Part shown: one piece after another, positions 1 to 64,000 of the stretch | Layout: each line of letters starts with the position of its first letter | Numbering within the stretch: the stretch's first letter is position 1 | Assembly (NCBI RefSeq): GCF_023656415.1 | Contig: NZ_JAMOIL010000023.1 | Span: 1 to 64,000 of the forward strand | Direction: 5' to 3' | Length of the DNA: 64,000 nt | From: Nocardioides bruguierae | GTDB lineage: Bacteria; Actinomycetota; Actinomycetes; Propionibacteriales; Nocardioidaceae | The notes under the pieces: model-generated | Database searches by the model: none | What the model saw: the letters and a program-made list of their open reading frames with translations, nothing else | What the model was told of the DNA's origin: nothing | Made by a program: the position numbers and the translations under genes

Positions 1-77
1 CGCTGGCCATCCGAGGACGGCATCAACGACTCGATCCGCTCCCACTGAGCGTCATTCAGCACTGCCACACGCGACAT
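1..77 (-). mobile_element. IS5-family transposase, N-terminal end only (runs off the window)
   Basis: Reading leftward from an ATG at 77-75, the strand encodes MSRVAVLNDAQWERIES followed by LMPSSDGQ, the usual start of IS5-family transposases (a 'DAQWERI...LLPSSDG' opening). The gene leaves the window after about 25 codons, so nothing can be said about whether it is intact. Its element ends at about 123, where an IS-end-like sequence is seen. It is a different copy from the degenerate transposase at 139-1001, which lacks exactly this N-terminal portion. Confidence 0.75.
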
Positions 78-107
78 GTGTCAACCATCGCCGACCACCA
101 CGCCCGG

Positions 108-143
108 ATTAAGCAGACACGCTCTAGGTCGTGTCTCTTTAGT
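108..143. repeat. Two IS5-type terminal repeats abutting at CTAG
   Basis: The end of the left element (attaagcagacacgct, 108-123) and the start of the right element (gtcgtgtctctttagt, 128-143) are imperfect inverted copies. Read outward, 11 of 16 positions agree, including a shared CGTGTCT core. They are separated by CTAG at 124-127. This fits two IS5-family insertions sitting end to end at one target, since short CTAG/YTAR-like targets are known for this family. The element borders are inferred from sequence similarity only. Confidence 0.5.
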
Positions 144-1001
144 TGAGCCAGAGGGTGATGGCTCGTAAGACGACGCCTCCGCAGTAGGTGGTGGCGAGCT
201 TGTCGTAGCGGGTGGCGAGGCCGCGCCAGTCCTTGATGCGGTTGAACGCTCGCTCGACGACGTTGCGGCCCTTGTAGAGGTTGGCGTCGAAGGCCGGAGG
301 ACGTCCGCCGGCTCGACCGCGACGCTTCCGGTTGGCCTGCTGGTCGGCGGGTTGGGTGATGGTTGCCTTGATGCCTCGTGAGCGGAGCAGTGCCCGGTTG
401 GCGTGGGAGGAGTAGGCCTTGTCGCCGAGGACTTGATCGGGTCGGGTGCGTGGCCGGCCAGGGCCGAGGCGGGCGACGCGTAGTTGGCTCAACAGGTGCG
501 GCAGCATGGGTGAGTCACCGCCCTGGCCTGGGCCGATGATCACGACCAGCGGCCGGCAGTGGCGGTCCACGAGTTGGTGGATCTTGGTTGACAGGCCGCC
601 GCGGGAGCGGCCGAGGGCGTGGTCAGCTGGCTCCAGGAGTAGTCCGTTGGCCCGATTCGTGTAGTTCGACAGGTCCCCTTGTGCCGGCCAGGGGTGTGCC
701 GGCCAGGGGTGTGCGGGTCAGCGTGGTTGCGTGTTGGTGGGCTCGGTTGATGGTGGAGTCGATGCTGAGGTCCCATCCGACGTCGCCGTTGGAGTCTGCC
801 AGCGCGATCAGGTGGGCGTGGATGCGGTCCCAGGTGCAATCGACGCCGTAGCGCTTGTGGCGTTTCCAGACGGTCTGCCAGGGTCCGAACTCAGCGGGCA
901 GGTCACGCCAGGCGATGCCGGTGCGGAAGCGGTAGATGATGCCCTCGACCACCTGACGGTGGTCCCATCGTCCGGGGCGTGGCCGTTGCCCCCTTCCCCC
1001 A
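139..1001 (-). pseudogene. Degenerate IS5-family transposase (frameshifted, 5'-truncated)
   Basis: Two minus-strand reading frames together make an IS5-family DDE transposase. The upstream part (about 1001-623) has DHRQVVEGIIYR, WRDLPAEFGPWQTVWKRH and the first catalytic Asp in SIDSTINRAH. The downstream part (frame open from about 690, ending at the stop at 139-141) has GRSRGGLSTKIH, the second Asp in GDKAYSS and the Glu in NVVERAFNRIKDWRGLA. The first frame stops (TGA) at about 621, so joining the parts needs a +1 shift. A tandem 15-base repeat (ctggccggcacaccc) lies just upstream. The first 20 or so residues and the outer terminal repeat near 1000 are missing. IS427-type members use programmed frameshifting, but the lost 5' end argues that this copy is dead. 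Confidence 0.8.
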
Positions 1002-1025
1002 CCCCAGCCTGGTGCCCGGCAGTGG

Positions 1026-1952
1026 CTACTGCTTGTCCACACAGAACCGCGGCGACTTGAACGATTCCTCGTCCACCCAGAAGGTGGCGGCGACACAGAA
1101 CCCTGAGGCGTCACCGCCGGTGAGTAGGTAGGTGTAGACGGTTGCTGCGTCTGGGTCGTTCGCCACAGCCGGCTCTCGGTTCGAGCCACGAGCGGTGATG
1201 GAGAGATCGACGTGGTTGCCGACCTGCTTGCCGTCGGTTCGCTCAGCGCGGGCCCAGTAGGCGTCGCAGCTTGCGGAGTGGACCAGCGAGACCAGGCCGA
1301 CGGACTTCACGACGACAGTCTTGAGCCGTTGTGACCCTGCATCGACGCAGCCCGCAGCAACGGGGTCGCTGTAGTCGGCCGGCCCCCGCCTCGCTGCTGC
1401 GGCGGTCTCTCCGGTGGCGTCGCTGAGACTGCTCGTTGGGGTCCCCGGCCTTTCGCTCGGTGGCCCCGGTCTGGCGCCGCTCCACAGTGCCATGGCGGCT
1501 GCGGTCGCGCACAGGATGGCCGTCACGGTCAGGAGTAGCGCGACCCACTCGTGGCGAGGTCGGGGTGACGATCCCGTTGGATCGCTGCTTGCGGCGTCGG
1601 GGTCACTAGTAGGCGCGATCTCTGATGCAGGGCCTGTGCCCCGAGTTTGCGCGGCGATGTGGGCGCGTCGCTCGAGCCAATAGCCAAGCCGTGGGTGGTC
1701 GTAGGCGGTCGCGAGTCCCCGCACCGTCTCTTCGGACGGGACGGACTTGTCGTCGACGTTCAGGGCATTGGAGACGGTGCTGATGGAGGTCCCAATGACC
1801 GCGGCGATCGAGCGGACCTTGGGCAGCTGGTGGTTCGGACCGCCCAGAGCGACGGCAGATCGCAGGTCCAGCTTGAAATCATCAAGGCGGGCGTAGCCCG
1901 GTTCCTCGGGGGGCCGGTACCCCGGTGAGTCGCCGTCAGGGGTCTCAACCAT
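1026..1952 (-). CDS. Membrane-anchored HTH regulator with extracellular DUF2690-like domain
   Basis: The 308-residue product has an N-terminal helix-turn-helix (about residues 46-65, VRSIAAVIGTSISTVSNALN), a Pro/Ser-rich linker, one transmembrane segment (about 136-157) and an extracytoplasmic C-terminal part with paired cysteines. The stretch SASCDAYWARAE and the final FCVDKQ resemble the DUF2690 (YjfA-like) domains that actinobacteria attach to HTH proteins. The ATG at 1952 is preferred because TACGCT followed by six bases and ATG fits a leaderless transcript; the GTG at 1979 would add nine residues. The gene is divergent from a secreted protein with the same type of domain. A role in sensing outside the membrane is inferred. 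Confidence 0.6.
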   Translation of the reverse strand: MVETPDGDSPGYRPPEEPGYARLDDFKLDLRSAVALGGPNHQLPKVRSIAAVIGTSISTVSNALNVDDKSVPSEETVRGLATAYDHPRLGYWLERRAHIAAQTRGTGPASEIAPTSDPDAASSDPTGSSPRPRHEWVALLLTVTAILCATAAAMALWSGARPGPPSERPGTPTSSLSDATGETAAAARRGPADYSDPVAAGCVDAGSQRLKTVVVKSVGLVSLVHSASCDAYWARAERTDGKQVGNHVDLSITARGSNREPAVANDPDAATVYTYLLTGGDASGFCVAATFWVDEESFKSPRFCVDKQ

Positions 1953-1985
1953 CGCTAGAGCGTAGAGGAGGAGCGACACGGGGGT

Positions 1986-2008
1986 GTTCGCCGAACAGAT
2001 CGGCGAAC
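1986..2008. promoter_or_regulatory. 9-bp inverted repeat, possible operator
   Basis: gttcgccga (1986-1994) and tcggcgaac (2000-2008) are perfect inverted repeats around a 5-base spacer, followed by related sequence gagccgaaccgaacgaac. The site lies in the divergent promoter region between the HTH membrane protein (start 1952) and the secreted protein (start 2129), upstream of the HTH gene's TACGCT hexamer at 1959-1964. It is the natural candidate for the binding site of the neighbouring HTH protein. No binding data are available here. Confidence 0.45.
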
Positions 2009-2128
2009 GGAGAGCCGAACCGAACGAACAGGCGCCCTCCTCGAAGCCCTGGAGGGGGCGTCGGGAGTCGTGTCACGGTCGACTCGCCGGTGAGGCACCC
2101 ACCCGACTCCGCTTGAAAGGACCCAGCC

Positions 2129-2629
2129 ATGTTCTCCACCATCCTCGGGCAGGCACGACCCCGACACCTGCTTGCCGCGGCCTTCCTGTCGCCCGCGCTG
2201 TTGTTCGGCCTCAGCTCGCCCGCGTCGGCCGCAGACTTTGGCGGTAACGGCAACCCGGCAACGAGTTGCTCCAACGCCTACACGGTCAAGTCTGCACCTC
2301 TGGTCGGGTCCCGCGGTCCGACCAGAGGCAAGGTCGTCGGGGTTCTGCAGCTCCGCTGGTCCTGGACCTGTCACGGCAATTGGTCCCGTGTGGTCCTCTA
2401 CGGCAACAGCGGCTACTCCGACACGGTGAACGTCGAACAGATCGTCGAGTCTGAGGGCCGGCGTGCCGGCGCCAACGACTGGATTCGCCCGGGCTCCTCG
2501 GGTGCCTCGTCGTGGACGCCATTCATTCGTCTCGCGAACTCTCAGAGCACGGCGTGCGTCCAGGCGTGGGCCAGTTCGGACTTCAACACGCTCAACTACC
2601 ACACGATCGGTGCTCGCGTCTGCGCCTGA
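2129..2629 (+). CDS. Secreted DUF2690-like (YjfA-type) protein
   Basis: The 166-residue protein has a clear signal peptide (Arg residues, hydrophobic core LLAAAFLSPALLFGL, cleavage after SSPASA). The mature part has four cysteines and the segments LQLRWSWTCHGNWSRVVLYG and ACVQAWASSDF, which match the DUF2690/YjfA pattern of a Cys before an Ala/Asn-x-Trp-Ser/Ala-Arg motif. A gaaagg ribosome site sits just before the ATG. It is divergent from the HTH-DUF2690 gene and ends before a strong terminator hairpin. The biochemical role of the family is unknown, and a link with the neighbouring regulator is inferred from the shared domain. Confidence 0.65.
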   Translation: MFSTILGQARPRHLLAAAFLSPALLFGLSSPASAADFGGNGNPATSCSNAYTVKSAPLVGSRGPTRGKVVGVLQLRWSWTCHGNWSRVVLYGNSGYSDTVNVEQIVESEGRRAGANDWIRPGSSGASSWTPFIRLANSQSTACVQAWASSDFNTLNYHTIGARVCA

Positions 2630-2655
2630 TCTGTCGGAAGCGCCGTGGCGGCTCC

Positions 2656-2690
2656 AGGCCCGGCTCCACCACCTTGGTGGAGCCGGGCCT
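2656..2690 (+). terminator. Strong hairpin terminator
   Basis: A perfect 16-base-pair stem (aggcccggctccacca / tggtggagccgggcct) closes a 3-base loop. It lies 27 bases after the stop of the secreted DUF2690-like gene and before the convergent argG. It has no long T-run, which is usual in high-GC actinobacteria, and it can act in both directions. Confidence 0.8.
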
Positions 2691-2762
2691 CGTCAATAGG
2701 GGTTCAGTCCTAGTGTGCTCGGGCTACTACCACCTGCGCGCGGTCCCGCCCGCTGGGCGACG

Positions 2763-4067
2763 TCAGGCACCAAGCGCCGACGCGGCCGCAGCGGGCTCTC
2801 GGGGGTTCTCGGAGGCTGGAATGGCCGGGGTCTTGGCTGGTCCGGCGATCTCGTTGCGGGCGCGGCGCCACTCGCGGCCGGCGAGGGCGGTGATCTCGAT
2901 GAAGCCTTCGCTCGCGCCGGTGGGGAAGGTGCAGCCGGCGCCGTAGGTGACGAGCTTGTGGTTGTACAGGCTCACGCTGGACGAGCGGCGGATGGCGGTG
3001 ACGGTGCCGCGCGAGAGTCGCAGGGTGATTGAGCCGTTGAGACCGGCTTGGGTCTCCTTTACGAAGGCGCTGAGGTGTTCGCGCAACGGGCTGTGCCAGA
3101 GCCCGTCGTAGATGTACTGGGCGAGGAGGTGGTCGACCTGTGCCTTGCAGCTGGTGACGTCTCGTGGGAGCGCAAGCTGCTCGAGCTCGTGGTGCGCGGT
3201 GAGGAGCACGGTTACCGCCGGTGCCTCGTAGAGCTCGCGAGACTTCATGCCCATGATTCGGTCTTCGATGACGTCGAGGCGCCCGATGCCGTGCCGGCCC
3301 GCAACGTGGTTAAGGTGGCCGAAGATATCCACCGGGTGCAGGGGTACGCCGTCGAGGCCGGTGGGGACACCGTCATGGAAGTCGACAGTGATGTCGTCCG
3401 GCTCATGGTCGACGGTTGTGGGGTCAGCGGTGAGGGCCCAGACCTCTTCGGTGGGAACCCAGTCGAGGTCTTCGATGGGACCGGCCTCGATGTTGCGGCC
3501 GAGGAGGTTCAGGTCGACTCCCCAGGGCTTGTCCGCGCTGACGTGCGCGTGGATGCCGTGGCTTTGGATGTAGTCCACGGTCTCGGGACGGGTGAAGCTC
3601 CATTCCCGGGCAGGAGCGAGGATCTGCATGTCGAGGTCGAGGAGCTTGATGCCCAGGTCGAAGCGGATCTGGTCGTTGCCCTTGCCCGTCGAGCCGTGGG
3701 CGACTGAGCCGCAGTGGTGGTCCTTCGCGGCCTGGAGCACGACGTCGGTGATCACGGGTCGTGCCAGGGCTGAGCTGAGCGGGTACTTGCCGTTGTAGAC
3801 GGCGTTGGCCTGGAGCGCGGGGAGGCCGTAGTCGAGGATGAGCTTGTGCCGGGCATCGATCACGATCGCCTCGTCAGCTCCTGAAGCGAGCGCCTTCAGG
3901 CGCAGCGGCTCGAGTTCGTCACCCTGGCCGAGGTCGACGGCGACGGCCAGGACGTAGGAGCACCCCATGTGTTCCTTGAGGTAGGGGATGCACGCGGTGG
4001 TGTCGAGGTCGCCGGAGTAGGCCAGGGCGACTCGACCCCTGTCAAAGTCGACGGTGGTGAGACTCAT
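2763..4067 (-). CDS. argG: Argininosuccinate synthase (accessory copy, altered PP-loop)
   Basis: The 434-residue enzyme is expected to join citrulline and aspartate with ATP to give argininosuccinate. Family signatures are plain: AYSGDLDTT near the N-terminus (the PP-loop), ALARPVI, HGSTGKGNDQIRFD, LLGRNIEAGP, GRHGIGRLD and MKSRELYEAPA. The second Gly of the normally strict SGGxDT/S PP-loop is Asp here, which could weaken ATP binding or reflect a changed role. A tail of about 30 Ala/Pro-rich residues follows the usual C-terminus. The ATG at 4067 is chosen because gaaagg lies just upstream. It is downstream of argH and a DMT exporter on the same strand, without argB/C/D/F/J, so it is probably not the housekeeping arginine operon. 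Confidence 0.88.
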   Translation of the reverse strand: MSLTTVDFDRGRVALAYSGDLDTTACIPYLKEHMGCSYVLAVAVDLGQGDELEPLRLKALASGADEAIVIDARHKLILDYGLPALQANAVYNGKYPLSSALARPVITDVVLQAAKDHHCGSVAHGSTGKGNDQIRFDLGIKLLDLDMQILAPAREWSFTRPETVDYIQSHGIHAHVSADKPWGVDLNLLGRNIEAGPIEDLDWVPTEEVWALTADPTTVDHEPDDITVDFHDGVPTGLDGVPLHPVDIFGHLNHVAGRHGIGRLDVIEDRIMGMKSRELYEAPAVTVLLTAHHELEQLALPRDVTSCKAQVDHLLAQYIYDGLWHSPLREHLSAFVKETQAGLNGSITLRLSRGTVTAIRRSSSVSLYNHKLVTYGAGCTFPTGASEGFIEITALAGREWRRARNEIAGPAKTPAIPASENPREPAAAASALGA

Positions 4068-4139
4068 GGTTGTGGGCCTTTCTGCTCTCAAGGGTGCTTC
4101 GTCTGTCGTGGGGGTTGGAGGGGAGTTGGGCGGGCCCTG

Positions 4140-5612
4140 CTAACTACGCGAGTGACCGTCGCTGCCGAGCGCGCTGTTCGCGGCCGCGAGGGCGGCCGCT
4201 TGTGCTCGCACGTTGTCTGGGGCTGTGCCGCCGAACGAGGTGCGGCGGGACAGTGCGTGTTCGAGGGTCGTGAGAGTGGTCGGGATGCCGGCGAAGTCGC
4301 TGTTGAGTTCGCCGAGGAGCCCGGGCGGGGCGGTGACCAGATCGAACCCGCGCTCGTCGAGAGCCCGGACGAGCTGTCCGACGCTGTGATGGGCATCGCG
4401 GAAGGTGAGCCCTCGGTCGGTGACCAGCCAGTCGGCCAGGTCAGTGGCGTTGGCGTTGCCACGACGGGCGTCCCGGCTCATCTGATCTGTGTTGAAGGTG
4501 GTCTCGACGATCAGCATCTGAACCACGCGCAGGCACAGGTTCAAGGTGTCGACGCAGTCGAAGAACGGCTCCTTGTCCTCTTGGGTATCGCGGTTGTAGG
4601 CGAGCGGGAGCGCTTTCATCACCATCAGGAGGTTCATGAGCGCCCCTGCCATGCGGCCGGACTTGGCGCGGATGAGCTCGGCAGCGTCGGGGTTCCGTTT
4701 CTGCGGCATGATCGAGGAGCCGGCGGTCAGACCCTCTGGGAGCTGGGCGTAGCCGAACTGGGGAGCGCTCCAGTTCACGAGCTCCTCCCCCAGCCTGGAC
4801 ATATGGATGCCGCAGATGCTCGCGGCGGCCTCGACGTCGAGCATGTAGTCGCGATCGGAGACAGCGTCGATGGAGTTGCGGGCAGGTCGCTCGAACCCGA
4901 GGTCGCGGGCGGTGGCGAACGGGTCGATGTCAAACCCGGTTCCGGCCAGCGCGGCGGCGCCCAGCGGGGATTCGTCCATCCGGCGCAGCGCGCAGAGAAG
5001 CCGGTCGCGGTCTCGGAGGAACATCTCGCCGTAGGCCAACAGGTGATGGCCGAGCGTTACCGGCTGCGCACACTGCAGATGGGTGAACCCAGGCATGGCC
5101 GCGTCGCTGAACTCGGTCGCTCGCTCGACGATCGCGGCGATGACGGCTTCCAGGATCGCGTCGCACTCCTGGACCGCGGCCTTGGTCCAGAGCTTCGAGT
5201 CGACGGCGACCTGGTCATTGCGAGAGCGACCGATGTGCATCCGCCCGGCGACCGGCCCGATGATCTCGCGCAGCCGGGACTCGATGTTCATGTGAACGTC
5301 CTCGAGGGCCGGATCGAGCTGGAGGGTTCCGTCGGCCAACTCGCGCCGTACCTGTTCGAGACCGTCGCGGATAACCTCGCCCTCGCCCTGGCTGATGAGG
5401 TTCTGGGAGGCGAGCATCCGTACGTGGGCCTGCGAGCCATCCAGGTCGAACTCGGCGAGCTTGTGGTCGAAGTGGACGGTCGAGTTGATCTCGACCAGCA
5501 GGGCGTCTGCTCCTGTGCTGAATCGGCCACCCCACAGCGGGTTGACCGCTGCGGCAGTCTCTGCCTCGGTGATGGGATGCGGTTTTGTGGTGGTGGCGGG
5601 TGCCGAACTCAT
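4140..5612 (-). CDS. argH: Argininosuccinate lyase
   Basis: The 490-residue protein splits argininosuccinate to arginine and fumarate. It shows the fumarase/ASL superfamily signature GSSIMPQKRNPD, the N-terminal LWGGRFSTG, GRSRNDQVAVDSKLW and the TPGFTHLQ-like segment AMPGFTHLQCAQPVTLGHH. The ATG at 5612 is selected over longer in-frame starts because aaggagaaggag precedes it and the WGGRF motif then falls about residue 26, as usual. It lies 72 bases upstream of argG on the same strand, so the two steps are probably co-expressed. The upstream reading frame up to 6002 is antisense shadow within the exporter gene. Confidence 0.93.
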   Translation of the reverse strand: MSSAPATTTKPHPITEAETAAAVNPLWGGRFSTGADALLVEINSTVHFDHKLAEFDLDGSQAHVRMLASQNLISQGEGEVIRDGLEQVRRELADGTLQLDPALEDVHMNIESRLREIIGPVAGRMHIGRSRNDQVAVDSKLWTKAAVQECDAILEAVIAAIVERATEFSDAAMPGFTHLQCAQPVTLGHHLLAYGEMFLRDRDRLLCALRRMDESPLGAAALAGTGFDIDPFATARDLGFERPARNSIDAVSDRDYMLDVEAAASICGIHMSRLGEELVNWSAPQFGYAQLPEGLTAGSSIMPQKRNPDAAELIRAKSGRMAGALMNLLMVMKALPLAYNRDTQEDKEPFFDCVDTLNLCLRVVQMLIVETTFNTDQMSRDARRGNANATDLADWLVTDRGLTFRDAHHSVGQLVRALDERGFDLVTAPPGLLGELNSDFAGIPTTLTTLEHALSRRTSFGGTAPDNVRAQAAALAAANSALGSDGHSRS

Positions 5613-5752
5613 CGCGTGGCTTCTCCTTCTCCTTAGGTCCATAGACGGGGCGCGCTTCTGGGGCGGGCGCCGTCCGGGTGCGGTCGTCATCGGTGATCGC
5701 GGACTGGCCGTGATGCCCGCATATATAGCGGGCGCGTAGCAGTGTTTGGTCG

Positions 5753-6607
5753 CTAGGCGCTGGCGTTGATGAGCAAGATGGCGGCCACGGATGCCAGCAG
5801 GCCGCCGCTCTGGATGGGGTGAATGCGTTCGCGGAGCACCAGGACGGCCAGGGCCACGGTGAAAGCCGGGTAGAGCGCGATCACGAGGCTTCCAATCGCC
5901 AACTCGCCGAACTGGAAGGTGAAGTACATGGCGGCGTTGGCCACAACGTCGACGACCCCGATCAGGACCGGGATACTCCACGAGCGCAGCCGCTGCGGCC
6001 ACGACACGGTTGCTTCGGGAGTGTGATGTCGGGTGAGCAGGAAGGCGAACACGACCAGGGTTGCGGCGCCTCGAGCGGCGACCAGAGGCAGCATGCCGGA
6101 GCCGGTCGGGATCTCGGCGGTGAGCACGAAGCTCAAGGCGAAGGCCGTGCCGGCGCCGATGGCCAGCAGCAACGTGCTGCCCGTGATGCGGCGGTCAGCG
6201 CCGCTGAGATCACAGCTGACCAGGACCACGGCGACCAGACCCAGTGCGATGCCCGCCCAGGTCCAGCCCTGTGGGCTCTCCCCCTGCGCGACACCGATGA
6301 CCACCGGGATAGCAGCCACCAACACTGCCGTGGTCGGCGAAACGACACTGATAGGGCCTGCCGCCAGCGCGAGGTAGAACCACCAGATCGCGAAGGCCAT
6401 CACGACACCCGACGCGGCTCCCCACGCCAGACCAGCTGCTGAGGACTCTCCGGGGACCACGAGCGCGAGCAACGCCATGCCGATCACCGAGGTCGGATAG
6501 GCGATGGCGACGACTCCCAAGGCACTGGTACGTCGCGAGGCCACCCCCCCGAGGTAGTCGCTCACGCCATAGGCGGCGGACGAGACCAACGGGGTCAAGG
6601 TCGACAC
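5753..6607 (-). CDS. EamA/DMT-type transporter, likely exporter
   Basis: The 284-residue protein has about ten hydrophobic helices in two repeats, the pattern of EamA drug/metabolite transporters, ending in LVLRERIHPIQSGGLLASVAAILLI, the typical closing motif. GTG at 6607 is the preferred start because gaggag precedes it by seven bases; a longer frame to 6679 lacks such support. It is divergent from an ArgP/LysG-type regulator and upstream of argH-argG. ArgP/LysG proteins classically control basic amino-acid exporters (ArgO/LysE), so export of arginine or a related compound is a reasonable inference. The substrate is not shown by sequence. Confidence 0.8.
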   Translation of the reverse strand: MSTLTPLVSSAAYGVSDYLGGVASRRTSALGVVAIAYPTSVIGMALLALVVPGESSAAGLAWGAASGVVMAFAIWWFYLALAAGPISVVSPTTAVLVAAIPVVIGVAQGESPQGWTWAGIALGLVAVVLVSCDLSGADRRITGSTLLLAIGAGTAFALSFVLTAEIPTGSGMLPLVAARGAATLVVFAFLLTRHHTPEATVSWPQRLRSWSIPVLIGVVDVVANAAMYFTFQFGELAIGSLVIALYPAFTVALAVLVLRERIHPIQSGGLLASVAAILLINASA

Positions 6608-6680
6608 GATGAACTCCTCTCGGGTGCGGCCGGAACCCCGGTTGCGGGTATCCGATTGCCACCAGGCTGCTGCCTTCAAG

Positions 6681-6730
6681 CATTCAATGAAAGCGAAAGA
6701 TGCTCATCAGCGTTTAGCATTGCTGAATGC
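6681..6730. promoter_or_regulatory. Divergent promoter region with short dyads (LysR-type regulation)
   Basis: Between the exporter and the ArgP-type gene are the dyads cattcaatg (6681-6689) and gcattgctgaatgc (6717-6730), the latter overlapping the regulator's start. TAGCAT at 6715-6720 followed by six bases and ATG suggests a leaderless regulator transcript. A local AT-rich patch in an otherwise GC-rich region fits LysR-type operator sites. Which dyad is bound is unknown. Confidence 0.4.
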
Positions 6731-7614
6731 AGTTCGGGATCGAGGCCCTCGGAACTCTCGCCGCGGTGTGCGATGAGGGGACCTTCGCTGCCGCCGCGGC
6801 GCGGCTTCACATCACCACCGGCGCCGTCAGCCAGCGGATCGCGGCCCTTGAACGGCAGGTCGGGCATCCGGTCGTGGCGCGAACGCAACCCGCGATGGCC
6901 ACTGAGATCGGCCACGAGCTGCTGCAGTTGGCCCGGCAGTCGCTGCTGCTCCAGCAAGAGACCGCGGCCCGACTAGCCCAGACGCTGCACGCCGAAGACC
7001 CCGCCGTCCGCGTCACGATCGCGGTCAACGCCGATTCCCTGTCGACATGGTTCCGACCCGTGGTCCAAACCATCGGCGCCGAAGGAAGGTGGCTGCTCGA
7101 CTTGCGGATCGAGGACCAGGACCGCACCGCGCACCTCCTGCGCTCCGGCGCTGCGCTCGCGGCCGTCACCACCGACCCCGAGCCCGGAGCCGGCTGCACC
7201 GTCGAACAGCTCGGGACCATGCGCTACTACCCGGTCTGCTCCCCCGCGATCGCCCCCCAACCAGACGAGGACCTCAGCGCCTACCTCAGCAGCACCCCGA
7301 TGCTGCAGTTCGACAGCCTGGACCTCCTACCCAAGCACTTCATGGACCAGTTCGACGTCAAGACCCCACCGCCAGCGCACTTCATCCCCTCCAACCGCGA
7401 GTACTTCGACGCCGTATGCCTCGGGCTGGGCTGGAGCGTGCTACCCGAGGGGCAGCTCCAGGCAGCCCTGGAAACCGAAGACCTCGTCCTACTGCACCCC
7501 ACGGCCCGCGTCGACGTCGACCTGTACTGGCAGCGCTGGCGGTTGCAGTCCGCCACCCTCGACCGCATCACCGACCTCGTGAGGCGCGCCGCCACCAGCT
7601 CGCTGCACAACTGA
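6727..7614 (+). CDS. LysR-family regulator of the ArgP/LysG group
   Basis: The 295-residue protein has an N-terminal winged HTH (residues about 5-62, with FAAAAARLHITTGAVSQRIAAL) and a periplasmic-binding-like effector domain. The phrases VNADSLSTWF and IEDQDRT closely echo E. coli ArgP (VNADSLATW, VEDETRT), as does the 'T..AVSQRI..LE' recognition helix, so it belongs to the ArgP/LysG/IciA branch that senses Arg or Lys. The start at 6727 is supported by TAGCAT plus six bases. It is divergent from the EamA exporter-argH-argG set and is the likely activator of that module. The effector is inferred. Confidence 0.85.
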   Translation: MQFGIEALGTLAAVCDEGTFAAAAARLHITTGAVSQRIAALERQVGHPVVARTQPAMATEIGHELLQLARQSLLLQQETAARLAQTLHAEDPAVRVTIAVNADSLSTWFRPVVQTIGAEGRWLLDLRIEDQDRTAHLLRSGAALAAVTTDPEPGAGCTVEQLGTMRYYPVCSPAIAPQPDEDLSAYLSSTPMLQFDSLDLLPKHFMDQFDVKTPPPAHFIPSNREYFDAVCLGLGWSVLPEGQLQAALETEDLVLLHPTARVDVDLYWQRWRLQSATLDRITDLVRRAATSSLHN

Positions 7615-7784
7615 GCCAGAGGCGCGCTCTACGCTCCGGCCACACCCATCGACGTGGGTGAGGGGCCAAGGTCTTCGCGCGCCAACGGCACCTTGTGACG
7701 AGCCCATAGCCCCATGTCCCGCGGCGACTTCATCCGCAGCCGGGAGTGGCGCCCGGAGATACGCAGACGCTTGAATATCGCAGG

Positions 7785-8493
7785 GTGTCCAGCAGCACTG
7801 ACAGCGATCCCTGGTGCATGTCAGGAAACCCTGACAGCGTGATCGCTGTGAACTGGTCAGACGAGGACGGACTGCACGAGGGCTACGTGCTCCCCGAGTT
7901 CGGTGATGACGTCCGCGGTCGCGGTCGCGGGATCTGGAGCGGCTCGGTGCCGGCCGACCACGTCATCGTCGGCGTCGACGATGACGAGGACGCCCGCGAA
8001 CCCGGGGCGCCCCCCCCAGGGGCGCTACACGAGCCGCCCGGCAGCCGAGGTCGTTGGCTGGCGAGTGATGTGTGACTGCCGCGCGAACCCCAGCTCCTCA
8101 GCGATCACCAGCACCTGGATGAGTGACCTCATCGCCCGCGTCCCCTCCCAGGCGCTCGAGGACCCCAGCGCCGGACGGATCTTCGCCAACGACCACGACG
8201 TCTTCGGTGTCGATGACACCTACTTCGAGACGTTCACCGCCATCTGGCGCCGCGAGCACGTCGAGGGTCAGAGTGCGTTGAACGCCATCACCCGGGCCCG
8301 CCGCGCAGTCGCCGTGGCCGAACAGGACCTGGAGGATGCCGTGGAGTCGGCCCGCTCCGCCGGTGAGAGCTGGGAGGCGATTGGACGCGCCGCGGGCATC
8401 ACCCGACAGTCCGCCCACGCTCGCTGGGCACCATCGGACGCAGACGTCGCGGCCGCGAAACTGGGACCTGGTCGACGAAGTCGTCAGGGTTGA
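7785..8493 (+). pseudogene. Frameshifted gene of mobile-element type, C-terminal HTH-like segment
   Basis: One protein appears split across two frames. The first frame gives SVIAVNWSDEDGLHEGYVLPEFG and DHVIVGVDDDEDA. The second continues with YTSRPAAEVVGWRVMCDCR and ends with a helix-turn-helix-like SWEAIGRAAGITRQSAHARW. The switch falls at a run of eight C at 8010-8017, a typical site for a slipped base or a sequencing error. The start is uncertain (GTG 7785 or ATG 7746). I do not recognise a named family; proteins ending in this kind of HTH are common beside actinobacterial integrative elements. It is convergent with, and overlaps by 10 bases, the Cys-rich gene at 8484-8768. Confidence 0.5.
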
Positions 8494-8768
8494 ACCCCCT
8501 TGCCCTTGATCCACTTCTTCGCGACGTTCGGTGGTGCCGCGGCGAGCTGCTCGAGCTCCTCGGGGACATACCCCTCTCGCTTGGCCCACTCCACCACGTT
8601 GCGTCGGATCGCGCGGTTGACCCGACGTCGGTCGTTGTGCTTGCCCAGCGCCGTCTTGCCATTGCAGCCGGGGCACCGACGTCCTCCCTCACCCTTGCCG
8701 CGGCACATCTTCTGACCCCCGATTCGGCATGCGGTGCATGCGCGTGTCTCCTCCCGCGTCCTGCCCAT
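8484..8768 (-). CDS. Small Cys-rich protein, possible zinc ribbon
   Basis: The 94-residue basic protein has cysteines at 11, 14, 22, 32 and 35 in its first third (CTAC...MC...CPGC), resembling a short zinc ribbon, followed by a Lys/Arg-rich helical part. It is the last gene of a four-gene minus-strand group (FtsK-type ATPase, membrane protein, WhiB-like protein, this gene), starting 50 bases after the WhiB-like stop. No function can be named. The ribosome site before the ATG at 8768 is weak. Confidence 0.55.
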   Translation of the reverse strand: MGRTREETRACTACRIGGQKMCRGKGEGGRRCPGCNGKTALGKHNDRRRVNRAIRRNVVEWAKREGYVPEELEQLAAAPPNVAKKWIKGKGVQP

Positions 8769-8818
8769 TTCTGGGTGGTCGCGCTGCCCGTTGTCCGGCG
8801 GGCAGCGACTGGTTCCGA

Positions 8819-9217
8819 TCAGCTGGCTCGTCGGTCGACCTGCCTGCTGGTGGTGCGTTCGGTCGTGGGAGCTGCTGCCTTCGGCCGGGTCTTGCGCTGG
8901 CGTCCGGCCTTGGGGGCGGTCCACGTGTCCTTCTGGCGCTCGCCGTTCTCGTAGGCGGCGCCGGCGGCCAGGCCGGTGTAAGTGCCGACCTCGGCGAGCC
9001 GGTGGCACGCCATGAGCGCCGGACAGCCGGCGCAGAACTCCTCGCGTGCGGCGGCGACGACCTGGGCGGCCTCTTCCGGGGTGCTGGCACGACGGTGCGC
9101 TCGCTCCAGGACCGACCAAAGCCGCCCGCGGCGCGTGCACGCACCGTCGGGCAGTTCTGCCGCCGCCAGCTTCGCTGCCTCGTTGCGCGCTAGGACCTCT
9201 CGGCTGATGGGTCTCAT
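8819..9217 (-). CDS. WhiB-like iron-sulfur protein, divergent
   Basis: The 132-residue protein keeps the WhiB cysteine pattern: Cys27, then Cys62-x2-Cys65-x5-Cys71 (FCAGCPALMACHRLAE), expected to hold a [4Fe-4S] cluster. It departs from housekeeping WhiB proteins in two ways. The first spacing is 34 residues, and the G-V/I-W-G-G turn is replaced by GTYTGLAAG (78-86). A Lys/Arg-rich tail is present. Such divergent members are typical of phages and integrative elements. Its ATG overlaps the stop of the upstream membrane-protein gene (ATGA), so the two are translationally coupled. Confidence 0.72.
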   Translation of the reverse strand: MRPISREVLARNEAAKLAAAELPDGACTRRGRLWSVLERAHRRASTPEEAAQVVAAAREEFCAGCPALMACHRLAEVGTYTGLAAGAAYENGERQKDTWTAPKAGRQRKTRPKAAAPTTERTTSRQVDRRAS

Positions 9218-9573
9218 CGCATCCGCCGCTCACCGAGCCCGCCGACGTGCTCGGCCGGGCGGGACCAGTAGGCCCGTAGCGCGGCGATCCCGAACACGAC
9301 GAGGGCCACCAGCGCGGCGACCGCGATCGCGACACGGGGTACGTCGAGGCCTACGCCCTGCCCGGATGGCATCTTCACGATCGGAGAGTTGGATGCCTCG
9401 ACGAGCACCTGGTGCTCGACGAGCCAGTCCAGGATGCGGTGCCAGAAAGCGACCGTGCACACGGAGCTGGCCACGACACCGGCGGCGATCAGGCCGACCT
9501 TCATCACCAGCAGTTCCTCCATGGGCGTGAGGTCGCTGCTCGAGCCGCTGTTGGTCGGTCGGTTGTCGTGCAT
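9214..9573 (-). CDS. Small two-helix membrane protein of a mobile element
   Basis: The 119-residue protein has two hydrophobic segments, about residues 25-47 (VGLIAAGVVASSVCTVAFW) and 81-103 (VAIAVAALVALVVFGIAAL), with a short polar loop between. The ATG at 9573 comes one base after the stop of the FtsK-type gene, and its own stop overlaps the WhiB-like start, so it is the second gene of a tightly coupled operon. No family is recognised. In such a setting it may partner the DNA-translocating ATPase at the membrane, which is inference from position only. Confidence 0.6.
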   Translation of the reverse strand: MHDNRPTNSGSSSDLTPMEELLVMKVGLIAAGVVASSVCTVAFWHRILDWLVEHQVLVEASNSPIVKMPSGQGVGLDVPRVAIAVAALVALVVFGIAALRAYWSRPAEHVGGLGERRMR

Positions 9574-9574
9574 C

Positions 9575-11827
9575 TCAGTCCTCCATCGCTGTGGGTCGTC
9601 GGGCTTGCATCAGTGCCTCGGAGGCGACGACGAGCTCGCCGCTCTGGTCCTGGTCGTCGCGCCATGCGATGAGCAGGGAGTCGGGGTCGTCGAAGTCCTC
9701 GATTGGTTCGTCCTCGACCACGGCCCACGAGCCGAGGTCGTCGTCAACGCACACGAGATCTCCGACCTGGAGGGCGGAGGCCTGGGTGGGGGTGGGGTGG
9801 CTGTAGTGGCCGGCGTAGAGGTCGTCGTCGAGATCCCGGTCGTCCCCGGCGGTGCCGGTGTTGGAGGGCGCGTCGGGGACAGACGTCGCCGCGGCGTACG
9901 GCTTGCTGGTGTCGACTCGCCCGACCCGGTCGAAGAGGCGGCGGCCGCCACCGGCGGCGTCACGGGAACGGTCGTCGAGGCCGAGGACGGTCATCGCCGA
10001 GGAGAGCGTGCGGCCGTCGCCGGCGGTGTTTTGGTCGCGGTCGAGCTCCCATGCGATCGGGTCGAGCTCGGGGTGGTCGGCGGCCTTGACCCACTCCGCC
10101 TCGGCGAAGTCGGTGAAGGTGGGCTCGACCGGCTCCTCTCCGCTCCAGTCGATCTCAGGAGACACGATCAGCAGGCGCTCATGGCGGGACTCCGGTGGCC
10201 GCAGCTGCTCGAGCAGCTCGTACTCCTCGGTGCCCGGGATGGCCTCCTTGGGGTCCGGCACGCGGTAGCACTGCATCTCGACCGGCAGCCCGGTGCTGTT
10301 CGAGCCGATCGCGCGACCGGTGCGTCCACGCGGGATCGTCACGCCGGTCACAGGGTTGTTCCACATCATCTGCGCGCCCTGGGGCGACAGCTGACCCATG
10401 CCGGTGCGCTGGCCGAAATTCTCACGTGCTTCACCGGTGAGGATCTCGGCGTCCGGACGCTGCATCGAGAGGACCAGGTGAACCCGGGCGGTACGTCCCT
10501 TGCGGGCGATCGACCCAACTTCGGCCAGCGTCGGCGGCTTCGTGGGATCACCCTTGACCTTGATCTGCTGGTACCAGCTCTGCAGGTTGGCCTTGAGGTC
10601 GGTGAACTCGTCGACGAAGACCATCAGCGGCTCGAAGTCCTCGGTGCGCGCCTTGCGGTCGACGACCAGCTGGTAGCGGTGCTCCATCAGCTGCCACGCC
10701 CGGTGGATGACCGCGACCTGCTCCTCGATCCGCGAGGCCACGATCTGCACGTTGGGCCAGTCCTGGAAGCCGAGGAACTCGATGCCCTTGCCGTCGGCGA
10801 TCCACACCGGCCACCCGAAGCGGGTGATCTGGGTGAGGATGCCGTGGCCGGTCGACGTCTTGCCCGACCCGGTCTCACCGGTGATGAGCCACTGCGGGGT
10901 GATGGCCGGACGCCAGGCGATCGCCTCGCCGTCCTCGTCGACGCCGCAGGGGATCTCGACGGCGCGGTAGTTAAGCAGCGGGTCGTCCTCGGGCAGCGCA
11001 CGTGCGGGAATCCACAGGCTCTCGGGCAAGGTGGGCCGGACCTCGAAGACGACCGAGTCGGCCTCCATGTCCCACCTCGCTCGCCACCGACCCGGCAGCA
11101 TCACCGAGACGGTGCGCTCGACTCGGTTGCGGTAGCCCGGCGCCGCGAGCTTGGCGCCGACGTCGTGCTTGACGGTGAGGCGGCGCACCTCGCCGGTTGT
11201 GTCGTCGACGTCGACGTTGTCGACCTTGGCCGTGCCGGCCAGCAGTTCGTTGACGACCTTCTTCGCTCGCCGAACCTGGGCAGTCTCAGGGACCTCCCCC
11301 GGGAGCGGCTTCGTACGCAGCCGCAGCTGGAGCCGGCCGCGGATCTGGTCGTTGCGCGCGACCTCGTACTCACCTCCGAGACGGCTGCCGATCTGGCGGG
11401 CGAGCTCGTTGACCCACCGACTGTCGCCGATATCGACCACCACGTCACCGACCCTCGCTCGGCCGGGGACGTACCGGACCCGCACCCGCCGCGGCCGCCC
11501 GGGCCAGTCACGCAGGCCGCTGGTCCAGCTCCTGGTGATGACCAGACCTGAGGTCGCCTTGGGGTTGGTCGCGCTCGAGGCGCTGAGCCCCAGCAGCGGC
11601 GCCAGAGTCGAGGTCAGGTAGGTGGTGATCTCGCTGCGTCGTGCCGAGCGTTGACCGCCCACGATCACTCCCGCACCGGTCAGAGTGCCGGCGGCCAAGA
11701 CGGGCATCGCCAGGCCGGGCTGGGCGACCAAGGGTGCAGCGCCCCAGCCGGAGACGCCCGCACAGATCAGCCCGACCCCATCGCGGACGTGCGTACGGGG
11801 CCGGGGGGACATACCGACCGATGCCAT
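9575..11827 (-). CDS. FtsK/SpoIIIE-type DNA-translocase ATPase of an integrative element
   Basis: The 750-residue protein has hydrophobic N-terminal segments (about residues 10-70), a long middle domain and an FtsK/TraB-like motor with Walker A GETGSGKTSTGHG (about 315) and Walker B LMVFVDEF (about 400), followed by VHLVLSMQRPDAEILTGEARENFGQRTG and an acidic tail. Actinomycete conjugative elements (AICEs) use such a single FtsK-like protein to move double-stranded DNA. The ATG at 11827 is preferred because gaggag lies seven bases upstream; longer frames are unsupported. The operon continues without gaps into a small membrane protein and a WhiB-like gene. No integrase, replication gene or att site was found nearby, so the element is probably a remnant. 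Confidence 0.82.
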   Translation of the reverse strand: MASVGMSPRPRTHVRDGVGLICAGVSGWGAAPLVAQPGLAMPVLAAGTLTGAGVIVGGQRSARRSEITTYLTSTLAPLLGLSASSATNPKATSGLVITRSWTSGLRDWPGRPRRVRVRYVPGRARVGDVVVDIGDSRWVNELARQIGSRLGGEYEVARNDQIRGRLQLRLRTKPLPGEVPETAQVRRAKKVVNELLAGTAKVDNVDVDDTTGEVRRLTVKHDVGAKLAAPGYRNRVERTVSVMLPGRWRARWDMEADSVVFEVRPTLPESLWIPARALPEDDPLLNYRAVEIPCGVDEDGEAIAWRPAITPQWLITGETGSGKTSTGHGILTQITRFGWPVWIADGKGIEFLGFQDWPNVQIVASRIEEQVAVIHRAWQLMEHRYQLVVDRKARTEDFEPLMVFVDEFTDLKANLQSWYQQIKVKGDPTKPPTLAEVGSIARKGRTARVHLVLSMQRPDAEILTGEARENFGQRTGMGQLSPQGAQMMWNNPVTGVTIPRGRTGRAIGSNSTGLPVEMQCYRVPDPKEAIPGTEEYELLEQLRPPESRHERLLIVSPEIDWSGEEPVEPTFTDFAEAEWVKAADHPELDPIAWELDRDQNTAGDGRTLSSAMTVLGLDDRSRDAAGGGRRLFDRVGRVDTSKPYAAATSVPDAPSNTGTAGDDRDLDDDLYAGHYSHPTPTQASALQVGDLVCVDDDLGSWAVVEDEPIEDFDDPDSLLIAWRDDQDQSGELVVASEALMQARRPTAMED

Positions 11828-12174
11828 CGAGTACTCCTCTCGCGCGCGAGACCCTTCGATGAGGGCCTTCACCCACGACAAGTGCGAGGAGCAGGCCAGG
11901 TGTGACGCCGCGGGTCGTCCAACTCGACGACGCAAGGTCGGCCGACCACCGCCGGCACGTGTCGTAGAGCCGTCGAGGAGAGCGAGCGCCTTCCCTCCGA
12001 CGCGACCCTGCAGGCCCTCAACCGGGCTCCAAGCGGGCGGCCGCTATCACGCAATGGCAGCAGATCGAGAAGTCCCATGACCCACTCGTCGTGTTCCAGG
12101 CATGGCTATTCCGCGGCTGTATTCACAACCGCAGCCACGCGCGCAAGTCCTTGACCGCAGGGTCCCCACAGCAC

Positions 12175-12360
12175 GTCGCCGACTCAAGTTTGAAGTCGCT
12201 GGTGGTCGTGAGCGAGGACGACACAGCCGTCGCCCCCGCTCTGCAAGCAGAATGGTCGACCGCGCTCCCCGGGGCGCAGGTACTTCGGGTGCAAGAAACA
12301 CACGAGTTCCGCCGAGGCACGTCCACCCTGGTCAAGCGCTGGCTCTCCACAGTGCGGTAG
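12175..12360 (+). pseudogene. Possible C-terminal fragment of an alpha/beta hydrolase
   Basis: The frame ending at 12360 reads SLVVVSEDDTAVAPALQ, then WSTALPGAQVLRV, then a His in ETHEFRRG. This is the order (Asp after a buried strand, later His near the end) expected for the last third of an alpha/beta hydrolase. Nothing upstream in this frame supports the rest of such an enzyme, so I read it as a decayed remnant. The bases between 11828 and 12175 hold no gene I can support. Confidence 0.35.
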
Positions 12361-12437
12361 CTCGGCAGGCCCCCGGTCGCCGCCTGTATGTGCCTAGCCT
12401 CGCCGCGATCGTCACCAACCCATGCGACACTCAGACC

Positions 12438-12644
12438 ATGCAATCGCCACCGTTTGAGGGCAGCCCTTTCCGTGGCTTCGGCTCAGCCACTCTAGGACTC
12501 GTGCTTCTTGCGATCGGCACCTACTCGGTGAACAACCGTGTCCAAGAAGACATGTTCCTCTACATCGGAGTCGTACTTCTCGGAGTTGCGGCGTTCCTCA
12601 TCGTGTCGGGGGCGGTCGCTCGCGGGCGACGGAACTCGAGATGA
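12438..12644 (+). CDS. Small hypothetical membrane protein
   Basis: The 68-residue product has two predicted membrane helices (SATLGLVLLAIGTYSV and FLYIGVVLLGVAAFLIVSGAV) joined by a short polar turn, with a basic C-terminus. The ATG at 12438 is the only well-placed start. It lies between gene remnants in the island and no family is recognised. Coding status rests on the hydrophobic pattern alone. Confidence 0.4.
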   Translation: MQSPPFEGSPFRGFGSATLGLVLLAIGTYSVNNRVQEDMFLYIGVVLLGVAAFLIVSGAVARGRRNSR

Positions 12645-12662
12645 CCTCGATCATCGCGCTGA

Positions 12663-12827
12663 CGTGGCCTGACACCATTCACCACGAGTGACAACCAGAC
12701 CTTCAACTGTCCCACCGAATGGTGGCACTGGTCCTACGGCGACCGCTATTGGGCCCTGATGGGCGGACAGGCCGAGGCGCGATTCGGTCCGGTGCAGACG
12801 ACAACCGACTCCCCCGCGCGGCTCTGA
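12663..12827 (+). pseudogene. C-terminal remnant of an M15-type D-Ala-D-Ala peptidase
   Basis: A frame with no start codon (open from 12663, stop at 12825-12827) reads NCPTEWWHWSYGDRYWA. This is the hallmark C-terminal active-site region of VanX/VanY-type M15 metallopeptidases, where the Glu and the following His are catalytic and zinc-binding residues. Only about 54 codons remain and the upstream half is absent, so this is a truncated relic, consistent with the debris-like nature of 11.8-12.9 kb. Confidence 0.6.
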
Positions 12828-12872
12828 CTTGTCCAGTGACGAGACTCGGGGCCGACCTATGCGCAGCGCGAG

Positions 12873-13385
12873 TCAGACATCGGTGCCCGAGGGGAGCAGG
12901 GTCTCGATGGGCTCGAAGGAGTCGACGACCCATTCCCCGCCGGAGGCCGCGACCACGGTGCAAGTCAGGCTCTGGCCGCCTCGGATCTCGATCTTGAAGA
13001 ACTCCGCGGGGGCGAGGTGGGCGGCCTTAACGACCTTGCCCGTGGGTCGTAGGCGTGGGTCGGTGTACCTGAGGCCGTCCAGGAGGTCGGGGGTCACGTA
13101 GGCCTGGAGGCCGGAGATCCACTGCTGCTGGGGACCGTCGGCGGTGAAGGCCTTGGCGAAGGCTCGTACGACGCTCAGCTGTGGCGCGAGGTCGGGGTGA
13201 GCGTGGTCGTGGGCAAGGTCGTCGGTGCTGCTCGGCGGGACGGTGGGCAAGGTCACCGAGGGCGACGAGCTGGGGGACGTACCACTCGTCTGGGTGGGCG
13301 AGGTGCTGGAGTCGGGCCAGGCCAGGAGCAGCACTCCGATGAGGAGCAGAGCTCCGCCGAGCCAGGCGAGTGTCCGGGCGTTCAT
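12873..13385 (-). CDS. Hypothetical membrane-anchored protein of the island
   Basis: The 170-residue protein has one N-terminal membrane helix (about 7-23, LAWLGGALLLIGVLLLAW), a Ser/Thr/Pro-rich linker and a soluble domain of about 110 residues that ends SFEPIETLLPSGTDV. Its ATG overlaps the stop of the truncated gene upstream (ATGA), so they were once an operon. A membrane-anchored globular domain of this size is common among accessory proteins of conjugation systems, but no family is recognised. Confidence 0.5.
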   Translation of the reverse strand: MNARTLAWLGGALLLIGVLLLAWPDSSTSPTQTSGTSPSSSPSVTLPTVPPSSTDDLAHDHAHPDLAPQLSVVRAFAKAFTADGPQQQWISGLQAYVTPDLLDGLRYTDPRLRPTGKVVKAAHLAPAEFFKIEIRGGQSLTCTVVAASGGEWVVDSFEPIETLLPSGTDV

Positions 13386-13529
13386 CCGCAGGTACCGCCC
13401 TTCCCGTAGTCGATCGTGGCGCGGACGGCTCGCTGGCCCGAGAGGCCAGCGGGCATGACCTGGGCGTCGGGAACGGTCGCGTCCGGGTTGTGCAGCACGT
13501 AGCTGGTGCGGCGCTCGGGCTTGGCGTTG
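13382..13529 (-). pseudogene. C-terminal stub of a truncated gene at the island border
   Basis: A frame reading KPERRTSYVLHNPDATVPD and GLSGQRAVRATIDYGKGG ends at 13382, overlapping the start of the next gene by four bases as in an intact operon. Upstream it collapses immediately after the stop codon of the ybjN-like gene (13533-13535), and beyond that the frame is only antisense to that gene. The abrupt loss marks a recombination border between island and backbone. The family of the original protein is not recognised. Confidence 0.5.
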
Positions 13530-13532
13530 GGA

Positions 13533-14087
13533 CTAGTCGCCCGGGTCCGGCTCCTCGGCCTCCAGCCACCCGCGGAACGCCTCGAGGTTCGCGGTGGACT
13601 CCCCGCGCAGCCTCCGCCACTCCCACTCCTTGCGGATGGAGGAGGCGAAGCCGAGCTCGAGGATCGTGTTGAACGAGTCGTCGGCGTAGGTGAGCACCGA
13701 CCCGAGCACCCGGTCGAGGTCGTCGGGCTGCGCCGCGGACAGCGGCAGGCGGCCGTCGAGGTAGATGTCACCGAGCCGGTCGAGGGCGAACGCGACGCCG
13801 TACATCCGCAGGTTGCGCTCCAGCAGCCACCGGTAGACGCCGGCGTGGTTCTCGTCGGGGGCGCGGCAGACGAAGGCGTGGACGCCGAGCGCGTGGGTGC
13901 CGACGTCGAGGCGCACGGCCGTCGAGAGCTTCTTCTCGCCGGGCAGCGCGAAGGAGAACACCCCGGGGCTGGACTCGTCGACCTCCAGCTCGAGCGAGGC
14001 GAGGTGGTCACGGACGACGGCGGCCACGGCCACGCGCTCGGGCGGCAGCGCGCCGCCGAGCAGGGCGTCGTGCTCCGCGCCGCTCAT
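13533..14087 (-). CDS. YbjN-domain protein
   Basis: The 184-residue protein matches the actinobacterial YbjN (type III secretion chaperone-like) fold seen next to msh[53 protein letters not shown], and a C-terminal helix with [18 protein letters not shown]. The start at 14087 overlaps the mshA stop (ATGA), so it is translated from the same message. The cellular role of this partner of mshA is not established. Confidence 0.8.
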
Positions 14088-15430
14088 CGGCCGAGCACCT
14101 GCAGGTGCTCGAGGCCGGCGGCCGGCACCGACGGGGGCGGGCTGTCGCGGCGCAGCAGCGCGCGGGCCCGCTCGTAGGCGCGCACGGTGGCCTCGGCGGT
14201 CGCCTCCCAGGCGAACCCGGAGGCCTGCGGACGGGCCCCGGCCGTGAGCCGGGCACGCAGGTCGTCGTCGCCGAGCACCCGGCCGAGCACGTCGGCCCAG
14301 TCGCCCGGCTCGTGGCCGTCGACCAGCAGGCCGCTGCGTCCGTCCCGCACGACCGTCGTGAGCCCGCCGACCGCGGCGGCGACCACGGGCGTGCCCGAGG
14401 CCTGCGCCTCGGCGGCGACCAGCCCGAACGACTCGTTGTAGGAGGGCACCGCCACCACGTCGGACAGGCCGTACCAGCGGGCGAGGTCGGACTGGGCGCA
14501 GGGCGGCACGAAGCGGACGACGTCGGGGTGGCCGGGACGCCCGACCAGGCCGAGCGTCGAGGCCAGCTCGGCGAGCGACTCGGGGTGGTCGAGGCCGCTG
14601 CCGGAGGGGCCGCCGACCACGGGCACGACCAGCCGGTCGCGCAGCCGCGGCTCGCGCTCGAGCAGCACAGCCACGGCGCGCAGCAGCACGTCGGGGGCCT
14701 TCAGCGGCTGGATGCGTCCGGCGAACATGACCACGAGCGCGTCGGGCGCGATCCCGGCCCGGGCGCGCGCCCGCGCGACCTCGGCGGCCCTGAGCGGGGC
14801 GAACCGGTCCAGGTCGACGCCGGGGTGGACGACCTCGACCCGTGACGGGTCGGCGCCGTAGTGCCGCACGAGCTGGCGGGCCTCGAGGTCGGTGTTGGCG
14901 ATGAGGAGGTCGGAGGCTCCGACGACCTGCTCCTCCCCGATGACCCGGGCGGCGGGCTCGGGGGTGTCGCCCTCGGCCAGCGACTCGTTCTTCACCTTCG
15001 CCATGGTGTGCATGGAGTGCACCAGCGGCACGCCCCAGCGGTCGCGGGCCAGCGCCCCCACCTGGCCGGAGAGCCAGTAGTGGGAGTGCACGACGTCGTA
15101 GTGGCCGAGCGGCTGGGCGGCCTCGGTGCGCAGCACCTCGCGGGCGAAGGTGCACAGCTGGCCGGGCAGCTCCGACTTCGTCAGCCCCTCGAACGGGCCG
15201 GCGGCGACGTGGCGCACCAGGATGCCGTCGTCCACCTCGACCACGGGCGGCTGGGCGGACGAGGTGGCGCGGGTGAACACGTCGACCTCGCAGCCGGTCG
15301 CGGCCAGGCGACGCGCGAGCTCGATGACGTAGACGTTCATGCCGCCGGCGTCGCCGGTGCCGGGCTGGTCCAACGGGGAGGTGTGAAGGCTGATCATCGC
15401 GGCCCGACGCACCCGCTCGGCGTTGCTCAC
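14084..15430 (-). CDS. mshA: D-inositol-3-phosphate glycosyltransferase (mycothiol biosynthesis)
   Basis: The 448-residue GT4 enzyme transfers GlcNAc from UDP-GlcNAc to 1-L-inositol-1-phosphate, the first step of mycothiol synthesis. Diagnostic segments are [24 protein letters not shown] near the start, [40 protein letters not shown] and the nucleotide-sugar site [30 protein letters not shown] at 15430 is chosen since aggagg precedes it by five bases and the GDAGGMNVY motif falls at the usual place. It is followed by a coupled ybjN-like gene. Mycothiol is restricted to actinobacteria. Confidence 0.95.
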
Positions 15431-15610
15431 CCTGCCTCCTCCTCGACTCGGCCCGGGTCGTCGCGGCACCTGTCGCGGTGCGGCACGGACTCCCGGCCCA
15501 GCGCACAACCATGCCACCGCGCCCCGTGTTCCCGAGATCACCCCTGTGACGGTGGGACGCCGCCCACCCGGACCAGGCGGGGCTCCGGCGCCGGTGGTTG
15601 CATGTGGCAC

Positions 15611-16435
15611 ATGAGCCTCCCCGCCGACGCCGTCACCGGCCCCGCCCCCACCGCGTACTCCGCCCCCGTCCCGCCGTCGGGCTCGACTGCGCTGGCCGTG
15701 GTGACCGGGGCGAGCAGCGGCATCGGCGCGGCCACGGCCCGCGGGCTCGCCTCGGCCGGCTACCGGGTCGTGCTGGCGGCGCGCCGCACCGACCGGATCG
15801 AGGCGCTGGCCGCCGAGGTCGGCGGCGTGGCCGTGGCGTGCGACGTCACGGACGAGGCGCAGGTCGCCGCCCTGGCCGAGCGGGTCGGTGAGCTGGGCGA
15901 GGGTCGGCTCGACGTGCTGGTCAACAACGCCGGCGGCGCCATCGGCAGCGACCCGGTCGCCTCGGCCGGCCTGGACGACTGGCGCGCGATGTACGAGGTG
16001 AACGTGCTGGGCACCCTCGCCGTGACGAAGGCGCTGCTGCCCGCGCTCGTCGCCTCCGGGGCCGGCGCCGTGCTCAACGTCGGCTCCACCGCTGGTCGGA
16101 TCGCCTACGAGGGCGGCGGCGGGTACACCGCGGCCAAGCACGGCACGCAGGTGATGACCGAGACGCTGCGCCTGGAGCTGTTCGACCAGCCGGTCCGCGT
16201 GCTCACGATCGAGCCGGGCATGGTGCGCACCGACGAGTTCGCCCTCAACCGCTTCGACGGGGACGAGGAGAAGGCCGCCAAGGTCTACGCCGGCGTCGCG
16301 GAGCCGCTGGTGGCCGAGGACGTGGCGGACGCGATCGTCTGGATGGTCACCCGCCCGTTCCACGTCAACGTCGACACCCTCACCATCCGCCCCCGCGCCC
16401 AGGCCGCCCAGCACAAGGTCCACCGTCAGGCGTGA
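15611..16435 (+). CDS. Short-chain dehydrogenase/reductase
   Basis: The 274-residue protein is a classical SDR: the NAD(P) motif [19 protein letters not shown] in [10 protein letters not shown], a catalytic Ser in NVGSTAGR, and Tyr/Lys in YTAAKHG. It then has [16 protein letters not shown], typical of the YdfG-like (serine/3-hydroxy acid dehydrogenase) branch. The substrate is unknown. An upstream in-frame ATG at 15602 would add three residues. Its stop codon lies inside the first copy of a 42-base direct repeat (16423-16464), so the last residues (RQA) are repeat-encoded. Confidence 0.87.
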
Positions 16436-16797
16436 GCGCAGCGAGCGCCTGAGCCGGTGGAGGTTGAGGGAGGCCCGCGGCTGAGGGACGAAGCCGCGAC
16501 GGCCGGCTCGAAACCTACGACCGCCGCCCCTGAGCCTGCGAAGGGGCGATGCGGTCGAGGTCGAGCGAGGCCCACGACCGAGGGACGAGGTCGTGACGGC
16601 CGTGTCGAGACCCAGCCGTCAGGCGTGAGCGCAGCGAGCGCCTGAGCCGGTGGAGGTCGAGCGAGGCCCTGCCTCGGTGATCGAGGTGCGAGGCCGGCCA
16701 CGGCCGAGCCACGAGATCCCCGCACCCGAGCCGGGGCGCGCGCCTTCGTCGGGTGCGGGCGTCTCGTGGCTCCTCGCCGGAGCCGGTCGCACCTCGA
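16423..16797. repeat. Dispersed-repeat cluster: 42-bp direct repeat plus inverted pair
   Basis: A 42-base sequence beginning ccgtcaggcgtgagcgcagc occurs perfectly at 16423-16464 and 16616-16657. Downstream, two copies of a second element lie inverted: tcgaggtgcga (16681-16691) with tcgcacctcga (16787-16797), gagccacgaga (16706-16716) with tctcgtggctc (16762-16772), and cccgcaccc (16719-16727) with gggtgcggg (16751-16759). Related sequence recurs in and beside the carotenoid locus (48.2, 49.2-49.6, 54.9, 55.0 kb). This accounts for most of the gap between the SDR and racemase genes. Confidence 0.85.
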
Positions 16798-16872
16798 CGA
16801 CCCTGGCGGTATGACCTGCGCCCCACGAATGCCCCTGGCGGAGTGACGCACGACACGGCAGGCTCGGTGCTC

Positions 16873-17562
16873 GTGAAGACGATCGGACTTGTCGGTGGCA
16901 TGAGCTGGGAATCCAGCGCGGTGTACTACGAGCAGCTCAACAGCGGCGTCGAGGAGCGGGTCGGGCCGCTGTCGTCCGCCCGCCTGGTGATGGCGTCGGT
17001 GGACTTCGCCGAGGTGACGCGGCTGCAGGAGGCCGAGGACTGGGACGCGGTGGCCGCGCTGCTGGTCGAGGCCGCGCAGGGCGTCGAGCGCGCCGGGGCC
17101 GACGTGCTGCTGCTGTGCACGACGACCTTCCACCAGGTCGCGGACCAGGTGGAGGCGGCGATCGGCATCCCGCTGCTGCACCTGGCCGACGTGGTCGCGC
17201 AGGCCGCGAAGGACGCGGGGCTGAGCGAGGTCGGCCTGCTGGGCACGACGTTCGCGATGGAGCGCGACTTCTTCGTCGACCGGCTCGCCTCGCACGGCCT
17301 CAAGGTGCACGTGCCGGACCCGGACCACCACGACACGGTGAACCGGATCATCTACGACGAGCTCGTGCACGGCCGCGTGGTCACGCGGTCGCGGCGCACG
17401 GTCACCGGCCTGATCGACGACCTGTGGGACGCCGGCGCGGGCGGCGTCATCCTCGGGTGCACCGAGCTCGAGCTGCTGATCTCCCAGGCGGACGCGCAGA
17501 TCCCGGTGCTGGGCTGCACCAGCCTGCACGTCGGGGCCGCCCTGGACCACGCGCTTGCCTGA
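16873..17562 (+). CDS. Aspartate/glutamate racemase family protein
   Basis: The 229-residue protein begins KTIGLVGGMSWESSAVYYEQLN, the classic start of the YgeA/RacX branch, and has both catalytic cysteines: one in LLLCTTTFHQ (about residue 82) and one in ILGCTELELLI (about 197). It should be a cofactor-independent amino-acid racemase. GTG at 16873 is chosen because the KTIGLVGGMSW motif then follows the start directly, as in relatives; GTG 16867 or 16843 are alternatives. It sits after the repeat cluster and is convergent with the beta-propeller gene. Confidence 0.85.
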   Translation: MKTIGLVGGMSWESSAVYYEQLNSGVEERVGPLSSARLVMASVDFAEVTRLQEAEDWDAVAALLVEAAQGVERAGADVLLLCTTTFHQVADQVEAAIGIPLLHLADVVAQAAKDAGLSEVGLLGTTFAMERDFFVDRLASHGLKVHVPDPDHHDTVNRIIYDELVHGRVVTRSRRTVTGLIDDLWDAGAGGVILGCTELELLISQADAQIPVLGCTSLHVGAALDHALA

Positions 17563-17594
17563 CCCGGGGGGGCAGCCCGCCGCCCCCGACCGCC

Positions 17595-17625
17595 CGCCGG
17601 GCCTCCCACGCCGGAGGGCCCGACC
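17595..17625. terminator. Bidirectional terminator-like hairpin
   Basis: An inverted repeat cgggcctcc / ggagggcccg (one bulged base) lies between the convergent racemase and beta-propeller genes. It is GC-rich without a T-run, as expected in this genome, and could serve both genes. Confidence 0.5.
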
Positions 17626-17650
17626 CGGGGACGGGCGGAGAGGGTGCCGC

Positions 17651-19282
17651 TCAGGAGTAGTCGGGCTGCTTGACCGCGCGCCAGGGGCCGGTGTTGCCGG
17701 CCTTGTCGACCGCGCGCACCCAGGTGAAGACCCGGCCGTCGGCGTTCTTCAGCACGTTCTGCCACTTCTGGCTGACCGCGACCTTGGAGCGGGTCCTGCT
17801 GACCTCGATCGTGCCGAGGCCGGACTTCTTGTCGCTGCCCGCGACGTCGAGCCGCCACGTCTTCTCGGCACGGACCCAGCGGGCCTTGGCCGAGGTGATC
17901 CGCGGCGCCACGGTGTCGACGACGATCGCGTCGCGCCAGACCGCGTCCGTGCCGCTGCCGGGGAAGCGGACGAAGACCCGGCCGGAGAAGGACGTGTACC
18001 AGTCGTAGATGCAGGAGTCCTTCACGTCGGTGGTCCAGGAGTCCTCGAACGCCTTGTTGTTGGCGATCTCGATGGTGTCGGCGCCCTCGGGCGTGGCGAC
18101 CTGGAGCATGACGCGGCGGGTGACGGTGTACTTGGCGCCGCGGTTGATCAGCAGGTCGTCGGTTCCGCAGGCCCAGGGCTCGTCGGCCGCCGGGTTGTCC
18201 GAGCCCGGCTCGACGGTGCTGGCCCAGAACGAGTAGCCGCCGTTGCTCCACCGCTGGACGCGGCCGTTGCGGGTGTCGGCGACGTAGAGGTTGCCCGCCC
18301 GCTTGGTGCCGTCCTGCGGGTGCTGGGCGATGGCGGTGGGCAGGTCGAGCCAGCCCATCTTGGCCGAGGCCTGCGCCGGGTGGCCGAGGGTGCGGTACGA
18401 GGTGTAGTCGTTGCCGCCGTCCATCATGAACACCGCGTTGTTGGCGGCGTCGAGCACGGCGAGCTGGCCGAGCTTGTCGGCGGACAGGTCGGTGGGCATC
18501 GGGGAGAAGCCGTCGGCGACCTTCGGCAGCCGCACCTGGGTGCGGGGCTTGTCGCCGTCGCTCAGGGTGGCCGCGTCGTAGGCGGCCAGGGTGCCCTGGC
18601 CGGGCAGCGCGACGACGACCCGCGCCGGGACGCCCTTCGAGCCGGGCACGTAGGCCAGGCCGCCGCCCGGCTTCGTGCCGGGCAGGTCGGTGCTGGCCAG
18701 CAGGATGCCGCCGGTGGTGTAGGCCTGCAGCTTGGTGCCGCAGCGCTGGGCGACGTAGACGGTCCGGCCCTGCACCGCGATGCCGCCGTAGAGGCCGGGG
18801 TCGCGAACGGACGCCGGGCACCAGACCTCGGGGCGCAGGAGCCAGCGCTTCTTCACCACGCCGTCGAAGGTCATCTGGGTGACGCTGCGGCCGTAGTAGA
18901 TCCAGAGGCTCTTGCCGGAGACCTCGAGGTCGGTCACCGGGTCGGGCTGGTCGAGCACGAGCGGCGTCAGGGCGTCGTCCTGGCTCGAGAGCCGCGCGAG
19001 CGTGCCGCCGTTGCGGAAGCCCACGAACGTGGTGCCGTCGGAGGCCACCGCCACCGCGGTGGGCTTGTCCGCGCCGGCGAGGAACGAGGTCCTGGCGGCA
19101 GCGGGGCCGGCCACGGGGGCAGCCACGGGATCGGCGGAGGCGCCGGCGAGCGGCGCGGACCCGAGCGCGAGCGCCAGGGCCGTGGTCAGCGTGAGGCCCA
19201 GGACTCGCCTGAGCGCGGGGCGCCGGACGGGGGCCGTGGCCCGCGTCGCGCCGAGATCGTGGTCGTTCCCTCCCCAGAGCAC
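17651..19282 (-). CDS. Secreted beta-propeller protein with C-terminal Ig-like domain
   Basis: The 543-residue protein has a Tat/Sec-like N-terminus (PVRRPALRRVLGLTLTTALALALGSAPLAGASA) and then repeated blade-like segments (TTFVGFRNGGTLARL, LWIYYGRSVTQM, LGQLAVLDAANNAVFMM, GNLYVADTRNGRVQRW) as in NHL/SMP-30-type propellers. The last 90 residues look like an Ig/fibronectin domain (ITSAKARWVRAEKTWRLDVAGSDKKSGL...WVRAVDKAGNTGPW). GTG at 19282 is supported by TAGCCT plus six bases, a leaderless arrangement. It acts outside the cell; ligand and role are unknown. Confidence 0.7.
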   Translation of the reverse strand: MLWGGNDHDLGATRATAPVRRPALRRVLGLTLTTALALALGSAPLAGASADPVAAPVAGPAAARTSFLAGADKPTAVAVASDGTTFVGFRNGGTLARLSSQDDALTPLVLDQPDPVTDLEVSGKSLWIYYGRSVTQMTFDGVVKKRWLLRPEVWCPASVRDPGLYGGIAVQGRTVYVAQRCGTKLQAYTTGGILLASTDLPGTKPGGGLAYVPGSKGVPARVVVALPGQGTLAAYDAATLSDGDKPRTQVRLPKVADGFSPMPTDLSADKLGQLAVLDAANNAVFMMDGGNDYTSYRTLGHPAQASAKMGWLDLPTAIAQHPQDGTKRAGNLYVADTRNGRVQRWSNGGYSFWASTVEPGSDNPAADEPWACGTDDLLINRGAKYTVTRRVMLQVATPEGADTIEIANNKAFEDSWTTDVKDSCIYDWYTSFSGRVFVRFPGSGTDAVWRDAIVVDTVAPRITSAKARWVRAEKTWRLDVAGSDKKSGLGTIEVSRTRSKVAVSQKWQNVLKNADGRVFTWVRAVDKAGNTGPWRAVKQPDYS

Positions 19283-19444
19283 GCGGTCAGGCTAGGGACT
19301 CCCGAGCGCGCCCGTGCGCCGAATCGGGCAAACCTGGGGGCGGGACCCAGAAATACCCCGCCCCGTTTCACCACCTGGGCATTCGCGGCAGCCCAGCGCC
19401 CGCGGCCGGCACCGGCGCCAGACGTGAGGGGCGGCGTGACGGGC

Positions 19445-19915
19445 CTACTGCGCCGGCGCCCGGCCCGGCGGGAAGCCACCGGTGGAGACCGGGCCCCAGG
19501 AGGTCGGCGAGATCCGCAGCAGGGTCTTGCCCTGGCGTCGCATGGCCTCGCGGTACTCGTCCCAGTCGGAGTGCTCCCCGGCGATGCAGCGGAAGTACTC
19601 CACCAGGCCGTCCTGGGCCTCCTGCGACGGCATGTCCAGCACCTCCGCGGTGCCGTCGACCTGCACGTACGCGTCGTTCCACTCCGCCCCGTGCACCATG
19701 ACGCTGACCCGGGCGTCGCGCCGCAGGTTCACCGCCTTGGCCCGGCCCGGGTAGGTGGAGACGACGAGGTGCTCGCCGGAGACGCCGCCGGAGACCGGGG
19801 ACATCTGCAGCCCGCCGTCCCGCTTGCGGGTCACCAGCGTCCAGTCGTGCTTGTCCCGCACGAAGTCGAGGAGGTCGGTCAGGTCCACGCGGGTGGTCGT
19901 CGCGATCGAGGCCAT
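19445..19915 (-). CDS. PPOX-class split-barrel, probably F420- or FMN-dependent oxidoreductase
   Basis: The 156-residue protein fits the actinobacterial pyridoxamine-phosphate-oxidase-like family: HDWTLVTRKRDGGLQMSPVSGGV (first strands of the split barrel), YPGRAKAVNLRRDARVSVMVHG, a following DAYVQVDGTAEVLD, and a late YREAMRRQGKTLLRISPTSWG. The cofactor cannot be fixed by eye. The ATG at 19915 is preceded by TACGGT and six bases, so the transcript is probably leaderless. It stands alone on the minus strand before a TetR gene. Confidence 0.85.
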   Translation of the reverse strand: MASIATTTRVDLTDLLDFVRDKHDWTLVTRKRDGGLQMSPVSGGVSGEHLVVSTYPGRAKAVNLRRDARVSVMVHGAEWNDAYVQVDGTAEVLDMPSQEAQDGLVEYFRCIAGEHSDWDEYREAMRRQGKTLLRISPTSWGPVSTGGFPPGRAPAQ

Positions 19916-20055
19916 GACGCCACCGTACGCACGGCGGCGGCCGCGCGCCTCGTCCGGGCGGGCGGACGACGGGCGGACGACGGGCGCACGACAGCGGACG
20001 ACGGCGGGCGGCACGGGTGTGGACGGACCGCGCCGGTCGGCAGCGGCAGCCGGGC

Positions 20056-20784
20056 TCAGGCGCCTGCCGCGCGACGGACCTCCAGACCGTCGAGCAGCAC
20101 GCCCAGGCCGACCTCGAAGTGCGCGGCGAAGTCGTAGCCGGGGGCCAGCACCTGCTCGCGCGCGAGCCCGGCGACGTGCGGGTAGGCCTCCCCCATCGCC
20201 GCCAGCATCGGCTCGGCCACGGCCGCGATCTCCTCCTCGAACCCGGGCCCCGCCTCCGTCGGCATCGGGAGCGTGGCCTGCTGGAGCGCGAAGCCGAACG
20301 TGAACGCGTCGAGCACCGCGAAGGCCAGCCCGGCGGTGGCGGTGTCGAACCCGGCCTCTGCCAGGGTGGCGAGCACCGCCTCGTGGTGGCCGAGCAGCAC
20401 CGGCCCGGGCGAGGTGCGGGTCTCGATCAGGTGCAGGCACCACGGGTGGCGGGTCATCGCCAGGCGCGTGGACGAGCAGCGCCCGGCCAGCTCGGTGCGC
20501 CAGTCGGCCCCGGCGGCGACGGCCTCGGCCGAGGGCAGCGCGATCTCGGCGACCACCCGCTCCACCAGGGCGTCGAGCACGGCCTCCTTGTTGGCCACGT
20601 GGTGGTAGAGCGACATCGGCTGGACGCCGACCCGGGCGGCCAGGGAGCGCATCGTCAGCGCCTCGACCCCCTCGGCGTCGGCCAGCGCGAGCGCCTCGTC
20701 CACGACCCGCTCCCGCGTCAGTGCCGGGCGCCGCCGGCCTGGACCACCCGCCGACCCCGCACCGGACCCCGTTGACGCTGCCAT
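20056..20784 (-). CDS. TetR-family repressor (TetR C-terminal type 1 domain)
   Basis: The 242-residue regulator has the N-terminal HTH (about 23-68: RERVVDEALALADAEGVEALTMRSLAARVGVQPMSLYHHVANKEAVLDAL), with the SLYHHV.NKE turn that marks the TetR proper/TetR_C_1 subgroup. The C-terminal half is helical with an aromatic-rich ligand pocket. TACGGT plus six bases before ATG 20784 suggests leaderless expression. The divergent gene at 20850 encodes a membrane protein, and a palindrome between them overlaps the region expected for the tetR -35, so autoregulation and control of the neighbour are likely. Confidence 0.9.
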   Translation of the reverse strand: MAASTGSGAGSAGGPGRRRPALTRERVVDEALALADAEGVEALTMRSLAARVGVQPMSLYHHVANKEAVLDALVERVVAEIALPSAEAVAAGADWRTELAGRCSSTRLAMTRHPWCLHLIETRTSPGPVLLGHHEAVLATLAEAGFDTATAGLAFAVLDAFTFGFALQQATLPMPTEAGPGFEEEIAAVAEPMLAAMGEAYPHVAGLAREQVLAPGYDFAAHFEVGLGVLLDGLEVRRAAGA

Positions 20785-20796
20785 GCCGCGACCGTA

Positions 20797-20825
20797 CCTT
20801 ACAACGTACGACTTACTTAGTAAGG
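20797..20825. promoter_or_regulatory. Probable TetR operator in divergent promoter
   Basis: cttac-tta-gtaag (20812-20824) is a perfect palindrome, and ccttac (20797-20802) is repeated in inverse as gtaagg (20820-20825), all within an unusually AT-rich patch. The tetR hexamer TACGGT lies at 20791-20796 on the minus strand, which puts its -35 inside the palindrome. The membrane-protein gene starts 25 bases on the other side. Confidence 0.6.
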
Positions 20826-20849
20826 TTTACGTTGGAGCAGGAGACCGCC

Positions 20850-21458
20850 ATGACCACCACCGCCAACCCCGCGCCCGGCACCCGCCGCGCCACCGCACTG
20901 CCGTCGGCCCGGGTCGGCGCCCTCGTCGCCGGCACCGCCCTGCTCGTGATGACGGTGCTGGCGCCCGTCGGCGTCCTGCTGCTGGACCGCGGACAGGCCG
21001 TGCCCGGCGGTCTGCTGTTCGCCCTGGTCGCCTGCCTCGACGTGACGATCGGCCTGGCGCTGCTCCCCCTCACGATGCCCGCCGGGCGTCGGCTCGCGCT
21101 GGTCGCGGCACTGGCCCGCGTCCTGGCCGGCGTGGCCCTGCTCGTGGCGGCGGGCTTCGCCGTGGCGGGACGGGTGGCGACGTTCCAGGACGTCTGGGAC
21201 GTCTCGCTGCTGGTCTTCGGCGTGCACCTGCTGGCGCTCGGGTGGCTGCTGGCCCGCTCCGGGCCCGCCCCGGCGTGGGTCGGGTGGCTCGTCGTGGTGG
21301 CGGGCGTCGGGTACGCCGTGGACGCGGTGGCCGACGTCGTCGCCCTGCTCGGCGGCCCCGCGGGCGCGCCGACGATCAGTCTCGTCACGTTCGTCGGCGA
21401 GCTGGTGCTGATGGTCTGGCTGCTCGTGCGGGGCGGCCGCCCCGCCCCGTCCGCCTGA
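20850..21458 (+). CDS. DUF4386-like multi-helix membrane protein, TetR neighbour
   Basis: The 202-residue protein has six hydrophobic helices and reads like the DUF4386 family (ALVACLDVTIGLALLPLTMP, VFGVHLLALGWLLARSG, YAVDAVADVV). The ATG at 20850 follows ggagcaggag. It is divergent from the TetR gene with a shared palindromic control region, so it is probably the repressor's main target. The function of the family is unknown. Confidence 0.75.
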   Translation: MTTTANPAPGTRRATALPSARVGALVAGTALLVMTVLAPVGVLLLDRGQAVPGGLLFALVACLDVTIGLALLPLTMPAGRRLALVAALARVLAGVALLVAAGFAVAGRVATFQDVWDVSLLVFGVHLLALGWLLARSGPAPAWVGWLVVVAGVGYAVDAVADVVALLGGPAGAPTISLVTFVGELVLMVWLLVRGGRPAPSA

Positions 21459-21508
21459 GGCCCACGCGCGCCTGATCGGCACGAATCGGCGCCTGGGGGT
21501 CGCGACAC

Positions 21509-21514
21509 TAAGAT
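21509..21514 (+). promoter_or_regulatory. Probable -10 hexamer for typA
   Basis: TAAGAT lies 93 bases before the typA ATG in the otherwise GC-rich intergenic region and is the only good -10-like hexamer there. It would give a 5' leader of about 85 bases. No convincing -35 is visible. Confidence 0.4.
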
Positions 21515-21606
21515 GGCGGGGGCCAGGCGTGCGCGCCGGCCACTCCCCGAGGCCCACGCGTTCGAGCGGCGGGCCGCCACGAGCCTGGAAGCGACGCCTG
21601 AGAGCC

Positions 21607-23502
21607 ATGTCCGAGATCAAGTCCGCCAACCTGCGCAACGTCGCCATCGTCGCGCACGTCGACCACGGCAAGACCACCCTCGTCGACGCCATGCTGCGGC
21701 AGGGCGGCGCGTTCAGCGAGCACCAGGCCGAGTCCGTCGCGGACCGCGTCATGGACTCCGGTGACCTCGAGCGCGAGAAGGGCATCACCATCCTCGCGAA
21801 GAACACCGCCATCCACTACAACGGTGCGTCCGCCCCCGAGGGCATGACGATCAACATCATCGACACCCCCGGCCACGCCGACTTCGGTGGCGAGGTCGAG
21901 CGCGGCCTGTCGATGGTGGACGGCATCGTGCTGCTGGTCGACGCCTCCGAGGGCCCGCTCCCCCAGACCCGCTTCGTGCTGCGCAAGGCGCTCAACGCCG
22001 ACATGCCCGTCGTGCTGGTGATCAACAAGGTCGACCGCGGCGACGCCCGCATCGACGAGGTCACCGACGAGGTCTACGAGCTGTTCATGGACCTGCTCGA
22101 CGACTCGCACAGCCAGGACGCGCTCGACTTCCCCGTCGTGTACGCCTCCGGCAAGGCCGGCATCGCCTCGACCGAGAAGCCCGAGAACGCGACGCTGCCC
22201 GACGGCGACAACCTCGAGCCGCTGTTCAAGACGATCCTCGAGACCATCCCCGCGCCGAAGTACACCGAGGGCGCCCCGCTCCAGGCCCACGTCACGAACC
22301 TGGACGCCTCCCCGTTCCTCGGCCGCCTCGCGCTGCTGCGCATCCACCAGGGCGAGCTGCGCAAGGGCCAGCAGGTCGCGTGGATGAAGACCGACGGCAC
22401 CGTGAAGAACGTCAAGATCACCGAGCTGCTGATCACCGAGGGCCTGACCCGCGTGCCCGGCGAGTACGCCGGCCCCGGCGACATCGTCGCGATCGCGGGC
22501 ATCCCCGACATCATGATCGGCGAGACCATCGCCGACGCCGAGAACCCGGTGGCCCTGCCCCGGATCACCGTCGACGAGCCGGCCATCTCGATGACCATCG
22601 GCACCAACACCTCGCCGCTGGTCGGCAAGGTCAAGGGCGCCAAGGTCACCGCCCGCATGGTCAAGGACCGCCTCGACACCGAGCTCATCGGCAACGTCTC
22701 GCTCCGCGTCCTGCCCACCGAGCGCCCCGACGCCTGGGAGGTCCAGGGCCGTGGCGAGCTGGCGCTGGCCATCCTGGTCGAGCAGATGCGCCGCGAGGGC
22801 TACGAGCTGACCGTCGGCAAGCCGCAGGTCGTCACCCAGGAGATCGACGGCAAGGTGCACGAGCCGCTCGAGCGCCTCACCGTGGACGCCCCCGAGGAGT
22901 TCCTCGGCACCATCACCGAGCTCCTCGCCACCCGCAAGGGCCGCATGGAGAACATGACCAACCACGGCACCGGCTGGATCCGGATGGAGTTCGTGGTGCC
23001 GGCGCGCGGCCTCATCGGCTTCCGCACCGACTTCCTCACCGAGACCCGCGGCACCGGCATGTCGTCCTCGATCTCCGACGGCTTCACCCCGTGGGCCGGC
23101 GAGATCCGCGCCCGCAACAACGGCTCCCTGGTCGCGGACCGCTCCGGTGCCGCCACCGCGCACGCGATGACCTCGCTCCAGGAGCGCGGCACGATGTTCG
23201 TCAAGCCCGGCACCGAGGTGTACGAGGGCATGATCGTCGGCGAGAACTCCCGCGCCGACGACATGGACGTCAACATCACCAAGGAGAAGCAGCAGACCAA
23301 CATCCGCTCCGCCACGGCCGACAACTTCGAGAAGCTGACGCCCCCGCGCGACCTCTCGCTGGAGCAGTGCCTGGAGTTCTGCCGCGACGACGAGTGCGTC
23401 GAGGTCACCCCGGAGATGATCCGCATCCGCAAGGTCGTGCTCGACGCCAACGACCGCGCCAAGACCGCTGCCCGTGCCCGTCGCGCGGCCGCCGGTCGCT
23501 GA
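21607..23502 (+). CDS. typA: Ribosome-associated GTPase TypA/BipA
   Basis: The 631-residue translational GTPase has G1 AHVDHGKTT (residues 16-24), the effector region with DLEREKGITILAKNTAI, G3 DTPGHADFGGEVER, G4 NKVDR, and the C-terminal BipA part with GRGELALAILVEQMRREGYELTVGKPQVV and RKGRMENM. It acts at the ribosome in 50S assembly and stress responses. The ATG at 21607 fits the family start (SEIKSANLRNVAIVAH); the longer frame from 21529 is unsupported. A strong terminator follows. Confidence 0.97.
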   Translation: MSEIKSANLRNVAIVAHVDHGKTTLVDAMLRQGGAFSEHQAESVADRVMDSGDLEREKGITILAKNTAIHYNGASAPEGMTINIIDTPGHADFGGEVERGLSMVDGIVLLVDASEGPLPQTRFVLRKALNADMPVVLVINKVDRGDARIDEVTDEVYELFMDLLDDSHSQDALDFPVVYASGKAGIASTEKPENATLPDGDNLEPLFKTILETIPAPKYTEGAPLQAHVTNLDASPFLGRLALLRIHQGELRKGQQVAWMKTDGTVKNVKITELLITEGLTRVPGEYAGPGDIVAIAGIPDIMIGETIADAENPVALPRITVDEPAISMTIGTNTSPLVGKVKGAKVTARMVKDRLDTELIGNVSLRVLPTERPDAWEVQGRGELALAILVEQMRREGYELTVGKPQVVTQEIDGKVHEPLERLTVDAPEEFLGTITELLATRKGRMENMTNHGTGWIRMEFVVPARGLIGFRTDFLTETRGTGMSSSISDGFTPWAGEIRARNNGSLVADRSGAATAHAMTSLQERGTMFVKPGTEVYEGMIVGENSRADDMDVNITKEKQQTNIRSATADNFEKLTPPRDLSLEQCLEFCRDDECVEVTPEMIRIRKVVLDANDRAKTAARARRAAAGR

Positions 23503-23539
23503 GCCTGCGACTCACCTCACGCACCACGCACCACGCACC

Positions 23540-23604
23540 AACGCCGGACGCCGGCGGGGCGCTCCCCCTCGAGGGAGGCTGCCCCGCCGGCGTCCGGCGT
23601 TTTC
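23540..23604 (+). terminator. Rho-independent terminator of typA
   Basis: A perfect 21-base-pair stem has arms at 23540-23560 and 23581-23601 (core cgccggacgccggcgggg and its complement) around a 20-base loop that can itself pair (ctccc/gggag). It ends in TTTT. It lies 38 bases after the typA stop and just before the convergent manA stop. Confidence 0.9.
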
Positions 23605-23624
23605 TGCCGACTCGGCCCGTGGGC

Positions 23625-24809
23625 TCAGACGAGGTCGAGCATGCGGCGGCGACGGCCCTCGGCGGTCGGCTCGTAGGCCTGGGCGACCTCGCCGGTGCCG
23701 CGCAGCCGCACCTCGCCGTCCTCGTAGCCCGCGTACATCACCGCGCCGCGGCTCAGCCGGATGACCTGCCCGCGCTGGCTGACGGCCTCGACCTCGCCAC
23801 CGGTGCACACGAGGATGCTGCGGCCGGTGACGGGCAGCAGCACGCCGTCGACGTCGGCCGGGGAGGTCTGGGTGACGGCCAGGCCGAACTCGCCGTCGCC
23901 GGGCTCGAACACGTCGGTGCTGGCCCCCACCAGCTCGGGCGAGACCCGGGCCAGGCGCGACATCTCGGCGTCCACGCTGGCGACCACGGCCTCGGGCGCG
24001 AGGTGCTTGGGCGTGAGGCCGGCCCGCAGCACGTTGTCGGAGTTGACCATGACCTCCACGCACATGCCGGACAGGTGCGCGTGCAGGATGCCCGCCCCCA
24101 GGTAGGCGGCCTCGCCCGGCTGGAGCGTGAGGCGGTTGAGCAGCAGCGAGACGATGACGCCGACGTCGCCCGGGTAGTGGGGCGCGATCTCGGTGGCCGA
24201 GGCGTAGGCCCGCTTGATGTCGAGGCCCAGCGCCAGGCGCCCGTGGCACAGGGCGACGATCTCGTGCACCTCGTGCACGCTCGGCGGCGAGGTCAGCAGC
24301 CGCTCGAGCATGCGGACGATGCCGCGGAAGCCGGGCCGCTCCATGAGCTGCTCGCGCATCCCCTGCACCACCGGGTGGTCCAGCGGACCGAGGATGCGCA
24401 GGATCTCGGCGGTCGGCCGGAACCCCACGAGGGTGTCGAAGGTGGTCAGCGCGTAGACCATCTCCGGCTTGGGGTTGGCGTCCTTGTACAGGCGCTCGGG
24501 GGAGTCGATCGGGATGCCCCGCGCCTCCTCCTCCTTGTAGCCCTGGCGGGCGAGGTCAGCGTTCGGGTGCACCTGGATCGACAGAGGGCGAGCCGCCGAG
24601 AGGATCTTCATCATGAACGGGATGTCGCCGGAGACGTCGCTCAGCGGGCGCCGCTCGTCCTCGACCTGGACCATGGCGGGCCCCAGCGGGTGGGTGCCCA
24701 TCCAGACCTCCGCCATGGGGTGACCGGTCGCGGCACGGCCCAGGAACGAGGGGATGTCGTAGGCCGTCCCCCAGGCGTAGTCCTGCGAGGGGCAGTCGAG
24801 GAGATGCAT
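23625..24809 (-). CDS. manA: Mannose-6-phosphate isomerase, class I
   Basis: The 394-residue zinc enzyme interconverts mannose-6-P and fructose-6-P. Recognisable blocks are DYAWGTAYDIPSFLG, MAEVWMGTHPLGPA, the Lys in MMKILSAARPLSIQVHP (zinc-binding region QVHPN), YKDANPKPEM, and EAAYLGAGILHAHLSGMCVEVMVNSDNVLRAG. The start at 24809 is favoured over 24818 because TAGGTT plus seven bases precedes it (leaderless). The product feeds GDP-mannose and glycan synthesis. It stands alone. Confidence 0.94.
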   Translation of the reverse strand: MHLLDCPSQDYAWGTAYDIPSFLGRAATGHPMAEVWMGTHPLGPAMVQVEDERRPLSDVSGDIPFMMKILSAARPLSIQVHPNADLARQGYKEEEARGIPIDSPERLYKDANPKPEMVYALTTFDTLVGFRPTAEILRILGPLDHPVVQGMREQLMERPGFRGIVRMLERLLTSPPSVHEVHEIVALCHGRLALGLDIKRAYASATEIAPHYPGDVGVIVSLLLNRLTLQPGEAAYLGAGILHAHLSGMCVEVMVNSDNVLRAGLTPKHLAPEAVVASVDAEMSRLARVSPELVGASTDVFEPGDGEFGLAVTQTSPADVDGVLLPVTGRSILVCTGGEVEAVSQRGQVIRLSRGAVMYAGYEDGEVRLRGTGEVAQAYEPTAEGRRRRMLDLV

Positions 24810-24923
24810 GGCGCCCAACCTAGGCTGCGACCGTGCCTCACGGGCAACATGGCTCCCAGGTGACGCACGTCTCCTGGTTGTGAGGCGGACGATCGCGCCC
24901 GGTGGTCCAGGGCACCCGGCCGA

Positions 24924-25928
24924 TCAGGCGCCCGCGCGGCCCAGCAGAGTGTCGCGCCGCTGCGCCAGCCCGAGCAGCTCCGCGTCCGCCTCGCGGCGCG
25001 CGGCGTCCAGGTCGCGGCGCACCTCGTCCACCTGGTGGCGGCCGCGTCGGACCCGCTCGAGGGAGTCCTGGATGCGCCGGCGCACGTTCCAGTCGCTGAT
25101 GATGTTGTCGAAGAAGACGTCGAAGACCTGCTGCCCGGGACTCACGCCGATGTGGCCGACCCCGACCCGGTCGACGTCTGCGAGCTCACGAGCCAGGTGG
25201 GCCAGCGCCGCGTCGGCCTCGACGATGGCCCGCTGCGCGTCGTCCAGGCGGTTGTACTTCATCGCGTCGCCGATCATCCCGCCGCCGAAGAAGGTGTCGT
25301 AGCTCGACCAGCCGTGGGCGGAGTCGAGCCGGTCGTGGGCGTGGGCCAGCGCGCCGGCGGCGTGGCCGGCGGCCTCGGCGGCCTCGGCGAGCTCGCGCTG
25401 GCGGTCCTGGAGCGTGCCGACCTCCTCGGCCAGCGTGGCCAGGGCTCGCCCGGTCTCGTCGCCGCGCTCCACCAGCCACTGCTCCACCGCGACCCGCGCC
25501 CGCTCCAGCCGGGCCGGGCCACCGCGCAGCCGGTCCAGCCGGGTCCGCACGGCCTCGAGCTCGGCCTCGACGGCGCGCTGGTCGGCCAGCGCCCGGGCGG
25601 CCGCCACCTCCGCACGCTGCTGCTCGGCCCGCTCCCGCCGCAGGTCGTCGTCGCGCGTGCCGCGCAGCTGGGACCACAGGCGGCCGGCGCTGAGACCCTC
25701 CAGCACTGCCACGTCCGCCGTCTCGGCGGCGAGCACGGCCGTGGTCTCCTCGGTGCGACGCAGCGCCGCGTCCAGCTGTCGCACCGCGCGGCGCCGCCGC
25801 TCCTCCTGCCGCACGCCCTCGGCGACCTGCTCCCTCGCCGCGCCCAGCTCGGTGAGCAGGTCGGCAGGCACGTCGGCGGGCACGTCCGGGCTGGTGGTCG
25901 TCGTGGGAGGGGGCGGTGCATCGCTCAC
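24924..25928 (-). CDS. Coiled-coil hypothetical protein
   Basis: The 334-residue protein is rich in Ala, Arg, Glu and Leu with long heptad-like stretches (about 30-90, 110-190 and 290-330). Between them is a conserved-looking block, SSYDTFFGGGMIGDAMKYNRLDDAQ, followed by HIGVSPGQQVFDVFFDNIISDWNV. This layout (coil, short Gly-rich block, coil) recurs in uncharacterised actinobacterial cytosolic proteins. GTG at 25928 is the likely start; a frame to 26012 has no support. No function is proposed. Confidence 0.6.
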   Translation of the reverse strand: MSDAPPPPTTTTSPDVPADVPADLLTELGAAREQVAEGVRQEERRRRAVRQLDAALRRTEETTAVLAAETADVAVLEGLSAGRLWSQLRGTRDDDLRRERAEQQRAEVAAARALADQRAVEAELEAVRTRLDRLRGGPARLERARVAVEQWLVERGDETGRALATLAEEVGTLQDRQRELAEAAEAAGHAAGALAHAHDRLDSAHGWSSYDTFFGGGMIGDAMKYNRLDDAQRAIVEADAALAHLARELADVDRVGVGHIGVSPGQQVFDVFFDNIISDWNVRRRIQDSLERVRRGRHQVDEVRRDLDAARREADAELLGLAQRRDTLLGRAGA

Positions 25929-26154
25929 CGGCCCACCGTGACACAGAAGTCCTGACGGCTGCGTCCCCCGACCGGGAGGTACTCGAACCAGGACGTGGGC
26001 CGAGTCCGGCAACAGGCGGGAGCGTCACACCCTCCCGGACGTCCACGCCCGGGTCGGACGAGCCGGACCAGACCGGTACGGAAGACGGTGCACCCTTGTC
26101 CACCGATCCGTGACTTTGGCAGCGCAGGGGTCGGGCGCGGGGGATGATGCGACC

Positions 26155-27915
26155 GTGCCAGCCGTCGCCCGACTCACCTCGCAGCTCGCAAGGCGTGCCC
26201 CGTGGATCGTCATCGGTCTCGTGGCGCTGGCGACCTGGCTGATCTCGATCGAGCCGCAGCTGGTCATCGGCGAGAACCGTGGCTTCCTGCCGGCGTTCCT
26301 GGCCGCGATCGTGCTCTGCGACGCGCTGACCGGCGTCGTCCTCGTGGCCCTCTACGCCACCGGCGGCAGCCCGCGGCTGCTGGCGCTGTCGTGGGCGTAC
26401 GCGTACTCCAGCACCGTCGTGACCGTGCACGCGCTGGTCTTCCCCGGCGTGTTCACCGACGGCGACCTGCTCGGCGCGGTCGCCAGCTCGGCGCCGTGGC
26501 TGTGGACCGCCTGGCACGTCGGCTTCCCGGCCCTGCTCACCATCGGCCTGGTGCCGTGGCCCGACGGGTTCGCGCGGCTCATGTCGGGCCACCGCCGCAC
26601 CACCGCGGTCACCTCGCACCTGCTCGTCCTGGGCGGCGCCCTCGCCGTGGCCGCGGCCGCCACGCTGTTCTCCCACCACCTGCCGACGATCATGGTCGAC
26701 GGCAGCTACGCCACGCTCACCCACGTCTACGGCCCGGCGATCCTGGCGCTCCAGGTGGGCGCCGTGATCGCCGCCCTCCAGCGCGCCCGGGTCGGCTCGG
26801 GCCTGGAGACGTGGGCCCTCGTCGCGGTCGTGGCCAGCGCCTGCGACGCCTCGCTGGTGATCCTCGCCGAGGGCCGCTGGACGCTCGGCTGGTACGGCGC
26901 CCGGGCCCTGACCCTGCTGGCCGCCGTCGTCGTCCTGGTCTCCCTGCTCACCGAGGCCATCCGCGCCCAGCAGCGCATCCGCACCGACACCGAGCGCCTG
27001 CGTGCCCACAACGCCGAGCTGCGCGAGGCGCAGGGCCTGCGCGACCACATGATCGCGGTCGTCACCCACGACATGCGCACCCCCATCGGCGGCCTCACCG
27101 GCTACCTCGAGCTCATGGACGACGGCGACCTCGGCGACCTCCCACGGCCGGCCGAGAAGGCGGTGCACCGCAGCCAGGTGCTCGCCCGCCGGCTCTCGCT
27201 GCTCACCGAGGACCTGCTCATGGTCGCCACCGGGGCCGGCGCGAACCTGAGCATCGACCTGCGCGAGGTCGACCTGCCGGCCGAGGCCCGCGCGGCCGCG
27301 GCCGGGTTCCCCGACCGCGACATCCGGGTGACCGAGCCGCTGGCCCTGGTCACCGGAGACCGGCCCGTCCGCGTCCGGGCCGACCCGCTGCGCCTCCAGC
27401 AGGTGCTCGAGAACCTGCTGATCAACGCGTTCAAGTACGGCGAGCCGCCGGTGGTGATCACGGTGCGCGCGGAGGGCGACGACGGCGTCATCGAGGTCGC
27501 CGACCACGGCCCCGGAGTCCCGGAGGAGTTCGTGCCGCGGCTCTTCGACCGCTACAGCCGCGCCGCCGGCGTCACGGCCAACGGCTCGGGGCTCGGCCTC
27601 TCGGTCGTCGCGGACATCGTCGCCGCCCACCACGGCAGCGTCGGCTACGTGCTGGAGCGCAAGGCGTTCGCGATCCGGCTGCCGCTGGTGCAGCCGCTGC
27701 TGGGAGGCCCCGCCGCGCCTGTCACGGAAGCGTCGGTGCCGGCCGTGCCGGCCGGCACCACGGTCGAGCCGCGCACGGTGAGCGCCCCGGTGGCAGCACC
27801 CACGGCTGCACCGGTGGCAACACCGGCGGCAACACCGGCGGCAGCGCCCACCGTCGTCCCCACCACCGCCCCCGCCGTCGTCCCGGAAGTGGAAGCAGCC
27901 CTCGTCGAGGACTGA
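26155..27915 (+). CDS. Orphan membrane sensor histidine kinase with Ala/Pro/Val tail
   Basis: The 586-residue protein has about eight N-terminal membrane helices of a MASE-like sensor, a short coil, a HisKA domain with phospho-acceptor His305 (VVTHDMRTPIGGLTGYLELMD) and an HATPase domain (NLLINAFKYGE, DHGPGVPEEF, SGLGLSVVADIVAAHHG). The last 55 residues are low-complexity (PVAAPTAAPVATPAATPAAAP). GATGAT plus six bases before GTG 26155 suggests a leaderless start; GTG 26110 is an alternative. A paralogue follows directly, and no response regulator is adjacent, so the partner is elsewhere. Confidence 0.85.
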   Translation: MPAVARLTSQLARRAPWIVIGLVALATWLISIEPQLVIGENRGFLPAFLAAIVLCDALTGVVLVALYATGGSPRLLALSWAYAYSSTVVTVHALVFPGVFTDGDLLGAVASSAPWLWTAWHVGFPALLTIGLVPWPDGFARLMSGHRRTTAVTSHLLVLGGALAVAAAATLFSHHLPTIMVDGSYATLTHVYGPAILALQVGAVIAALQRARVGSGLETWALVAVVASACDASLVILAEGRWTLGWYGARALTLLAAVVVLVSLLTEAIRAQQRIRTDTERLRAHNAELREAQGLRDHMIAVVTHDMRTPIGGLTGYLELMDDGDLGDLPRPAEKAVHRSQVLARRLSLLTEDLLMVATGAGANLSIDLREVDLPAEARAAAAGFPDRDIRVTEPLALVTGDRPVRVRADPLRLQQVLENLLINAFKYGEPPVVITVRAEGDDGVIEVADHGPGVPEEFVPRLFDRYSRAAGVTANGSGLGLSVVADIVAAHHGSVGYVLERKAFAIRLPLVQPLLGGPAAPVTEASVPAVPAGTTVEPRTVSAPVAAPTAAPVATPAATPAAAPTVVPTTAPAVVPEVEAALVED

Positions 27916-27955
27916 ACCGCGTGCACGCGGGCCCGCGGCACGCCATGATGCTCGC

Positions 27956-29554
27956 GTGCGTCCCCCCGCTGCACACATCTCCCCCCACGCGTCCGGAGCC
28001 GTCGCCCTCACCACGACGGCAACCCCGGCACGCTCCGTGCGCGCGCTCGCGCCCTGGTGCGTGGTGGCCGCGCTCGCCGTCATCACGGTGGTGGTGCTCG
28101 TGCAGGCGCAGACCCCGCTGCCGGTGAACACGGACTTCCTGCCCGGCTTCCTGGTGGCGGTCGTTCTCAGCGACGCGATGACGGGCCTCGTCCTCCTCGC
28201 CCTGTACGTGACCGGCGACAGCCCGCGGTTCCTGGCCCTGTCCTGGGCCTACGTGTGGACCAGCGCGATCGTCACCCTGCAGGCCCTCGTCTTCCCCGAC
28301 GTGTTCGCCCCGGCCGGGTTCGCCGGCTCCACCCCCGACAGCGCCCCGTGGCTGTGGGTCGCCTGGCACGTCGGGTTCGCGGTGCTCCTGCTGCCCGGCC
28401 TGCTGCCCTGGCCGGCGCGGGTCACGCGGGCCCTGGGCGGGCGGCACCGGGTGCGGGCCGCGCTGGTCAGCCACGGTGTCGTCCTCGTCCTGGTGGTGCT
28501 CGTGGGGCTGGCCACCACCGTCGGCGCCGCGCGGGTGCTGCCGCCGATCCTCGAGGACGGCAGCTACGCGCGCCTGACCACCGTCTACGGCCCCTGGATC
28601 CTCGGCGTGCAGGCCGTGGCGCTCGTCGCGGCGTTCGTCAGCGTGCTCGGCGCCCACCGGGCCGGTGTCGAGCGGTGGGCCCTCGTCGCGCTCGCGGGCT
28701 CGGCGGCCGACGCGTTCGTGGTGCTGATCGCCCAGGGCCGCTGGACGGTCGGCTGGTACGGCGCCCGGATCATGGCGCTGACCGCGTCCTTCGTGGTGCT
28801 GGTCGCGCTGGGCGCCGAGGCCATCCGGGCCGCCCGCCGCGTCCGCGCCTACGCCGAGCGGCTGGTCGAGCGCAACGCCGCGCTGAAGGAGGTGCAGGAG
28901 GAGCGCGACCACGTGGTCGCCGTCATCAGCCACGACCTGCGCTCCCCGCTCAGCGGCGTGATCGGCTACCTGGAGCTGCTCGACTCCGGCGAGCTCGGCC
29001 GGCTGGAGCCGGACGCCCACCGCGCCGTGCGCGCCGCCCGCGACCTCGTCACCCGGATCACCCTGCTCGCCGACGACCTCGGCACCGCCACCGCCTCGGG
29101 CGCGGGCCGGCTGCCGGTGACCACCGCCCCGCTCGACCTCGCCGACGAGGTCTACGCCGCCGTCGCCGGGTTCCCCGACCTCGAGGTGCGCGTCGACACC
29201 CGCGCGCAGCCCACCGTCACCGCCGACCCGCTGCGCGTGCAGCAGGTGCTCGCCAACCTGCTGGGCAACGCCGCCAAGTACGGCGACGCGCCCGTGCGGG
29301 TCCTCGTCGACGCGGACGCCGGCGAGGCGCTGGTCAGCGTCAGCGACGCCGGCCCCGGCGTGCCCGACTCGTTCGTGCCGCTGCTCTTCGACCGCTACTC
29401 GCGCGCGCCCGGTGTCCAGGCGCCCGGCACCGGGCTGGGGCTCTCCGTGGTGCACGACATCGTCGAGGCCCACCACGGCACCGTGGCCTACGTGCCCGAG
29501 CGCAACGCGTTCGAGGTGCGGCTGCCGCTGGCGACCGGCTGGTCGCTCGGCTGA
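27956..29554 (+). CDS. Orphan membrane sensor histidine kinase, paralogue of the preceding gene
   Basis: The 532-residue protein repeats the architecture of its upstream neighbour: MASE-like membrane sensor (ALSWAYVWTSAIVTLQALVFPDVF matches ALSWAYAYSSTVVTVHALVFPGVF), coil, HisKA with His326 (VISHDLRSPLSGVIGYLELLD) and HATPase (NLLGNAAKYGD, DAGPGVPDSF, TGLGLSVVHDIVEAHHG). It lacks the low-complexity tail. CATGAT plus six bases before GTG 27956 mirrors the upstream gene's start region. The pair is best read as a tandem duplication. No response regulator is present. Confidence 0.85.
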   Translation: MRPPAAHISPHASGAVALTTTATPARSVRALAPWCVVAALAVITVVVLVQAQTPLPVNTDFLPGFLVAVVLSDAMTGLVLLALYVTGDSPRFLALSWAYVWTSAIVTLQALVFPDVFAPAGFAGSTPDSAPWLWVAWHVGFAVLLLPGLLPWPARVTRALGGRHRVRAALVSHGVVLVLVVLVGLATTVGAARVLPPILEDGSYARLTTVYGPWILGVQAVALVAAFVSVLGAHRAGVERWALVALAGSAADAFVVLIAQGRWTVGWYGARIMALTASFVVLVALGAEAIRAARRVRAYAERLVERNAALKEVQEERDHVVAVISHDLRSPLSGVIGYLELLDSGELGRLEPDAHRAVRAARDLVTRITLLADDLGTATASGAGRLPVTTAPLDLADEVYAAVAGFPDLEVRVDTRAQPTVTADPLRVQQVLANLLGNAAKYGDAPVRVLVDADAGEALVSVSDAGPGVPDSFVPLLFDRYSRAPGVQAPGTGLGLSVVHDIVEAHHGTVAYVPERNAFEVRLPLATGWSLG

Positions 29555-29584
29555 GCCGTCACCCGGCGCCGGGGCAGGCGGGGA

Positions 29585-30397
29585 TCAGGCCTCGAACACC
29601 GGCGGACGACGGCCCGTGAACGCCTCGACGCCCTCGGCGAAGTCGGGGCCGGTGTAGACGGCCAGCAGCCGCTCGTGGTCGTCGGCGGGCGCGGCCTCGA
29701 GGCGGTGGGCCCGGTCGAGCAGCTGCTCCTTGGTCGCCCGGACCGTCACCATGCTCGCCGCCTCCAGCCCGGCGAGGAGCGAGTCGAGGGCCGCGTCCAG
29801 CGCGGGGCCGTCGTCCACCACCTCCATCACCGCGCCCACCGCGTGCGCGCGGGTGGCGTCGACGAGCCGGGAGGCCAGCAGCATCTCGCGGGTCAGCGGC
29901 TCGCCGAACACGCCGGCGCAGCGGTGCACCACGGGCGCGGCCAGCGCGTTGCCGAGCGTGCGGGCGATCGGGTAGCCGAACCGGGAGCCGGCGGTGGCCA
30001 GCCGCAGGTCGCAGTGGGTGGCCACGGCGAGCCCGCCGCCCACGCAGACCCCGTCGACGGCCGCGACGGTCACCACGGGGGCGGCCAGGAGGGCCTCGAG
30101 CATCGCCCGGATCTCCTCCTCGTAGGCCACGGCCTCGTCGCCGTGCTCGCCGGTGCGGCCGAGGAAGTCGGCGATGTCGTTGCCGGCCGCGAACGCCTTG
30201 CCGCCCGCGCCGCGCAGCACCAGTGCCCGCACCCCGTCGGCGTCGGCTGCCAGCCCCTCGCACAGCGTGCGCAGCCCGGCGTACATCTCCCGGGTGAACG
30301 CGTTGCGGCGGTGCGGCCGGTCGAAGGTCACGTGCAGCGCGGAGCCGCGGCGCTCCACCGTCATGTCGGGCCGGGGCTCACCGGGGTGCTCGGTCAT
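29585..30397 (-). CDS. Enoyl-CoA hydratase/isomerase family protein
   Basis: The 270-residue protein is a crotonase-fold enzyme: RPHRRNAFTREMYAGL, oxyanion-hole segment KAFAAGNDIADF, and VAAVDGVCVGGGLAVATHCDLRLA with the second Gly pair. The first catalytic Glu position (after GVCVGGG) is Leu/Ala, as in some isomerase-like members, so the reaction is uncertain. TAGGTT plus six bases before ATG 30397 indicates a leaderless message; ATG 30364 is possible. It is convergent with the sensor kinase gene. Confidence 0.85.
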   Translation of the reverse strand: MTEHPGEPRPDMTVERRGSALHVTFDRPHRRNAFTREMYAGLRTLCEGLAADADGVRALVLRGAGGKAFAAGNDIADFLGRTGEHGDEAVAYEEEIRAMLEALLAAPVVTVAAVDGVCVGGGLAVATHCDLRLATAGSRFGYPIARTLGNALAAPVVHRCAGVFGEPLTREMLLASRLVDATRAHAVGAVMEVVDDGPALDAALDSLLAGLEAASMVTVRATKEQLLDRAHRLEAAPADDHERLLAVYTGPDFAEGVEAFTGRRPPVFEA

Positions 30398-30415
30398 GCC
30401 CGCAACCTAGCGGCG

Positions 30416-31168
30416 CTACCAGGCGGGCGTCGTCTGCCCGGGGTTCCGCTCGCCGCGCTGCACGTACTGCTGCCGGATGCGCTCGCCCTGTTCGACCCGC
30501 TCGTCCAGCTCCACGCGCAGCCGCTGGTCGCTGCGCTCGCGCTCGTCGGGCTCGGTCTCGTCGTCCTCCTCCTCGCCCTCGTCGTCTCCGTCGGTCTCGG
30601 TGTCGGAGTCGGCGAGCAGGGAGGTCAGCCGCGCGGCCACGGCGTCGACGTCGGCGCGCACCGCCGCGGTCGCGGACCGGCGCGGGGCGTCGTCCTCGAG
30701 GCAGGGGTCGAGCGCGGCGAGGCCGGCGGTCCACGACTCGCGGGTCGCGACCGCCTCCTGGGCCAGCGCCAGGTCCAGGCGGACGCGGCACGCGTACCGC
30801 GTCGGCGGGCCGGCGGCCAGCGAGCGCTGGAGCAGCCGCACCGCCGCGCCGGCGTCCCCCGAGGCGAGGGCGGCGACGCCCGTGTCGTGGGGCGCCACCC
30901 AGCCGACCGCACCCTCGACGCCCGCCCGGGCCAGCGCCGAGGAGAGCGCCTGCTCCAGCGGGGTGTCGTTCAGCGCGGCCGCGGCCCGCGCGTCGGCGTA
31001 GCGGCCGTCCGCGAACGCCTCGGCCGCCCGGTGGTCGGCCCACGCCACGAGCACCAGCCGACCGGCGAGCAGCAGGGCCAGCAGCACCGGCAGCGCCCCG
31101 AGCAGGAGCAGCCGGCGGCGGGTGCGGGCCCGGGACCGGGTGCGGGCGGGTGTCGGGGCCGGCGTCAT
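30416..31168 (-). CDS. Membrane-anchored repeat protein of the MoxR/VWA operon
   Basis: The 250-residue protein has one N-terminal membrane helix (about 20-42), Ala-rich helical repeats resembling TPR (FADGRYADARAAAAL, GVAALASGDAGAAVRLLQRSL), and a very acidic stretch (TDGDDEGEEEDDETEPDERE) before a charged C-terminus. This resembles the TPR partner (BatC/BatE-like) found with VWA proteins. Its ATG overlaps the stop of the upstream VWA gene (ATGA), making it the last gene of the operon. Confidence 0.6.
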   Translation of the reverse strand: MTPAPTPARTRSRARTRRRLLLLGALPVLLALLLAGRLVLVAWADHRAAEAFADGRYADARAAAALNDTPLEQALSSALARAGVEGAVGWVAPHDTGVAALASGDAGAAVRLLQRSLAAGPPTRYACRVRLDLALAQEAVATRESWTAGLAALDPCLEDDAPRRSATAAVRADVDAVAARLTSLLADSDTETDGDDEGEEEDDETEPDERERSDQRLRVELDERVEQGERIRQQYVQRGERNPGQTTPAW

Positions 31169-32139
31169 GGCGCGTCCCCCGTCCGGTCGAGCGCACGGCG
31201 GGTGCCGCGCAGCACCTCGGGCAGGGCGAGCAGCGCAACGGCCAGCGCCCACCACCACAGCGTGCCGCGGCCGGGCGTGCCGGCGTCGGGGTCGCCGATC
31301 GCCTCGGCGGCCAGCGCGGTGGCCAGGTCGGGCATGCCGGCGAGGGTGGTGCGGTGCTCCACGGTGCCGTCGAGGGCGTCGGCCACGGCGTCGAGGACGA
31401 CCGGGTCGTAGCGGGTGACGGCGGCCTGACCGGTGGCCGGGTCGATCAGCGGGGCGGCGGGTGCCGCCCGGTCGGTGGTGGCGTCGGTGCCGGCGTCGGG
31501 GCTGGAGCCGAGCGGCGGCACGCGGCCGGCGTCCGCGGGCATGGTGGCGCCCTCGCGGGTGCCGTAGCCCAGCACGAGCGCGGCGTCGACGTCGTCGGCG
31601 AGCGCCGCCCAGGCCTCCGCGGTGCCGCGGGCGGTGGCCGCGGGGGCCGTCTGCTCGCCGTCACTGAGCAGCACCACGGCCGTGCGGGCGGGCTCCTCAC
31701 CGGTGGCCGGGGCACGGGCGAGCAGGTCGGCCACGAGGTCGGTGCCGGTGGCCAGGGTGGAGCCGGTGCCCGAGAACGGCTCCTCGACGAGCACCTGGTC
31801 GAGCTGGCGCTGCAGTCCCTCGGCGTCGGTGGTGAAGGGGGCGCGCAGGGTCGCCTCCTCCCCCACGGTCACCACGGCCACCCGCACCCCCGGCAGCGCG
31901 GCGGCCAGGGCCTCGACGTCGACGAGCGCGGCGGCCACCCTCGTCCGGCCGTCAGCACTGTCGTCGGAGCGGGCCGCGTCGGCGGCCGCCATCGAGGTGG
32001 TCCGGTCGAGGACCACCACGACGTCCAGCTCCAGCGGGTCCGCGGGCGGCACGGCGTCGCGCTGGCCGACGCCGAGCGCGAGCCCCAGCACCGCCGCGGC
32101 CAGCAGCAGCCGCCGCACGAGCAGCATCGTCGTCCTCAT
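31165..32139 (-). CDS. VWA-domain membrane protein (BatB-like)
   Basis: The 324-residue protein has an N-terminal membrane helix, a von Willebrand A domain beginning LDVVVVLDRTTSM, and a C-terminal membrane helix (LWWWALAVALLALPEVL). The metal-site DxSxS motif is altered to D-R-T-T-S, so metal-dependent binding may be weakened. Start and stop overlap the neighbouring genes by four bases (ATGA). Together with the next VWA gene, MoxR and DUF58 it forms a Bat-type complex at the membrane, whose role in actinobacteria is unresolved. Confidence 0.75.
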   Translation of the reverse strand: MRTTMLLVRRLLLAAAVLGLALGVGQRDAVPPADPLELDVVVVLDRTTSMAAADAARSDDSADGRTRVAAALVDVEALAAALPGVRVAVVTVGEEATLRAPFTTDAEGLQRQLDQVLVEEPFSGTGSTLATGTDLVADLLARAPATGEEPARTAVVLLSDGEQTAPAATARGTAEAWAALADDVDAALVLGYGTREGATMPADAGRVPPLGSSPDAGTDATTDRAAPAAPLIDPATGQAAVTRYDPVVLDAVADALDGTVEHRTTLAGMPDLATALAAEAIGDPDAGTPGRGTLWWWALAVALLALPEVLRGTRRALDRTGDAP

Positions 32140-33350
32140 CGACTGCTCCCGCCACCGGGGTCGCCGGGCCGGCCACGCAGTCCAGCCACCACCGCCAGCA
32201 CCAGGACGAGGAGCAGCAGCGCGCCCCCGGCCCCGACCGCCAGGGCGCGGGCCGGCCCGGGCTCGTCGCGGCGCACCTGCTGGGTCAGGCCCGGTGAGCG
32301 GGAGGCCTCCAGGGCGTCGACGCGCTCGACGATCTCGGCGGTCCGCGCGGCACCGTCGGCCCCGGGGGCGCCCGTGACGGCGAGGAACCCGCCGGTCGCC
32401 CGCACGGCGGCATCCATCTCCGCGAGCGCGGCGGCGTTGCGCGGTCGCTCCAGGGACGGTGCCCCGATCCCGTAGACCACCAGGCCGTCGTCCGCCGCGA
32501 CCTGGGCCGCCGCCGGCAGCGTGTAGACGCCCGTACCGAGCGGGTCGTTGTCGCTGGCCAGCAGCACGGCGCGGGAGCGGCGCTCGTCGAGCCGGTCGAA
32601 GGAGCGCGCGCACGAGACGAGGCCGTCGCCGATGAGCGAGGCGACCCGCTGCGGCAGGTCGATGCCGGCCACGTAGCGGTAGCTGCCCTTGTCGAACGCC
32701 TCCTGAGCGCGGGCGAGCTCGTCGGTGACGGCGGTGAGGTCGTCGGTCAGCGGCAGCACGTGCACCGCGGCGCCCGACCACAGCGTGAGGCCCACCCGGT
32801 CGCCCGGGCGCAGCCCCGCCACCACCTCGCGGATCGCGTCCAGCACGAGCACGTTGTCGTCCCACATCGACCCCGAGGAGTCCAGGCAGATCATCAGGTC
32901 GCGGCCGATCGCCTCGCCCGGCTCGGTCTCCGTGACCCCCGGGCGGCCCGCGACCCAGCCCGCCGCGAGTACCGTGACCAGCGCCAGCACGGCCGTCACC
33001 GCGCCCACGGCCCGGCGCCGCCGGCGCAGCGACCGGTACCGCGGCAGCGTCCGCAGCCGCGCCGCCCGCCGCGAGACCAGCGCCCCCTCGGGGGCGCGGC
33101 GGGCCGCCCCGCGCAGGCCGAGCACCACGGCCACCAGCACGGCCAGCACCGCGAGCAGCAGGACGCCGACGGCCAGGTGCGGCCACAGCAGCCAGCGGCC
33201 CGCCCACCGCTCCAGCGCGTCGGGCAGCAGCGGACCCGTGACCGGCGCCAGCCACCCGTCGATGCGGGTCAGCAGGGCGTCCCCGTCGACGGCTCCAGCG
33301 AAGACACCAGCGTCGGGACCAGCACCCGTGGTCATGGGGCCGGCGCTCAC
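32136..33350 (-). CDS. VWA-domain membrane protein (BatA-like)
   Basis: The 404-residue protein has membrane helices at about 57-80 and 115-136, a VWA domain with an intact metal site (DLMICLDSSGSMWDD, DxSxS) and a last helix near 375-395. It is larger than the neighbouring VWA protein and keeps the MIDAS residues, so it is the likelier ligand binder of the pair. It overlaps the preceding gene (stop at 33347) and the following one by ATGA junctions. Confidence 0.8.
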   Translation of the reverse strand: MSAGPMTTGAGPDAGVFAGAVDGDALLTRIDGWLAPVTGPLLPDALERWAGRWLLWPHLAVGVLLLAVLAVLVAVVLGLRGAARRAPEGALVSRRAARLRTLPRYRSLRRRRRAVGAVTAVLALVTVLAAGWVAGRPGVTETEPGEAIGRDLMICLDSSGSMWDDNVLVLDAIREVVAGLRPGDRVGLTLWSGAAVHVLPLTDDLTAVTDELARAQEAFDKGSYRYVAGIDLPQRVASLIGDGLVSCARSFDRLDERRSRAVLLASDNDPLGTGVYTLPAAAQVAADDGLVVYGIGAPSLERPRNAAALAEMDAAVRATGGFLAVTGAPGADGAARTAEIVERVDALEASRSPGLTQQVRRDEPGPARALAVGAGGALLLLVLVLAVVAGLRGRPGDPGGGSSR

Positions 33351-33898
33351 GGGTGCAGCCCCTGCACGACGCGCTCGGCCCGGGCGCGGACGTCGGCGGC
33401 CGCCAGCCCGGCGGTGGCGGACTCGGCAGTGGCCGGCGCGAACTCGGGGTCCTGGAGGGCCGCGACGAAGGCGGCGGCCTCGGCCAGCCGGGGGTCGTCG
33501 GCGGCCGCGGCGGCCAGCCGCTCGGCCGTCATCGCCTCGACCGGCAGCCCCGTCACGGTGGCCGCGAAGGCGCGGACGATGCCGCTGGCGCGGTGCGCGG
33601 CCCCGCGCGGGTCGGCGCCGGGCTCGATCGTCGCGAGCCCGGCCAGCGCTGCGAAGCGGCTGGTCTCCACCAGCCGAGCGTGATCAACACGCCGCCGGGG
33701 TGCGCGGCCGTCGTCCTCGGGCCCGCGGCGGCGCGTGGCCACGAGCACCACGAGGACGTAGCCCACCGCGAGCACGACGAGCGCCGCCGCCAGCCACAGC
33801 CAGCGGGGGTCGTGGCCGATCGGGCCGCGCAGCTCGGCGGGCAGCTCGGCCGTCATCACGGCCGGCATCACGGCCGGGGCGAGCTCAGCGACGCGCAC
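33347..33898 (-). CDS. DUF4381-like membrane protein of the MoxR operon
   Basis: The 183-residue protein has one membrane helix (about 33-53, WLWLAAALVVLAVGYVLVVLV) followed by a cytosolic helical domain, the layout of the small protein that usually lies between DUF58 and the VWA genes. GTG 33898 is taken because gcggag precedes it; ATG 33868 and 33856 are alternatives. It overlaps the end of the DUF58 gene by 14 bases. Confidence 0.6.
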   Translation of the reverse strand: MRVAELAPAVMPAVMTAELPAELRGPIGHDPRWLWLAAALVVLAVGYVLVVLVATRRRGPEDDGRAPRRRVDHARLVETSRFAALAGLATIEPGADPRGAAHRASGIVRAFAATVTGLPVEAMTAERLAAAAADDPRLAEAAAFVAALQDPEFAPATAESATAGLAAADVRARAERVVQGLHP

Positions 33899-34817
33899 GG
33901 CGGCTCCGCTCGATCACGGTGAGCACGGCGCGCGGCACGTCGACGCCACCGGCGAGGTCGAGGTGGGCGTGCGCGGCGCCGGCACGGGTGCAGACGGCGG
34001 CCAGCGCCGCGACGCAGGCGGCCTCGGCCTCGGCGGACTCGCGGGCCAGCCGAGCGTCCGTGCGGGTCCAGCGGGGCAGGAGCCGCGCCCCACCCCGACC
34101 CCGAGCACCGGCCCGAGAACCCGCCCGAGAACCGGCAGGCGCGGCCGTCCCGGCCAGGGTCGGGTCGGCGTCCCCGACCGAGAGCACCAGCACCTCGTGC
34201 TGCGCCTGGAGCCGCCGGATCGCGGGCGCCAGCGCCGCGGCCCCGGCCGGGTCGGCGGGGGCGTCGACGACGAGCAGCAGGAGCGTGCGCCGCCGGACCG
34301 TGCGCCGCACGTGGTCGAGCAGCCCGGGCACGTCGGCCGGCGCGGTCGACGGGGCGTCGTGGACGGCGGCCAGGCACCGCTCCAGGTGCAGCTCGCCGGG
34401 GCGGGCCGGCAGCCCGGAGAACCCGGTGGCGTCGCCGTGCACCAGCCCCACCGCGTCCCCGTGCCGCACGGCGAGCCAGCCCACGGTGCCCGCGGCGAGC
34501 ACGGCGACCTCGCGGCGGGTGACCGGGCCGGTGGGGCCGAGCCCCGCGTGCGCGTCGAGGTCGCTGCCGGTGGCGACGGCGAGCAGCACGGTGTGGCGCC
34601 GCTGGGCGACGTAGCGCTTGACCAGCAGCTGGCCCGAGCGCGCCGAGGCGCGCCAGTCGAGGTCGGCGACGTCGTCGCCCGGCACGTACTCGCGGAGGTC
34701 GGCCAGCTCGGGCCCGCGGCCGGTGGCCACCGAGGCGTACTCGCCGTCCAGCAGCCCGCGGACCCGGCGGTGCGCCGGCAGCGCGAAGTGGCTGCGCACC
34801 CGCTGGACGTGACCCAT
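33885..34817 (-). CDS. DUF58 protein
   Basis: The 310-residue protein shows the DUF58 signature: RRVRGLLDGEYASVATGRGPELADLREYVPGDDVADLDWRASARS then LLVKRYVAQRRHTVLLAVATGS. DUF58 proteins partner MoxR ATPases and carry a VWA-like fold. The ATG at 34817 follows the moxR stop by 29 bases. The C-terminal part has Arg/Gly repeats (SRAGSRAGARGRGGAR). The function is unknown but the MoxR-DUF58-VWA arrangement is widely conserved. Confidence 0.85.
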   Translation of the reverse strand: MGHVQRVRSHFALPAHRRVRGLLDGEYASVATGRGPELADLREYVPGDDVADLDWRASARSGQLLVKRYVAQRRHTVLLAVATGSDLDAHAGLGPTGPVTRREVAVLAAGTVGWLAVRHGDAVGLVHGDATGFSGLPARPGELHLERCLAAVHDAPSTAPADVPGLLDHVRRTVRRRTLLLLVVDAPADPAGAAALAPAIRRLQAQHEVLVLSVGDADPTLAGTAAPAGSRAGSRAGARGRGGARLLPRWTRTDARLARESAEAEAACVAALAAVCTRAGAAHAHLDLAGGVDVPRAVLTVIERSRRARR

Positions 34818-34846
34818 GCGTGTCGGCTGCGTGTCGGCGGCGCGGG

Positions 34847-35902
34847 TCAGGGCGCCGGGACGGCGGCGAGCACCGCGTCCACGACGTCCTCGGGGCGCAC
34901 GCGGTCGGCCTGGGCGTCGAAGGTGAGCACGAGCCGGTGGCGGAGCACCTGGTGGGCGAGCGCGACGACGTCGTCGGGTCGCACGTGGTCGCGGCCGGCC
35001 AGCAGCGCGACGGCGCGGGCCACGGAGAAGAAGGCGATGCTGGCGCGGGGGCTGGCGCCTGTCTCGACGGCCTCGGCGAGCGCGCCGTCGAGCAGGGTGG
35101 CGGTGCTGCGGGTGGCGGTCACCAGGCGCACGACGTAGTCCTTGACGGACGGCTCCACGTGCACCCGGGTGACCAGCCGCTGGAGCTCGGTGACGGCGGC
35201 CAGGTCGATGGCCGGCGCCCGGTGGGCCGGGTCCCCGCCGTCGCCGTGCGCGCCCCCGGAGAGCGCTCCGGACTCGACCCGGTCGAGCACGGCCACCTCC
35301 TCGGCGTGCGAGGGGTAGTCGAGCACCTCCTTGAGCATGAACCGGTCGAGCTGGGCCTGCGGCAGCAGGTAGGTGCCCTCCTCGTCGAGGGGGTTCTGGG
35401 TGGCGAGCACGAGGAACGGACGCGGCAGGGCGTGCGTCTGCCCGGCGATCGAGGTGTGCCCCTCGCCCATCGCCTCCAGCAGCGCCGACTGGGTCTTGGC
35501 CGAGGCGCGGTTGACCTCGTCGAGCAGCACCACGTTGGCGTGCACCGGGCCGAGCTGGGTGGAGAAGGTGTGGTCGCGGGGGTCGTAGACCTGGGTGCCG
35601 ATGATGTCGGAGGGCAGCAGGTCCGGCGTGCACTGGATGCGGCTGAACCGCGCCCCCACCGCGTGGGCCAGGGTGCTGGCGGCCAGCGTCTTGGCCAGGC
35701 CGGGCACCGACTCCACCAGCAGGTGGCCGCCGGTGGTCAGGGCCACGAGCAGGCTGCGGCGCAGCGACTCCTGCCCCACCACGCTCGCCCCGACCCGGGC
35801 GTCGACCGCACCGGCCAGCGCGACCGCGCGCTCCACCTCCGCGCGGCTCAGCACCTCGCGGGGGTGCGCCGCGCCCGTCGTCGTCCCGGCGTCCGTGCTC
35901 AC
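34847..35902 (-). CDS. MoxR-family AAA+ ATPase
   Basis: The 351-residue ATPase has a Walker A variant GGHLLVESVPGLAKT, a Walker B NVVLLDEVNRASAKTQSALLEAMGEG, sensor 1 LVLATQNPLDEEGTYLLPQAQLDRF, and the C-terminal lid with ASPRASIAFFSVARAVALL. MoxR proteins act as chaperones for metal insertion or complex assembly, usually with VWA proteins, as here. GTG 35902 is preceded by ggagg and, just before that, a perfect 12-bp hairpin (35916-35946). It is first in a six-gene minus-strand operon. Confidence 0.92.
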   Translation of the reverse strand: MSTDAGTTTGAAHPREVLSRAEVERAVALAGAVDARVGASVVGQESLRRSLLVALTTGGHLLVESVPGLAKTLAASTLAHAVGARFSRIQCTPDLLPSDIIGTQVYDPRDHTFSTQLGPVHANVVLLDEVNRASAKTQSALLEAMGEGHTSIAGQTHALPRPFLVLATQNPLDEEGTYLLPQAQLDRFMLKEVLDYPSHAEEVAVLDRVESGALSGGAHGDGGDPAHRAPAIDLAAVTELQRLVTRVHVEPSVKDYVVRLVTATRSTATLLDGALAEAVETGASPRASIAFFSVARAVALLAGRDHVRPDDVVALAHQVLRHRLVLTFDAQADRVRPEDVVDAVLAAVPAP

Positions 35903-35915
35903 GCGCCCATCCTCC

Positions 35916-35946
35916 CCGAGTCGGCAGCAACTTTCTGCCGACTCGG
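35916..35946 (-). promoter_or_regulatory. 12-bp perfect hairpin abutting the moxR ribosome site
   Basis: ccgagtcggcag and ctgccgactcgg pair perfectly around a 7-base loop. On the minus strand the stem ends directly before ggggagg and the moxR GTG 13 bases on, and it is 41 bases after the protease stop. It could be the protease terminator, or a control hairpin for moxR. Fifteen bases of it (tttctgccgactcgg) recur at 23601-23615. Confidence 0.6.
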
Positions 35947-35987
35947 CGAGGGCCGGGCAGCTGGGTGCCAGGTCACGCCGGACAGGC

Positions 35988-38810
35988 TCACCGGCGGATG
36001 CGGAACGGCTCGTCGTTGACGTCGTAGAAGTAGTTCTTGTTGGCCATGACGATCACGCGCGCCGCCGAGGAGCGCCGGTTCGGCAGGCGGATGGCGGCGC
36101 GGCCGTCGTTGAGGGTCTTGCGGCGCATCATCCGCCACGAGTCCCCGCCGTCGAGGGAGAGCTTGATCCTCACGTACCGGGCCAGCTTGCGGGTGCCGTT
36201 GACCCGCCACTTCACCACGATCCGCTGGCCGGCCTGCTTGGCGGCGCCGCCGGCCTGGGAGTAGACGCGGAACGGCCCGGCGTCGGGGTCGACCGTCAGG
36301 ACGGTCTGCGCCCAGGAGGTGCCGCCGGCGTCGGCGACCGCGTCGCGGGCGGTCAGCCGCAGGTGCATCTCGCGCCCACCGGTGCCCTGCGAGCCGCGCC
36401 ACGAGGCGGTGGGCAGGAACTCCGAGAAGCAGGCCGCCTCGCGGGCGGTCGGGTAGTACTCCCCCGAGCGGCGGCAGCCGCCGGAGTCGGCGTTGGTGTT
36501 GCCGGCGAGCACCTGGTCGAGGTCGGGGAACCAGCGGGCCGACCTGCGGGTGGCCACGTTCTGCCCCGGGGACGGGGACTCGTGCGCGGCCGCACCGTCG
36601 ACCTCGGCGGCCGTGCCGAAGACCCGGAACAGCGGGCCCCACCAGGCCTTCTCGCGGCGGTGGTTGTCGACCAGCTCGTACCCGGACGAGGCACCGCGGT
36701 CGTTCTGCTCCCACAGCAGGCTCAGCGGGTCGCCGTCGGCGTCGGTGGCGTCGCCGCGCACCACGAACGGGGTGCGGGTCGGGATGGTGCGGCTCGCCGG
36801 CACCGTGACCACCGGCCGGCGGTTGGCGGTGCGACGGCGGGTGCCCTGGTTGTCGACGGGCCCGCCCTGGGTCGTCTCGCCGACCTCGGCGGTGGCCCCG
36901 GAGCCGGACGCGGTGCTGTCGACGTCCACGACGAGGGCCGGTGCGCCCACGTGGCGGCCGCGGGCGTCGGGGTCGACGGAGTCGGCGAAGACCACCTGGA
37001 AGCCGGTCTCGTCGGGCGCGGTGACGGTCGTCAGCCGCGAGGAGCCGGTGCCGTAGGGGTCGTAGCCCCACGGCGTGATCGTCACGGTGCGGCCGGTGGC
37101 CTCCTCGACGGCCGCCTTCAGGCCCGCCCGGCTGTACTCGCTCACCGGCACCGCCTCGTCCCCCTCGGCGGCGTTGCCCGCGAGGATCGAGAGCGTGTCG
37201 GAGGAAGGGTCGAAGTCGCGCAGGCTGACGGTCTGCACCTCGACGGCGCGGCGCTGGTCGGAGCCGATGTAGCGGCGCACCTGGGTCTGCGAGCGCTGGG
37301 AGAAGTAGGGGTCGGTGTGGTTCTGGAGGTCGTCGGCGCCGCAGATGCCGGCGTAGGCCATCACCGAGGAGCCCGAACCGGGCTCGACCGAGGCGGCCGC
37401 GGTGCGGTTGCCGCCGTAGCAGGCGCCGCCCACGCCGTTGAAGGTGTGCGTGGCGGCGAACTGGTGGCCCAGCTCGTGGGCGACGTAGTCGATGTAGAAG
37501 ACGTCGCCGGTGGGGTCGGGCAGGCCGGTGCAGCCGCCGGCGGCGTAGTCGCGGCCCACGACGCCGAGGTAGGCCAGGCCGCCGCCGTTCTTGCCGAGCA
37601 CGACGTGCCCCACGTCGTAGGAGCCCGCCCCGATGAGCTGGCCGAGCACGGTGCGGGAGCGTCCGATGGTGCCGAGGCCGCAGGTGCCGAGCTGGGCGGG
37701 CGTGTAGCCGTTGGTGTCGCTGGCCTTGTCGAAGCAGGCGTGGGCGCCGCAGGGACCGTCGGCGCCGGTGGCCTGGGCGGCCGTGCCGAGGTTCAGCTTG
37801 CCGGTGCCGTTGACGAGGACGAGGCGGATCGCGAAGTCGTCGTTGTAGACCTGGTTGACCCGGTTGATCATCGTGACCTTGGCGGGCAGCACGTTGGCCC
37901 GGCCGCCGACGGCCTTGCGGTAGGACGGGTCGTTGAGCAGCGCGAGCCGGTAGGTGCGGCGGACGACGCGGGTGCCGGCCAGCTTGTCCTGCGTGCGGGT
38001 GTCGGTGCTGCTGCCCCCGCCGCCGGCGGACCTGCCCTGGGTGCCGCTCTGGCCCGTGGTCTGCGTCGTGCTCTCCGTGCTGTCCTCGGTGTCGGCGGAG
38101 GTGGTGGCCGTGCGGGCGAGCACGGACTCGTCGACCGACTCCTCCAGCGGGGTGCTCTCGGCCAGGGCGGCCGCGGAGTAGGCGACGTGCCGAGTCTCGC
38201 CGCGGCTGACGGTCACCGGGTCCACCAGCCACGTGGTCCGGCCGGTGTCGCTGTCGTCCTCGGGGGTGCCGCGCACCGAGGCGTGCAGGCCGAGGGGCGT
38301 GACGTCGAGCGCGACGGTGGTGGAGACGTCCCCCAGCGCGTGGCCGGCGTAGGTGCGCAGCTCGGGGTGCCGGGCGGCCAGCTTCTTCTGCATGACGCTG
38401 GTCTCGGTGACCACGAACGTCTGGCTGCCGCCGTCGGGGGTGGGCAGGTCGACGGTGGCGGTGGGGGCGGCGGCCTGGCCGCGCACGCTCGTGCGGACGT
38501 CGGCGGGGTCGGGCGTGGTCGCGGGCGCCAGCGCGGCGTCCACGGCGTCGAGGTCGACCTGCACGCCGGTCACCTCGGCCGCATCCTGCTCGAGGTCGAG
38601 GCCGAGGGTCTTCGCGGTGCGCGCGCCCGGGGTGTAGCCCTCGAGCGGCGTGAACAGGTCGCTGCTCGCGCTGCGGCCCTCGGTCTCCGAGGTGCCGCTG
38701 GTGTCGTCGGTGGCGGTGGCCAGCGGGGCGCCGGCCAGCACGAGGGCCGCCGTCACCATCGGCACGAACCACGTCAGTGGCCGGCGGAACCGGCCGCGGT
38801 GCAGATGCAC
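35988..38810 (-). CDS. Large secreted reprolysin-like (metzincin) metalloprotease
   Basis: The 940-residue protein has an N-terminal signal/anchor (LTWFVPMVTAALVLAGAPLATA), a propeptide-like region, a low-complexity Ser/Thr/Gly spacer (about 230-275), and a catalytic domain with AHELGHQFAATHTFNG and a Met-turn SVMAYAGICG. Bacterial reprolysin-like enzymes usually have Gly where this one has Ala (HQFAATH). C-terminal domains include a segment with WEQNDRGAS and an Ig-like end. GTG 38810 is chosen over 38846 since ggggag lies six bases upstream. It is likely an extracellular protease needing Zn; its target is unknown. Confidence 0.85.
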   Translation of the reverse strand: MHLHRGRFRRPLTWFVPMVTAALVLAGAPLATATDDTSGTSETEGRSASSDLFTPLEGYTPGARTAKTLGLDLEQDAAEVTGVQVDLDAVDAALAPATTPDPADVRTSVRGQAAAPTATVDLPTPDGGSQTFVVTETSVMQKKLAARHPELRTYAGHALGDVSTTVALDVTPLGLHASVRGTPEDDSDTGRTTWLVDPVTVSRGETRHVAYSAAALAESTPLEESVDESVLARTATTSADTEDSTESTTQTTGQSGTQGRSAGGGGSSTDTRTQDKLAGTRVVRRTYRLALLNDPSYRKAVGGRANVLPAKVTMINRVNQVYNDDFAIRLVLVNGTGKLNLGTAAQATGADGPCGAHACFDKASDTNGYTPAQLGTCGLGTIGRSRTVLGQLIGAGSYDVGHVVLGKNGGGLAYLGVVGRDYAAGGCTGLPDPTGDVFYIDYVAHELGHQFAATHTFNGVGGACYGGNRTAAASVEPGSGSSVMAYAGICGADDLQNHTDPYFSQRSQTQVRRYIGSDQRRAVEVQTVSLRDFDPSSDTLSILAGNAAEGDEAVPVSEYSRAGLKAAVEEATGRTVTITPWGYDPYGTGSSRLTTVTAPDETGFQVVFADSVDPDARGRHVGAPALVVDVDSTASGSGATAEVGETTQGGPVDNQGTRRRTANRRPVVTVPASRTIPTRTPFVVRGDATDADGDPLSLLWEQNDRGASSGYELVDNHRREKAWWGPLFRVFGTAAEVDGAAAHESPSPGQNVATRRSARWFPDLDQVLAGNTNADSGGCRRSGEYYPTAREAACFSEFLPTASWRGSQGTGGREMHLRLTARDAVADAGGTSWAQTVLTVDPDAGPFRVYSQAGGAAKQAGQRIVVKWRVNGTRKLARYVRIKLSLDGGDSWRMMRRKTLNDGRAAIRLPNRRSSAARVIVMANKNYFYDVNDEPFRIRR

Positions 38811-38968
38811 GCGTCTCCCCTGCTTCGTCGACTGCTGGAGGGCCACCGGGTACCGGCGGCTCGCTCACGGTAGCGGTCTATACCGACAGCGGGAGAGTCA
38901 TGGTCGCGGACCGTGAGGAGGTCGTGACCTCCGCACCGTCCGACCTCACCGCACGCGCAGGGGGGAGC

Positions 38969-39655
38969 TCAGCCCTGCTGGAAGGCCCAGCGGCCGAGCA
39001 GCGTGCCGGAGTCCTCCAGCAGCAGGCGCAGGTCGAGGGTCATGTCGACGGGCGCACCCTCGGTGATGCGCGGGTAGGCGCCGGCGACCAGGCGGGGCAC
39101 GGTGGTCATCGTCAGCTCGTCGACGCAGCCCTGGAAGACCATGTCGCGCAGCAGGTGCGGGCCGCCCTCGCAGAGCTGGGAGAACCAGCCGCGGCCGGCG
39201 AGCTCGGACTTGAGCATCGGCAGGTCCACGCGGTGCGAGCCCAGGATGATGATGTGGTCCTCACCGAGGATCTCGGTGGCCTCGGCCAGGCCGTCGGAGC
39301 GCGAGCAGGTGGCCAGGTAGACCGAGCCCTGCGGGGCGTCGCGCAGCTTCTCCGGCACCTGGGCCTTGCGGCTGACCAGGACGGTCGGCTTGTCCAGCGG
39401 CTCGTAGCCCTCGACCTTGGCGGTGCCGGCGCCGACCACGACCACGTCGGCCAGGTCGCGCAGGGTGGCGAAGACCCGCTGGTCGGGGGCGGTGTTGATC
39501 GAGCCGGAGAGGGCGTCGTCGCCGGTGGCGGACCCGTCCACCGTGCTGACCATGTTGACCCGCAGGAACGGGGACCCGGTGGGCACCGCGTACAGACCGC
39601 GCAGGTCCTCGTCGGTGACGTTCTCGTTCGGCTCGGCTCCGGTGAGGACTCGCAT
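38969..39655 (-). CDS. Pyrimidine reductase family protein (RibD C-terminal type)
   Basis: The 228-residue protein matches the stand-alone RibD-C/dihydrofolate-reductase-like family: FLRVNMVSTVDGSATGDDALSGSINTAPDQRVF, DVVVVGAGTAKVEGY, and LCEGGPHLLRDMVFQGCVDELTMTTVP. It probably reduces a pterin- or riboflavin-like substrate with NADPH. The ATG at 39655 has ggag seven bases upstream. There is no riboflavin operon nearby. Confidence 0.85.
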   Translation of the reverse strand: MRVLTGAEPNENVTDEDLRGLYAVPTGSPFLRVNMVSTVDGSATGDDALSGSINTAPDQRVFATLRDLADVVVVGAGTAKVEGYEPLDKPTVLVSRKAQVPEKLRDAPQGSVYLATCSRSDGLAEATEILGEDHIIILGSHRVDLPMLKSELAGRGWFSQLCEGGPHLLRDMVFQGCVDELTMTTVPRLVAGAYPRITEGAPVDMTLDLRLLLEDSGTLLGRWAFQQG

Positions 39656-39779
39656 CGTGGTCTCCGTTCCCAGGAGGTCGGACGAGGCCTGCCGCCTCAT
39701 CGGTCGTACGTGACTAGGAAAGCAGGTCCGTCTTCACCTGCGCTCGGCAGGGCACCCTTTCCCCACCCTGGTCCAGCAC

Positions 39780-39905
39780 GCACCGGCCCCGCTGGTCGAG
39801 GAGGGCCGGCGCCGGGTCGAGGACGCGCGGAGCCGCCGCCGCAGGTCGAGGACGCGCGGAGCCGCCGCTGGTCGAGGAAGGACGAAGTCCTGTCGCGAGA
39901 CCGAG
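39780..39905. repeat. Dispersed repeat copies beside the DUF222 gene
   Basis: ggtcgagga-type units recur here, including two copies of aggtcgaggacgcgcggagc-like sequence and one full hairpin element at 39866-39902 whose core is aggac-gaa-gtcct. The same element occurs twice at the start of the crtB reading frame (48185, 48248) and once in its linker (49216). The surrounding 39656-39937 holds no gene I can support. Confidence 0.8.
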
Positions 39906-39937
39906 ACGCCGAACACGGAGCAGGACGCACCGCACCC

Positions 39938-41230
39938 CTACGTCCTCCGGTGGAACCGCACCTGGTTCCCGGCGACCACCTCGGAGTCGTACGCCGGGTC
40001 GTGGATGCGCCGGTGGTGGTGCCCGCACAGCAACCGACCGTTGCCGAGGTCGGTGGGTCCACCGCGTGACCACGGTCGGTCGTGGTGGGCGTGGCAGAAC
40101 CCGGCCGGGGCGTCGCACCCGTCGGCGGTGCAGCCGCGGTCGCGCCGCTGGAGGACGAGCCGCTGGGCCTTGGAGAAGAGCCGCCGCTGGCGTCCGAGGT
40201 CGAGCACCTGGCCGTGGCCGCCGAGCACGGCGGGCACGAGTCCGGCCTCGCAGGCGGTGCGACGGGCGTCGGAGGCGGAGAGCCGCTCGCCGGTGTCGAG
40301 CGTGGCGGCGCCGCCGCCGTCGCGGTCGAGCAGCTGCTCGAGGGTCATGGTGACGACGACCGTCGCGCTGGCGCCGCCGGCGTCGGGCAGGGCGTCGGCC
40401 GGGATGCGGTCGAGCAGCTCGCAGAACGCCTGCCCCATGCGGAACCGGAACGGCTGGGACGCGCCCGGCTCCCGAACAGCGGGCTCGTCGCCGTGCTGCT
40501 TCTGCAAAGGCGCGGCGAGCGCGTGCAGGGCCTTGCGCAGCGCGGCTCCCTGCGCGGAGGGGATGCGGAAGCGTCCGTAGGTGGAGCCCTGCCCGTCGTC
40601 GGCCATCCAGAGGTCGGCCCGCTCCCACGCGGCGCGCTCCTGGTCGGAGAGCAGCTTGGCGTCGTGGGCCTCGGCGATCTCGGGGGCGACCACGTGGAGC
40701 AGGCGGTCGCCGAGGACCCTCAGCTCGCGGGGGCCGAAGTCCCGCGCCTCGTCCAGGAGGTGGCGCTCGGCCCGGCGCACGAGGCCCTCGTCGAGGTCGC
40801 CCGGGAGCCTGTCGAGGGCGCGCATGACGACGTCGGCCTGCTCGGCGTTGACGTGACCGTCGGCCAGCGCCCCGGCCACGCCGTGCCAGCGCCCCAGCGA
40901 GGCCGCGAACCGCGACCGGCGCCGGGCCTCACGCACGGACAGTCGCGACGTGTGGGCCAGCCAGGCGCCCGCGTCCCGCGTGCCGCTCTCGGTGCCGACG
41001 CCGACCGCCTCGGCCTGCGCCGTGATGCGTGAGCGCAGCGCCACCAGACGCGCCTCGACGGCGGTCACGGCCTGCAGCGCCTCCGCCGCGGCCGCCTCGT
41101 CGAGGCCGAGCAGCGACGTGGCGAGGCCCTCGGCCACCAGCGTGTCCAGCAGGGCGAGCACGGCCGACACCGGGTGCGCGTCACCCGGTGTCGTCCACGT
41201 CTCGGCCCTGCTCGTCGTCATAGAAGACAT
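39938..41230 (-). CDS. DUF222 / HNH endonuclease-domain protein (13E12-type)
   Basis: The 430-residue protein has the long Ala-rich helical DUF222 region (ALLDTLVAEGLATSLLGLDEAAAAEALQAV, DAGAWLAHTSRLSVREARRR) and a C-terminal HNH nuclease motif: CTADGCDAPAGFCHAHHDRPWSRGGPTDLGNGRLLCGHHHRRIHD, with the zinc-binding Cys pair and HH catalytic region. These are abundant multi-copy genes in Nocardioides and mycobacteria (13E12 repeat family). Start: ATG 41230 or 41221. The function is unknown. Confidence 0.87.
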   Translation of the reverse strand: MSSMTTSRAETWTTPGDAHPVSAVLALLDTLVAEGLATSLLGLDEAAAAEALQAVTAVEARLVALRSRITAQAEAVGVGTESGTRDAGAWLAHTSRLSVREARRRSRFAASLGRWHGVAGALADGHVNAEQADVVMRALDRLPGDLDEGLVRRAERHLLDEARDFGPRELRVLGDRLLHVVAPEIAEAHDAKLLSDQERAAWERADLWMADDGQGSTYGRFRIPSAQGAALRKALHALAAPLQKQHGDEPAVREPGASQPFRFRMGQAFCELLDRIPADALPDAGGASATVVVTMTLEQLLDRDGGGAATLDTGERLSASDARRTACEAGLVPAVLGGHGQVLDLGRQRRLFSKAQRLVLQRRDRGCTADGCDAPAGFCHAHHDRPWSRGGPTDLGNGRLLCGHHHRRIHDPAYDSEVVAGNQVRFHRRT

Positions 41231-41306
41231 GACACCAGAGACCACCGACAGTCACCGTCGAGCGGCGGGAGGCACCTCCCTGGGGGGGAGGTCAGCCCAC
41301 GATCGG

Positions 41307-42350
41307 TCAGCCCAGGCGCTTGCGCGCGACCGCCTTGTTGCCCGCCTCGTCCACGGCCGTGGCGACGAGCACGGTGCTGCCGCCGCGGCGCACCTTCTTC
41401 ACCACGCAGCGGCGCAGACCGGACGTCGCGTCCGCGGCGCGGCAGCGACGGCCCTTGAACCGCACGCTCGGCGCGGTGGTGTCGATGCGGATCACCTTCG
41501 TGGTCGCGACGGCCTTGCCGCCGTCCTTGGCGACGATCCGCTGGGTGACCTTGGTGCCGCGGGTGTCCTCGTCCAGGCGGACGGCGGCGGGGCAGCCGCC
41601 GATGATCGCGGCGGTGGTCGGCGAGCAGACCGGCACGACCTTCACCACGGACCGGTACCAGCCCGACGCGGTGGGCTTGCGGGTGCTGCGCACGCGCAGC
41701 CGCAGGCCCGGGTCGCTGCGGTGGTCGCTGCCGGTCGAGGCGAGGTGCGCTGCGTCGCCGACGTAGCTGGCGGTCACGGTGTAGTCACTGCCCGGCGGGA
41801 GCGTCGTCTCGAGGTGCGCAGCCGCGCCGTCGAGCGTGAGCGGGATGGCGCTGCCACCGCTCGAGCCGTCGACGGCCACGGTGACGGCGACCTGCCCGGT
41901 GGGCTCGACGCCGGCGCCGGCCACGGTGTCCGCGACGGACACCCGGATCTCGCCCTTCACGATCTGCACCGTCGTCCGCGTCGGTGCGAGCTCCACGTCG
42001 AAGCTCACGACCGTGTAGGTGGAGTCCCAGCTGGCGTTGCCGGCCTGCTGGAAGATGAAGGAGCACTCACCGGTCGCGACGAACTCGTAGACGCCGTCGC
42101 TGGAGACGCACGGACCAGAAGGACTGCTGAGCAGCCCGACGCTGACGGGCAGCCCGGACGACGCGGTCGGGTTCGGCACCCACGTCCGCCCGACGAGCCC
42201 GGGGTCGGGCACGTCCCCGACGTCGATGGTCTGGGTCGCGTCGGTGGTCGGGTCGGCCGCCTGCGCGGGCGCGGCCAGCAGCCCACCCACCAGCAGCCCC
42301 ACGGCCAGCAGTCCAAGGACGAGCGAGTGACGAAGAGAGAAGACGTGCAC
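41307..42350 (-). CDS. Secreted Ig-like-repeat protein
   Basis: The 347-residue protein has a clear signal peptide (LRHSLVLGLLAVGLLVGGLLAAPAQA) and about three beta-rich Ig-like modules: SFDVELAPTRTTVQIVKGEIRVSVADTVAGAGVEPTGQVAV in the middle and KVIRIDTTAPSVRFKGRRC...VVKKVRRGGSTVLVATAVDEAGNKA at the end, like cell-surface HYR/Big domains. GTG 42350 is preceded by ggagga. It belongs to a run of exported proteins upstream of the carotenoid genes. The binding partner is unknown. Confidence 0.7.
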   Translation of the reverse strand: MHVFSLRHSLVLGLLAVGLLVGGLLAAPAQAADPTTDATQTIDVGDVPDPGLVGRTWVPNPTASSGLPVSVGLLSSPSGPCVSSDGVYEFVATGECSFIFQQAGNASWDSTYTVVSFDVELAPTRTTVQIVKGEIRVSVADTVAGAGVEPTGQVAVTVAVDGSSGGSAIPLTLDGAAAHLETTLPPGSDYTVTASYVGDAAHLASTGSDHRSDPGLRLRVRSTRKPTASGWYRSVVKVVPVCSPTTAAIIGGCPAAVRLDEDTRGTKVTQRIVAKDGGKAVATTKVIRIDTTAPSVRFKGRRCRAADATSGLRRCVVKKVRRGGSTVLVATAVDEAGNKAVARKRLG

Positions 42351-42760
42351 GGGTCCTCCAAGGTCGAAGTGCGGCTGCCCCACCGCAGGGCCCGACCGTA
42401 GGTCAGTCATGAGGGGCATGGCAGGCGTGCCGACGAGGTCGTCGGGCAGGTCCAGACCTGGCGCTCGACGGTGAGCGGGCTGCCGCCGTCGACCCCGGCG
42501 TGGATACGTGCTGCAGAGCGACGACCGGAACGCGGACGACCGAGGAGAGCTGACGATCCCGCGCAGTGGCACAGCTCTGGCGCCTCGGCCCGTCCTCGGC
42601 TCGCGTTCCCCCCGTGAGCGGCATGGCCCCGTGCCCGAGGCCGCGTCCTCCGCTCGCTCCTCAGACTAGGAGAACGTCGTCACACCGGGGGCGTCTTCAC
42701 GAGACCTGAACGCAAAGACTCGCGCCACCGCCACCTCAGCGCCCTCCGCACAGCACCACC
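42351..42760. other. Intergenic stretch without supported gene
   Basis: Neither strand has a frame with recognisable protein sequence, and short frames here have arginine/serine-rich shadow composition. It contains several tandem gacgacc/gacgagg motifs but no clear hairpin terminator. A small RNA cannot be excluded. Confidence 0.5.
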
Positions 42761-43513
42761 TCAGAACCTCGTGGTGTAGGTCCCGGTCTTGACCCGGTAG
42801 TAGTTGCGCCCGGACCCGAGGAACCGCAGCACCACCTTCTTGCCACGCCACGACTTCGGGAGCGCCCACTTCACGGAGGCCGTGCCCTTCTTGAGGGAGG
42901 CGCGTCCGACCTTGGACCACTTCTGCTTGCCGACCTTGCCCTGCATGGTGATCGTCATCCCGGACTTGATCGCCTTCTTCGCACTGTCGACGGCCTTGAC
43001 TGCGGTCGTGCCGGTGCGCCGGCCCTTGGCGATGCGGCCGGGCCGCAGGGTCGAGGCGTGCAGCATGGTGGCGTTGAAGTTGTAGGTGCCCCCGTTCCGG
43101 TAGTAGCGGGAGAAGAACATCAGGACGTGGTCGCCGGCCCGTCCGCTGGTGAACTCGGTGCGCTGCCGGTTGTTGGACTCGGCGTAGTACTCGTCGTAGT
43201 CCGAGGAGCCGACGCTGAAGTCGTCGGTACCGACCGGGAAGACCCGGAGCATGTTGTAGGAGTCGTCCTCGATCTCCCAGTCGATCCGCACCCTGTCGCC
43301 GGCGGCCACCGGCAGCCTCCAGTACTCGTAGTGGTTGCCCTGAGCGTCCTCGTAGGTCTCGGTGGTGCCGTAGTACTGCACGCGGGAGCGGATCTTCTCG
43401 GAGCCCTCGATCGTGTCGCCGTCGGCGCTCGCGGGGCCGGCGAGGCCGGTCACGACGAGCGCAGGGACGAGCAGGAACGAGCACAGGCGCAGGAGCGAGC
43501 GGGCGAGCGTCAT
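42761..43513 (-). CDS. Secreted hypothetical protein
   Basis: The 250-residue protein has a signal peptide (LLRLCSFLLVPALVVTGLAGPASA) and a mature part rich in Tyr, Asp and Lys. The first half (EYWRLPVAAGDRVRIDWEIED...GDHVLMFFSRYYRNGGTYNF) resembles a jelly-roll/prepeptidase-like beta domain; the second half is a basic beta domain (GKQKWSKVGRASLKKGTASVKWALPKSWRGKKVVLRF) seen in actinobacterial surface proteins. ATG 43513 has ggaggt upstream, and TAGGTT at 43552-43557 is a good -10. Its function is unknown. Confidence 0.7.
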   Translation of the reverse strand: MTLARSLLRLCSFLLVPALVVTGLAGPASADGDTIEGSEKIRSRVQYYGTTETYEDAQGNHYEYWRLPVAAGDRVRIDWEIEDDSYNMLRVFPVGTDDFSVGSSDYDEYYAESNNRQRTEFTSGRAGDHVLMFFSRYYRNGGTYNFNATMLHASTLRPGRIAKGRRTGTTAVKAVDSAKKAIKSGMTITMQGKVGKQKWSKVGRASLKKGTASVKWALPKSWRGKKVVLRFLGSGRNYYRVKTGTYTTRF

Positions 43514-43778
43514 CGGGTACCTCCGGGTCACGGGGTGCTGGGGTCGCCAGGAACCTAGGAAGGCTCTTCACCCACCGCATGCCCGTCCGTACCAGGCTCC
43601 GCGCAGGCACAGGGGACGCCTGCGGGGCACCCGTTCCGGCCCGGGCCGGATTTCGGGGCAGCCCAGGGCTGCCGAGCTGACCCGCCATGCCGTCCGCGGG
43701 CCCGCGCCGCCACCTCCGCCCCGCGTGACGTCGACCCGCCGAGTTCCCCCGTCTGAGGTACGGCCTCCAGACGCACCA

Positions 43779-43810
43779 CGGCCCGCCGATCACGGTCGAT
43801 CGACGGGCCG
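43779..43810 (-). terminator. Hairpin terminator after the first microprotein gene
   Basis: cggcccgccgatc and gatcgacgggccg pair over 13 bases with one mismatch around a 6-base loop. The hairpin lies 27 bases after the stop of the 38-residue gene on the minus strand, and no gene is supported in the rest of 43514-43837. Confidence 0.65.
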
Positions 43811-43837
43811 AGGTGAGCCAGACAGGGCAGGACCAGG

Positions 43838-43954
43838 TCAGTCCCGCCCAGCGACCTGGTAGCTCCGCTCCCGACCGTGGTACTTCGGGTCGTGCGGGCA
43901 GGCACGCCCGTACTTCCGCAGGCAGCGGATCTTCCTGTAGACGTGCTTGAGCAT
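43838..43954 (-). CDS. Microprotein with C-x7-C-x-H-x4-H motif, copy 1
   Basis: The 38-residue basic peptide has Cys11, Cys19, His21 and His26 (ending CPHDPKYHG), a spacing that could hold one zinc ion. A second gene 240 bases away encodes a peptide with the same four residues at the same positions and 14 of its first 27 residues identical. The ATG at 43954 is preceded by ggggggacacg. Both copies also share promoter and leader structure. I know no characterised family for it; two matched copies make a real gene much more likely than chance. Confidence 0.65.
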   Translation of the reverse strand: MLKHVYRKIRCLRKYGRACPHDPKYHGRERSYQVAGRD

Positions 43955-44005
43955 CGTGTCCCCCCATGCAGCTCCGGGTTGGGGCCCGGGTCGTGGCTGA
44001 CGGCG

Positions 44006-44058
44006 GAGCGGCGGCCGGAGTCTCGACCACACCGCCGCTCGCGCCCTGTACGAACGTA
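44006..44058 (-). promoter_or_regulatory. Promoter and 5' hairpin of microprotein copy 1
   Basis: On the minus strand TACGTT (44058-44053) is a -10 candidate with TTGTCG 16 bases upstream. Then a 9-bp perfect hairpin gagcggcgg / ccgccgctc (44040-44032 and 44014-44006) encloses a 17-base loop that ends in gagactccgg. The ATG lies 51 bases on. Copy 2 has the same -10 to hairpin distance and the same loop end, with a longer but fully paired stem. Confidence 0.55.
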
Positions 44059-44191
44059 CGCGCAAGGGTGGCCACGACAAGGCGAACCTGAGGTAAGCGG
44101 ACCAACGGCGCCCACAGAGGTGGTGCCAGCACTACCAAGGTGTCCGGACCACCTCGGTCCAGACCCCAGGGGAAGGGTGGAGGAACAGGCC

Positions 44192-44377
44192 TCAGGCCGC
44201 CGACGACTGCCGGCTCAGCGCCGGCTCGGCCGCACGCGGGGTGGGTCGACCGGCAGGCACGGCCCGACGGGCGCCGTCGCTGCGGTGCGCGGGCTGACCG
44301 TGGTAGCGCGGGTCGTGCGGGCACCGGTCGTCGTGACGCCAGCGACAGCGGGCGGAGCGGTACAGGTACTTGAACAC
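44192..44377 (-). CDS. Microprotein with C-x7-C-x-H-x4-H motif, copy 2
   Basis: The 61-residue peptide starts FKYLYRSARC and has Cys11, Cys19, His21 and His26 (CPHDPRYHG), aligning without gaps to copy 1 over the first 27 residues. The rest is an Arg/Pro/Ala-rich tail that copy 1 lacks. GTG 44377 follows gggggaggcctcgtc. It is divergent from idi, but nothing links it to carotenoid synthesis beyond position. Metal binding is inferred from the residue pattern only. Confidence 0.6.
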   Translation of the reverse strand: MFKYLYRSARCRWRHDDRCPHDPRYHGQPAHRSDGARRAVPAGRPTPRAAEPALSRQSSAA

Positions 44378-44417
44378 GACGAGGCCTCCCCCTCAGGTGC
44401 ATGGACAGAAATCGCGC

Positions 44418-44473
44418 AGCGGGCCGGCCGGAGTCTCACGGCCAGCCGGCCCGCTCGCGCACGTCGGAACGTA
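44418..44473 (-). promoter_or_regulatory. Promoter and 5' hairpin of microprotein copy 2
   Basis: The hexamer TACGTT (44473-44468) precedes a 10-bp perfect hairpin agcgggccgg / ccggcccgct (arms 44455-44446 and 44427-44418) with an 18-base loop ending gagactccgg. The distance from the hexamer to the stem equals that of copy 1. Relative to copy 1 the stem is lengthened by two pairs, with matching bases gained on both arms. The GTG lies 40 bases downstream. Confidence 0.55.
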
Positions 44474-44652
44474 TGGACGTCGCCGCCCGCGCGGAGCCGC
44501 ACGCGGGGCACTTACCCCAGATGGGGGAACGCCCGTCCAGTCGAGCCAGGAACAGGCGTGGCCCGGATCACGAGGAGCAGGGTCGTCCGGCCCTGGCGCC
44601 CACCCTTTCCGGCACAGCCCTCGGGGTGTGCAGCCACCCCGGCCACGCTGCC

Positions 44653-44658
44653 TAGGTT
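44653..44658 (+). promoter_or_regulatory. Possible -10 hexamer of the idi-crt operon
   Basis: TAGGTT lies 93 bases upstream of the idi ATG and is the best -10-like match in the divergent region. The remaining bases between 44474 and 44750 hold no gene I can support. Confidence 0.35.
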
Positions 44659-44750
44659 CGACGCGCAGCACCTCGGGTCCGGCCAGCGTCGTCCGGGCCC
44701 ACCACTCTCCGAGCAGGCCAGAGCAGCCACGAGCAGCCCCGAGGTGACCC

Positions 44751-45404
44751 ATGCCCGAGCCGCGCGACGCCGTCGTGCTCCTGGACGAGGCGGGGCAGCC
44801 GATCGGCACCACCGACCGCACCACGGTCCACACGACGGCCACCCCGCTGCACCTGGCGTTCTCCCTCTACGTGGTCGACGCCGACGACCGGCTGCTGCTC
44901 ACCCGCCGCGCGCTGGGCAAGACGGCCTGGCCGGGAGTCTGGACCAACTCCTGCTGCGGCCACCCGCGCCCCGACGAGTCCTCCCAGGACGCGGCGCGCC
45001 GCCGCGTCCACGAGGAGCTCGGCCTCGACCTCGGCGCGCAGCCGCTCACCACCGTCCTGCCCGACTTCCGCTACCGCGCCGTCGACGTGAGCGGCGTGGT
45101 GGAGAACGAGGTCTGCCCCGTGCACGTGGTGCGGCTGCCCGCCGGCGCCACCCTCTCCCCCGACCCCGCCGAGGTCGCCGAGCTGGCCTGGGTGCCGTGG
45201 GCCACCGCCCAGCACCTCGTCACGCACGCGCGCCCGCTCGTGAGCCCGTGGATGGCGCTCCAGGTGCCGGGCCTGGTCGCCGCGCTCGAGGCGCTCGGCG
45301 CCACCACGCTGGGCGCCCTCACCCGCGCGGGTGACGCCCCCGCGGGTACCGGCGACGAACGATGCGTGAAGAGCGCAGGTACGAGCCTCCCGGAGTCCGC
45401 ATGA
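44751..45404 (+). CDS. idi: Isopentenyl-diphosphate delta-isomerase, type I
   Basis: The 217-residue Nudix-fold enzyme isomerises IPP and DMAPP. It has HLAFSLYVVDADDRLLLTRRALGKTAWPGVWTNSCCGHPRPDES, with the catalytic Cys in NSCCGHP, and RRRVHEELGLD; the catalytic Glu occurs in VENEVCPVHVV. gaggtg precedes ATG 44751. Its stop overlaps the start of crtE (ATGA), so it supplies DMAPP for the carotenoid pathway in the same operon. The C-terminus is about 30 residues longer than usual and low in conservation. Confidence 0.95.
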   Translation: MPEPRDAVVLLDEAGQPIGTTDRTTVHTTATPLHLAFSLYVVDADDRLLLTRRALGKTAWPGVWTNSCCGHPRPDESSQDAARRRVHEELGLDLGAQPLTTVLPDFRYRAVDVSGVVENEVCPVHVVRLPAGATLSPDPAEVAELAWVPWATAQHLVTHARPLVSPWMALQVPGLVAALEALGATTLGALTRAGDAPAGTGDERCVKSAGTSLPESA

Positions 45405-46600
45405 GCGCCCAGCCCCTCCCCGAGCCACAGAGCCCCGAGCCGCAGTCCGGCACACCAGCCCGGTCCAATCCAGGGGCACCCAGCCGAGCACCCTCCCTCC
45501 GCCCCGTGCGCCCGGCCGCCGCGGTGCTCGCCGACGTGGAGGACCTCCTCCGCCTGCGGCTCGAGCGCCTCCAGGCGGAGTGGCACCACGGCGAGGCCGA
45601 CGGCACCACCGACCCCGTGCTCGGCGACGCCGACCTGCCCGGCCTCCTGGAGTCGCTGGTGCTGGGCGGCGGCAAGCGGTTCCGGCCGCTGCTGTGCCAC
45701 TGGGGCTGGGTGGCCGCCGGCGGGCCGCAGCGCGGCGAGGACCCCAGCGTCCCCGTCCGCCTCGGCGCCGCCCTGGAGCTCCTGCACGCCTTCGGCCTCG
45801 CGCAGGACGACGTGATGGACGGCTCCGAGACCCGCCGCGGCGCCCCCGCCGTGCACGTCACGGCCCGCACGCACCACACGGATGCCGGCGGCCGGGACGA
45901 CGCCCAGCGCTACGGCGAGTCCGTGGCCACCCTCGTCGGCGACCTCGCCCACGCGGAGGCCGACGCGATCGTCGCCGAGCTGCCGCAGGCGGTGCGGCAC
46001 CTGTGGTGGCGCACCAGCCTGGAGCTGGTCCGCGGCCAGGCCCACGACCTCTCCGAGGCCGCCGCCGGTGGCGGGCCCGACGCGGAGGCCCGCGCCTGGG
46101 AGGTCGCCCGTGCCAAGTCCGGCGGGTACACGGTGCAGCGCCCCCTCGAGCTGGGCGCCACCGCGGCCGGGGCCGACGCCGGCGTCCTGCGTGCCCTGGG
46201 CACCTACGGCCGCCACCTCGGCGAGGCATTCGCGCTGCGCGACGACCTGCTCGGGGTGTGGGGCGACCCGGCCGTCACCGGCAAGCCCGCCCACGACGAC
46301 CTGCGCTCCGGCAAGGCCACGGTGCTGCTCGCCCGCGCGGAGGCACACGCCCGGGCCCAGCAGGACGAGGCGGCGCAGCGCGTGCTCACGCGGGTGCGCG
46401 CCCAGCAGCACGAGCCCGGCGACGTCGAGGCCGCCGCGGCCGCGATGGAGCGGCTCGGGGTGCGGGCGGGCGCCGAGGAGCAGGTCCGCGCCAGCCACGC
46501 CGCTGCCCTGGCGGCGGTGGAGGGCTGCGAGCACCTCGACGCCGCCGGCGTCCAGGGGCTGCGGTGGGCCGCCGACGCGGTGGCCTGGCGGCAGAAGTGA
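45401..46600 (+). CDS. crtE: Geranylgeranyl diphosphate synthase (polyprenyl synthetase)
   Basis: The 399-residue trans-prenyltransferase has GGGKRFRP, the first Asp-rich motif DDVMD in LAQDDVMDGSETRRG, the conserved Lys/Thr region KSGGYTVQRPLELG and the second Asp-rich motif DDLLGVWGD. It makes the C20 diphosphate used by phytoene synthase. The ATG at 45401 overlaps the idi stop and cggag precedes it. About 45 Pro/Ser/Gln-rich residues precede the first conserved helix, an extension without known function. Confidence 0.93.
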   Translation: MSAQPLPEPQSPEPQSGTPARSNPGAPSRAPSLRPVRPAAAVLADVEDLLRLRLERLQAEWHHGEADGTTDPVLGDADLPGLLESLVLGGGKRFRPLLCHWGWVAAGGPQRGEDPSVPVRLGAALELLHAFGLAQDDVMDGSETRRGAPAVHVTARTHHTDAGGRDDAQRYGESVATLVGDLAHAEADAIVAELPQAVRHLWWRTSLELVRGQAHDLSEAAAGGGPDAEARAWEVARAKSGGYTVQRPLELGATAAGADAGVLRALGTYGRHLGEAFALRDDLLGVWGDPAVTGKPAHDDLRSGKATVLLARAEAHARAQQDEAAQRVLTRVRAQQHEPGDVEAAAAAMERLGVRAGAEEQVRASHAAALAAVEGCEHLDAAGVQGLRWAADAVAWRQK

Positions 46601-46640
46601 GCACCCACGTGAGAAGCACGAAGCACATCGAGGAGCACCC

Positions 46641-48173
46641 GTGAGCCGCGTCGTCGTCATCGGAGCCGGGCTCGCCGGTCTCGCCACCGCCTGCCACCTC
46701 TCGGGCTCGGGCCACGACGTGACCCTGATCGAGGCCGAGGACGCCCCCGGCGGCCGCGCCGGCCAGATCGTGCGCGACGGGTTCCGCTTCGACACCGGAC
46801 CCACCGTGCTCACCATGCGCAGCCTCCTCGAGGACGTCGTGGGCGCCGCCGGCGGCGACCTCGACGCGCTGCTGCCGATGCAGCGGCTCGACCCCGCCTA
46901 CCGCGCCACCTACTCCGACGGCTCGGAGATCCTCGTGCGGCACGGTCACGAGGCGATGCGCGCCGAGATCGCGGAGAAGTCCGGCGCCGCCGACGCCGCC
47001 GCCTTCGACCGGTTCGTGCCGTGGCTGAAGCGGCTCTACGAGGTCGAGATGCCGCACTTCATCGACGCCAACTTCGACACCCCGCTCGACCTCGTCCGCA
47101 ACCCCCGCGCCGCCGCGAGCCTGGTGACGATGGGCGGGTTCGGCCGCCTCGGGCCGGCCGTGAAGCGCCGCTTCATCGACGACCGGCTGCGTCGCCTCTT
47201 CACCTTCCAGGCTATGTACGCCGGCCTCCCGCCGTCCTCCGCGCTCGCCATCTACGCGGTGATCACGTACATGGACTGCATCGAGGGGGTCTACTTCCCG
47301 GACGGCGGCATGGCGGCCGTCCCCCACGCGCTGGCGAAGGCGGCCACCGACAACGGCGTCGACCTGCGCCTGGGCCAGAAGGTCACCCGCGTGCTGCGCC
47401 GCCCCGACGGCCCGGTGGCCGGCGTGGAGATCGACGCCGGGCCGATCAAGGGCAGCGAGAAGCTCATGGCCGACGCGGTCGTCTGCACCCTCGACCTCCC
47501 GGTCGCCTACCGGCACCTGCTGCCCGACCTCGCGCCGCCCCGCGTCGTCCGCACGGGCGACTACTCCCCCTCGGCCGTGGTGTGGCACGTCGGCGCCCGC
47601 GGCGACCTGCCCGCCGGGGCGCGGCACCACAACATCCACTTCGCCGACGCCTGGGACTCCTCCTTCGACGCCCTCATCAAGCAGGGCCGGATGATGCCGG
47701 ACCCCTCGCGCCTGGTGACGATCCCGAGCCTCACCGACCCCACGGCCGCCCCCGACGGCGCGCACACGCTCTACGTGCTGGAGCCGGCGCCGAACCTGGA
47801 CGGGGTGGTCGACTGGCGCACCCAGCGCGGCCGCACCCGCGAGGAGCTGCTGGCCTTCCTCGAGCGGGAGGGCTACCCGACCGACATCGTCACCGAGGAG
47901 CTCGTCGACCCGCTCGACTGGCAGGCGCAGGGCATGGAGCGCGGCACCCCGTTCGCGCTGGCCCACACCTTCGCCCAGACCGGCCCCTTCCGCCCCTCCA
48001 ACGTGGAGAAGCGACTGCCCGGCTTCTTCTTCGCCGGCTCCGGCACCGTGCCCGGTGTCGGCGTCCCCATGGTCCTCGTCTCCGGCCGCCTGGCCGCGGA
48101 GCGGGTCACCTCCTACCTCCCGACGGTCCCCCGCCGCCAACCCCGCATCACCACCACGGAAGGCGCGGCCTGA
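46641..48173 (+). CDS. crtI: Phytoene desaturase
   Basis: The 510-residue FAD enzyme begins SRVVVIGAGLAGLATACHLSGSGHDVTLIEAEDAPGGRAG (dinucleotide-binding motif) and has DTGPTVLTM and, near the end, GFFFAGSGTVPGVGVPMVLVSGRLAAERV, the bacterial CrtI signature. It introduces the double bonds that turn phytoene into lycopene. GTG 46641 has gaggag upstream. Its TGA overlaps the ATG of the next gene (TGATG), so CrtI and CrtB are translationally coupled. Confidence 0.95.
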   Translation: MSRVVVIGAGLAGLATACHLSGSGHDVTLIEAEDAPGGRAGQIVRDGFRFDTGPTVLTMRSLLEDVVGAAGGDLDALLPMQRLDPAYRATYSDGSEILVRHGHEAMRAEIAEKSGAADAAAFDRFVPWLKRLYEVEMPHFIDANFDTPLDLVRNPRAAASLVTMGGFGRLGPAVKRRFIDDRLRRLFTFQAMYAGLPPSSALAIYAVITYMDCIEGVYFPDGGMAAVPHALAKAATDNGVDLRLGQKVTRVLRRPDGPVAGVEIDAGPIKGSEKLMADAVVCTLDLPVAYRHLLPDLAPPRVVRTGDYSPSAVVWHVGARGDLPAGARHHNIHFADAWDSSFDALIKQGRMMPDPSRLVTIPSLTDPTAAPDGAHTLYVLEPAPNLDGVVDWRTQRGRTREELLAFLEREGYPTDIVTEELVDPLDWQAQGMERGTPFALAHTFAQTGPFRPSNVEKRLPGFFFAGSGTVPGVGVPMVLVSGRLAAERVTSYLPTVPRRQPRITTTEGAA

Positions 48174-50560
48174 TGAGCAACAGCCGCTGGTCGAGGAACG
48201 ACGAAGTCGTGTCGCGAGACCAAGGCCCCACCGGTGGTCGAGGAGACCGCTGGTCGAGGAAGGACGAAGTCCTGTCGCGAGACCAAGGCCCCACCGCTGG
48301 TCGAGACCCCCGCACCCGCGAGCTCCGCCTCACCGACGGCTACCGCCGCTGCGCCGAGCTCACGAGGGAGTACGGCACGACGTACTTCTGGGGCGCGGCG
48401 ATCCTCCCGCGACCCCAGCGCCGCCACGTGCACGCGGTCTACGCCCTGTGCCGGCTGGCGGACGACATCGTGGACGTGGCGGAGGACTCCTCCCCCGCCG
48501 CACAGGCCACCACGCCCGAGCAGGCCGCCGAGATCGAGGCACGCCTGGCCGACTTCCGCGACCGCTTCGCCGCGTCGGTGGCCACCGGCGAGTCCGACGA
48601 CCCGGTGCTCCTCGCAGTAGGAGACAGCGTCCGCGCCACCGGCATCGACCTGGAGTGCTTCGACCGCTTCTTCCGCGCGATGGCGCAGGACCTCACCACC
48701 ACCCGGTACCGCACCTGGGACGACCTCATGGGCTACATGGAGGGCTCGGCCGCGGTGATCGGCGAGATGATGCTCCCGGTACTGCGGCCCACCTCCGAGC
48801 GCGCGCTGGCGCCGGCCCGGGCGCTGGGGCACGCGTTCCAGCTGACGAACTTCCTGCGTGACGTGGACGAGGACCTCGACCGCGGCCGCGTCTACCTGCC
48901 CCAGGAGGACATCGACCGCTTCGGCGCGGACCCGTTCAACCGCACCGCCGACCCCGCCTGGCGCGCACTGATGCGTTTCGAGATCGCCCGCAACCGCGAG
49001 CTGTACGCGCAGGCCGAGCCGGGCCTGGCCTTCCTCCCCGACGCCTCCCGCCGCTGCGTCGGCACCGCCAAGACCCTCTACGCCGGAATCCTCGAGCGGA
49101 TCGAGATGGCCGACTACGACGTCTTCGCCCGCCGCGCCCGCGTCCCCACCTGGCGCAAGGCCGCCGTGGCCGGCGCCGCCCTCACCGGCGTCGCGATGGC
49201 AGCCACCATGACGTCCGCTGGTCGAGGAGGGACGAAGTCCCGTCGCGAGACCAAGGCCGAAGACGGTGGTCGAGGTGCGAGGAGCGCCAACGACCCCACC
49301 GGTGGTCGAGGTGCGAGGAGCGCCAGCGACCTCACCGGTGGTCGAGGTGCGAGGAGCGCCAGCGACGAGCCACGAGACCCCCGCACCCAGGCACCCACCG
49401 ACGCCAAGACGCCGCTGGTCGAGGAGACCGTCCACGGCCGTCGGGAGACCAAGGCCGAAGACGGTGGTCGAGGTGCGAGGAGCGCCAACGACCCCACCGG
49501 TGGTCGAGGTGCGAGGAGCGCCAGCGACGAGCCACGAGACCCCCGCACGAAGGCAGCATCGAGGGACAACGCCCTCCCCCCACTCCTAGCGAGAAAGATC
49601 CCGCTCGCGCTGAAGCCCATGCCGGCACGCCGCGACCTCCAGCCCAGCTGGCGCGAGGCCAAGCCGAGCCGCATCAAGGCAGCACTCGACGCAGCGCTCG
49701 CGAAGGACCCGGGCGGCTGGTACGTCGCAGGCGCCTCGACGGACCTCAAACAGAAGAGCATCACGCGCACGATCGGCGGCACGGAGGTCGTGCTCTGGCG
49801 CACGCAGGACGGCGTGGTCGCCGGCCCCGGCGCCTGCCCCCACCTCGGGGCACTGCTCACCGACTGCGAGGTCATGGGCGAGAGGCTCTACTGCAAGTGG
49901 CACGGACTCAGCCTCCAGCCCGAGGGCCAACCCGGCTGGACACCCTTCAAGGCCCTGGACGACGGCGTGCTCCTGTGGGTCCAGATCCCGACCGCCGGCG
50001 AGCAGACCGCCGACGCCCCCACCATCACCCCGCGCCCAGCACTCACCGGCTCCATCAGCGCAGTGATCGAGGTCCCGGGCACCTGCGAACCCCGCGACAT
50101 CATCGCCAACCGACTGGACCCCTGGCACGGCAGCTGGTTCCACCCCTACGCGTTCAGCCACCTCGAGGTCGACGACGACGCCAGCGACGACGACACCCTC
50201 ACCGTCGACGTCACCTTCCGGCTGTCCCGCCGCTGGGGAGTCCCGGTCCGCGCGGAGTTCACCTGCCCAGACGCCCGCACGATCATCATGACGATCATCG
50301 AGGGCGAGGGCGCCGGCAGCGTCGTGGAGACCCACGCGACCCCGCTCGGACCCGGCCCCGACGGCCACCCCCGCACCATGATGGTCGAGGCCACCATCGC
50401 CCACTCCGATCGCCAGGGCTTCCGCCTCGCCACCGGGCTCAGCCGTCTCGTCCAGCCCGGCATGCGCCACACAGCCCGCAGGCTGTGGGTGGACGACATA
50501 GTCTACGCCGAACGGTCGTACCTGTTGCGCTCGCGCGCCGACCAGGCCGGGCGCGCCTGA
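48173..50560 (+). CDS. crtB: Phytoene synthase fused to a Rieske (DUF5914-type) protein
   Basis: The frame is open for 795 residues. Residues about 53-345 are phytoene synthase: YGTTYFWGAAILP, first Asp-rich motif from Asp97 (LADDIVD), second from Asp230 (RDVDEDLDRGRVYLP). Residues about 464-795 are a Rieske protein with Cys555-x-His557 and Cys574-x2-His577 for a [2Fe-2S] cluster, like the DUF5914 gene usually found just downstream of crtB (crtV position in Streptomyces). Residues 5-47 and the linker 348-463 are translated copies of a dispersed DNA repeat (GRGARSASD units). An internal ATG at 49619 could start the Rieske part separately. Whether the long fusion is made is unknown. Confidence 0.85.
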   Translation: MSNSRWSRNDEVVSRDQGPTGGRGDRWSRKDEVLSRDQGPTAGRDPRTRELRLTDGYRRCAELTREYGTTYFWGAAILPRPQRRHVHAVYALCRLADDIVDVAEDSSPAAQATTPEQAAEIEARLADFRDRFAASVATGESDDPVLLAVGDSVRATGIDLECFDRFFRAMAQDLTTTRYRTWDDLMGYMEGSAAVIGEMMLPVLRPTSERALAPARALGHAFQLTNFLRDVDEDLDRGRVYLPQEDIDRFGADPFNRTADPAWRALMRFEIARNRELYAQAEPGLAFLPDASRRCVGTAKTLYAGILERIEMADYDVFARRARVPTWRKAAVAGAALTGVAMAATMTSAGRGGTKSRRETKAEDGGRGARSANDPTGGRGARSASDLTGGRGARSASDEPRDPRTQAPTDAKTPLVEETVHGRRETKAEDGGRGARSANDPTGGRGARSASDEPRDPRTKAASRDNALPPLLARKIPLALKPMPARRDLQPSWREAKPSRIKAALDAALAKDPGGWYVAGASTDLKQKSITRTIGGTEVVLWRTQDGVVAGPGACPHLGALLTDCEVMGERLYCKWHGLSLQPEGQPGWTPFKALDDGVLLWVQIPTAGEQTADAPTITPRPALTGSISAVIEVPGTCEPRDIIANRLDPWHGSWFHPYAFSHLEVDDDASDDDTLTVDVTFRLSRRWGVPVRAEFTCPDARTIIMTIIEGEGAGSVVETHATPLGPGPDGHPRTMMVEATIAHSDRQGFRLATGLSRLVQPGMRHTARRLWVDDIVYAERSYLLRSRADQAGRA
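48185..48295 (+). repeat. Two hairpin repeats at the 5' end of crtB
   Basis: Two 48-base copies (48185-48232, 48248-48295) start cgctggtcgaggaa and end in gcgagaccaaggccccacc. They differ only at two positions of the central stem, acgac-gaa-gtcgt versus aggac-gaa-gtcct, a paired change that keeps the hairpin. They are translated as WSRNDEVVSRDQGPT and WSRKDEVLSRDQGPT. Confidence 0.9.
49216..49556 (+). repeat. Repeat block forming the CrtB-Rieske linker
   Basis: It contains a hairpin element at 49216-49252 with core gggac-gaa-gtccc, then 36-base tandem units (ggtggtcgaggtgcgaggag and 16 more bases) at 49265, 49301 and 49337, and again at 49463 and 49499. An 84-base direct repeat is perfect between 49247-49330 and 49445-49528, an offset of 198 bases (66 codons). 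All unit lengths are multiples of three, so the frame stays open. Confidence 0.9.
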
Positions 50561-50567
50561 TCCAAAC

Positions 50568-51800
50568 TCATCTGACGCTAAAGCGTACAGGCTTGCTCCA
50601 GTCAGACTGTGGGACGCCCCTTCCACCGCTGGCCCGGACCTGGAAACGATAAATTCCCCGCCCGAGTCCGCGCATGACCATGCGCGTTCCGATGATGGAA
50701 ATCTTCTTTCGCGCAACTCTTGGCTGAAGGCTGTACGTGTAAGCCTTGATGTCATTTCCATGCGCGTCAGGACGATTCCATCTCAGAATTGCCCGGCGAC
50801 CCCGAACCCTTGCCGTAACGTTACGAATTCGGTCAATTTGTCGCGAGATCTGAACTTTCTCACGAACATACTGTCCGGCCCCAGCCGAGGAATCGGCAGC
50901 CAGCATGAACACATATGTGCCAGCATCTAGGTTGGCCACCCGAAGTCGCTGACGCTCACTCCCAACCAACCAGGTCTGACCAGTAGTCTTTTCCCGCACG
51001 CGGTATCCCTCAAGGGCTGCCGTCGCGTCGCCGCTGTCCTGCACCGACCAGCGAAGCGTAGTCAGGCGGTCATCGACTGAATCGCTGACCGAAAGCCTCA
51101 GGTTGGGGTTGGGCGAAGGAGCATCCATCCCCTCGAGAGTCAACGTGTATTGCCCCACTGCCGTTGACTCTGCAGAAGCCAAGGGTGCGGAGTACCGAGA
51201 CCCGTCCGGCAAGCGCGCAGACACACTGCCCGACGGCATCAGGTCCTCCTCCGGGGAAAGAACCGTGGTTTCGCCAGACCTTGTCCAACCCTCCCAACCC
51301 CAGTATGCGTAGGCATAGGCCAGACCCGGTGCGGCAGTTGGGTTTTGTTCAAGGTAGTCCCCGCCAGGTCCCGTCGCAGCAAGGTAGACGTTGTCGATGG
51401 GAACGGCATTCCTGTCAACAATCTTAAAGGTCTTGCGATAGAGAGTGGGGATTGTCAGTGGGCCCAGATCGAGGTCAGATTCGAGCATGAAACTGCTTGT
51501 AATGAGGTTCAAGATCCCTGAATCGGCACCGTCAGAAAACCTTCGATTGATCGTCAGCGAGTATTCGCCCGAAGCAGCGAGAATCTCGAACGCTCCATCA
51601 CCGCCCACATTCACGGTCGTCCCGCCTAGTCCGACCGTTCCGTCAACGGGCAACCCCGAATCCCCATCGATGAGTACGCCCGTGACCGCGTGTACGTCAG
51701 CCGCTTGTGCGGGAACCAGGCTGAGCAGTGATAAGAGGGTCAGAACTGACAGCAATGTTGACCATGCGCGCGACGAGCTCAAGCGTGAGGTGGTTCGCAT
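50568..51800 (-). CDS. Secreted protein with fibronectin-III-like domain, within the carotenoid locus
   Basis: The 410-residue protein has a signal peptide (AWSTLLSVLTLLSLLSLVPAQA), an N-terminal carboxypeptidase-regulatory-like beta domain (VTGVLIDGDSGLPVDGTVGLGGTTVNV), and a C-terminal Fn3-like part (RRAILRWNRPDAHGNDIKAYTYSL...GIYRFQVRASGGRG). It is AT-richer than its neighbours and has no pathway link to carotenoids, so it looks inserted between the two convergent crt operons. TACCTT plus six bases before ATG 51800 suggests a leaderless start. Its stop is 7 bases from the crtB-Rieske stop. Confidence 0.7.
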   Translation of the reverse strand: MRTTSRLSSSRAWSTLLSVLTLLSLLSLVPAQAADVHAVTGVLIDGDSGLPVDGTVGLGGTTVNVGGDGAFEILAASGEYSLTINRRFSDGADSGILNLITSSFMLESDLDLGPLTIPTLYRKTFKIVDRNAVPIDNVYLAATGPGGDYLEQNPTAAPGLAYAYAYWGWEGWTRSGETTVLSPEEDLMPSGSVSARLPDGSRYSAPLASAESTAVGQYTLTLEGMDAPSPNPNLRLSVSDSVDDRLTTLRWSVQDSGDATAALEGYRVREKTTGQTWLVGSERQRLRVANLDAGTYVFMLAADSSAGAGQYVREKVQISRQIDRIRNVTARVRGRRAILRWNRPDAHGNDIKAYTYSLQPRVARKKISIIGTRMVMRGLGRGIYRFQVRASGGRGVPQSDWSKPVRFSVR

Positions 51801-51878
51801 CCGTGAAAGGTAGATCGCTCAGAGAGCATTCGCTGGACGTTGACACAATTTTTTGAGGACGTTCGCCGGAACGCGACG

Positions 51879-53393
51879 CTACGCACCGACACCTCCCATC
51901 GGCGGCGTCCAAGTGGACGGGCTCGCCACCCCAAACGCCGCGAGGAAGTGGGCTCCCGCCTGTGTCCCCGTCGTTGCTGCCCGTTCCATGAGGGCAACCG
52001 GCAACTCACACCGCACCCCATCGCCGGCCAGCACCACCCGCTCATCCGGCGTCACGACACCGGGCCGCGAAGCCCACTCGTCCAGCCCGACGAGCGGGCA
52101 GTCCTCGCGCACGAGCCACTCTTCCCCCCGCACCTCACCGGCGCCAAGGGACGGATGAATCCGCAGCAGTTCCTCCCACAGCACCTTCTGCAACTGCTCA
52201 CGATCAGCGGCATCCGAGGCAGGCACCGCGTACGCATGCATCTCCACGACGCACCCGCCAGTGGACGAGGCCCACGCAGCCGCCCCTGACTCCAGCTGCT
52301 CCAGGAACGACACGTTGTCGAGCGGCCCGAACCCGGAAGTCCCCAGGAACGCCGCAGCATCAGCCGGAGCCGGGCACGACAACCACCGCCGCCACACGAC
52401 GAACGGCGGCGCAACCTCCAAGCCGAGCAGCCGCGAGCGCCACGCGTCATCCCCCAGCCACGGCGACGCCGACACGATGCGCTGCAGTGGCGCACGGTCG
52501 GTGGCCAGCACGACACCGTCGACGGCGAGCGAGTTCACCAACAGTCCGCCCGAGTCGCTCTCCGTCAGCGAGGTCACCGGCGAGGACAGCCGGATGTCGA
52601 CCCCGAGGGAGGTCAGGTACTCGCCGAGCGGCTTCCAGAGGGCGGTGTCGAAGTCGTCCTCGGCCACGTCGAAAAGGAGCCCCTCGGCGGAGCCGAGAAA
52701 GTAGGTGTGGAACATCGCGACCAGCTCGCCGGCCGAGAAGTCGTCGGGGTCAGCGAAGAACGACCGCGCGAAAACCTCGAGCGCCAAGTGCCGGGCGGAC
52801 TCCGGGAAGTTCAGGGAGTCCAGGAACGACGAGGCCGACATCCCGTCAAGGTCGGAGAAGGTCCGCGGGAACGACACCCGCAGCAGCCCCATCGCCTCGC
52901 GCACATTCACCTTGGCCAGATCCCGGAGCGTGAACGACGGCGACTGCGCCACGAACCCGAGGATGCTCCACGGCGGGGTCCGAGGCACGTGCGTAAACGA
53001 GTCCCGCGCCCCCGACGCCGCCAGCAGCGGATAGTCCTCCACCGGCTTCAGCCGCGACAGGTCCGGGTCCGTCCGCCGCAGGAGCGCCCGCAGGTTGTAG
53101 TACTGCCGGAAGAACGCGTGGAACCCGCGACTCATCGCCGTCTCCTGCCCGTCCACCGTCACAGGCCACGAGGCCACACGCCCGCCGAGCCTGTCGGTCG
53201 CCTCGAGCAGCGTGACCCGCACGCCCTTCTCCGCCAGGACGCACGCAGCCGACAGCCCCGCGATCCCACCGCCCACCACGGCCACGTGGTGCCGGCCCTC
53301 GTCCGACGGCGCCCCAGGATGCCCCGGGATAAACTCGGCCCGCGAGTCCCGCCCCGGAAGCCACGACGACGAAGACGAGAAGGGCGACCTCAC
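51879..53393 (-). CDS. crtU: CrtU-type carotene desaturase/methyltransferase (aromatic ring formation)
   Basis: The 504-residue FAD protein has HHVAVVGGGIAGLSAACVLAEKGVRVTLLEATDRLGGRV near the start and the CrtU-specific SRGFHAFFRQYYNLRALLRRTDPDL; the C-terminus keeps RVVLAGDGVRCELPVALMERAATTG. CrtU turns beta-ionone rings into aromatic phi-rings, giving isorenieratene. GTG 53393 overlaps the stop of the methyltransferase gene (GTGA). It ends the minus-strand operon crtYc-crtYd-methyltransferase-crtU. Confidence 0.88.
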   Translation of the reverse strand: MRSPFSSSSSWLPGRDSRAEFIPGHPGAPSDEGRHHVAVVGGGIAGLSAACVLAEKGVRVTLLEATDRLGGRVASWPVTVDGQETAMSRGFHAFFRQYYNLRALLRRTDPDLSRLKPVEDYPLLAASGARDSFTHVPRTPPWSILGFVAQSPSFTLRDLAKVNVREAMGLLRVSFPRTFSDLDGMSASSFLDSLNFPESARHLALEVFARSFFADPDDFSAGELVAMFHTYFLGSAEGLLFDVAEDDFDTALWKPLGEYLTSLGVDIRLSSPVTSLTESDSGGLLVNSLAVDGVVLATDRAPLQRIVSASPWLGDDAWRSRLLGLEVAPPFVVWRRWLSCPAPADAAAFLGTSGFGPLDNVSFLEQLESGAAAWASSTGGCVVEMHAYAVPASDAADREQLQKVLWEELLRIHPSLGAGEVRGEEWLVREDCPLVGLDEWASRPGVVTPDERVVLAGDGVRCELPVALMERAATTGTQAGAHFLAAFGVASPSTWTPPMGGVGA

Positions 53394-54139
53394 GCGGACG
53401 CCTTCCGCGCCCGCCACGCATGCACCTGCCCGGCCTGCCAGCCGCTGACGGTCCGGGTCTCGACCTCGGTCAGGCCGCCGCGCCACAGCCGGTCGGCGAA
53501 CCCGCGGACCCCGTCGAACGACAGCACGCTGCGCCACAGGTAGCGGTAGATCGGCGACTGCGGCGCCGTCGCCATCCCCAGCGGGACGATCACGCCCCAG
53601 CACGTCGCGTGCCAGGCCCAACGGGCAGTCAGGCTGTCGCCCACGGAGTAGTCGTGCACGACGAGCACGCCACCCGGCGCGAGCACCTCGCGGATCTCCC
53701 CGATCAGGCGGTCGCGCGCGGCCACGTTGCGGAACAGGTAGGCGGTCAGCACCCCGTCGAAGGACCCGAGGTCCGAGGAGGTCAGGTGCTCGGCGTCCGC
53801 CTGCGCGAAGGTGACGCCACTCAGGGCGGGCTTGGACGAGGCGGAGCGGAGCATCCCGGCAGAACCGTCCACGCCGACGATCTCGGCGTCGACGCCCGCT
53901 TCGCCGAGGGCGGACACCAGGGCCCGCGTCGACGCGCCGGACCCGCACCCGAGGTCGAGCACCCTTGGTCGGCGACCGGGCGTGGTCGGCAGCGCCTCGA
54001 CCACGGCGCGAGCCGACGCTCGCAACTGAGAGTGGTACCCGGGGCTGAGCCCGACCATGAGGTCGTAGGTCTCCGCGACGTCGTCGAAGGCATCGGGCAC
54101 GGTGCCGGCGTTGATCGTCGGCCGAGTGTCGGTGCTCAT
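53390..54139 (-). CDS. SAM-dependent methyltransferase of the carotenoid operon (CrtT position)
   Basis: The 249-residue class I methyltransferase shows motif I RVLDLGCGSGASTRAL, AEIVGVDGSAGML, and post-motif DGVLTAYLFRNVAARDRLIGEIREVLAPGGVLVVHDY, resembling UbiE-like enzymes. In Streptomyces the gene between crtY and crtU (crtT) is a methyltransferase of this kind. Its precise substrate is not settled. Start ATG 54139 overlaps the crtYd stop and its stop overlaps the crtU start. Confidence 0.8.
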   Translation of the reverse strand: MSTDTRPTINAGTVPDAFDDVAETYDLMVGLSPGYHSQLRASARAVVEALPTTPGRRPRVLDLGCGSGASTRALVSALGEAGVDAEIVGVDGSAGMLRSASSKPALSGVTFAQADAEHLTSSDLGSFDGVLTAYLFRNVAARDRLIGEIREVLAPGGVLVVHDYSVGDSLTARWAWHATCWGVIVPLGMATAPQSPIYRYLWRSVLSFDGVRGFADRLWRGGLTEVETRTVSGWQAGQVHAWRARKASA

Positions 54140-54462
54140 GCGTGCTCCTTGTTTCTGGTCTGGTGGCGGCCGAAACGAACCCACAGCATCAGCGCGAGGC
54201 TCACCATGGCGAACCCGAAGACGAAGTCCTCGACGGGGATGTCCCACGGCGCCCGCCACCCGGTCATGTGGTCGGAGTTGTAGAGCACGATCGGGTCGGA
54301 GAGCTTCGTGAGCCATCCGTCCACGGGCACCTGGAAAGCCATCACGATCGCCATCGCCAGCCAGTACTGGAGGGTGCGGAAGATCCCGGTCCGCAGCACC
54401 AGCAGCTCCAGGCCGACGACGATCGCCAGCGACGCCAGAGCCGTCGCGGTGTAGACCCCCAT
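54136..54462 (-). CDS. crtYd: Lycopene cyclase domain protein, second subunit (CrtYd-type)
   Basis: The 108-residue membrane protein has three helices and the lycopene-cyclase-domain segment LQYWLAMAIVMAFQVPVDGWLTK, then PWDIPVEDFVFGFAMVSLALMLW. It pairs with the preceding gene to make the heterodimeric cyclase of high-GC Gram-positives, which closes beta rings on lycopene. Start ATG overlaps the crtYc stop (TGATG). Confidence 0.88.
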   Translation of the reverse strand: MGVYTATALASLAIVVGLELLVLRTGIFRTLQYWLAMAIVMAFQVPVDGWLTKLSDPIVLYNSDHMTGWRAPWDIPVEDFVFGFAMVSLALMLWVRFGRHQTRNKEHA

Positions 54463-54794
54463 CAGCGGTCGGCCCGCCGCGGCAGCATCCGCAGCACGTT
54501 GCCGACGGCCTCATAGGTCAGCAGCCCGCAGATGGGCACGACGAGGAAGAAGACGAGCTCTTCCAGCGGCATCTCGAAGGGCAGCAGGACGCCGGTGGTG
54601 TGCTGCTCCGAGTACCCCCACGAGTCGAGTGCGATCATGACGACATCCCACGCCGAGTACGCGATGACCAGCGGGAGCAGCGTCATGACCAGCAGCTTCG
54701 GCCGCCGCCAGACGCGAGCACCCAGCACGACCTCGAGCGGCAGCGTGATCGCCAGACACAGCCCCATGAGGATCAGGTACTCGAAGTGCTGCAC
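54462..54794 (-). CDS. crtYc: Lycopene cyclase domain protein, first subunit (CrtYc-type)
   Basis: The 110-residue membrane protein has the lycopene-cyclase-domain repeats HFEYLILMGLCLAITLPLEVVLGARVW and VIAYSAWDVVMIALDSWGYSEQHTTG, plus FEMPLEELVFFLVVPICGLLTYEAV with the conserved E-E-L motif. GTG 54794 is preferred to the longer 54836 frame because VQHFEYLILMG is the usual opening. It is first in the minus-strand crt operon. Confidence 0.88.
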   Translation of the reverse strand: MQHFEYLILMGLCLAITLPLEVVLGARVWRRPKLLVMTLLPLVIAYSAWDVVMIALDSWGYSEQHTTGVLLPFEMPLEELVFFLVVPICGLLTYEAVGNVLRMLPRRADR

Positions 54795-54887
54795 TCGGCC
54801 AGCCTGCCGCCCCGAGCACTCCTCCACCCCACCCAATCCGGTGGAGAGCAGGCAGTTAACGACCGGAGTCGAAGGTCACCGCCTACC

Positions 54888-55055
54888 GGTGGTCGAGGAG
54901 CGAGGCCGTCCACGGCCGAGCCACGAGACCCCCGCACAGGTCTAAGCGCTCTGGCCCTGAACTCGCACCGCTCGCTCGTCACTCGTAGGCAACGAGCTAG
55001 CAGGCGGTGGTCGAGCAGCGACGAGCGCCAGCGAGGAGCGCACGCCGAGACCACC
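54888..55055. repeat. Dispersed repeat copies upstream of crtYc
   Basis: A copy beginning ggtggtcgaggagcgaggcc and ending gagacccccgcac (54888-54937) and another from ggtggtcgagcagcgacgag to gccgagaccacc (55006-55055, outer ends ggtggtc/gaccacc) lie in the gap between crtYc and the sugar-transferase gene. The rest of 54795-55294 has no gene I can support; promoters of both flanking genes must lie here. Confidence 0.8.
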
Positions 55056-55294
55056 AGCCCGCTCCCACGGGACCACCTCCTCGCACCGATTCCCCCGAAT
55101 ACCCCACACCACCGCACACAGCCTCTTAACCTGACTGTCACCTCCCGGGATGCGCAGGACGCCGCCGCGGACGTAAAGTCCGCCTTAGCGGAGCCTGACG
55201 TCCTCGGACACGAAGGAACCGTGGGCTCGGGACAGGTCTGCACCGTCGCATCACTCAGCCGAGCAGCCACCTGCCACACATGGGGATCGACTGC

Positions 55295-56752
55295 ATGACC
55301 ATCCTGTCGGACAACCGACGCCTGAGTTCCGTCGCTGCTCCAAGCCGGATGCTCCGCTACCTGCCGACCTCGGCGTTGATCATCGACGCAACGATCATCG
55401 TGCTGATCGGGGCGTTGGCTGTAGTCGGGCGCCGCGAGCTTCCGCTCTTCGATGAGGCCGCGTCGGTCGAGATGTCGCTGGTGATCGCCGGCCCTCTGAT
55501 CTTGTTCGGTTGGCTCCTCGCGGTCGCATTGAACGGCGGCTACCGCAAGGATGTTTTCGGCGTTGGCCTGGACGAATTCAAGCGCGTGCTCAACGGCAGC
55601 CTCATCGCCGCTGGGCTCACCGGTGTGGTGTCCTACCTCGCAAAGTTCGATCTCTCGCGGGGCTTCTTTGTCCTGGCTTTCGCCCTCGGCGTGCCACTGC
55701 TTCTCATAGGGCGATGGTCACTGCGCCGTGCCCTCCACGCCGCACGTGTCCGAGGGGCGCTAAGACAACGTGTCCTCCTCGTAGGCACGCGAGCCCACGT
55801 CGACGAGACCTTCTCGGTTCTCCGACGCGAGAAGTGGCTCGGCTACCAAGTGGTCGGTGCCCTGACCCCGGAATGGGACCTGTCGGAGGAGACGCCGATG
55901 GGGCTTCCGATCGTGGGCAACGCCAACGAAGCCGCCGCAATGGCGGTGGACGCACAGGCAGACGCGCTGTTCTTCGCTGGTGGCTCAGTCGGGTCATCCT
56001 CCCAGCTACGACGCACCGTCTGGGAGTTGGAGAAGCACCACATCGATGTGGTCGTCGCGCCGAGCGTCTCCGACATCTCCAACGAACGCGTTCGCATCCG
56101 CCCCGTGGGTGGCCTGCCGCTCATGCACATCGACCCTCCCACGTGGTCGGATGCCTCGCGGTGGGGCAAGCGGACATTCGACCTGCTGGGCTCGGGGATG
56201 CTGATCCTCACCTTCTTACCCCTCCTGGCGTTCATCGCTCTCAGCATCAAGGCAGAGGATCGCGGCCCGATTCTGTTCCGGCAGACGCGGACGGGCAAGG
56301 ACGGCACGGAGTTCGCGTGCTTCAAGTTCCGCAGCATGGTCGTCGATGCCGAGGCTCGGCTCTCCGCGCTCTACGCTCAGACTGGGCACGACGGCGGGCT
56401 CTTCAAGATGAAGGACGACCCGCGAATCACCAAGCCTGGCCGCTGGCTTCGTCGCTTCTCTCTCGACGAGCTGCCCCAGTTGTTGAATGTCTTCCGCGGC
56501 GAGATGAGCCTCGTGGGCCCGCGGCCGCCGTTGCCGCGGGAGGTCGCCGAGTACGACGGTGACGCCAACCGACGCCTTCAGGTCCGGCCGGGCATGACTG
56601 GACTCTGGCAGGTGAGTGGCAGGTCAGATCTTTCGTTCTCCGAGGCCATCAGGCTCGACCTGTATTACGTTGACAACTGGTCCATGCTTCAAGACTTGAA
56701 CATCCTCGCTCGCACCCTCGGAGCCGTATTAGGCCGCAATGGTGCATACTGA
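55295..56752 (+). CDS. Polyprenyl-phosphate sugar-1-phosphate transferase (initiating exopolysaccharide enzyme)
   Basis: The 485-residue protein has N-terminal membrane helices, a Rossmann-like CoA-binding domain (about 150-255) and a C-terminal bacterial sugar-transferase domain: GKRTFDLLGSGMLILTFLPLLAFIAL, EFACFKFRSMVVDAE, DDPRITKPGRWLRRFSLDELPQLLNVFRGEMSLVGPRPPLPREV, PGMTGLWQVSGRSDLSFSEAIRLDLYYVDNWS. It belongs to the WcaJ/CpsE family that loads the first sugar phosphate on undecaprenyl phosphate. ATG 55295 has gggga upstream; ATG 55280 is possible. It heads the glycan locus. Confidence 0.93.
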   Translation: MTILSDNRRLSSVAAPSRMLRYLPTSALIIDATIIVLIGALAVVGRRELPLFDEAASVEMSLVIAGPLILFGWLLAVALNGGYRKDVFGVGLDEFKRVLNGSLIAAGLTGVVSYLAKFDLSRGFFVLAFALGVPLLLIGRWSLRRALHAARVRGALRQRVLLVGTRAHVDETFSVLRREKWLGYQVVGALTPEWDLSEETPMGLPIVGNANEAAAMAVDAQADALFFAGGSVGSSSQLRRTVWELEKHHIDVVVAPSVSDISNERVRIRPVGGLPLMHIDPPTWSDASRWGKRTFDLLGSGMLILTFLPLLAFIALSIKAEDRGPILFRQTRTGKDGTEFACFKFRSMVVDAEARLSALYAQTGHDGGLFKMKDDPRITKPGRWLRRFSLDELPQLLNVFRGEMSLVGPRPPLPREVAEYDGDANRRLQVRPGMTGLWQVSGRSDLSFSEAIRLDLYYVDNWSMLQDLNILARTLGAVLGRNGAY

Positions 56753-56756
56753 AAGC

Positions 56757-57848
56757 ATGAATTCAAACGGATTGATAGTTTGCGAATGGCTCGAAGCGAC
56801 CGGAGGCGCTGAACGAGTCCTAGACGCACTCGTCCGTACCTTGACACCACAAAAAATTCGTTGCTTGTGGAACGATGGCCCCAAGAACCGCTTTCCAAAC
56901 ACGATAATTGAGGAGAGCATCGGCCCACAATCAGTTCTTCGTGGCCGCAAGGCGCTCAGCCTCGCCTACCAGGACAAGCTATTTGGGGGAATCGACCCTG
57001 AACAATTCGACTGGATCGTCGCAAGCTCTCACTCGTTCGCCCATCACGTGGGGAAATCAAAACGTGGACGCGAAAACAACGTCTATGTCTACGCTCACAC
57101 ACCCCCCCGGTTCCTCTGGTCGCCCGAAGTCGACCGCCGGGCAAGTCATTTTGCAATGAAACCAGTCATAAGTGCTTTGAAGCGTTTAGACAGGCGCCCC
57201 GTCAAAACTGCCAACTACGCCGTCAACAGTCGCTACGTCCAAACCCGGGCAAAGAATGCTTGGAGCATAGAACCCCGAGTCATATATCCAGAATTAGACA
57301 TGTCTAGACTAATGACCGAATCGGATGACGACGCGGATATCACCCACTGGCGTACTGGAGAATACATCCTTGGCGCATCTCGGTTTGTACCATACAAAGG
57401 TCTCGATAAGGTCATACGCCTCGGCGAGTACATGGATCTGCCCGTGCTCATCGCTGGCGACGGCCCCCAACTGAAGGCGCTCCAGGCTATGGCAACGGCC
57501 GCGACCGTTCCTGTCAAAATTGTTCGATCACCGTCTGACGCAGAGTTGTATCGCCTGATCACCAACGCATCCCTCTTTGTATTCCCGCCCATCGAGGACT
57601 TTGGCATAATGCCACTAGAAGCCATAGCGCTCGGAACGCCAGCCCTCGTCAACAGTGAAGGCGGAGCCCGCGAAAGCCTCGAACTCCTAGGCGCCGGCGG
57701 ATCGCATACCAGTTTCTCGAATCTGGCAGATGTTGCCCAGTCGGCCAGAGCGGCCATGGCAGCGAAACTCCCATCCGCTGCTAAGATTGACAACACGTTT
57801 GGCCGCAGCCGATTCCAACGCGAGATTACAAACTGGGTAACGTGCTAA
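56757..57848 (+). CDS. Glycosyltransferase family 4
   Basis: The 363-residue protein is a retaining GT4: CEWLEATGGAERVLDALVRTL near the start, ASRFVPYKGLDKVIRLGEYMDLPVLIAGDGP in the middle and LFVFPPIEDFGIMPLEAIALGTPALVNSEGGARESL for the nucleotide-sugar site. ATG 56757 lies five bases after the sugar-transferase stop; ATG 56739 overlaps it. GC content falls noticeably from here on, hinting at transfer. It should add a sugar to the growing repeat unit. Confidence 0.88.
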   Translation: MNSNGLIVCEWLEATGGAERVLDALVRTLTPQKIRCLWNDGPKNRFPNTIIEESIGPQSVLRGRKALSLAYQDKLFGGIDPEQFDWIVASSHSFAHHVGKSKRGRENNVYVYAHTPPRFLWSPEVDRRASHFAMKPVISALKRLDRRPVKTANYAVNSRYVQTRAKNAWSIEPRVIYPELDMSRLMTESDDDADITHWRTGEYILGASRFVPYKGLDKVIRLGEYMDLPVLIAGDGPQLKALQAMATAATVPVKIVRSPSDAELYRLITNASLFVFPPIEDFGIMPLEAIALGTPALVNSEGGARESLELLGAGGSHTSFSNLADVAQSARAAMAAKLPSAAKIDNTFGRSRFQREITNWVTC

Positions 57849-57874
57849 ATTCATCAAGCCAAGAGGGGGCCACG

Positions 57875-58729
57875 GTGCAAGAACCCAAACTACTCACGAT
57901 CTGTATCTGCACCATGAACCGTCCCGAGGACCTTCGCCGCGCACTGGCATCACTCATGCCGCAATCACTCGCTACCGTTTCCATCATGGTTAGCAACGAT
58001 GGTCTTGACGAGCCAGTCAGAACCATCTGCAAAGAATTCTCCGTCGACCTTGTCGACGGGCCTCGGCGGGGATTGGGGCCCAATAGAAACAACTGCGTAT
58101 CTCACGCGCAGACCCCGCTGATTACTTTCATAGATGACGACGTCATAGCCGGCCCAGACTTCATCCGAGCAGCTCTGCAAGTCGACCGAACCAAAGTTAC
58201 GACCGGATTTGAACTCAGACATGAGGGGACGGGCCAGCCCAAGGTCGTGACCCCCCATAATGCATCTTTCCTAGGCTTCCAAATCAAGCCGCCTCAGAGC
58301 AGGGTGCAGGCCGTCGTGATGAATGCTGCCGTATTTCCAACTTCAGCACTGAGGGCTTTTCCCTTCGACGAAAATATCACCTACGGGTACGAAGAGATCG
58401 ACATCTCAAGGAAACTCGCTTCAAACGGAATTCAGATAGCTGTCGACTATTCACTCTGGAACAATCACCACCCGTCACCCATAAACCGGAAGGAGTATGC
58501 GACTCGACTTGTCGCGTCCCGCATTTATACGACCTACCGCGCCTACCGATGCTACGAAGCAAACTCAACTAAAGCCACAGCATTCCTCCTAACTGCCATG
58601 GTGCATCACGTATTACATCTCATTCGCATCAAAGGCGACCTCCGGTCTGCCTTCCGGACTGCGGTCCAAGTTCGCAAGATGTGGAGAGAGTCGCAGCGCG
58701 ACCAAGGCGGCAGGACACCGTCTCGCTAG
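57875..58729 (+). CDS. Glycosyltransferase family 2
   Basis: The 284-residue protein has a GT-A fold start (LLTICICTMNRPEDLRRALASLMPQ), RGLGPNRNNCVSHAQTPLITFIDDDVIAGPDF with the DDD metal motif, and a later FPFDENITYGYEEIDISRKLASNG acceptor-site segment. GTG 57875 is chosen since agaggggg precedes it; GTG 57842 would overlap the upstream gene. It is immediately followed by a transposase remnant. Confidence 0.87.
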   Translation: MQEPKLLTICICTMNRPEDLRRALASLMPQSLATVSIMVSNDGLDEPVRTICKEFSVDLVDGPRRGLGPNRNNCVSHAQTPLITFIDDDVIAGPDFIRAALQVDRTKVTTGFELRHEGTGQPKVVTPHNASFLGFQIKPPQSRVQAVVMNAAVFPTSALRAFPFDENITYGYEEIDISRKLASNGIQIAVDYSLWNNHHPSPINRKEYATRLVASRIYTTYRAYRCYEANSTKATAFLLTAMVHHVLHLIRIKGDLRSAFRTAVQVRKMWRESQRDQGGRTPSR

Positions 58730-58731
58730 CC

Positions 58732-59113
58732 TGGACGTGGCCTTGACCGCGGGCGACCCCGCCTGGGAGGTCATCATCGCTTGGCGCTGCTACCAGCAGC
58801 TGCGCGCGATCTACCAAGCCCCCAGCCCGACGGCGAGGCGCGGACTGGCCGAGAAGGTCATCGCGTCCTTCCCCTCCTGCCCCATCCCAGAGATCGCACG
58901 CCTGGGCCGGACCCTGTGAGCGTGGCGGCCCCAGATCCTGGCCTACTTCACCCCCGGGGCCTCAGCAACGGCAGCACCGAAGCCATCAACCCCATCATCG
59001 AGAAGACCCGTCGACTCGCCCACGGCTTCCGCAACTTCGACCACTACCGGCTACGCATCCTCCTCGCCGCAGCTGGAGACAGGCCCTACCGACGGGCACC
59101 TACCCACGCTTAG
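58732..59113 (+). pseudogene. ISL3-family transposase, C-terminal remnant
   Basis: About 125 codons match the end of ISL3 transposases: AWEVIIAWRCYQQLRAIYQAPS, IASFPSCPIPEIARLGRTL, then after a stop AWRPQILAYF, and in another frame STEAINPIIEKTRRLAHGFRNFDHYRLRILLAAAGDRPYRR. There is one in-frame TGA (58917-58919, where an Arg codon is expected) and a frameshift near 58955, and the N-terminal three quarters are absent. No terminal repeats were found. It marks an old insertion between two glycosyltransferase genes; 59114-59217 holds nothing clear. Confidence 0.85.
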
Positions 59114-59217
59114 ATCCGAAGAGTCCATATCGTCGGCTCCTGAATGGAGAAGTCAAGCCCCCCCCCGCCCCGGCGTCGCGGGCTGGAAGTCTGGCCGAAA
59201 GTCGCTTCGCTATCCCG

Positions 59218-60150
59218 CTACCGAAAACTACGGCGGACTTCCTCGCAGTAGCGGAGAACCTGACGTGCTTGACCCAGCGTCGCGGAAACATTCACTACAA
59301 ACATGCGCAACCCTGGCCGGCCGCCGAACTGGCTCCGGAGTCCCCACCCCAGCCCAGGCTGCAACTCCGTGCCCAATAAGACGCGACGAGCGATATAGGC
59401 CCGAAACCCCAGCCAGTCAGCTACAAGACCAACACCCACCATCTCATTCCAAGCCATCGCGCGGACCCTCTCCACCGTCAACTCGCGCCGTCCGTCTCCC
59501 GAGCCCCGTTCCGCAGGGAAATGATTAACCTGGCAAGACGGGTCGTAGATCAACGCGTAGCCCTGAGCTCGAATGAAGCTGCTCAGCACCAACTCCGACC
59601 GATACTGAGCTCCGACTCCCTTCACGACTTCCCCGAGATCCAACTGGTTCACGGCTAAACGCCGCATGGACATGTTGGCGCCCTTTAAGGAATGGGTCGA
59701 ACGAGCCGAGCCACCGCCTCGATGATGGCCAGAAGTGATAGCACCAAACCTCGTGATGAGGCCTACTCGCACACCTTCGTCGACAGAAACATCGCCTTGA
59801 ATGTTGTCCCGGCCCCCCACGCCACCAACACGGTGATGGACGTAGGCTGCCAGATGCCGACTCGCCCAAGTTGCCTCAGGTATCGCGTCGTCGTCGCAGA
59901 AGGCAACAATGTCGCAACTCGCTGCTCGGTAACCGGCCGTGAGGGCGGCGGCGAACCCTGGCAAGTCAACTTGAACCACCCGGGCGCCGAACTTGGCAGC
60001 TGCGACGTGGGTGGCGAGATCGTCGGCACGGGCAACCACAATCAACTCTGACACAGCCCCGGATTCTCGTTGGGCGACCAACGATTCCAGTGCGTTAGCA
60101 AGGATTTCGGGGCGACCGACGCTACAGACCACAGCACTCAGAGACAGCAT
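59218..60150 (-). CDS. Glycosyltransferase family 2
   Basis: The 310-residue protein begins MLSLSAVVCSVGRPEILANALESLVAQ and has GYRAASCDIVAFCDDDAIPEATW with the metal-binding DDD, GANMSMRRLAV and a late SELVLSSFIRAQGYALIYDPSCQVNH. ATG 60150 has ggag upstream and overlaps the stop of the sulfotransferase gene (TGATG), so the minus-strand genes from the window edge to here are one operon. The sugar donor is unknown. Confidence 0.88.
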   Translation of the reverse strand: MLSLSAVVCSVGRPEILANALESLVAQRESGAVSELIVVARADDLATHVAAAKFGARVVQVDLPGFAAALTAGYRAASCDIVAFCDDDAIPEATWASRHLAAYVHHRVGGVGGRDNIQGDVSVDEGVRVGLITRFGAITSGHHRGGGSARSTHSLKGANMSMRRLAVNQLDLGEVVKGVGAQYRSELVLSSFIRAQGYALIYDPSCQVNHFPAERGSGDGRRELTVERVRAMAWNEMVGVGLVADWLGFRAYIARRVLLGTELQPGLGWGLRSQFGGRPGLRMFVVNVSATLGQARQVLRYCEEVRRSFR

Positions 60151-60926
60151 CACGGACTCCCGTACCTACGCTTGGCGACCTCAAACAACTTCACGTCTAA
60201 AGAGTTTATCTCGGCAAGGACCCTGAGTTCTCTCGCTGAGATGCGGGACATCGAACCCAGTCGAATCGCTGCAAGATCCAGCCGACCTTGCTGCAAGGCA
60301 CGTGCCGCACGAAGACACCGACCGAGCAAGCCCACTCGCGCCTTCTTCTCAACAGAAGCGCTAACCTCCCAGCCAAACAGCTCTCTCACACGGCGTTCAA
60401 GCTGTCCGTCCTCCAAAATGAGCACAGCGTCGAAGTTTCCTAACCGACGCAGCGCCATATCGAGGGCTTCAGTTTCCTCCATGTCCTCATGCCAATCCCG
60501 CCCCACTAGAGTTCTGACATAGTAGTTGTCCCGAGCCCAATTACCGCCCTCAAACGCCTGCCACGAGTTCACATTGCGCCACGATGTGTATCCGCCTTGC
60601 ACATCAAAGGTGTAGTTAGACACAATTCTTGAGATGGGGTCGCGAAGAATGGTGAACGAGAACGAGTTTTCATCTTCAAGTGCTGCCAAAGGCAGTCCCC
60701 ACTCGCTCGCCGCGAAAGTTACTCCATCCTCCTTCAAGCCGCGGAGATAGGTTCTAAACCCTCGGTCGGACATCTCCCATGTGCGGACGGGGCGACCGTC
60801 CTCACGGTGAGGATTTCCGTTATGTGAATGCTCGGCAAACTTTTCACCGTTCGCTAAAGCCAAGGAGACCACCGAAGAGCCAGCGACCTTATGAAAGTGA
60901 TGAAACCAAATAAATCTACTGCGCAT
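60150..60926 (-). CDS. Sulfotransferase family protein (2-O-sulfotransferase-like)
   Basis: The 258-residue protein has a 5'-phosphosulfate-binding loop FIWFHHFHKVAGSSVVSLAL and a 3'-phosphate-binding segment FTILRDPISRIVSNYTFD, as in the heparan 2-O-sulfotransferase-like family. It should transfer sulfate from PAPS to a glycan. Its start overlaps the end of the next upstream gene by 11 bases. Together with the second sulfotransferase it points to a sulfated exopolysaccharide. Confidence 0.82.
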   Translation of the reverse strand: MRSRFIWFHHFHKVAGSSVVSLALANGEKFAEHSHNGNPHREDGRPVRTWEMSDRGFRTYLRGLKEDGVTFAASEWGLPLAALEDENSFSFTILRDPISRIVSNYTFDVQGGYTSWRNVNSWQAFEGGNWARDNYYVRTLVGRDWHEDMEETEALDMALRRLGNFDAVLILEDGQLERRVRELFGWEVSASVEKKARVGLLGRCLRAARALQQGRLDLAAIRLGSMSRISARELRVLAEINSLDVKLFEVAKRRYGSP

Positions 60927-61866
60927 TCCTACCCCGCCTCAAAAACCAGAAGACTGGCGCCCCCAAAACTTTGGCCAACAAGGAATACCCAGGCTCCAGC
61001 TCTCGACGCCAAGCGTCATCAACAACGATTTCCTGAGAACGGTATCGGGTAGGGTTCCCAGCCACTGTATGCGTTGGCACAGTCGAGCCCTCATTCTTCA
61101 GCCTCAAAGCCACGTTTGAAGAAGTGCATTCCAATACAGAGGTAACACTCTCGTCAAGATCGAGGACGTAATCTTCGTAGGCCAGGGAGAGGCGCCGATC
61201 CGCCGGAACGGATCTGGCCGCAAGGAGGATGACCGCGTTCTGAACATTCCAAGCAAGCACTTGGCGCACACTGTAAACGATCCTACGAATGTCTAGCGCT
61301 CCAGGCGACTCGTTGCCACGAATGAATCTCTTTGACACCGCAAAGAGGTATGCAGTTGGGTTGCGCCAGACATGTACCACTGTCATATCAAACAGCCCCG
61401 ACTTCAACAGGGCATGGAGACGATATGGATCCTTCGACGAATCTACGAGTATTACCGGACGTAACGCATCGCGCGCCAGAAGGCTGGAATACATCTCAAG
61501 AATTTCCAGCGTGTTCTGCGCATAGCGCAAATTGCGGCGACTCACACCTTTTATCAGCATGCGTACTAGTTCCATGGGACGCAGAGTCCGCCCCGCATTG
61601 TGTTGTTCGCGGAACATCCTGAGACTGGGCGCCATCTCCTCACGCCCGCTAAGCCCGAACTCCCGAATGATCTCGCTCCACACCGGACAATTCGTCACCA
61701 AGTTTCCGCATGCGCAAGGCCGCTCGGGAGACAGGGCCTCATGTGGAAGCAGATGCAACTCTCCAACCGTGGCAACACCGGGCATCTGCCCCAGCCTGCT
61801 CTCAAGAAGAGTTGAGCCGCTCCGGCCGATACTGGCCACGTAGATAAGGGGAAGCCGATTCTCCAT
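60916..61866 (-). CDS. Sulfotransferase (P-loop, PAPS-dependent)
   Basis: The 316-residue protein has LIYVASIGRSGSTLLESRLGQMPGV (5'-phosphosulfate loop), a Cys cluster CACGNLVTNCPVW, DSSKDPYRL, and VVHVWRNPTAYLFAVSKRF (3'-phosphate-binding). This is the Sulfotransfer_3-type family common in exopolysaccharide loci. Its ATG at 61866 lies 65 bases inside the end of the polymerase-like gene, an unusually long overlap. Confidence 0.88.
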   Translation of the reverse strand: MENRLPLIYVASIGRSGSTLLESRLGQMPGVATVGELHLLPHEALSPERPCACGNLVTNCPVWSEIIREFGLSGREEMAPSLRMFREQHNAGRTLRPMELVRMLIKGVSRRNLRYAQNTLEILEMYSSLLARDALRPVILVDSSKDPYRLHALLKSGLFDMTVVHVWRNPTAYLFAVSKRFIRGNESPGALDIRRIVYSVRQVLAWNVQNAVILLAARSVPADRRLSLAYEDYVLDLDESVTSVLECTSSNVALRLKNEGSTVPTHTVAGNPTRYRSQEIVVDDAWRRELEPGYSLLAKVLGAPVFWFLRRGRNAQ

Positions 61867-63223
61867 AACAGTCCTCGTTCGTCACGCACTTACTTTGTCG
61901 AAGGAATCCAATGCCCACAATATACGAAAGAAGAAGTCCTGTCGTGGATATAGTGAGATTCCCAGACTGCAGATAGACAAGGCCCACAAACGCAGCGCTC
62001 ATGGCCGCTTGGTCCTCGAGGGTCCTGACCAGGCCCATACCTCGTACAATCCGGACGAGTAGAACTAGATAAACAGTCAGAAAAAGTAGGAACGCCAGGG
62101 GGCCGGCAACGACTGCCATGTTGACAATCGCATTGTCGACACTTTTAACAGAATTTCCGGAGCCTCCAAAGCCTGAACCGAGCGGACTCGTCAAGGACGC
62201 CTCAAGAACTTCAACAAGTGCAAGACGGGCACGTACAGATGAGTCCTCTAATCCTCCGAACTCGGTGTACCGTCTGGCGCTGAACGTTTGCGATTCTGTC
62301 CCGCTTAGTTGGCCAACGCCAAAACTCAAAAAGAGCACTACCGCCACCGTCGCTATGGCACAGCCCAAAATGAGTTTTGGCGACCTACGCGCTGCTGCAG
62401 TTATCGCCACGGCGAGCAGAACCGCGACAATAGCCGTCCGAACACCAGTCAAGAACAACGCCACGGAGATGACTGGGATTGAGGTCAGGCAAAGTAGCCG
62501 AGAACTGAGACCAAATGACGTGTCCATTGCTCGATACCCAGCCACAATTACGCAGACAGAAAGCAAGAACGAGAAGGCGCCGGGAGCTTCTGCCGTTCCG
62601 AAGACTCGGACATACATCGGAAACGGCTGGCCAATGCTTTCCAGGCCAGAGGCGATCATCCAAGACGCGTCCCATCTCGGAAGGATAAAGAATTGTACGA
62701 TTCCGTATGTTGCGAGCACGAGCCCCAGCGCCGGAAGCAATCGATATAGAATCGCCCAAATATCTGGAAGCCAGCCAACCGTGGGCGCAATCATCAGCGT
62801 CAAGCACATTAACGTCATTCCAAGGGCATAGCCCGAACTGGCGGAAAGCCCGTTGATGAGGCTAGCAACGACAAGGATTGAACCTAGACCCGTCATGCCG
62901 AAGACAATTAGTCGAGAATCCAGAGTTGCCGTGCGCCGATGCTTCAAGAAGGCGAGAGCGAACAAAGCTAGGGGTACGAGCAGAAGAGGATCATAGTCCA
63001 CACGTCCGCCACTACTCAGACGCCGAAGTAGTCCCAGAGCAGAAACAAGTACAACAGCCATACATACCAGCGTCCGAGATCCAGTAACCCCAAACATGAC
63101 TATGGCCACGAAGGCACCGAGCACGAGCAGGACCGGGACAGAAGTGATTGCATACCCCACCGCCACACCTGCACACATCCAGGTCGAGCCCAGTAGCAAT
63201 GCCCCCGAAAGCCTGCTCAACAT
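61802..63223 (-). CDS. O-antigen ligase/polymerase-like membrane protein
   Basis: The 473-residue protein has about twelve membrane helices and a larger external loop near the C-terminal third, with the signature VRARLALVEVLEASLTSPLGSGFGGSGNSVKSVDNAIVNMAVVAG, typical of Wzy/O-antigen ligase-like proteins (G-G-SGN ... DN pattern). It probably polymerises or ligates repeat units at the membrane surface. ATG 63223 has ggag upstream and lies 10 bases after the stop of the next gene. Confidence 0.85.
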   Translation of the reverse strand: MLSRLSGALLLGSTWMCAGVAVGYAITSVPVLLVLGAFVAIVMFGVTGSRTLVCMAVVLVSALGLLRRLSSGGRVDYDPLLLVPLALFALAFLKHRRTATLDSRLIVFGMTGLGSILVVASLINGLSASSGYALGMTLMCLTLMIAPTVGWLPDIWAILYRLLPALGLVLATYGIVQFFILPRWDASWMIASGLESIGQPFPMYVRVFGTAEAPGAFSFLLSVCVIVAGYRAMDTSFGLSSRLLCLTSIPVISVALFLTGVRTAIVAVLLAVAITAAARRSPKLILGCAIATVAVVLFLSFGVGQLSGTESQTFSARRYTEFGGLEDSSVRARLALVEVLEASLTSPLGSGFGGSGNSVKSVDNAIVNMAVVAGPLAFLLFLTVYLVLLVRIVRGMGLVRTLEDQAAMSAAFVGLVYLQSGNLTISTTGLLLSYIVGIGFLRQSKCVTNEDCYGESASPYLRGQYRPERLNSS

Positions 63224-63233
63224 GCTTGGCTCC

Positions 63234-64000
63234 CTACGCGTGAACCGAATTGTGGATAATGGGCACCAACTGCTTGGCATCCCCCATGCGCCTAAACGTG
63301 TCGGCAAACCTCCCCGACTCCACGGCGGGCAAACCAGCCACCGCAGCCTCTTCAATGAACCGAACGAGACTCTCCCTATAGTCCTGGTCCGGCTTGATGA
63401 TTAGGGCCTTCGGGAAAGCCAACTGTTCTGCGATAAATGTCGCTCCCGGATTTGGCGTCGCCAAGACTGCCGTACCTGCGCAAAGAGCTTCCGCACTCGG
63501 GATACCGAATCCTTCATAGGAACTCGGCGCAAGGAGTATCCAACTCTCCCCCATTACGCGCTGAACCTGATGGTCAGGCGCACCGGAAACGTGTGTGACC
63601 CACGGCTCCCAGTAAGCCTTGTCCTCTGCTGGACCGAATACGGTCAGCTGAGCATCGGGCCAACGTTTCCGCACTCCACTCCACGCCTCCTGTGCAAGGT
63701 GACCACGCTTTCTCCCATGAAAGCTTCCGACAAAGACCGCACTTGGCCCGGATGACTTGGACCCGGTCTCACAGTCGACTGGCCAGAACGGGGGAATTAT
63801 TTGGTCGCATGAAAATAAGTTAAGCGATTCCAGACCAACGGCGATGCGATAACTTGATTTGCGCGCAGACCATGACTCCAGTGCAGATAGAACATAATGG
63901 TTTAACGCCCTGATGCCGGAACTTGACTGAGCTTCGCGCAACGCCGAGCCATGGAATATCCGAATCAGTGGAGTACGCTCAGGGATAGACCAGTCATCTC
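63234..64000 (-). CDS. Glycosyltransferase family 4, 5' end beyond the window
   Basis: The frame is open through the window edge. Visible C-terminal 255 residues include RIFHGSALREAQSSSGIRALNHYVL at the upstream side, SAVFVGSFHGRKRGHLAQEAW, RWPDAQLTVFGPAEDKAYW and SWILLAPSSYEGFGIPSAEALCAGTAVLATPNPGATFI, a GT4 nucleotide-sugar site. The TTG at 63941 is not a real start because the reading frame and homologous-looking sequence continue upstream. It is transcribed with the polymerase-like and sulfotransferase genes. Confidence 0.85.
   Translation of the reverse strand, partial: DDWSIPERTPLIRIFHGSALREAQSSSGIRALNHYVLSALESWSARKSSYRIAVGLESLNLFSCDQIIPPFWPVDCETGSKSSGPSAVFVGSFHGRKRGHLAQEAWSGVRKRWPDAQLTVFGPAEDKAYWEPWVTHVSGAPDHQVQRVMGESWILLAPSSYEGFGIPSAEALCAGTAVLATPNPGATFIAEQLAFPKALIIKPDQDYRESLVRFIEEAAVAGLPAVESGRFADTFRRMGDAKQLVPIIHNSVHA

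Follow-up and report, generated by a model that had tools for sequence, protein, structure and literature searches.

A phytoene synthase-Rieske fusion, probably inherited within the Nocardioidaceae, carries translated REP-like palindromes in a Nocardioides genome

The closest described counterparts of the repeats analyzed here are the GTAG- and CGTC-tagged intragenic REP elements, dispersed palindromes of 20-40 bp which, as presented in the main text of the relevant study (BMC Genomics 2013, PMC3733652), are mainly intergenic, favor convergent and co-directional gaps, often occur as opposite-strand dimers and are sometimes translated in unrelated ORFs, Thauera and R. conorii having grouped copies that encode 43-82 aa; neither Actinobacteria nor Nocardioides is named in that main text. 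Rickettsia palindromic elements, so far as a review describes them (PMC10969869), measure about 150 bp and sit in frame within numerous protein genes that are unrelated to one another. With regard to carotenoid enzymes, a fungal phytoene synthase is reported fused to a CrtYcd-type lycopene cyclase (PMC2889829), and CruE and CruH are both described as needed for cyanobacterial synechoxanthin synthesis (PMC9958174). A fusion of phytoene synthase with a Rieske protein was not found in the literature that we searched.

In the window, the 64,000-nucleotide stretch of the Nocardioides bruguierae genome under study, the first-pass annotation had read a single frame of 795 codons as covering both phytoene-synthase-type and Rieske/DUF5914 domains, a reading borne out by an open-frame check and by Pfam. 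The ATG of this gene overlaps the crtI stop codon (TGATG), and its layout is as follows:

48173..50560, plus strand: fused crtB-Rieske/DUF5914 gene, 795 aa, open frame, fusion shared with seven other species
48365..49156, plus strand: phytoene/squalene synthase domain, residues 65-328 (Pfam SQS_PSY, 1e-69)
49718..49945, plus strand: Rieske [2Fe-2S] domain, residues 516-591, with CPH...CKWH (Pfam, 5e-12)
49994..50536, plus strand: DUF5914 domain, residues 608-788 (Pfam, 7e-86)

The synthase domain matches CrtM-like structures (Foldseek, E 5e-14), and the residues of its two Asp-rich motifs (D97, D98, D101 and D230, D234) are invariant in 9/9 fused proteins of alignment A4. No NCBIfam synthase model reached its cut-off against the fused protein, the top scorer being HpnD (183.9 bits, cut-off 278.6) and not CrtB (best model 183.9 bits, cut-off 550); as the scores fall below these thresholds, the label "phytoene synthase" draws its support from the Pfam domain and from the neighboring genes. 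The D-x2-H-x4-H signature is the iron-site motif of Rieske non-heme iron oxygenases, and we read D649-x2-H652-x4-H657 in DUF5914 as a putative catalytic iron site, its D, H and H being invariant in the same nine proteins; the Rieske motif residues show no variation in alignments A1 and A4. Structural matches include the Rieske oxygenases 7qwt, dicamba monooxygenase and KshA (Foldseek, E 1e-8 to 4e-8, TM by target 0.46-0.54); at the sequence level, solved Rieske oxygenases are matched over the Rieske part only. Hence the cluster motif, the D-x2-H-x4-H motif and the matching fold of this oxygenase class are all present, with the iron-site loop that bears H657 (residues 653-659) falling below pLDDT 50 in an AF2 model built from nine sequences. 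In this model most of both enzyme parts exceed 70, and residues 1-43 and 322-477 lie below 50.

The gene resides in a carotenoid neighborhood:

44751..45404, plus strand: isopentenyl-diphosphate isomerase (NF002995, 2e-71, over cut-off)
45362..46600, plus strand: polyprenyl diphosphate synthase in the crtE position (Pfam, 1e-42; start unsure, 45362 or 45506)
46641..48173, plus strand: crtI-type phytoene desaturase (TIGR02734, 4e-134, over cut-off)
51879..53291, minus strand: FAD amine-oxidase family protein (Pfam PF01593, 8e-31; start unsure)
53390..54139, minus strand: UbiE-type methyltransferase (Pfam PF01209, 2.5e-23)
54136..54794, minus strand: two small lycopene-cyclase subunit genes (Pfam PF18916 in each), which we take to be CrtYc/CrtYd

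The protein encoded at 51879..53291 may be CrtU-like, judging from its position alone. Based on this neighborhood, we infer that the C-terminal non-heme iron oxygenase would oxidize a carotenoid, with the N-terminal domain making phytoene, and the product of the fused gene is likely to be bifunctional; the fusion thereby opens DUF5914 to testing for carotenoid oxygenase function.

The fused gene most likely yields one polypeptide with its two enzyme parts on a flexible linker. Alternatively, the frame might be open and two proteins nonetheless result: cleavage or drop-off within the linker would end CrtB, and an internal start or proteolysis would give rise to the Rieske part. The conservation of Met 483 ahead of the Rieske domain in 8/8 Nocardioidaceae fusions makes internal initiation possible, the 156-residue stretch 322-477 is predicted to be disordered, and GTG codons in the linker are accompanied by 4-nt Shine-Dalgarno matches in 3/8 fusions. 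We nevertheless consider this outcome unlikely: a strong Shine-Dalgarno sequence at Met 483 is seen in 0/8 fusions (best match 5 nt), and the shared frame has been retained in all eight species despite varying linker sequence and length, which separate translation would not require. Such a two-protein outcome would be compatible with the fusion-first history proposed below.

As originally noticed, translated dispersed repeats make up roughly the first 47 residues and most of the linker; further copies of these elements are present at other sites in the genome. The following copies lie within the gene:

48189..48221, plus strand: type 1 palindromic element, translated, N-terminus
48252..48284, plus strand: type 1 palindromic element, translated, N-terminus
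49220..49252, plus strand: type 1 element, linker
49268..49300, plus strand: truncated type 2 element, 36-nt tandem period
49304..49336, plus strand: truncated type 2 element, 36-nt tandem period
49340..49379, plus strand: complete type 2 element, 40 nt
49417..49450, plus strand: degenerate type 1 element
49466..49498, plus strand: truncated type 2 element
49502..49541, plus strand: complete type 2 element, 40 nt

The N-terminal repeat comprises two copies of a 63-nt unit (48184-48305), whereas the linker holds a 36-nt tandem (49264-49366) and a 91-nt stretch that recurs 198 nt downstream at 99% identity. The type 1 element at 48252..48284 has an identical copy at 39870-39902, outside called genes, and across the three intact type 1 copies of the gene the inner stem is kept by paired changes (AGGAC/GTCCT, ACGAC/GTCGT, GGGAC/GTCCC). 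The proposal that all units are multiples of three applies to the tandem periods (36 and 63) and the 33-nt element and fails for the commonest element length, which is 40 nt (57/99). The two enzyme parts have third-position GC of 0.96 and 0.93, whereas the linker has 0.71 and the N-terminus 0.76, from which the repeat block looks DNA-derived rather than codon-shaped. Furthermore, because in-frame ATG, GTG or TTG codons upstream of residue 86 occur at residues 1 and 13 only, a usual CrtB start codon would place at least one N-terminal element within the translated region.

The pattern GGTCGAGGN{10,38}GAGACC has 128 matches in the genome versus 3 for the reversed control, a control that is too lenient, as about 34 of the 100 matches listed show no palindromic middle by eye and resemble ordinary sequence; accordingly, about two thirds of those listed are elements. 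In stretches picked by eye among 100 of the 128 matches and a few other places, to which the fractions apply rather than to the whole genome, 80/99 elements lie between genes and 19/99 inside them. These 19 comprise 17 in called genes, including a weak match with two mismatches (L139:630-660) that was kept off the gene list, and the two N-terminal elements assigned by hand; the latter were first labelled intergenic because the gene caller, a home-made codon model that also missed 51879-53291, began crtB at 48428. Among 46 element-bearing gaps, 21 are convergent and 21 co-directional, against 36 and 116 of 184 gene pairs, amounting to a convergent excess in the fetched stretches and the window (Fisher 1.5e-6), and there are 17 instances of opposite-strand neighboring elements 45-93 nt apart. 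Consensus copies are stop-free in all six frames, and elements are also found in frame within other proteins, in several frames; in 8/8 element-bearing genes with Pfam matches they fall outside the domains (p = 4e-4, assuming one insert per gene and uniform placement in 8 genes, and omitting L125, which has no Pfam match).

In alignment A3, which was built from 43 of the 57 type 2 copies and whose structure was drawn by hand from those very sequences, the type 2 covariation score over 38 distinct copies is 0.363, compared with 0.109 +/- 0.015 for shuffled and at most 0.035 for slid versions. Of the five covariation measures, two are weak: additional pair types number 8 versus 7.7 when shuffled, and the pairs changed on both sides are equalled by 14/500 shuffles. 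The elements are REP-like covarying palindromes. Single elements fold no better than shuffled sequences in a DNA energy model; a fold-energy filter for defining elements gave mostly chance matches and was dropped in favor of sequence patterns. The Y1 transposase model PF01797 has no match in the window's draft genome (G000), with 5/14 control genomes positive, and mobility through a Y1 transposase of the same genome was rejected on this count. No match was returned when plasmids were searched by BLAST with the element.

The 80 loci examined include 8 fused, 28 with crtB adjacent but separate, 7 in which crtB lies at another place in the locus, and 37 lacking crtB there. The first-pass premise that crtB and the Rieske gene are normally separate is true mainly outside the Nocardioidaceae; inside the family, comparison of crtB in sister species found the fusion in all seven other species with the pair (L026-L031, L183). 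Four of the seven linkers are free of the element and three have one or two. Linker length is 483 nt in the window, 168, 186 and 156 nt in the element-bearing L026-L028, and 99, 159, 132 and 138 nt in the element-free species; the ~40-residue N-terminal insert is absent from all other eight fused proteins in alignment A4. In a tree that included 19 of the 28 adjacent-separate loci plus L009, the eight Nocardioidaceae fusions form a single clade (support 100/99), and elements are restricted to a subclade of the window and L026-L028 (90/90). Given element-free fused linkers, a single clade and elements confined to one subclade, the fusion, as the tree supports, most likely preceded the repeats, which would then have lengthened a tolerant linker and the N-terminus.

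The originally proposed alternative, that repeat insertion at the crtB-Rieske junction destroyed the crtB stop and so made the fusion, is favored by the 28/80 loci with the two genes adjacent yet separate, by the repeat-filled junction in the window and by a mechanism that suits SWIM/DUF5691 of the same genome. It runs counter to the four element-free linkers, all within the fusion clade, and demands element loss in two lineages, or in a single lineage should L029, whose placement is weak (66/28), shift; we rejected it as very improbable based on those linkers and on the tree, which favors one fusion before the repeats. A short-read assembly artefact is, in our estimate, even less probable as the source of the repeat block: the genome is a 75-contig draft, so that mis-assembly could have altered the number of elements in the 483-nt linker, and the 91-nt duplication is nearly exact, but the separate assemblies L026-L028 have one or two of these elements in the same linker, a different gene in G008 contains truncated 36-nt elements in a similar array, and the reading frame is preserved across the block.

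The insertional mechanism finds a better candidate in SWIM and DUF5691, which are separate genes in 12/12 other genomes of the genus with the pair, overlapping to the nearest start codon by 4 nt (11) or 1 nt (1), and form one frame in the window's genome. A type 1 element sits at the junction there, and inspection by eye adds one that resembles type 2; hence, elements seem to have glued these two genes into one. In G012 the SWIM gene looks frameshifted, with part of it in one open frame with DUF5691, and its end stops, overlapping the next start as in other genomes. For the fusion of cysC to a low-molecular-weight (LMW) phosphatase gene, elements were seen by eye in 7/10 fused linkers, one of them from the window's genome, which brought the case to light, and in none of the other three; a probability computed for this count assumes 8% tolerant DNA and independent species, and we give it no weight. 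On the cysC-phosphatase tree, in which the G004 row is long-branched, the fused label needs 3 changes over 19 genus genomes and 1 among 13 adjacent pairs. We tentatively posit, at somewhat short of even chances, that in this genus palindromes at stop-start overlaps act as stop-free linkers through which two genes fuse, with SWIM/DUF5691 as the direct case and cysC-phosphatase and crtB-Rieske as a later, element-collecting stage. The SWIM/DUF5691 case opens a general question to testing, namely whether mobile palindromes can fuse genes where these overlap.

Taken together, the locus very probably represents an inherited crtB-Rieske fusion, likely a single bifunctional chain, whose linker and N-terminus acquired REP-like elements later. 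The fusion would have been passed down from the ancestor of the Nocardioidaceae with the crtB-Rieske pair; thereafter, hairpin-forming elements of 33-40 nt would have entered the linker in frame and the region directly behind the start codon, by a mode of mobility that we infer, and been amplified within the gene via tandem and segmental duplication, each adding a short, presumably disordered peptide that the enzyme may tolerate. Selfish-looking palindromes would thus have become protein linkers in an actinobacterium whose relatives display the states before and after.

With respect to known systems, the Nocardioides elements resemble REP elements, in the respects covered by the published description, as short, multi-copy, dispersed palindromes that are mostly intergenic, occupy convergent and co-directional gaps and form opposite-strand dimers. 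Unlike the GTAG/CGTC families, they lack the GTAG tag and show CGTC in a minority only (7/38 distinct type 2 rows begin with it, as half of a paired change, the rest with GGTC, GATC or GACC); moreover, tandem G.A mismatches are frequent, the genome has no Y1 transposase match, and one gene has a repeat-built linker of ~115 aa. They share with the Rickettsia elements, as these are described, the in-frame presence of palindromes within unrelated proteins, and differ in being 33-40 nt long, actinobacterial, and read from either strand in several frames. The fungal fusion likewise joins phytoene synthase to a later carotenoid enzyme, although its partner, in the account cited, is a lycopene cyclase and not a Rieske oxygenase, and the organisms are others. 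CruH is of the Rieske type, and the likeness to CruE/CruH, a Rieske-type oxidase following a CrtU-type desaturase, is proposed as an analogy only. Translated palindromes of the REP and Rickettsia types are thus already known; what is new is an actinobacterial set at domain junctions.

Phytoene synthase-type and Rieske/DUF5914 domains share a single frame of the window, at 48173-50560 on the forward strand, which runs for 795 residues without a stop, as the first-pass annotation had stated, and which matches three Pfam domains:

residues 65-328, SQS_PSY domain
residues 516-591, Rieske domain
residues 608-788, DUF5914 domain

The gene is the final member of an idi-crtE-crtI-crtB run, its start sitting within the stop of crtI (46641-48173), and close to it on the opposite strand are genes for a FAD amine-oxidase family protein, a UbiE-type methyltransferase and two small lycopene-cyclase subunits; based on this company, the locus is a carotenoid cluster. 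A 410-aa frame (50568-51800, reverse strand) separates the fusion gene from the FAD gene; its GC is low, 58% where the whole window has 70%, and no family model exceeds its cut-off there.

Both halves retain residues that we take to be catalytic, and the motifs are invariant across all nine fused proteins aligned:

CrtB half, Asp-rich motifs, 9/9
Rieske/DUF5914 half, CPH...C.WH and D-x2-H-x4-H, 9/9

The NCBIfam synthase models all scored under their cut-offs, with HpnD and CrtB scoring equally. In a structure model built from the nine sequences (mean pLDDT 70.7, pTM 0.58) the domains are mostly confident, and pLDDT falls below 50 at residues 1-43 and 322-477 and also at 104-110, 493-495 and 653-659, the last being at the proposed iron site. 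In Foldseek comparisons the front of the protein resembles CrtM-like synthases, the best at E 5e-14; for the back the matches are Rieske oxygenases, with a best E of 1e-8 and, among the matches listed, target-based TM of 0.37-0.60. We infer that the C-terminal half is a putative carotenoid oxygenase, of which CruH may be an analogue. The literature searched, which lacks most subscription journals, contained no mention of DUF5914, and none of the 11 candidate papers found there concerned, by its title, a phytoene synthase-Rieske fusion.

The N-terminus and most of the linker are indeed built of translated repeats: nine elements are recognisable there, arranged in tandems of 63-nt and 36-nt units plus one longer duplication, and none of the other eight fused proteins in the alignment shares the N-terminal insert of about 40 residues. 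For several Proteobacteria, Rickettsia among them, translated REPs are described in genes, where REP clusters encode 43-82 aa, with the caution that N-terminal copies may precede the true start (PMC3733652). In the crtB-Rieske gene this is unlikely, because no usual start codon occurs between residues 13 and 86.

It had further been proposed that the repeats removed the crtB stop and thereby made the fusion, and here the comparative evidence points the other way. Using the Rieske/DUF5914 alignment to scan one genome per species, and keeping the best 80 loci, we found crtB and Rieske adjacent yet separate in 28, crtB elsewhere in the locus in seven, crtB absent from the locus in 37, and a fusion in eight (L026-L031, L046 and L044, the last counted as fused with its stop just before the match end). 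The view that the two genes are normally separate holds mainly outside Nocardioidaceae; within the family all seven other species found with the pair have it fused. These include the six nearest loci, L026-L031, among them L027, whose record is labelled only Actinomycetota and which we counted in the family because very short branches place it next to L026 and L028. Within Nocardioides the gene was found in 5 of 98 genomes: that of the window, three whose sequence is shared with L026, L028 and L029, and the carrier of a new, likewise fused locus, L183. The linker measures 483 nt in the window; element pieces occur in those of L026 (168 nt, one), L027 (186 nt, two) and L028 (156 nt, one), and the linkers of L183 (99 nt), L029 (159 nt), L030 (132 nt, with a lone GGTCGAG) and L031 (138 nt) are element-free. 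A tree built on both domains of 30 loci unites all eight fused sequences from Nocardioidaceae in a single clade (support 100/99), whose sister is the separate genes of Humibacillus (96/94); the window clusters with L026-L028 (90/90), and L029 is weakly placed (66/28). Most likely, then, the fusion predates the repeats: parsimoniously, crtB and Rieske would have fused first, elements would have arrived in one subclade, and they would then have expanded in the window's lineage. Over the whole tree the fused label requires three changes, so fusion may have happened independently in L044 and L046. These two fusion genes, L044:3592-5436 of Enemella evansiae and L046:3511-5460 of an unclassified actinobacterial MAG, also have element-free linkers.

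Across 44 stretches of the genome plus the window we found 99 elements, 17 inside called genes (16 without one weak match); adding the two N-terminal crtB copies gives 19 intragenic, and the other 80 lie between genes. Other element-bearing genes are:

L115:545-3487 (G000:C7:12547-15486, reverse strand), SWIM zinc-finger/DUF5691, one frame of 980 aa, element in gene
L121, FAD-dependent oxidoreductase, element at C-terminus
L122:1478-3337 (G000:C12:74780-76633, reverse strand), APS kinase-LMW phosphatase fusion, element in gene, in the linker
L125, protein without Pfam match, element in gene
L130, glycosyltransferase, element on opposite strand
L140, ABC transporter, element in gene
L145:2033-2066, ribonucleotide reductase (presumably B12 type), element in the variable linker that precedes the cysteine motif of the C-terminus
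L147, acyltransferase, element on opposite strand

The element falls outside the domain envelopes in all eight genes with a Pfam match, of nine bearing elements (p = 4e-4, uniform placement). Translated elements use several frames on both strands, which points to spread at the DNA level rather than selection for a single peptide. All frames of the consensus elements are free of stops, which is not rare in DNA so GC-rich. At the place of the L145 element, the ribonucleotide reductase of another Nocardioides genome (G020) has a different element-like stretch (comparison over the 9 of 29 loci that matched the search motif), and the acyltransferase C-terminus at L147:2237-2420 is a tandem of GGVAGAPRTSTT, a truncated type 2 unit translated from the reverse strand.

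Two of these genes permit comparison across the genus. SWIM/DUF5691 was matched in 13 of 98 genomes and is one frame only in the window's genome (G000); in the other 12 the two lie in different frames at their meeting point, with an overlap between the SWIM stop and the nearest DUF5691 start codon of 4 nt in 11 genomes and 1 nt in one (G012 appears frameshifted within SWIM). At the junction in G000 sit a type 1 element and a second element that by eye is type 2-like. This comparison supports, at a locus other than crtB, the mechanism first proposed for crtB, a fusion that elements may have made. The domains may instead have fused first and received elements later; no intermediate state was seen among the 13 genomes. 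APS kinase is present in 19 of 19 genus genomes and the phosphatase in the fetched locus in 13, the pair being fused in ten and separate in three. Seven of the ten fused linkers contain element sequence by eye, and that of G008 has the same arrangement as the window's linker, a complete type 2 copy coming after truncated ones spaced 36 nt apart.

The elements are of two related kinds. Type 1 copies mostly measure 33-35 nt and read GGTCGAGGA-stem-GTCGCGAGACC; type 2 copies measure 40 nt and read GGTCGAGGTGCGA...GAGCC(A/T)CGAGACC. For a 12-pair hairpin scored on 43 aligned type 2 copies, 38 of them distinct, 88.8% of the pairs are standard, 53 cells are changed on both sides and the covariation score reaches 0.363, compared with 0.109 +/- 0.015 after shuffling; further pair types show no excess over shuffles (8 vs 7.7), and single elements fold no better than shuffles. 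The outer pair alternates between G-C and C-G and the second between G-C and A-T, and two inner positions are non-standard in 25 of 38 rows, by eye mostly as tandem G.A mismatches. In 17 cases neighbouring copies are on opposite strands at a spacing of 45-93 nt, and convergent gaps are preferred (21/46 element-bearing gaps vs 36/184 gene pairs in the same stretches; Fisher 1.5e-6). A looser pattern, GGTCGAGN{12,30}CGAGACC, is richest in the genus, with 23-222 matches per genome in 25 genomes (control 0-11) versus 3-43 in 14 genomes from other genera of the order (control 1-13), the poorest genus members being no richer than some outsiders. At 16422-16799 of the window, a pair of type 2 elements on opposite strands comes after a tandem repeat of 97 nt.

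No such elements in Nocardioides or Actinobacteria appeared by title in the literature searched (most subscription journals lacking); the N. dokdonensis genome paper contains the words 'palindromic repeats' (PMC5526307), and a review says that proteins of other prokaryotes may have evolved in a similar way (PMC10969869). We found no GTAG tag on these elements, CGTC at the start of a minority of the distinct type 2 copies (7 of 38, as one half of a paired change), and no Y1 transposase in G000, and for this reason do not assign them to the REP/BIME class, although they behave like its members. The intergenic arrays at L144:1891-3066 and L139:1975-2454, largely alternating in orientation with neighbours 72-93 nt apart, resemble BIME arrays.
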